NCBI GenBank assembly: GCA_023441125.1
Contig: JAEZQV010000399.1
Location: 1-12,766 of the forward strand
Source: Bacillota bacterium
GTDB taxonomy: Bacteria > Bacillota_C > Negativicutes > Sporomusales > Sporomusaceae
Length of the DNA: 12,766 bases
Direction of reading: 5' to 3'
Position 1 is the first letter of the stretch. The number at the start of each line of letters is the position of its first letter. Positions 1 through 12,766 of the stretch are shown here, piece after piece. The notes under the pieces are model-generated. The model was not told where the DNA came from and made no database searches. It was given only the letters and a program-made list of their open reading frames with translations. The position numbers and the translations under genes are program-made.

Positions 1-3000
1 TTGGGGATTTCGCCGTTTATATCAACCGTTTATGCGGATACTGTTGTCGGAGACACGGTAGTTGTCAATCAAAACGAAACCAAAGTAACTACCGGCTTGG
101 CGACCGGCAAGATTGATGCAAACCGCAAAGGCCAGACTAACGGTCTATATTTATATAATTCAGTCATTATTCTATCCAACGGACGCTGGCAGCCAGACGA
201 TGCTACGGATAATAAAAATGCAGATAACGAGCGCATACAGGTCAATGAACTTAATGTGGGAGTGGGCGGCATTGTAGATCTGAGCTATCATAACACCCAT
301 AATCTCAGTATGGGGACGGCTGATACCGTAGCCAAGCACGAAGAACGGCAACTGTATGTTACCACCGCCACTCTGGCCAACGGTACGGTTTTCCGACTAA
401 GCCCGAATTCAGCTACCACTACGACAACGGCCACATTGAATAATAATGTTGAAAAAGTCGTGATTACGAACGCTGTTGGGAACGGTACCATCTATATTCA
501 ACTGGGATATGATGAAACGATGGGTGATGCCGGTAAAAATAGATTTAATCTCCTTAACGCTACTCAGACCTCTGCAGGCGGGCAGTATTTAGTAAGCACA
601 CAAAATAAGTATGCAATTTTGACGATTACCAACGGTTATGCAAATTTCACTGTGGAAGGTCAAACCTCGCTGGCCGACGCGCCGCTATATGTCTATGAAA
701 TCACGCCGTACATTTACTGGGATGCTGCGACCGGCATCGCCTATTTTAACGGCTATGAATTCGTCGGCAACACCAATCGGGTGTCAGAATCCGTTAAGGC
801 GACCAGTGATGTGCACCGTTCGCTGCGCAATCTGTGGCGGATCGAGGAAAACAATCTGTTTAATCATTTGGATACCTTGCATCAGGAGCAAGCGACTGTA
901 AGCAAGGCTACATCAACAGATGACGACAGAAAACGCGAAGGAGCCTGGGTCAATACCTTCCGTGGCTCATTAACCAGCGATAGCGGCTATGATGGGCGCA
1001 GCGTCAAGCAAGATTATGACGGGATACAGGTCGGCTACGATAAGCGGCGGGCCGGTGACTTTTATAACGGCAAGCTATATACCGGCATCATGTTTAATAA
1101 AATCACCGCCGATTCCGCTTTCTTGTCGGGCACAAGCGATTTGAGCAGCGAGGGCCTTGGCCTGTACAGTACCTGGGTTGGCAACAAAGGACACTACCTG
1201 GATCTAATTGTCCGCGGCTCCAGGCTCACCAATGACTATAGTTTCTATGACAGCGAAGGCAACGTTAAAAGCGGCTATAACACCTGGGCGATGGGACTGA
1301 GCAGCCGCTACGGCTATCGGCAGCAGTTAAAGGATGGCTGGTTCTGGGAGCCGCAGGTGGGATTATCCTACGGCAATATTCCCAGCACTTCCTATACACT
1401 GAGTAATTATTTGAATATTCAACAGGAAGCGATCAGCACTCTCACCGGCCGCTTGGGCGTTACCCTGGGCAAAACGCTGGGTGAAGACGGCAGCAAAGGC
1501 AATGTCTACGCGAAAGCTACCGCTTTCCATACCTTCGGCGAGGATGCCAGCGTACGCGCTTCCTATGCAGTAGACAGCTTGCAGGTGGCGACAGCGGATG
1601 GCAGCGATACCTGGTATCAATTCAATCTGGGGACTAATCTGAAGCTGTCGCCGGACAGCGATATGTGGCTGGAACTGGGCAAGACAACCGGCGGCAAGGT
1701 TCGGACCGACTGGCAGGTTAGCGGCGGTCTGGCCTGGAAATGGGGCGGGCTGCCCAGTGCCAAAGGAAAAGCTGTTCCGATGAGCAGTGTCCATGCATGG
1801 CAACAGCAATCACTGCCTGGCGCTGATATAAAAGCAGCGGCTAAACAACAACCTGTAGTTAATGCGGCAACGGCCGGCGGACAACAGCCAGCTACTGCTA
1901 AGACCGGTACAAGCGATATAGTCAGCATGACAGTAACAGATGATCAGTCGACAGAGACAGCAGTCGGTCCGCAGACCAGTGACCAAACGGTTACAGCCCC
2001 TGAACCGGCAACCCCCGCAATAAAGACAACGGACAGTCGCATCAAAACGCAGCCGGTAGGGGAGACAACGGCAACTGGCAATGAACCGGCGACGGTAACT
2101 AGTAGTACCTCGCAGCCGGGCGAATATGTCCTGCCGGCCCTCACCGTTGAAGCGCCGCGTCCCAACTGGGAACAGAACCTGTCCCCTGGTACAGTATCGG
2201 TTGTTTACCCTGAGAAGTTTAAAGGCGAGGCGAAAAAGCTGCCGGAAATGCTGGAAACCGTACCTGGTATTCATATTAACCGGGTCAACGGCATCGGTCA
2301 GTATACTACCGCCACGATTCGTGGCAGCTCGTCAGCCCAGGTTGATGTTTATGTGGACGGCGTCCTGATGAACCGGGGCGGCGATGCGGCTGTTGACCTG
2401 TCGCTCATTCCGGTTGAAAATGTGGCCCGCATTGAAGTCTACCGTGGCTATATCCCGGCCCGCTTTGCCAGCGCGGCTATCGGCGGCGTCATCAACATCG
2501 TCACCAAGAAACCGGAAAAGGAAAGCTTTACGCTGTCTCAGGGCGTGCGTTCCTTCGGCGGTTATCAGGGCAGCCTGGAATACACCGCGCCACTGGGGAG
2601 CGGCAGTTTGCTGGTTGGCGTTAACCGTGACCAGAGTGATGGCGATTTTAGTTATACGAAAATAGACCCCAACATAAGAAGTGGGATTACTGACCCGGCC
2701 GACCGGCACCGCAAGGACAACAGCTATCAAAATACCGACGGAGTAATCAAATGGCAGGATGCCAATTGGTTGGTCAAGGCGGCCTGGACTAAAACCGACC
2801 GGTATCTCCCAGCTTCTACCTCGGAAAACTATATTGCCACTACGGACGGCAGCGCTGCAGCAGACCTGATTTCCACCAGACGTCACCAAGTTGTCGATCA
2901 GCAAAGCCTGTTAATGGGTCGACGGCAGACAGTGGGCAATCTGGAATGGGGTTGGCAGGTTGATTGGCTGCAATATGACAAGGACTATACCTCCAATCTG

Positions 3001-4089
3001 ACGCTCGGCACCTGGCCGGGTGCTTTGTGGAGCAGTTATGGCAGCAAGCACATCGGCACAGCCATTGATGGCACTTGGAAGCTGGGTGACAGCCACCTCC
3101 TGGAGTTCCGCGCCGATTACGCCCATGAAACCATGGATGTCAGCGCCTCTGACCCCGGTGGCAACACAGGCGAGATTTATTTCATCCCGCACTATCAGTT
3201 CAACAAGTACCATTTCCACCTGCAGGACAATATATCGCTCAACAGTGCCAAAAATCTGACCTTATCGCCTATTATTCGAGCCGAGCGCATCGAAATGTCG
3301 ACCAATACCCCGGATGAGAATAAGTGGAAATATTCCTACGGTGTGGGTCTGAAAAAGGAAATCAATGAACACTGGACCCTAAAAAGCAGTTATGGCACCT
3401 ATAACCGCTTCCCCAATTTCTACGAAATCTTTGGCGACGGAGCCTGGCTGCGGCCGGTGCCGTTAACTATACAGCAACAAGGCGTAGGCAAACCAACCTG
3501 GGAAGAAAGCACCCAGTTTGACCTGGGAGCCACTTGGCGAGGCCGGGCGCTCAACGCTAATGCGAATTTCGGCCTGACTTATTTCCACCGTGATATTGAC
3601 AATATGATGTTGCTCTTTAACAACAAGCTGGCAGCCTGGTACGGCAACTATGGCAGCGCCGTGGCCAAGGGGCTGGAGTTTGACGGCAGTCTGAAGTGGC
3701 AGTGCTGGGATCTCGATCTGGCGGCTACCTGGACTGACACGGAGCGGCGGAAAACGCAGTATAAACAAGTAGTCGGCGGTCCCATCCCCGATATCCCCGA
3801 GTGGGAGGGTAATATCCGTCTGACCTACCGGGTCCCTGGCGACAAACTCTCGTTGTTTGCCGAAGACCATTACACCGGTACCGTGAATAAGACGTATGAG
3901 GTGCTGAATATTACCAATCTTGGCTTCCGCTATAACCTGAATGACAACTGGAAACTCACCGGCGGCGTCAATGATCTCTTCAATCGGGGACCGGAACAGA
4001 CCTGGTACTATGATGGCTATGGTAAACAAACTATGCTCTATCCGCAGCAGGGCCGCACCTATTATCTGACCACGCAATATCGTTTCTAA
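1..4089 (+). CDS. Autotransporter beta-barrel fused to TonB-dependent receptor (5' partial)
   Basis: This frame is open from the first base, and its first residues (ending TVYA then DT) look like the end of a signal peptide, so the true start lies upstream and the TTG at base 1 is probably internal. Residues about 15-250 are beta-rich and look like the C-terminal part of a pertactin-type passenger. A helical segment at about 262-295 leads into an autotransporter barrel at about 314-581, whose last strand ends W-K-W. Residues 582-705 are a Thr/Ala/Pro/Gln-rich linker. A TonB-box-like stretch (VLPALTVEA, 710-718) precedes a plug at about 730-836, with PGIHINRVNG, RGSS, VYVDGV, IEVYRG and GGVINIVTKK. 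The 22-strand-type receptor barrel follows and ends in Tyr-Arg-Phe, as outer-membrane barrels do. Known receptors of this family import siderophores, heme, cobalamin or other large substrates using TonB energy; the substrate here cannot be told. No second signal peptide lies in the linker, so this is a real fusion rather than two adjacent genes. Confidence 0.93.
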   Translation: MGISPFISTVYADTVVGDTVVVNQNETKVTTGLATGKIDANRKGQTNGLYLYNSVIILSNGRWQPDDATDNKNADNERIQVNELNVGVGGIVDLSYHNTHNLSMGTADTVAKHEERQLYVTTATLANGTVFRLSPNSATTTTTATLNNNVEKVVITNAVGNGTIYIQLGYDETMGDAGKNRFNLLNATQTSAGGQYLVSTQNKYAILTITNGYANFTVEGQTSLADAPLYVYEITPYIYWDAATGIAYFNGYEFVGNTNRVSESVKATSDVHRSLRNLWRIEENNLFNHLDTLHQEQATVSKATSTDDDRKREGAWVNTFRGSLTSDSGYDGRSVKQDYDGIQVGYDKRRAGDFYNGKLYTGIMFNKITADSAFLSGTSDLSSEGLGLYSTWVGNKGHYLDLIVRGSRLTNDYSFYDSEGNVKSGYNTWAMGLSSRYGYRQQLKDGWFWEPQVGLSYGNIPSTSYTLSNYLNIQQEAISTLTGRLGVTLGKTLGEDGSKGNVYAKATAFHTFGEDASVRASYAVDSLQVATADGSDTWYQFNLGTNLKLSPDSDMWLELGKTTGGKVRTDWQVSGGLAWKWGGLPSAKGKAVPMSSVHAWQQQSLPGADIKAAAKQQPVVNAATAGGQQPATAKTGTSDIVSMTVTDDQSTETAVGPQTSDQTVTAPEPATPAIKTTDSRIKTQPVGETTATGNEPATVTSSTSQPGEYVLPALTVEAPRPNWEQNLSPGTVSVVYPEKFKGEAKKLPEMLETVPGIHINRVNGIGQYTTATIRGSSSAQVDVYVDGVLMNRGGDAAVDLSLIPVENVARIEVYRGYIPARFASAAIGGVINIVTKKPEKESFTLSQGVRSFGGYQGSLEYTAPLGSGSLLVGVNRDQSDGDFSYTKIDPNIRSGITDPADRHRKDNSYQNTDGVIKWQDANWLVKAAWTKTDRYLPASTSENYIATTDGSAAADLISTRRHQVVDQQSLLMGRRQTVGNLEWGWQVDWLQYDKDYTSNLTLGTWPGALWSSYGSKHIGTAIDGTWKLGDSHLLEFRADYAHETMDVSASDPGGNTGEIYFIPHYQFNKYHFHLQDNISLNSAKNLTLSPIIRAERIEMSTNTPDENKWKYSYGVGLKKEINEHWTLKSSYGTYNRFPNFYEIFGDGAWLRPVPLTIQQQGVGKPTWEESTQFDLGATWRGRALNANANFGLTYFHRDIDNMMLLFNNKLAAWYGNYGSAVAKGLEFDGSLKWQCWDLDLAATWTDTERRKTQYKQVVGGPIPDIPEWEGNIRLTYRVPGDKLSLFAEDHYTGTVNKTYEVLNITNLGFRYNLNDNWKLTGGVNDLFNRGPEQTWYYDGYGKQTMLYPQQGRTYYLTTQYRF

Positions 4090-4140
4090 ACAAAACCGTA
4101 TTGATCACCTCGCCTTACCTATATGGCGGTGAAATTGATA

Positions 4141-4187
4141 GGATACTTTATTGCAACATTAATATAGTATCCGGCTAGGCAGTATCC
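4141..4187. repeat. GGATACT/AGTATCC stem-loop with extra repeat copy
   Basis: GGATACT at 4141-4147 is the exact inverse complement of AGTATCC at 4166-4172. After a T/T mismatch the stem continues with TATT (4149-4152) pairing with AATA (4161-4164), leaving an 8-base loop. A second direct copy of AGTATCC lies at 4181-4187, so the left arm has two possible partners. It could be an operator dyad or a switching RNA leader. There is no T-run after it. Confidence 0.5.
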
Positions 4188-4228
4188 ATGTTCCAGGCGA
4201 AATAAGATCAGTAGAGGAGGTGAAAAGA

Positions 4229-4261
4229 ATGCTGCTTGCCATTGTATTAAGCAAAAGTTAG
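4229..4261 (+). CDS. Ten-codon leader-peptide-like mini-ORF
   Basis: The frame reads MLLAIVLSKS followed by TAG. A very strong Shine-Dalgarno sequence, GAGGAGGTGA at about 4214-4222, lies 6 bases before the ATG, better than most gene starts in this window. The product is too short for a folded protein but has the size of a leader peptide. No run of one regulatory codon is present, so classical amino-acid attenuation is not indicated. It could also be the leftover start of a decayed gene. If the candidate promoter at 4265-4292 is used, this ORF would not be on the same transcript as the propeller gene. Confidence 0.3.
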   Translation: MLLAIVLSKS

Positions 4262-4264
4262 TCT

Positions 4265-4292
4265 TTGGTAGGCTTGTAAAAACGATTATATT
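4265..4292 (+). promoter_or_regulatory. Candidate sigma-A promoter for propeller-like gene
   Basis: TTGGTA (4265-4270) and TATATT (4287-4292) are separated by 16 bases, resembling -35 and -10 boxes. Transcription would start near 4299 and give a short leader that carries the ribosome binding site GGAGGTG (4308-4314). The -35 match is only partial and the area is A/T-rich, so chance is possible. Confidence 0.3.
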
Positions 4293-4323
4293 TTATTTAA
4301 CAAAAACGGAGGTGTAGTTTGTA

Positions 4324-5727
4324 ATGGCAGATAGTAATTCTGTGTTAGGTTTTTCAGTAGTCAATTATGGAGATTCGAGTGCTGTACCGCCTATACTGCC
4401 GGAAGGTGCAGTGGGGACAATTACCGATTCAAACGGAGCCACTCCGGGACTTGACCTTGATAAAGTCTATGGTTTAAACAGTGACGTATCTGTCAATTGG
4501 TTTCCTGCCAGTGATGGCTCCACCGGTACCAGCCGCTTGCTGATCGCTCAGTATAATTATGGCAGCGACGCTACCGTTCAAGTGGAAAACACCAATACTC
4601 CAAGTTGGTTATTAATCGCAGGTCAAAGAACTTGGTCTGGCGTGCACAATGTGTACGGCGCAGCGACCAATGCTGCACAGGACCATCTGTATGTTATAGA
4701 TTACGATAATGCTGCATTGGCTAAGATTACGGCCAATGGCACAGCCTCGCCGGTAACCAATGGTTATCCTTTGGATTCCGTGCTGAATTTCCCCGCATTC
4801 GTCAATACCGTGGAAGGTTCTACCGTTTTTCCCCCCAATAGCACATCGCCTGCTTGGCAAAACAACGGTGTTGCTATAACGGTTGTCGGCAGCAATTTGT
4901 ACGCACTGTTTACGGCTGTGGACAATCCTTGGGCAACCACTCCTAATTATGCTGACAGCGTGGTCGTTCGCCTGACCATCGGCACCGGTGGTGCGCTGAC
5001 TTACAGCGCCGGCGACTATAAAACTGTGGGCAAGAATGCCTTCACCCTGGAATACTACGGCGGCAAATTGGTTGTGGCTAGTGTCGGCGGCAAGCAGGTG
5101 GACGGCGCATATAACAGCAACTCGGCTATTCATGTTATTACTACCGGCACCGGCGGTAGCCTGAAAACGGCTGACGGAGCCAGCGTAGCTCAGGTATTGT
5201 CGGCTTCCGACGTAGATGACGAGTTCAGAAGCGTAGCTATCAGCAATGGCGGCGATGTTTACCTGTTGACCGGGCATTACAGCTCAGGCTATGCAGATTT
5301 CTCCGGACTGGTATATCAAACCACAATGACGAATCTTATAAGCGGTAACCCTGGTAGTGATATCATTACAATCAGCGAAGAAGAAGGCTTCCTCTGGACG
5401 CTCCGCTACTACAACAGCACCAGTGGAACGACCGACCGGCTGTGGTTCGCCCAGGGGAATGCTGTGGGTCTATATGATACCTATACATCCGGTATTCCCC
5501 AGGTATTCCTTATTCCTGCAGACGATCTGAGCAGTGATACTGCGCCAATCCGCGTTCATACTCCCCGACATTTAAACGGGATTACCCTGTTTGGTGCCGG
5601 TCAGCCGACACTGGTATCTCGCGGCTATCAATCGCCGGCGTTTGCTTCGCAGTCGCCGGAGGCATTGGTGGAACGGAAGAAGATTCTGGAGGCAGCAGCC
5701 AAGGCCAAAGCTGCCAAAAAACCATAA
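4324..5727 (+). CDS. Beta-propeller-like protein of unknown function
   Basis: The start is fixed by GGAGGTG nine bases upstream and by an in-frame stop at 4315. The 467-residue product has no signal peptide, lipobox or membrane segment. It is rich in Gly, Ser, Thr and Asn and has repeated short beta units of the kind LYVIDYD, LYALFTAV, LVVASVGG, VYLLTGHY and LWFAQGN, spaced 50-80 residues apart. That is what blades of a beta-propeller look like, perhaps five or six. The last 25 residues form a Lys/Ala-rich helix that is unlike the rest. The composition resembles that of extracellular proteins, which sits oddly with the missing signal peptide. It lies downstream of the receptor fusion, is probably transcribed on its own, and is followed by a strong hairpin. 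A role as a surface or substrate-binding partner of the receptor is only a guess; I do not recognise the family. Confidence 0.82.
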   Translation: MADSNSVLGFSVVNYGDSSAVPPILPEGAVGTITDSNGATPGLDLDKVYGLNSDVSVNWFPASDGSTGTSRLLIAQYNYGSDATVQVENTNTPSWLLIAGQRTWSGVHNVYGAATNAAQDHLYVIDYDNAALAKITANGTASPVTNGYPLDSVLNFPAFVNTVEGSTVFPPNSTSPAWQNNGVAITVVGSNLYALFTAVDNPWATTPNYADSVVVRLTIGTGGALTYSAGDYKTVGKNAFTLEYYGGKLVVASVGGKQVDGAYNSNSAIHVITTGTGGSLKTADGASVAQVLSASDVDDEFRSVAISNGGDVYLLTGHYSSGYADFSGLVYQTTMTNLISGNPGSDIITISEEEGFLWTLRYYNSTSGTTDRLWFAQGNAVGLYDTYTSGIPQVFLIPADDLSSDTAPIRVHTPRHLNGITLFGAGQPTLVSRGYQSPAFASQSPEALVERKKILEAAAKAKAAKKP

Positions 5728-5747
5728 GCTTTCTCAGTAACCAGGTG

Positions 5748-5786
5748 AATTTGGACTGGCGGGTAATAAGCCTGCCAGTCCAAATT
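5748..5786 (+). terminator. Strong stem-loop, likely Rho-independent terminator
   Basis: A 16-base-pair stem (5748-5763 with 5771-5786, one G-T wobble) closes a 7-base loop, TAATAAG. The stem flanks are AATT, so the downstream arm runs directly into TTCT, giving a short interrupted T-tract. It begins 20 bases after the stop of the propeller-like gene. A smaller hairpin (CTGGC 5791-5795, GCCAG 5804-5808) follows immediately and ends just before the next ribosome binding site. The symmetrical A/T flanks could let the element act in both directions. Confidence 0.75.
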
Positions 5787-5824
5787 TTCTCTGGCAGTTT
5801 TCAGCCAGTAGGGAGGTTGATTGT

Positions 5825-6532
5825 ATGGTGAGCGTACCGGAGCTTGCTTTTGCTCATTTGGAAACGGCGACATTGGCAGAGCGGCAGACTGACGATCAGA
5901 AAATCTCGTCCTGGGCAACCGCCGTTTTAACCGATCCGGAAAATAAACAGGTCAGGTATAATGAAAAAGAGTTAAATCGGTTTTTACAGGTCGCAGCCAG
6001 TTTCAGTCCGTTTTTGCCCGATGCTCCACGACCGCTGCACTTTCAGCAGTATTTTCCCTCCATTGTCTGGTACACGCTCGGCAATACCGTGTTGCTTGAC
6101 CGGCAGCAGAGACGGCCCATCGCCTTTGGCACCGGCGATAGCAATATCTTTTTAAGCCTATTGTTTGACGGTTTCTTTATCGACAGCCGGCAGCCGGATT
6201 ACTTCCGGCCCATGAGCAAGCTTCACGACACCGGGCCGTTTATCGAGCGGTTCCGGGGACAAGGCCAAGCGCAAAGAAAAAAACAGAATTATTATGCACT
6301 GGTTAACTATTTGCATGAGAAAAAAATAATCAAAATGACACCAAAGACCCAGTTCATCAAATTGCACCCCTGGATGGGAATGACGATTCTCCGTGAGTTG
6401 TGCCAGTTTATCCGGCAATGCAGCCAAATGACCGGTATGGAAAAAGAATGGCCGCCATTGCTCAAATGTATGATCGTCTATGGGCTTTTGACAAAGCAGG
6501 CAAAGCCGGCACCACAACAGGGAATTCAATAA
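5825..6532 (+). CDS. Conserved-looking cytoplasmic protein, unknown function
   Basis: GGGAGG lies 8 bases before the ATG, a good start. The 235-residue product has no signal peptide and no membrane segment. The N-terminal 50 residues are polar and helical. A middle part (about 75-140) has aromatic-rich beta-like segments such as FPSIVWYTLG and LFDGFFIDSR. A basic stretch near 140-155 precedes a helical C-terminal third containing HPWMGMTILREL and four to five scattered aromatic residues. I do not recognise a family and see no catalytic motif. It is the first gene of a co-directional group with the CHAT protease and the DUF2325 protein; only 45 bases separate it from the next start, with no terminator between, so co-transcription is likely. 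A regulator, adaptor or target of the CHAT protease would fit but is not shown by the sequence. Confidence 0.8.
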   Translation: MVSVPELAFAHLETATLAERQTDDQKISSWATAVLTDPENKQVRYNEKELNRFLQVAASFSPFLPDAPRPLHFQQYFPSIVWYTLGNTVLLDRQQRRPIAFGTGDSNIFLSLLFDGFFIDSRQPDYFRPMSKLHDTGPFIERFRGQGQAQRKKQNYYALVNYLHEKKIIKMTPKTQFIKLHPWMGMTILRELCQFIRQCSQMTGMEKEWPPLLKCMIVYGLLTKQAKPAPQQGIQ

Positions 6533-6577
6533 CCTGTCATACTTGATTGTAGAATAGAGAAAGTGGGGGGACGGGAT

Positions 6578-7543
6578 ATGACATCCAGCGATGAGCTTCA
6601 ACAAAGTCTTCTGCAAAAAAAGACTCAACTGGCCCAGCTAAAAAGTGACAAGGCGCAGGCGCTGCAGCAAATAGCCGAGCATAACAAGGTGTTTACGCAG
6701 GCGCTTCCGGCCAAACCGCTTACGTTGAAAGCAACTCCGGCCGATGTAGCAGAGAATAAGGTGGATACGGCTAAAAAGCATATTAAGCATAACACGCAAC
6801 GCGTAATTGATCTGGTAGCGACAATTGCCAAGCTGGAACAGGAGGTTGCCGGGCTGGAGCAGCAAATTTATGCGGCTGATCAGCCTGAGCAAAAGAAAGG
6901 CCGGCAGCAACCGAAACGGACAAAGCCAGCCGCCAAGAAAGCGGCTGAAAAGGTAACGGTTTTGTTCCTGGCAGCCAATGCTCTGAAGAATGCCCCGCTG
7001 CAGCTTGACGCTGAGGTGAGGGATATTCAGGACAATATCCGCAAATCCGAATACCGGGACGCCATCAATTTCGTTACCCGTTGGGCGACACAGCCGCTGG
7101 ACATTCTGCAGGCCATCAATGAAGTGAAACCGCAAATTGTGCATTTTAGCGGCCACGGCGCGGAAAGTGACGGGCTGGTGTTGCAGGGCGAGGATGGTAA
7201 CCCGGCTATTGTTCCCTTAGCGGCTATCGTACAGGTTATGCTGAGCGCTTCCGATATGATCCGCCTGGTATTTTTCAATGTCTGTTTTTCGGACGATGAG
7301 GCTAAAACCGTTGTCAACTATGTAGAAGCGGCCATTGGTATGCAGCGGGCCATCAGCGATGAGGCGGCCAGGGTGTTTGCCGCTCAGTTCTATTCCGCCC
7401 TCGGCTTCGGCAAATCCTTGAAAAATGCGTTTGAACAGGCCAAAGCCGCGCTCATGCTGACAGGCATAGCGGAGGAAAATACGCCGTTCCTGTATGTCAA
7501 AGAAGGGCTTGACCCGGCGCAACTCGTTTTGGTTCAGGCCTGA
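6578..7543 (+). CDS. Coiled-coil protein with C-terminal CHAT caspase-like protease
   Basis: I chose ATG 6578 because a G-rich Shine-Dalgarno (6565-6570) lies 7 bases before it; a GTG at 6563 inside that region is less likely. Residues about 3-105 are heptad-like coiled coil, 106-125 are a Lys/Arg/Ala-rich linker, and 126-318 form a CHAT domain. The start (VTVLFLAAN), the LDAEVRDIQ helix, the HFSGHG motif, FFNVCFSD and the C-terminal IGMQRAISDEAARVFAAQFY region all match the stand-alone bacterial CHAT family. The expected catalytic pair is present: His193 of SGHG and Cys236 of NVCFS. CHAT proteins are clan CD cysteine peptidases related to caspases and separase, and several act in bacterial defence or regulated self-proteolysis. 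The coiled coil probably mediates assembly or contact with the coiled-coil DUF2325 protein encoded 28 bases downstream. There is no signal peptide, so it is cytoplasmic. The protease assignment is firm; its target is unknown. Confidence 0.92.
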   Translation: MTSSDELQQSLLQKKTQLAQLKSDKAQALQQIAEHNKVFTQALPAKPLTLKATPADVAENKVDTAKKHIKHNTQRVIDLVATIAKLEQEVAGLEQQIYAADQPEQKKGRQQPKRTKPAAKKAAEKVTVLFLAANALKNAPLQLDAEVRDIQDNIRKSEYRDAINFVTRWATQPLDILQAINEVKPQIVHFSGHGAESDGLVLQGEDGNPAIVPLAAIVQVMLSASDMIRLVFFNVCFSDDEAKTVVNYVEAAIGMQRAISDEAARVFAAQFYSALGFGKSLKNAFEQAKAALMLTGIAEENTPFLYVKEGLDPAQLVLVQA

Positions 7544-7571
7544 GAAAACGAAGCTAAAGAGAGCAGCAGCC

Positions 7572-9188
7572 ATGAAACAAGAAGATGGGCAAATCGTAAT
7601 TGATCTGATCCCCTTTGTCGCCAAAAGCATCGCCCAGAATCCGGCTGCCCGGCGCGAACTGGACTGTATTTACGCCAACAGCCGGATACCTATTGCAAGA
7701 GCGTTTTCGCCGAAAACGGCAGGTTATAACTGTTATTACCGGGAATGTGATGTTCTGACGGAAATCTACTGCCAAAAAGCCACTGATCTTGTTATGACGG
7801 CCCTGGATGGAAAAGAGTCCGGCAAGCCGGCGCTTACAGCCCTGAAGCTATTGCTGAAAAAATGCTGGCGACAGCTTTATTGTTACGTAGAGGCCAGCGG
7901 TCCGGCCGTCCCGTTAGCAGCGCTCTGGAAAAAAATGATGAAAAAAGGCAGAAAACCAACCGAGTGCGAATTGCGTAATCTGTCGAAGCTGCCGCCGGGG
8001 GTTTCTCCCAAGGATATCACTACCAGTAATGCTTTAGACGGAGATTTTCCGATGTTTTGGTTTCTGGTTAATTTGTGTGGTAAAACGATTACGGAACAAG
8101 ACGAGAATTTTTGTAAGTATGTCATGGTTTACCGGGACGAACAGGAACGGATGCACCGAAAATTGAACAAAAAGCCACCGGTCCTTTCGAAATTGCAAAA
8201 AGAACTGTCAACTGCGCTTTGGCAATATATCGAGCAACAACTGAAAGGAATTCCGGCCAGTTTAGACGAGTATTTCTGGACGCAGGAATATCAGCAAAAG
8301 TCTCCCGTATTACCCTTTAAGCAGGAAATCTTCGGCGACTTGCCAATTAGCGCCATCAAACATGTAATTATCAGCCGTCAGGAACTGAGAACGGCTATTG
8401 ACTGGCTGGCAGTTTCGCTGCCGGAGGAGGCGACTGTGACCGCCGAACTGAAGCAAGCCGCGCTGGAATATTTCAGGCAAGTGCTGTTCACCCGCGCCTG
8501 CGCTTACCAATATGAAAGATTGCGGAATTTTGCCTTAGAACAAAGCCGGTTGGCTAGCAAGGCCTTATCCCGGCCGCTTCAGGTAACCAGGCTGAAAGAA
8601 GAACTGGTGCAGGCGGGACAAAAAAAACGGGAGTTAGAAATGTTGCTGGCACAAGCACAGAAAGCCCCATCCTTAGAAGCGTTGCTGGCAGAAAAACAAA
8701 AAAAACTGAATGCACTGCAGCTTAAGCTGGAAAAAAGTGCAAGCGCGGCCCTGAGTGAGATAACCCGGCTGCAGCAAAAGCTGGATGCGGAACGGGAAGC
8801 CAATCAGGTGCTAATCAGGCTGTTGATGGCGAAAAAGCAGCAAAGTGAATACGCTATTGACCTTAGCCCGGACATATTGGAAAAAATAATGCTGCTTAGC
8901 GTCGTCATCCTCGGCGGGCGAATGGACTGGCAGCAAAGGTTAAAAGCGAAATATCCGAACTTTAGCCTGATTTCATCCGAAGATGTAAAATTTGATCTGT
9001 CGGTACTGGCGGCAGCCGATATCATTGTGATCAACTGGAAATACCTTGGCCATAGCTTGTTTTACCGGACGATAAACTATGCCGGCAAATATAATAAGCC
9101 GATTGTGTATCTTGACAACAGCAATGAGAAACATCTGTTGCAAGTGTTGTACCGGAAATGCATTTTACCCAAAGAAGCAAGGGGTTAG
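7572..9188 (+). CDS. Large coiled-coil protein with C-terminal DUF2325 domain
   Basis: ATG 7572 is preferred: it has a weak AAGAGAG site 8 bases upstream and leaves a 28-base gap after the CHAT gene. An in-frame ATG at 7494 would overlap the CHAT gene by 50 bases and has its GGAGG 18 bases away, which is too far. The 538-residue product is cytoplasmic. Residues 1-320 are mainly helical, with no family I recognise and several Cys and Trp residues. Residues about 322-421 are a long coiled coil. Residues about 442-532 match DUF2325: the ILGGRMDWQQ strand-turn, SSEDVKFDLSVL, ADIIVINWKYLGHSLFY and KPIVYLDN are the family's conserved blocks. The function of DUF2325 is not established; the alternating strands and glycine turn suggest a Rossmann-like fold, which is inference. 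Sitting directly behind the CHAT gene with poor translation signals of its own, it may be translationally coupled and act as partner or substrate. Confidence 0.88.
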   Translation: MKQEDGQIVIDLIPFVAKSIAQNPAARRELDCIYANSRIPIARAFSPKTAGYNCYYRECDVLTEIYCQKATDLVMTALDGKESGKPALTALKLLLKKCWRQLYCYVEASGPAVPLAALWKKMMKKGRKPTECELRNLSKLPPGVSPKDITTSNALDGDFPMFWFLVNLCGKTITEQDENFCKYVMVYRDEQERMHRKLNKKPPVLSKLQKELSTALWQYIEQQLKGIPASLDEYFWTQEYQQKSPVLPFKQEIFGDLPISAIKHVIISRQELRTAIDWLAVSLPEEATVTAELKQAALEYFRQVLFTRACAYQYERLRNFALEQSRLASKALSRPLQVTRLKEELVQAGQKKRELEMLLAQAQKAPSLEALLAEKQKKLNALQLKLEKSASAALSEITRLQQKLDAEREANQVLIRLLMAKKQQSEYAIDLSPDILEKIMLLSVVILGGRMDWQQRLKAKYPNFSLISSEDVKFDLSVLAAADIIVINWKYLGHSLFYRTINYAGKYNKPIVYLDNSNEKHLLQVLYRKCILPKEARG

Positions 9189-9210
9189 GGAAAAAACGAG
9201 GGGATGGTTC

Positions 9211-9232
9211 TCCTGCTTCCGATGAAGGAGGG
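9211..9232 (+). promoter_or_regulatory. Hairpin hiding the ribosome binding site of the C1A peptidase gene
   Basis: CTTC (9216-9219) pairs with GAAG (9224-9227) around the loop CGAT. After one G/G mismatch, TCCT (9211-9214) pairs with AGGG (9229-9232). The Shine-Dalgarno GGAGGG (9227-9232), 8 bases before the ATG at 9241, is therefore inside the stem. Such a structure could limit translation unless it is opened. Any CCTCC-like sequence near a Shine-Dalgarno can do this by chance. Confidence 0.4.
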
Positions 9233-9240
9233 ATTAGCAC

Positions 9241-10140
9241 ATGAAACTGCAGGTAGTCTTACCGGACAAGCGCACGGTAGGCACTGGCTGGCGGCCGCCG
9301 TTGCCGGACTTGCGCGATTATACCGAATGCCATCCCAACCTGCAGGCCGCCATTGAACGGCTGGGAATTGACGATACTGCGCCCCTGCCGGCTAAGGCCG
9401 ATCTGCGCCAGTGGTGCAGCGCACCGGTGCCGGCGCAGGGCCAGCTGGGGGCCTGTACCGCCCACGCGGCGGCGGCGATTATTGAATATTTTCAGAACCG
9501 GGCTTTTGGCAGGCATTTCACCGCTTCACGGCTGTTTATTTATAAGAATGCCCGCAATCTGGAAGGGATAATCGGGGACCAGGGAGCGTATATCCGGGAT
9601 ACCATGGGGGCCCTGGCCCTGTGTGGCGTGCCGCCGGAGAAATACTGGCCGTATACCGATACGGTTCCTGATTTTGACAAAGAGCCGACTTCCTTTGTCT
9701 ATGCGGTTGCCGACAACTATGAGGCGCTGCAGTATTTCTGCCACGATCCCGCCGGCACCAGTACGGCTCCGGCTGATGTCCTCTGCAGCGTGAAAAAGTA
9801 TCTGGCGGCCGGTGTGCCGGCCATGTTCGGCTTTTATGGCTTTGCTTCGTTTACCGCCACCGATGTCCCCGGCGGCATTCCCGGCCCCGGTCCCGATGAA
9901 CCGGCCAGTTGGGGCCACGCGGTGGCGGCCTTTGGCTATGACGATGCGATTACAATCAAGAATACCCAGTACAACCGGGAAACCACCGGCGCCCTCCTCA
10001 TCCGCAACTCGTGGGGCAGTGCCTGGGGCGACGCCGGCTACGGCTGGCTGCCGTATGAATATGTGCTGAATAAGTTGGCGACGGATTTCTGGTCGCTTTT
10101 AAACATGGAGTGGATTGGCACCGACCAATTCGGCATGTAA
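9241..10140 (+). CDS. Papain-family (C1A) cysteine peptidase, cytoplasmic
   Basis: The 299-residue product begins 8 bases after GGAGGG. Clan CA, family C1 hallmarks are all present in order: oxyanion Gln66 and nucleophile Cys72 in QGQLGACTAHA (spacing of six as in papain), His226 in SWGHAVAAFGYDD, and Asn256 in IRNSWGSAWGDAGYGW. An intact catalytic apparatus predicts an active endopeptidase. Upstream of the catalytic domain are only about 60 residues containing PDLRDYT, common in bacterial leaderless members; there is no classical inhibitory prodomain and no signal peptide. It should therefore stay in the cytoplasm or be exported by a non-Sec route. It is followed 54 bases later by a YbjN-like gene and then a small exported protein, probably one operon. 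Base composition is clearly more G+C-rich than in the CHAT and DUF2325 genes just before it. The peptidase assignment is very secure; substrate and control are unknown. Confidence 0.96.
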   Translation: MKLQVVLPDKRTVGTGWRPPLPDLRDYTECHPNLQAAIERLGIDDTAPLPAKADLRQWCSAPVPAQGQLGACTAHAAAAIIEYFQNRAFGRHFTASRLFIYKNARNLEGIIGDQGAYIRDTMGALALCGVPPEKYWPYTDTVPDFDKEPTSFVYAVADNYEALQYFCHDPAGTSTAPADVLCSVKKYLAAGVPAMFGFYGFASFTATDVPGGIPGPGPDEPASWGHAVAAFGYDDAITIKNTQYNRETTGALLIRNSWGSAWGDAGYGWLPYEYVLNKLATDFWSLLNMEWIGTDQFGM

Positions 10141-10194
10141 CCAGGCCGGTAATGGCCGACAGGAAAATTTAGACAGGATAGGGGAAAGACCCAT

Positions 10195-10650
10195 ATGCAA
10201 AACAGCAATATAAAAGCGGACAAGTTTCAGGAGTTTTTAACCGCCAATCAGATTACCTGCTTTGGTGTACAGGAAATGAACGACGCAGTGCACACCGTTA
10301 TCTTTCGCACCAATCTGGAGGTTGGCGGCCAGCAACTGCCGGTCATGTTTGTTACCGACGACACTTTGCATGCGCCGCTGCAGGTGCGGGTCGTAGCGGC
10401 GGCCGTTCAGGGTCCGAACACCTTACATGTTCTTAACTATGTCAATGAACTGAACCGGACCTATAAGAGTTTTAAATATTTTATCAGTGAAGACAATGCC
10501 CTGATTCTGGATGTTTGCCTGACGGCTGTGCCGGAGCAGTTTGAGCCGCAGCTGGTCAGCCTGGCCCTGGACGTCATCCTGCGGAACCTGGCGGAGGAGT
10601 ACCCGGTGATCATGCGCAAAATCTGGGCAGAGGAAGCCGTACAGAACTAG
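10195..10650 (+). CDS. YbjN-like domain protein
   Basis: GGGGAAAG about 7-14 bases upstream supports the ATG. The 151-residue protein is soluble, with no signal peptide. An N-terminal helix (residues 7-18) is followed by four or five strands, a helix with LNYVNELNRTYKSFKY (about 81-96), two strands (FISEDNALILDVCLTAV), and a long C-terminal helix ending EEYPVIMRKIWAEE. This order, with the Asn-Glu-Leu-Asn helix and the terminal YPxI helix, is typical of YbjN-type proteins, whose fold resembles type III secretion chaperones. YbjN is described as a regulator in enterobacteria; here a chaperone or inhibitor role toward the neighbouring C1A peptidase is a reasonable inference from position only. 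Its stop is 13 bases before the next start, so the two are surely co-transcribed. Confidence 0.7.
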   Translation: MQNSNIKADKFQEFLTANQITCFGVQEMNDAVHTVIFRTNLEVGGQQLPVMFVTDDTLHAPLQVRVVAAAVQGPNTLHVLNYVNELNRTYKSFKYFISEDNALILDVCLTAVPEQFEPQLVSLALDVILRNLAEEYPVIMRKIWAEEAVQN

Positions 10651-10663
10651 GGGGGGGAAGCCT

Positions 10664-11035
10664 GTGAAAAAAGTTGCCTATATCGTTGCAGTCCTATTTT
10701 GTCTGAGCACAGCCGGTCTGGCTTTGGCGGCGGAGGAACAGCCCCAAGCGCCGGCTCCTGCCGACACAGCGGCCACCAACCTGGCTGTGGGGTATCCGGC
10801 CGCCAGGGACAAGCTGCCGCCCGTGCCGGTGCCGCCGGCTTCGCTGCAGGACGCCAAAGCCACCGCCGCCTATATTGCCGCCGTGGACGCGTACTTAAAA
10901 GCGGCGCAAAGCTATATTGACGCAGCCACCAACGACGCCAACCGGGTTATTGCGGAACGCAACGCCGCCATCCAGGGCGCCAATCAGGTGGTCGCTGCGT
11001 ATAACGCCTTTTTTAAAATCGAACCGAAGAAATAA
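10664..11035 (+). CDS. Small exported protein, unknown function
   Basis: It starts with GTG, supported by a run of eight G at 10651-10658 immediately after the previous stop. The N-terminus (KK, then a hydrophobic stretch about residues 4-20, then LALAAEE) is a classical Sec signal peptide with a likely signal peptidase I site after ALA or ALAA near residue 22; there is no lipobox Cys. The mature part is about 100 residues: a Pro/Ala-rich stretch to about residue 60, then Ala-rich helices with repeated Tyr (YIAAVDAYLKAAQSYIDAA) that could form a helical hairpin or coiled coil. It contains no Cys in the mature part. I know no family for it. It ends the co-directional gene group and is followed by a strong hairpin. 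A periplasmic or envelope role fits, which contrasts with its cytoplasmic neighbours. Confidence 0.8.
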   Translation: MKKVAYIVAVLFCLSTAGLALAAEEQPQAPAPADTAATNLAVGYPAARDKLPPVPVPPASLQDAKATAAYIAAVDAYLKAAQSYIDAATNDANRVIAERNAAIQGANQVVAAYNAFFKIEPKK

Positions 11036-11036
11036 A

Positions 11037-11062
11037 ACAGGACGCCGCTGAAGGCGTCCTGT
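11037..11062. terminator. Terminator between convergent genes
   Basis: ACAGGACGCC (11037-11046) and GGCGTCCTGT (11053-11062) form a perfect 10-base-pair stem with the loop GCTGAA. It starts two bases after the stop of the small exported protein. On the minus strand the stem is followed by TTTTATTT (overlapping the end of the stem), so it is a good Rho-independent terminator for the nuclease gene. On the plus strand there is no T-run, but it may still protect or end that mRNA. A small second hairpin (CGGAC 11064-11068, GTCCG 11076-11080) lies beside it. Confidence 0.8.
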
Positions 11063-11082
11063 CCGGACAACACGAGTCCGCG

Positions 11083-11160
11083 CTAATCATAATGATGACG
11101 GCACTGCACGATTTGGCTGCTGTCTGCTTCCACTTTATAAATTAACCGGTGGCCGGCCCG
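11083..11160 (-). pseudogene. yoeB: YoeB-family toxin, C-terminal remnant
   Basis: Read on the minus strand from 11160, the bases encode 25 residues, including HRLIYKVEADSS and IVQCRHHYD, then TAG. This matches the last 24 or so residues of YoeB (about 84 residues in E. coli, ending EEHRLVYAV...CRYHY). YoeB is an mRNA-cleaving toxin normally paired with the antitoxin YefM. The remnant keeps the positions of the catalytic Arg (HRLxY) and the terminal His-Tyr, but everything before, including the catalytic Glu region, is missing. It begins in frame directly after the stop codon of the Rpn-type gene, and has no start codon of its own. No YefM-like sequence was seen in the window. It is a dead fragment, or at most a read-through tail. 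Confidence 0.75.
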
Positions 11161-12057
11161 CTATTTTTGTAAAAGATTCTTAACTTCATCCAGTGTATGG
11201 GCGGAAAAGATTTCGCCGGTAATCCGGTCCCAGGTGTCTGAACCGGCGACAGAATCCAGAAGCGGGATGAGTTCGACCGCCTGGGTGCCGAATTTTAATT
11301 CCAGATACAAAGCAACCGTTGCTTTGGTGCCTTCGGCTTTACCTTCGGCTTTGGCGCCATGGAGCAGCGTTTGTTCCTCCATGATAGCTTTCTCGCGCAG
11401 TTCGTAGCGCCGTCGTTCCTGGGCGCTTTTGGTGAATATTTGCTCGCAGGTGAGGGCTTTTCTGATCATTGGTTCACTCATGGCGATTGCCTCCATTTCT
11501 TCACCTTCAGCATTATTGAGGTATAAGAGCCATTTTTCCAGCCGGGTTTGAGGTGCAGCCGTGCGGCATAACATCTTTGGTAGTTCCAGAAAATGAATTT
11601 CCAGATCGTCGTTGAGGATTTGATGGGTGTCGTCTTCACGAATATGGAAGGTATGATGATAGCGCTCCTTGTCCGGCAAGCAGTTGAAATTGAGTACATT
11701 GATGGTGACAGTCTTCTTGAGCAGGGTGTGGTTTTGGCCGGATTGCAGCTGACCCTGATAGAGTTTGGCCCAGTAAAAGAGGGTGCGTTTTTCAATGTTG
11801 TACTGGTTAACGATTTGAATTTCGATGTTGATGAGCGTGCCGGCGGCGGTACGGCCCAGGATATCCAGGCGGGCGTATTTATCGCCGAGAAAGTCGGCGT
11901 CGATTTCCCGGTCGAGAAGTTCAAGGGTGGTGAGTTCCTGGCTGGGCTGGGAATTCAGTACGGCGTTTAAAAAATTCAGTAATATATCTTTGTTCTCTTC
12001 GGAACCAAATATACGTTTAAATACGTAGTCGTTCATCCGGTTGACGGAGCGCATCAT
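11161..12057 (-). CDS. Rpn family PD-(D/E)XK nuclease / putative transposase
   Basis: The 298-residue product starts at either of two adjacent ATG codons, 9 bases after GGAGGG. Residues 9-100 carry the family signature: NDYVFKRIFGSEENKDILLNFLNAVL, RLDILG with Asp65, INIEIQ with Glu79 and Gln81, NQYNIEKRTLFYWAKLY. Asp plus Glu-x-Gln is the usual active-site form of this branch of the PD-(D/E)XK nucleases. The Rpn proteins of E. coli are recombination-promoting DNA endonucleases, and the family is often annotated as putative transposase; real transposition is not established. The C-terminal part has an E-rich, low-complexity helix (KAEGKAEGTKA) typical of the family, followed by a short leucine-rich end. 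The length is normal and no frameshift is visible. It has its own promoter and terminator and runs against the neighbouring genes, suggesting a separately acquired unit. Positions are given in the text as protein numbering. Confidence 0.92.
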   Translation of the reverse strand: MMRSVNRMNDYVFKRIFGSEENKDILLNFLNAVLNSQPSQELTTLELLDREIDADFLGDKYARLDILGRTAAGTLINIEIQIVNQYNIEKRTLFYWAKLYQGQLQSGQNHTLLKKTVTINVLNFNCLPDKERYHHTFHIREDDTHQILNDDLEIHFLELPKMLCRTAAPQTRLEKWLLYLNNAEGEEMEAIAMSEPMIRKALTCEQIFTKSAQERRRYELREKAIMEEQTLLHGAKAEGKAEGTKATVALYLELKFGTQAVELIPLLDSVAGSDTWDRITGEIFSAHTLDEVKNLLQK

Positions 12058-12094
12058 AGCTCTTTACCCTCCTGCGGCCGAGGCTGTTATCTAT

Positions 12095-12123
12095 ACTATA
12101 ATCTATTGAAAAAAAAATGGCAA
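12095..12123 (-). promoter_or_regulatory. Sigma-A-type promoter of the Rpn nuclease gene
   Basis: On the minus strand TTGCCA (12118-12123) and TATAGT (12095-12100) are exactly 17 bases apart. The spacer contains a run of nine T, a feature that bends DNA and often strengthens promoters. The expected transcription start is near 12088, about 30 bases before the ATG, leaving room for the GGAGGG ribosome binding site. Confidence 0.75.
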
Positions 12124-12212
12124 GAACGATCAGGAAGCGGCAGGCGGCTAATACCGCAAGATAAATGCTGCCGGCCGGTGAGAATGGATTGAAGAGATTA
12201 AAAATAGCAGCG

Positions 12213-12243
12213 CCGGCGGCAGCGAATACGGTTTGGCCGCCGG
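12213..12243 (+). other. G+C-rich stem-loop in the leader of the last gene
   Basis: CCGGCGGC (12213-12220) and GCCGCCGG (12236-12243) form a perfect 8-base-pair stem with a 15-base loop, ending 3 bases before the AAGGAGGGG ribosome binding site. It could be a regulatory leader structure or chance in G+C-rich DNA. No convincing plus-strand promoter was found in 12124-12212. Confidence 0.35.
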
Positions 12244-12260
12244 GCGAAGGAGGGGACGGT

Positions 12261-12766
12261 ATGAGTCTTATTGACTGGTTTGCCAGTTTGTTTGTGAAAG
12301 AAGCCAAACATTATGTTTATGCGCCGGTGGCGTCCGACGTGGAGAAGCTTGTGTTCCAGGAGGGCCAGCATTATTTTCGCCTGCGCCTGGCGGAAATGTT
12401 CTTAAAAGACGACCGGAAGCTGTTCCGCAGGCTGGTGCCGGTGGTTTCCTCGGTCGTCAGCCTGCGCTTCGGCGACAATGCCGCCCAACAGCTGCCGAAT
12501 GTGGCCGGCCCGCTGGCGCTGAACCTGAATGAAAGCGCCCTCGGCAAAGGCGTGCAGCTCAATTATTCCCTGACGAACCTGGTGCCGTACCGCGGCGGCA
12601 CGGTGTCTGTCGACGCCGCCTTGCTGGCTTATGTCAGCAAAGACTATTTTCAGTCCTTCCTTTCGCTGGCCAACAGTGTTTCCGGCCTGCTGACCATCGG
12701 CCAGCTGTCGGCCGCTCTCAAGGTGGCCGACAGCGCGGTCGGCGCGCTGCAGGACCTCCTAGACAG
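12261..12766 (+). CDS. Unrecognised protein (3' partial)
   Basis: An ATG 6 bases after AAGGAGGGG opens a frame of 168 codons that runs to the end of the window without a stop. The N-terminus is not a signal peptide: an amphipathic helix with MSLIDWFASLF is followed by charged residues. A helix-rich part (about 28-65) includes HYFRLRLAEMFLKDD, then beta-like segments follow with VSLRFGD, GPLALNL, VQLNYSLTNLVPYRGG and VSVDAALLAY, then more amphipathic helix with SLANSVSGLLTIGQ. I do not recognise the family. The strong G+C codon bias matches the C1A peptidase group rather than the nuclease gene, and the direction is the same, so it may belong to that group, interrupted by the nuclease unit. That last point is inference. 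Confidence 0.8.
   Translation, partial: MSLIDWFASLFVKEAKHYVYAPVASDVEKLVFQEGQHYFRLRLAEMFLKDDRKLFRRLVPVVSSVVSLRFGDNAAQQLPNVAGPLALNLNESALGKGVQLNYSLTNLVPYRGGTVSVDAALLAYVSKDYFQSFLSLANSVSGLLTIGQLSAALKVADSAVGALQDLLD

Follow-up and report, generated by a model that had tools for sequence, protein, structure and literature searches.

The three genes at positions 5825 to 9188 of the window (the whole stretch of 12,766 nucleotides that was analyzed) appear to lie centrally in a locus through which a Sporomusa-type bacterium takes up cobamide (vitamin B12), and in which a caspase-like CHAT protease and a large coiled-coil DUF2325-like protein may carry out regulated proteolysis in times of shortage, an interpretation that we hold with middling confidence. 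Most likely, the cluster is part of a cobamide-uptake regulon and serves there as a module for proteolysis when the cofactor is short; the contact between the two proteins, the substrate and the activity are inferred. Since relatives place the pair in vitamin-B12-regulated uptake loci, both genes probably have their role in the supply of the cofactor and not in defense against phages. The features are as follows, in their order on the + strand.

1 to 4089, + strand: autotransporter barrel fused to a TonB-dependent receptor, at most BtuB-like; 5' end cut by the window (PF03797, PF07715, PF00593)
4324 to 5727, + strand: BtuG-like beta-propeller, signal peptide not evident by eye
5825 to 6532, + strand: u235, an ORF of 235 aa
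6578 to 7543, + strand: CHAT caspase-like protease with N-terminal coiled coil (PF12770, PDB 8tl0)
7154 to 7156, + strand: codon of the CHAT catalytic His193 (residue checked, invariant in 19/19 aligned rows)
7283 to 7285, + strand: codon of the CHAT catalytic Cys236 (residue checked, invariant in 19/19 aligned rows)
7572 to 9188, + strand: DUF2325-like protein (AlphaFold model; PF10087 family matches)
9241 to 10140, + strand: papain-family (C1) cysteine protease (PF00112)
10195 to 10650, + strand: YbjN/TY-Chap-like protein (weak PF10722 and PF22551 matches, below cut-off)
10664 to 11035, + strand: s123, a small secreted protein with a signal-like N-terminus (ORF)
12261 to 12766, + strand: u382, the last conserved gene of the locus; 3' end cut by the window

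The ORF list confirmed that three ORFs lie in tandem at 5825-9188, all on the + strand, and that 28 bases separate the CHAT and DUF2325 genes, as first described; the gap between u235 and the CHAT gene is 45 bp. They are not a cluster of three genes, as the preliminary description had it, but rather the central part of a longer locus, which runs on one strand from the receptor gene to 11035. A consensus scan of the + strand from the receptor end (4089) to 11035 found no terminator-like site between genes, and one promoter-like site on this strand was located at 4265-4292, in the gap between receptor and propeller. In the loci of relatives, the genes are our own longest-ORF calls rather than annotation, the presence of a signal peptide was always a judgment by eye, and the loci were read except for the upstream parts of L107 (a pseudo-CHAT locus) and L110.

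The CHAT protease was intact, as had been claimed: the protein scored 32.3 bits against PF12770 (curated cut-off 24), all 19 relatives in the alignment (19/19) have His193 and Cys236, and this dyad was lost in all five pseudo-CHATs. The listed ORF begins with GTG at 6563, and the ATG at 6578, which lies behind a G-rich stretch, was taken as the start. The protein matched the CHAT protein of PDB 8tl0 (E 5.7e-11), and its profile also matched coiled-coil chains weakly. Ubiquitin matches to residues 41-67 were taken as chance, as no stretch passed alone and they were gone with the profile. The search of 50,697 phage records with CHAT gave no match. A plasmid-borne copy was observed on pSPTER.

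The DUF2325 domain proposed for the neighboring protein held for the family and not for the window protein on its own: PF10087 was matched at E<=1e-3 by 9/9 members of the family alignment, and the window protein reached 21.9 bits, under the cut-off of 33.6, so that DUF2325-like is the safer name. Of eight relatives, three come with a precomputed PF10087 label. The longest ORF begins at 7494, and the ATG at 7572 was chosen because it fits the relatives. The AlphaFold model (mean pLDDT 71, pTM 0.48) has a helical part at residues 13-282 and a C-terminal alpha/beta domain at 433-531, and the long helices predicted between them (291-419) are read as a coiled coil. No solved fold in PDB matched the model with E below 0.2 (best E 0.23). 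Relatives that could be named were all from Sporomusa, and none was found in viral contigs; a scan of genome contigs gave no match with the single protein as query and two loci with the alignment. The short DUF2325 protein Cj1384 of Campylobacter shares the small domain but, as described in the available text of PMC9426514, is 104 aa long, without the helical and coiled-coil parts.

Part of the evidence for the proposed role is regulatory. RF00174 cobalamin riboswitches were found upstream, on the strand of the cluster, in all nine related loci that bear CHAT or DUF2325, intact or as remnants (L001, L030 via L051, L031, L032 via L052, L033, L034, L035, L036 and L047). None was detected, even at E<=1, within the window, which starts inside the receptor gene. 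In the relatives, the locus opens with these riboswitches and encodes the autotransporter-TonB receptor fusion and a BtuG-like propeller, behind which CHAT and DUF2325 lie on the same strand, separated by short gaps. Behind the riboswitches of L108 stand a metal/corrinoid-type ABC transporter with BtuC as its best permease match, TolQ/ExbB-like and TolR/ExbD-like genes, papain-u382 and a propeller. Cobalamin riboswitches are the most abundant riboswitches of S. sphaeroides KIAC according to the available text of PMC12456013, which does not contain the terms CHAT, TonB or autotransporter. Moreover, a DUF2325 paralogue of ~557 aa was preceded on its own strand, at a distance of 113-712 bp, by a Moco/Tuco riboswitch in 11/11 loci, and seven of these also have a gene for a ModA/WtpA-type binding protein in the vicinity; this paralogue aligned with the DUF2325 protein over nearly its whole length (columns 7-529, hhalign probability 99.5). 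As the loci are paralogous, the nine and the eleven cases are not independent trials. Such a link to riboswitches does not extend to DUF2325 genes in general, since 20 other PF10087 or DUF2325-like loci (18 of 30 loci, plus L139 and L140) gave no Rfam match, nor did L037, L141 and L142. The Moco/Tuco regulon described in PMC2408646 shares with our data the riboswitch behind which the paralogue sits; 'DUF' is absent from the main text of that paper, and the link of this riboswitch to the DUF2325 family was found in the present analysis. It gives a regulatory anchor to a domain of unknown function. Judged from these sequence searches, the B12 context of the CHAT-DUF2325 cluster is strong.

Both genes were intact in three loci whose DNA was read, i.e., the window, L001 (from S. 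acidovorans) and L032, and in all three they are adjacent, with gaps of 28, 29 and 27 bp, respectively. A CHAT gene without an intact DUF2325 gene was found in one genome (L047/G008), and DUF2325 with CHAT remnants only in two loci (L030 and L031), so neither gene depends strictly on having the other in cis. In seven outside CHAT loci, among which L049 has just 4,893 bases and L050 begins at the CHAT gene, there was no DUF2325-like gene (0/7; positive controls found in 2/2) and no riboswitch. The lack of a neighborhood conserved past close relatives had been named beforehand as a finding against a joint complex, and such a lack is what we observed, as far as seen, given the Sporomusa-only relatives and the empty outside loci. 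The Sporomusa restriction, the remnants or broken copies in L002/L036, L030, L031, L033, L034 and L035, and the copy on pSPTER would also suit a history in which CHAT and DUF2325 are passengers that reached B12 loci by shuffling, along with other cassettes, and have no function tied to B12. However, their order and spacing are kept, the DUF2325 paralogue is separately tied to the Moco riboswitch, and dN/dS is well below 1, at 0.10-0.19 for CHAT (6 pairs) and 0.15-0.30 for DUF2325 (10 pairs), with dS near saturation; purifying selection seems to act on both, and we regard the passenger history as very unlikely.

In the receptor fusion, PF03797 covers residues 315-558, the PF07715 plug 728-830 and the PF00593 barrel 867-1326. 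Its receptor part matched the NCBIfam models for the MxcH siderophore receptor (E 2e-33) and for TonB-B12 (TIGR01779, E 4.6e-33), both far below cut-off (114.6 bits against 599.7 for TIGR01779), and it matches both the B12 family and that of siderophore receptors. In PDB, the receptor matched 9gbc (E 4.8e-17) and, over the plug, BtuB (E 8.8e-15); by such matches the receptor may be called BtuB-like at most. The likeness of the propeller to BtuG came from a sequence profile, with a match of about 55 residues, and from the fold, with a score tied with lactonases in a second look with VIA-align; no BtuG entry was among the best 50 Foldseek rows. Inspected by eye, the N-terminus of the window propeller showed neither an evident signal peptide nor a lipobox; among 17 stand-alone propellers, counting that of the window, two had a signal-like N-terminus. 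Our literature search found nothing on an autotransporter-TonB receptor fusion in Negativicutes. Two outer-membrane barrels in one chain, together with a BtuG-like propeller, suggest that Sporomusa has an equivalent of the BtuBG system known from Bacteroides. As described in the available text of PMC10404256, PMC8941943 and PMC6143338, Bacteroides BtuB-BtuG loci likewise have riboswitch control, a BtuB-type TonB transporter with a BtuG propeller, several paralogous loci per genome and accessory genes of unknown function. In contrast, the receptor here is fused to an autotransporter barrel, neither a signal peptide nor a lipobox is evident on the window propeller, and the locus contains CHAT, DUF2325-like and papain genes. 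The main texts of PMC10404256 and PMC8941943 do not use the word 'protease'.

Among the remaining genes, papain scored 36.4 bits against PF00112 (cut-off 20.7) and was the most widely kept follower tested, with matches in 19/41 genomes at E<=1e-10. The YbjN-like protein and u382 were 77% and 90% identical to their L001 copies, and the full-length L001 copy of u382 had no family match. Relatives of s123 were found in L001, L034, L035 and L106, and those of u235 in L033 (62%), L053 and L105; u235 had no Pfam, PADLOC or NCBIfam match, was weakly alike to a 280-aa gene of L001 (27.2), and scored too low to be taken for a further pseudo-CHAT (hhalign probability 0.1-0.2). Another possible role of the genes is in surface assembly, where CHAT and papain would process or quality-check either the very large receptor fusion or the propeller, which has no leader, ahead of its export or in the course of it, with OmpH-like and YbjN-like proteins as chaperones. 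An OmpH-like gene precedes the receptor in several loci, papain is widely kept, and in L103 and L053 giant ORFs unite a propeller with an autotransporter domain, which makes export of this propeller family probable for some loci. On the other hand, no signal peptide was evident by eye on CHAT or DUF2325, and most receptor-propeller loci read lack both genes, and we consider this role unlikely.

The preliminary description had framed the pair within defense and programmed death, a framing that is not supported, as relatives place the pair in outer-membrane loci controlled by cobalamin riboswitches; a stand-alone defense island was rejected as the best reading because of these B12 loci. The PADLOC 'chat' model matched the window CHAT (E 7.9e-10), the sole match at E<1e-3 among the nine window proteins, which hold no complete PADLOC anti-phage system. 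Craspase, SAVED-CHAT and gasdermin-type systems were rejected, with no partner in the window and an E no better than 0.0035 for the SAVED_CHAT model; no TPR-CHAT with Cas7-11/gRAMP of a type III-E Craspase was found among these nine proteins. Craspase and SAVED-CHAT-type proteases share with the window protein the CHAT fold, the His-Cys dyad and a partnered protease (8tl0; available text of PMC9729208 and PMC9935389), whereas here no CRISPR effector, TPR or SAVED domain was found in the window, the neighbor is DUF2325-like, and relatives lie with B12 riboswitches. The claim that this composition matches no described system stands, as none was found in our literature search; no paper was found on Sporomusa with 'CHAT domain', and cobalamin riboswitch with caspase returned unrelated papers only.

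Defense could still enter through the receptors. BtuB-type receptors are classic phage entry points, so an abortive-infection module might be kept beside them, with receptor-bound phage or damage as the trigger of the protease. The wider CHAT family does occur on plasmids and in some defense-like surroundings (in L048, beside OLD-nuclease and UvrD-type genes), the PADLOC model matches, and the loci are paralogous and often decay. The window, however, has no known defense partner, the three intact CHAT loci among 60 searched genomes were all inside B12 loci (3/3), and riboswitch control, together with the Moco-riboswitch paralogue, fits nutrient economy better; such a guard is, in our judgment, improbable.

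Under the preferred reading of a cofactor-shortage module, CHAT and DUF2325 would be cytosolic and, as with other genes that follow B12 riboswitches, their products would appear under corrinoid scarcity. The DUF2325 protein may act as a cofactor-economy adaptor, its own coiled coil docking that of CHAT, and in times of shortage the pair would cleave, in a limited and regulated manner, a client protein that handles cobamide or depends on it. A catalytically dead paralogue of CHAT may occupy the docking place in some loci, damping or redirecting the protease. More tentatively, it is possible that large coiled-coil DUF2325 proteins form a metal-cofactor-shortage family, with a Moco/Tuco branch and a B12 branch that has acquired a caspase-like protease of its own; the pair would then be the first such protease in vitamin supply, licensed by a riboswitch and with pseudo-proteases as modulators. 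Bacterial caspase-like proteases have been studied mainly as defense and death effectors, and an uptake locus is an unexpected place for one. A CHAT protease in B12-regulated uptake loci would extend the caspase-like proteases to nutrient economy.

All three tandem genes of the preliminary description were found on the plus strand, with spacings of 45 and 28 bp. The first, u235, gave no match in family profile searches, and the other two were assigned as follows:

6578-7543, plus strand: CHAT protease, Pfam score over the cut-off
7572-9188, plus strand: DUF2325-like protein, from the predicted model and family alignment

The protease was confirmed as intact: it keeps His193 and Cys236, neither of which varies in any of the 19 aligned relatives. 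The predicted DUF2325-like protein (pLDDT 71, pTM 0.48) contained a helical part, a stretch of long helices taken to form a coiled coil, and an alpha/beta domain of small size. This domain resembles DUF2325, as had been claimed, and the domain was detected in all nine members of the family alignment, but the window copy scored under the Pfam cut-off. Downstream, a PD-(D/E)XK transposase/Rpn gene (11161-12057, minus strand) separates s123 from u382, unlike in the S. acidovorans locus (L001; L numbers denote loci from relatives or comparison genomes), where the two are direct neighbours.

It is well supported that the genes of this cluster sit, in relatives, within B12-riboswitch loci that also encode a receptor fusion and a BtuG-like propeller; the window follows the gene order of these loci. 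Cobalamin riboswitches were present upstream, on the same strand, in nine of nine relatives bearing CHAT or DUF2325, intact or remnant (L001, L030 via L051, L031, L032 via L052, L033-L036 and L047), ahead of the receptor or of OmpH-like/propeller genes preceding it. Five genomes contained 22-38 riboswitch matches each, and therefore we estimate the chance of a same-strand aptamer within 10 kb upstream at a few per cent, a guide only because the loci are paralogous. L001 had a second riboswitch between DUF2325 and YbjN, and L034 one about 0.7 kb ahead of a DUF2325 fragment. Some loci (L031, L033, L035, L052 and L106) carried tandem triples, four of which each stand before a single operon, as follows:

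L031, 600-1712: cobalamin riboswitch triple
L033, 2483-3794: cobalamin riboswitch triple
L035, 16168-17555: cobalamin riboswitch triple
L052, 5925-7432: cobalamin riboswitch triple

Dense riboswitch clusters of about 90-135 kb (G008:C4 484567-618923 and G005:C1 696009-785920; G numbers denote genomes searched) look as if they were whole cobamide super-loci. In L108, riboswitches were followed by a three-gene ABC transporter accompanied by TolQ/ExbB- and TolR/ExbD-like genes; papain-u382 came next, and a propeller after that. For the transporter, BtuF was among the binding-protein matches and BtuC was the best permease match, all under equivalog cut-offs.

In the receptor fusion (window 1-4089; L001 1290-6470), the beta-barrel of an autotransporter shares a single chain with that of a TonB-dependent receptor; a literature search found no description of such a fusion. 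Giant ORFs were also seen in which a propeller lies towards the N-terminus and the C-terminal end is autotransporter-like (L103 1538-9772, 2744 aa; L053 12582-18908, 2108 aa). One rival reading takes the protease genes for a surface-assembly protease set.

The window, L001 and L032 each have CHAT and DUF2325 side by side with both genes intact, at gaps of 28, 29 and 27, respectively, and the homologous proteins P0002 and P0014 are probably a fourth pair, because both lie on contigs of 24639. Seven outside CHAT loci (L048-L050 from three phylum genomes, L123-L126 from four named plasmids) yielded no DUF2325-like gene in a search that used profiles for both the DUF2325 protein and the paralogue and that recovered both positive controls, L001 and L032; these seven also gave no Rfam match. 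L030 and L031 retained DUF2325 with CHAT reduced to N-terminal remnants plus a 208-aa CHAT-like protein, and L047 had CHAT without DUF2325. Such separability speaks against a strict complex, although the two could work in trans: G007 has an intact CHAT elsewhere and G008 (L137) a DUF2325 paralogue. Both catalytic residues were lost in five of five short CHAT-like proteins (L030, L031, L032, L106 and L107), a group that matched CHAT with an hhalign probability of 98.7. In L032, the dead copy precedes the live CHAT and DUF2325:

L032, 10919-12692: dead CHAT-like protein, directly before the live CHAT
L106, 7859-8452: dead CHAT-like protein
L107, 5196-5846: dead CHAT-like protein

The DUF2325-like protein had eight homologues (E ≤ 1e-3; 7997 scored), and the five with a named organism were all from Sporomusa. 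CHAT had 920 homologues among 4724 candidates, the named ones among the 120 matches listed being from Firmicutes. Among 100 genomes of S. acidovorans and relatives, the full-length CHAT-linked DUF2325 type occurred in two (G001, one copy; G007, three); G001, G005, G007 and G008 had copies that were broken or fragmentary. Intact CHAT was present in three of 60 genomes (G001, G007 and G008), and CHAT of the window's family in four of 398 phylum genomes, including G001 (E ≤ 1e-20); plasmid pSPTER of S. termitida DSM 4440 carries one such locus. A rival view is that these are passenger genes.

A paralogue of 534-558 aa, related to the DUF2325-like protein over nearly its whole length in an alignment that also included the shorter L009, was found in 11 of the 100 genomes. 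All 11 of its loci (L128-L138) had a Moco/Tuco riboswitch (RF01055) upstream of the paralogue on the same strand, scoring 44-55 bits against a cut-off of 36, at a distance of 113-712 bp and often with a small ORF between. An example is:

L133, 6976-8892: paralogue locus

These loci hold 115 further genes of 100 aa or more; four of them had RF01055 within 800 bp upstream, and each was that small ORF. A ModA/WtpA-type binding protein was close to the paralogue in seven of the 11 (L128, L129, L130, L132, L134, L135 and L137), those of L128 and L130 scoring over an NCBIfam cut-off. No such riboswitches were found in 20 other DUF2325 loci, nor in L037, L141 and L142. For a DUF2325 protein of 104 aa encoded next to katA, a function in redox and/or metal biology has been suggested (PMC9426514). 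Judged by eye, other DUF2325 genes, in L147, L149 and L153, lie near Fur-, ZupT- and FeoB-like metal genes.

The preliminary observation of an intact CHAT beside a coiled-coil DUF2325-like gene stands, and its interpretation is supported in part: relatives place the pair in B12-riboswitch loci, and the defence framing found no support; a phage-receptor guard is the rival on the defence side. No account of a CHAT protease in such a setting turned up in the literature collection that was searched. By analogy with established riboswitch practice, expression would be expected at low corrinoid. CHAT and DUF2325 may then cooperate via their coiled coils in regulated proteolysis tied to cofactor shortage, and the setting of this locus is more unusual than the sequence-only reading could make visible.
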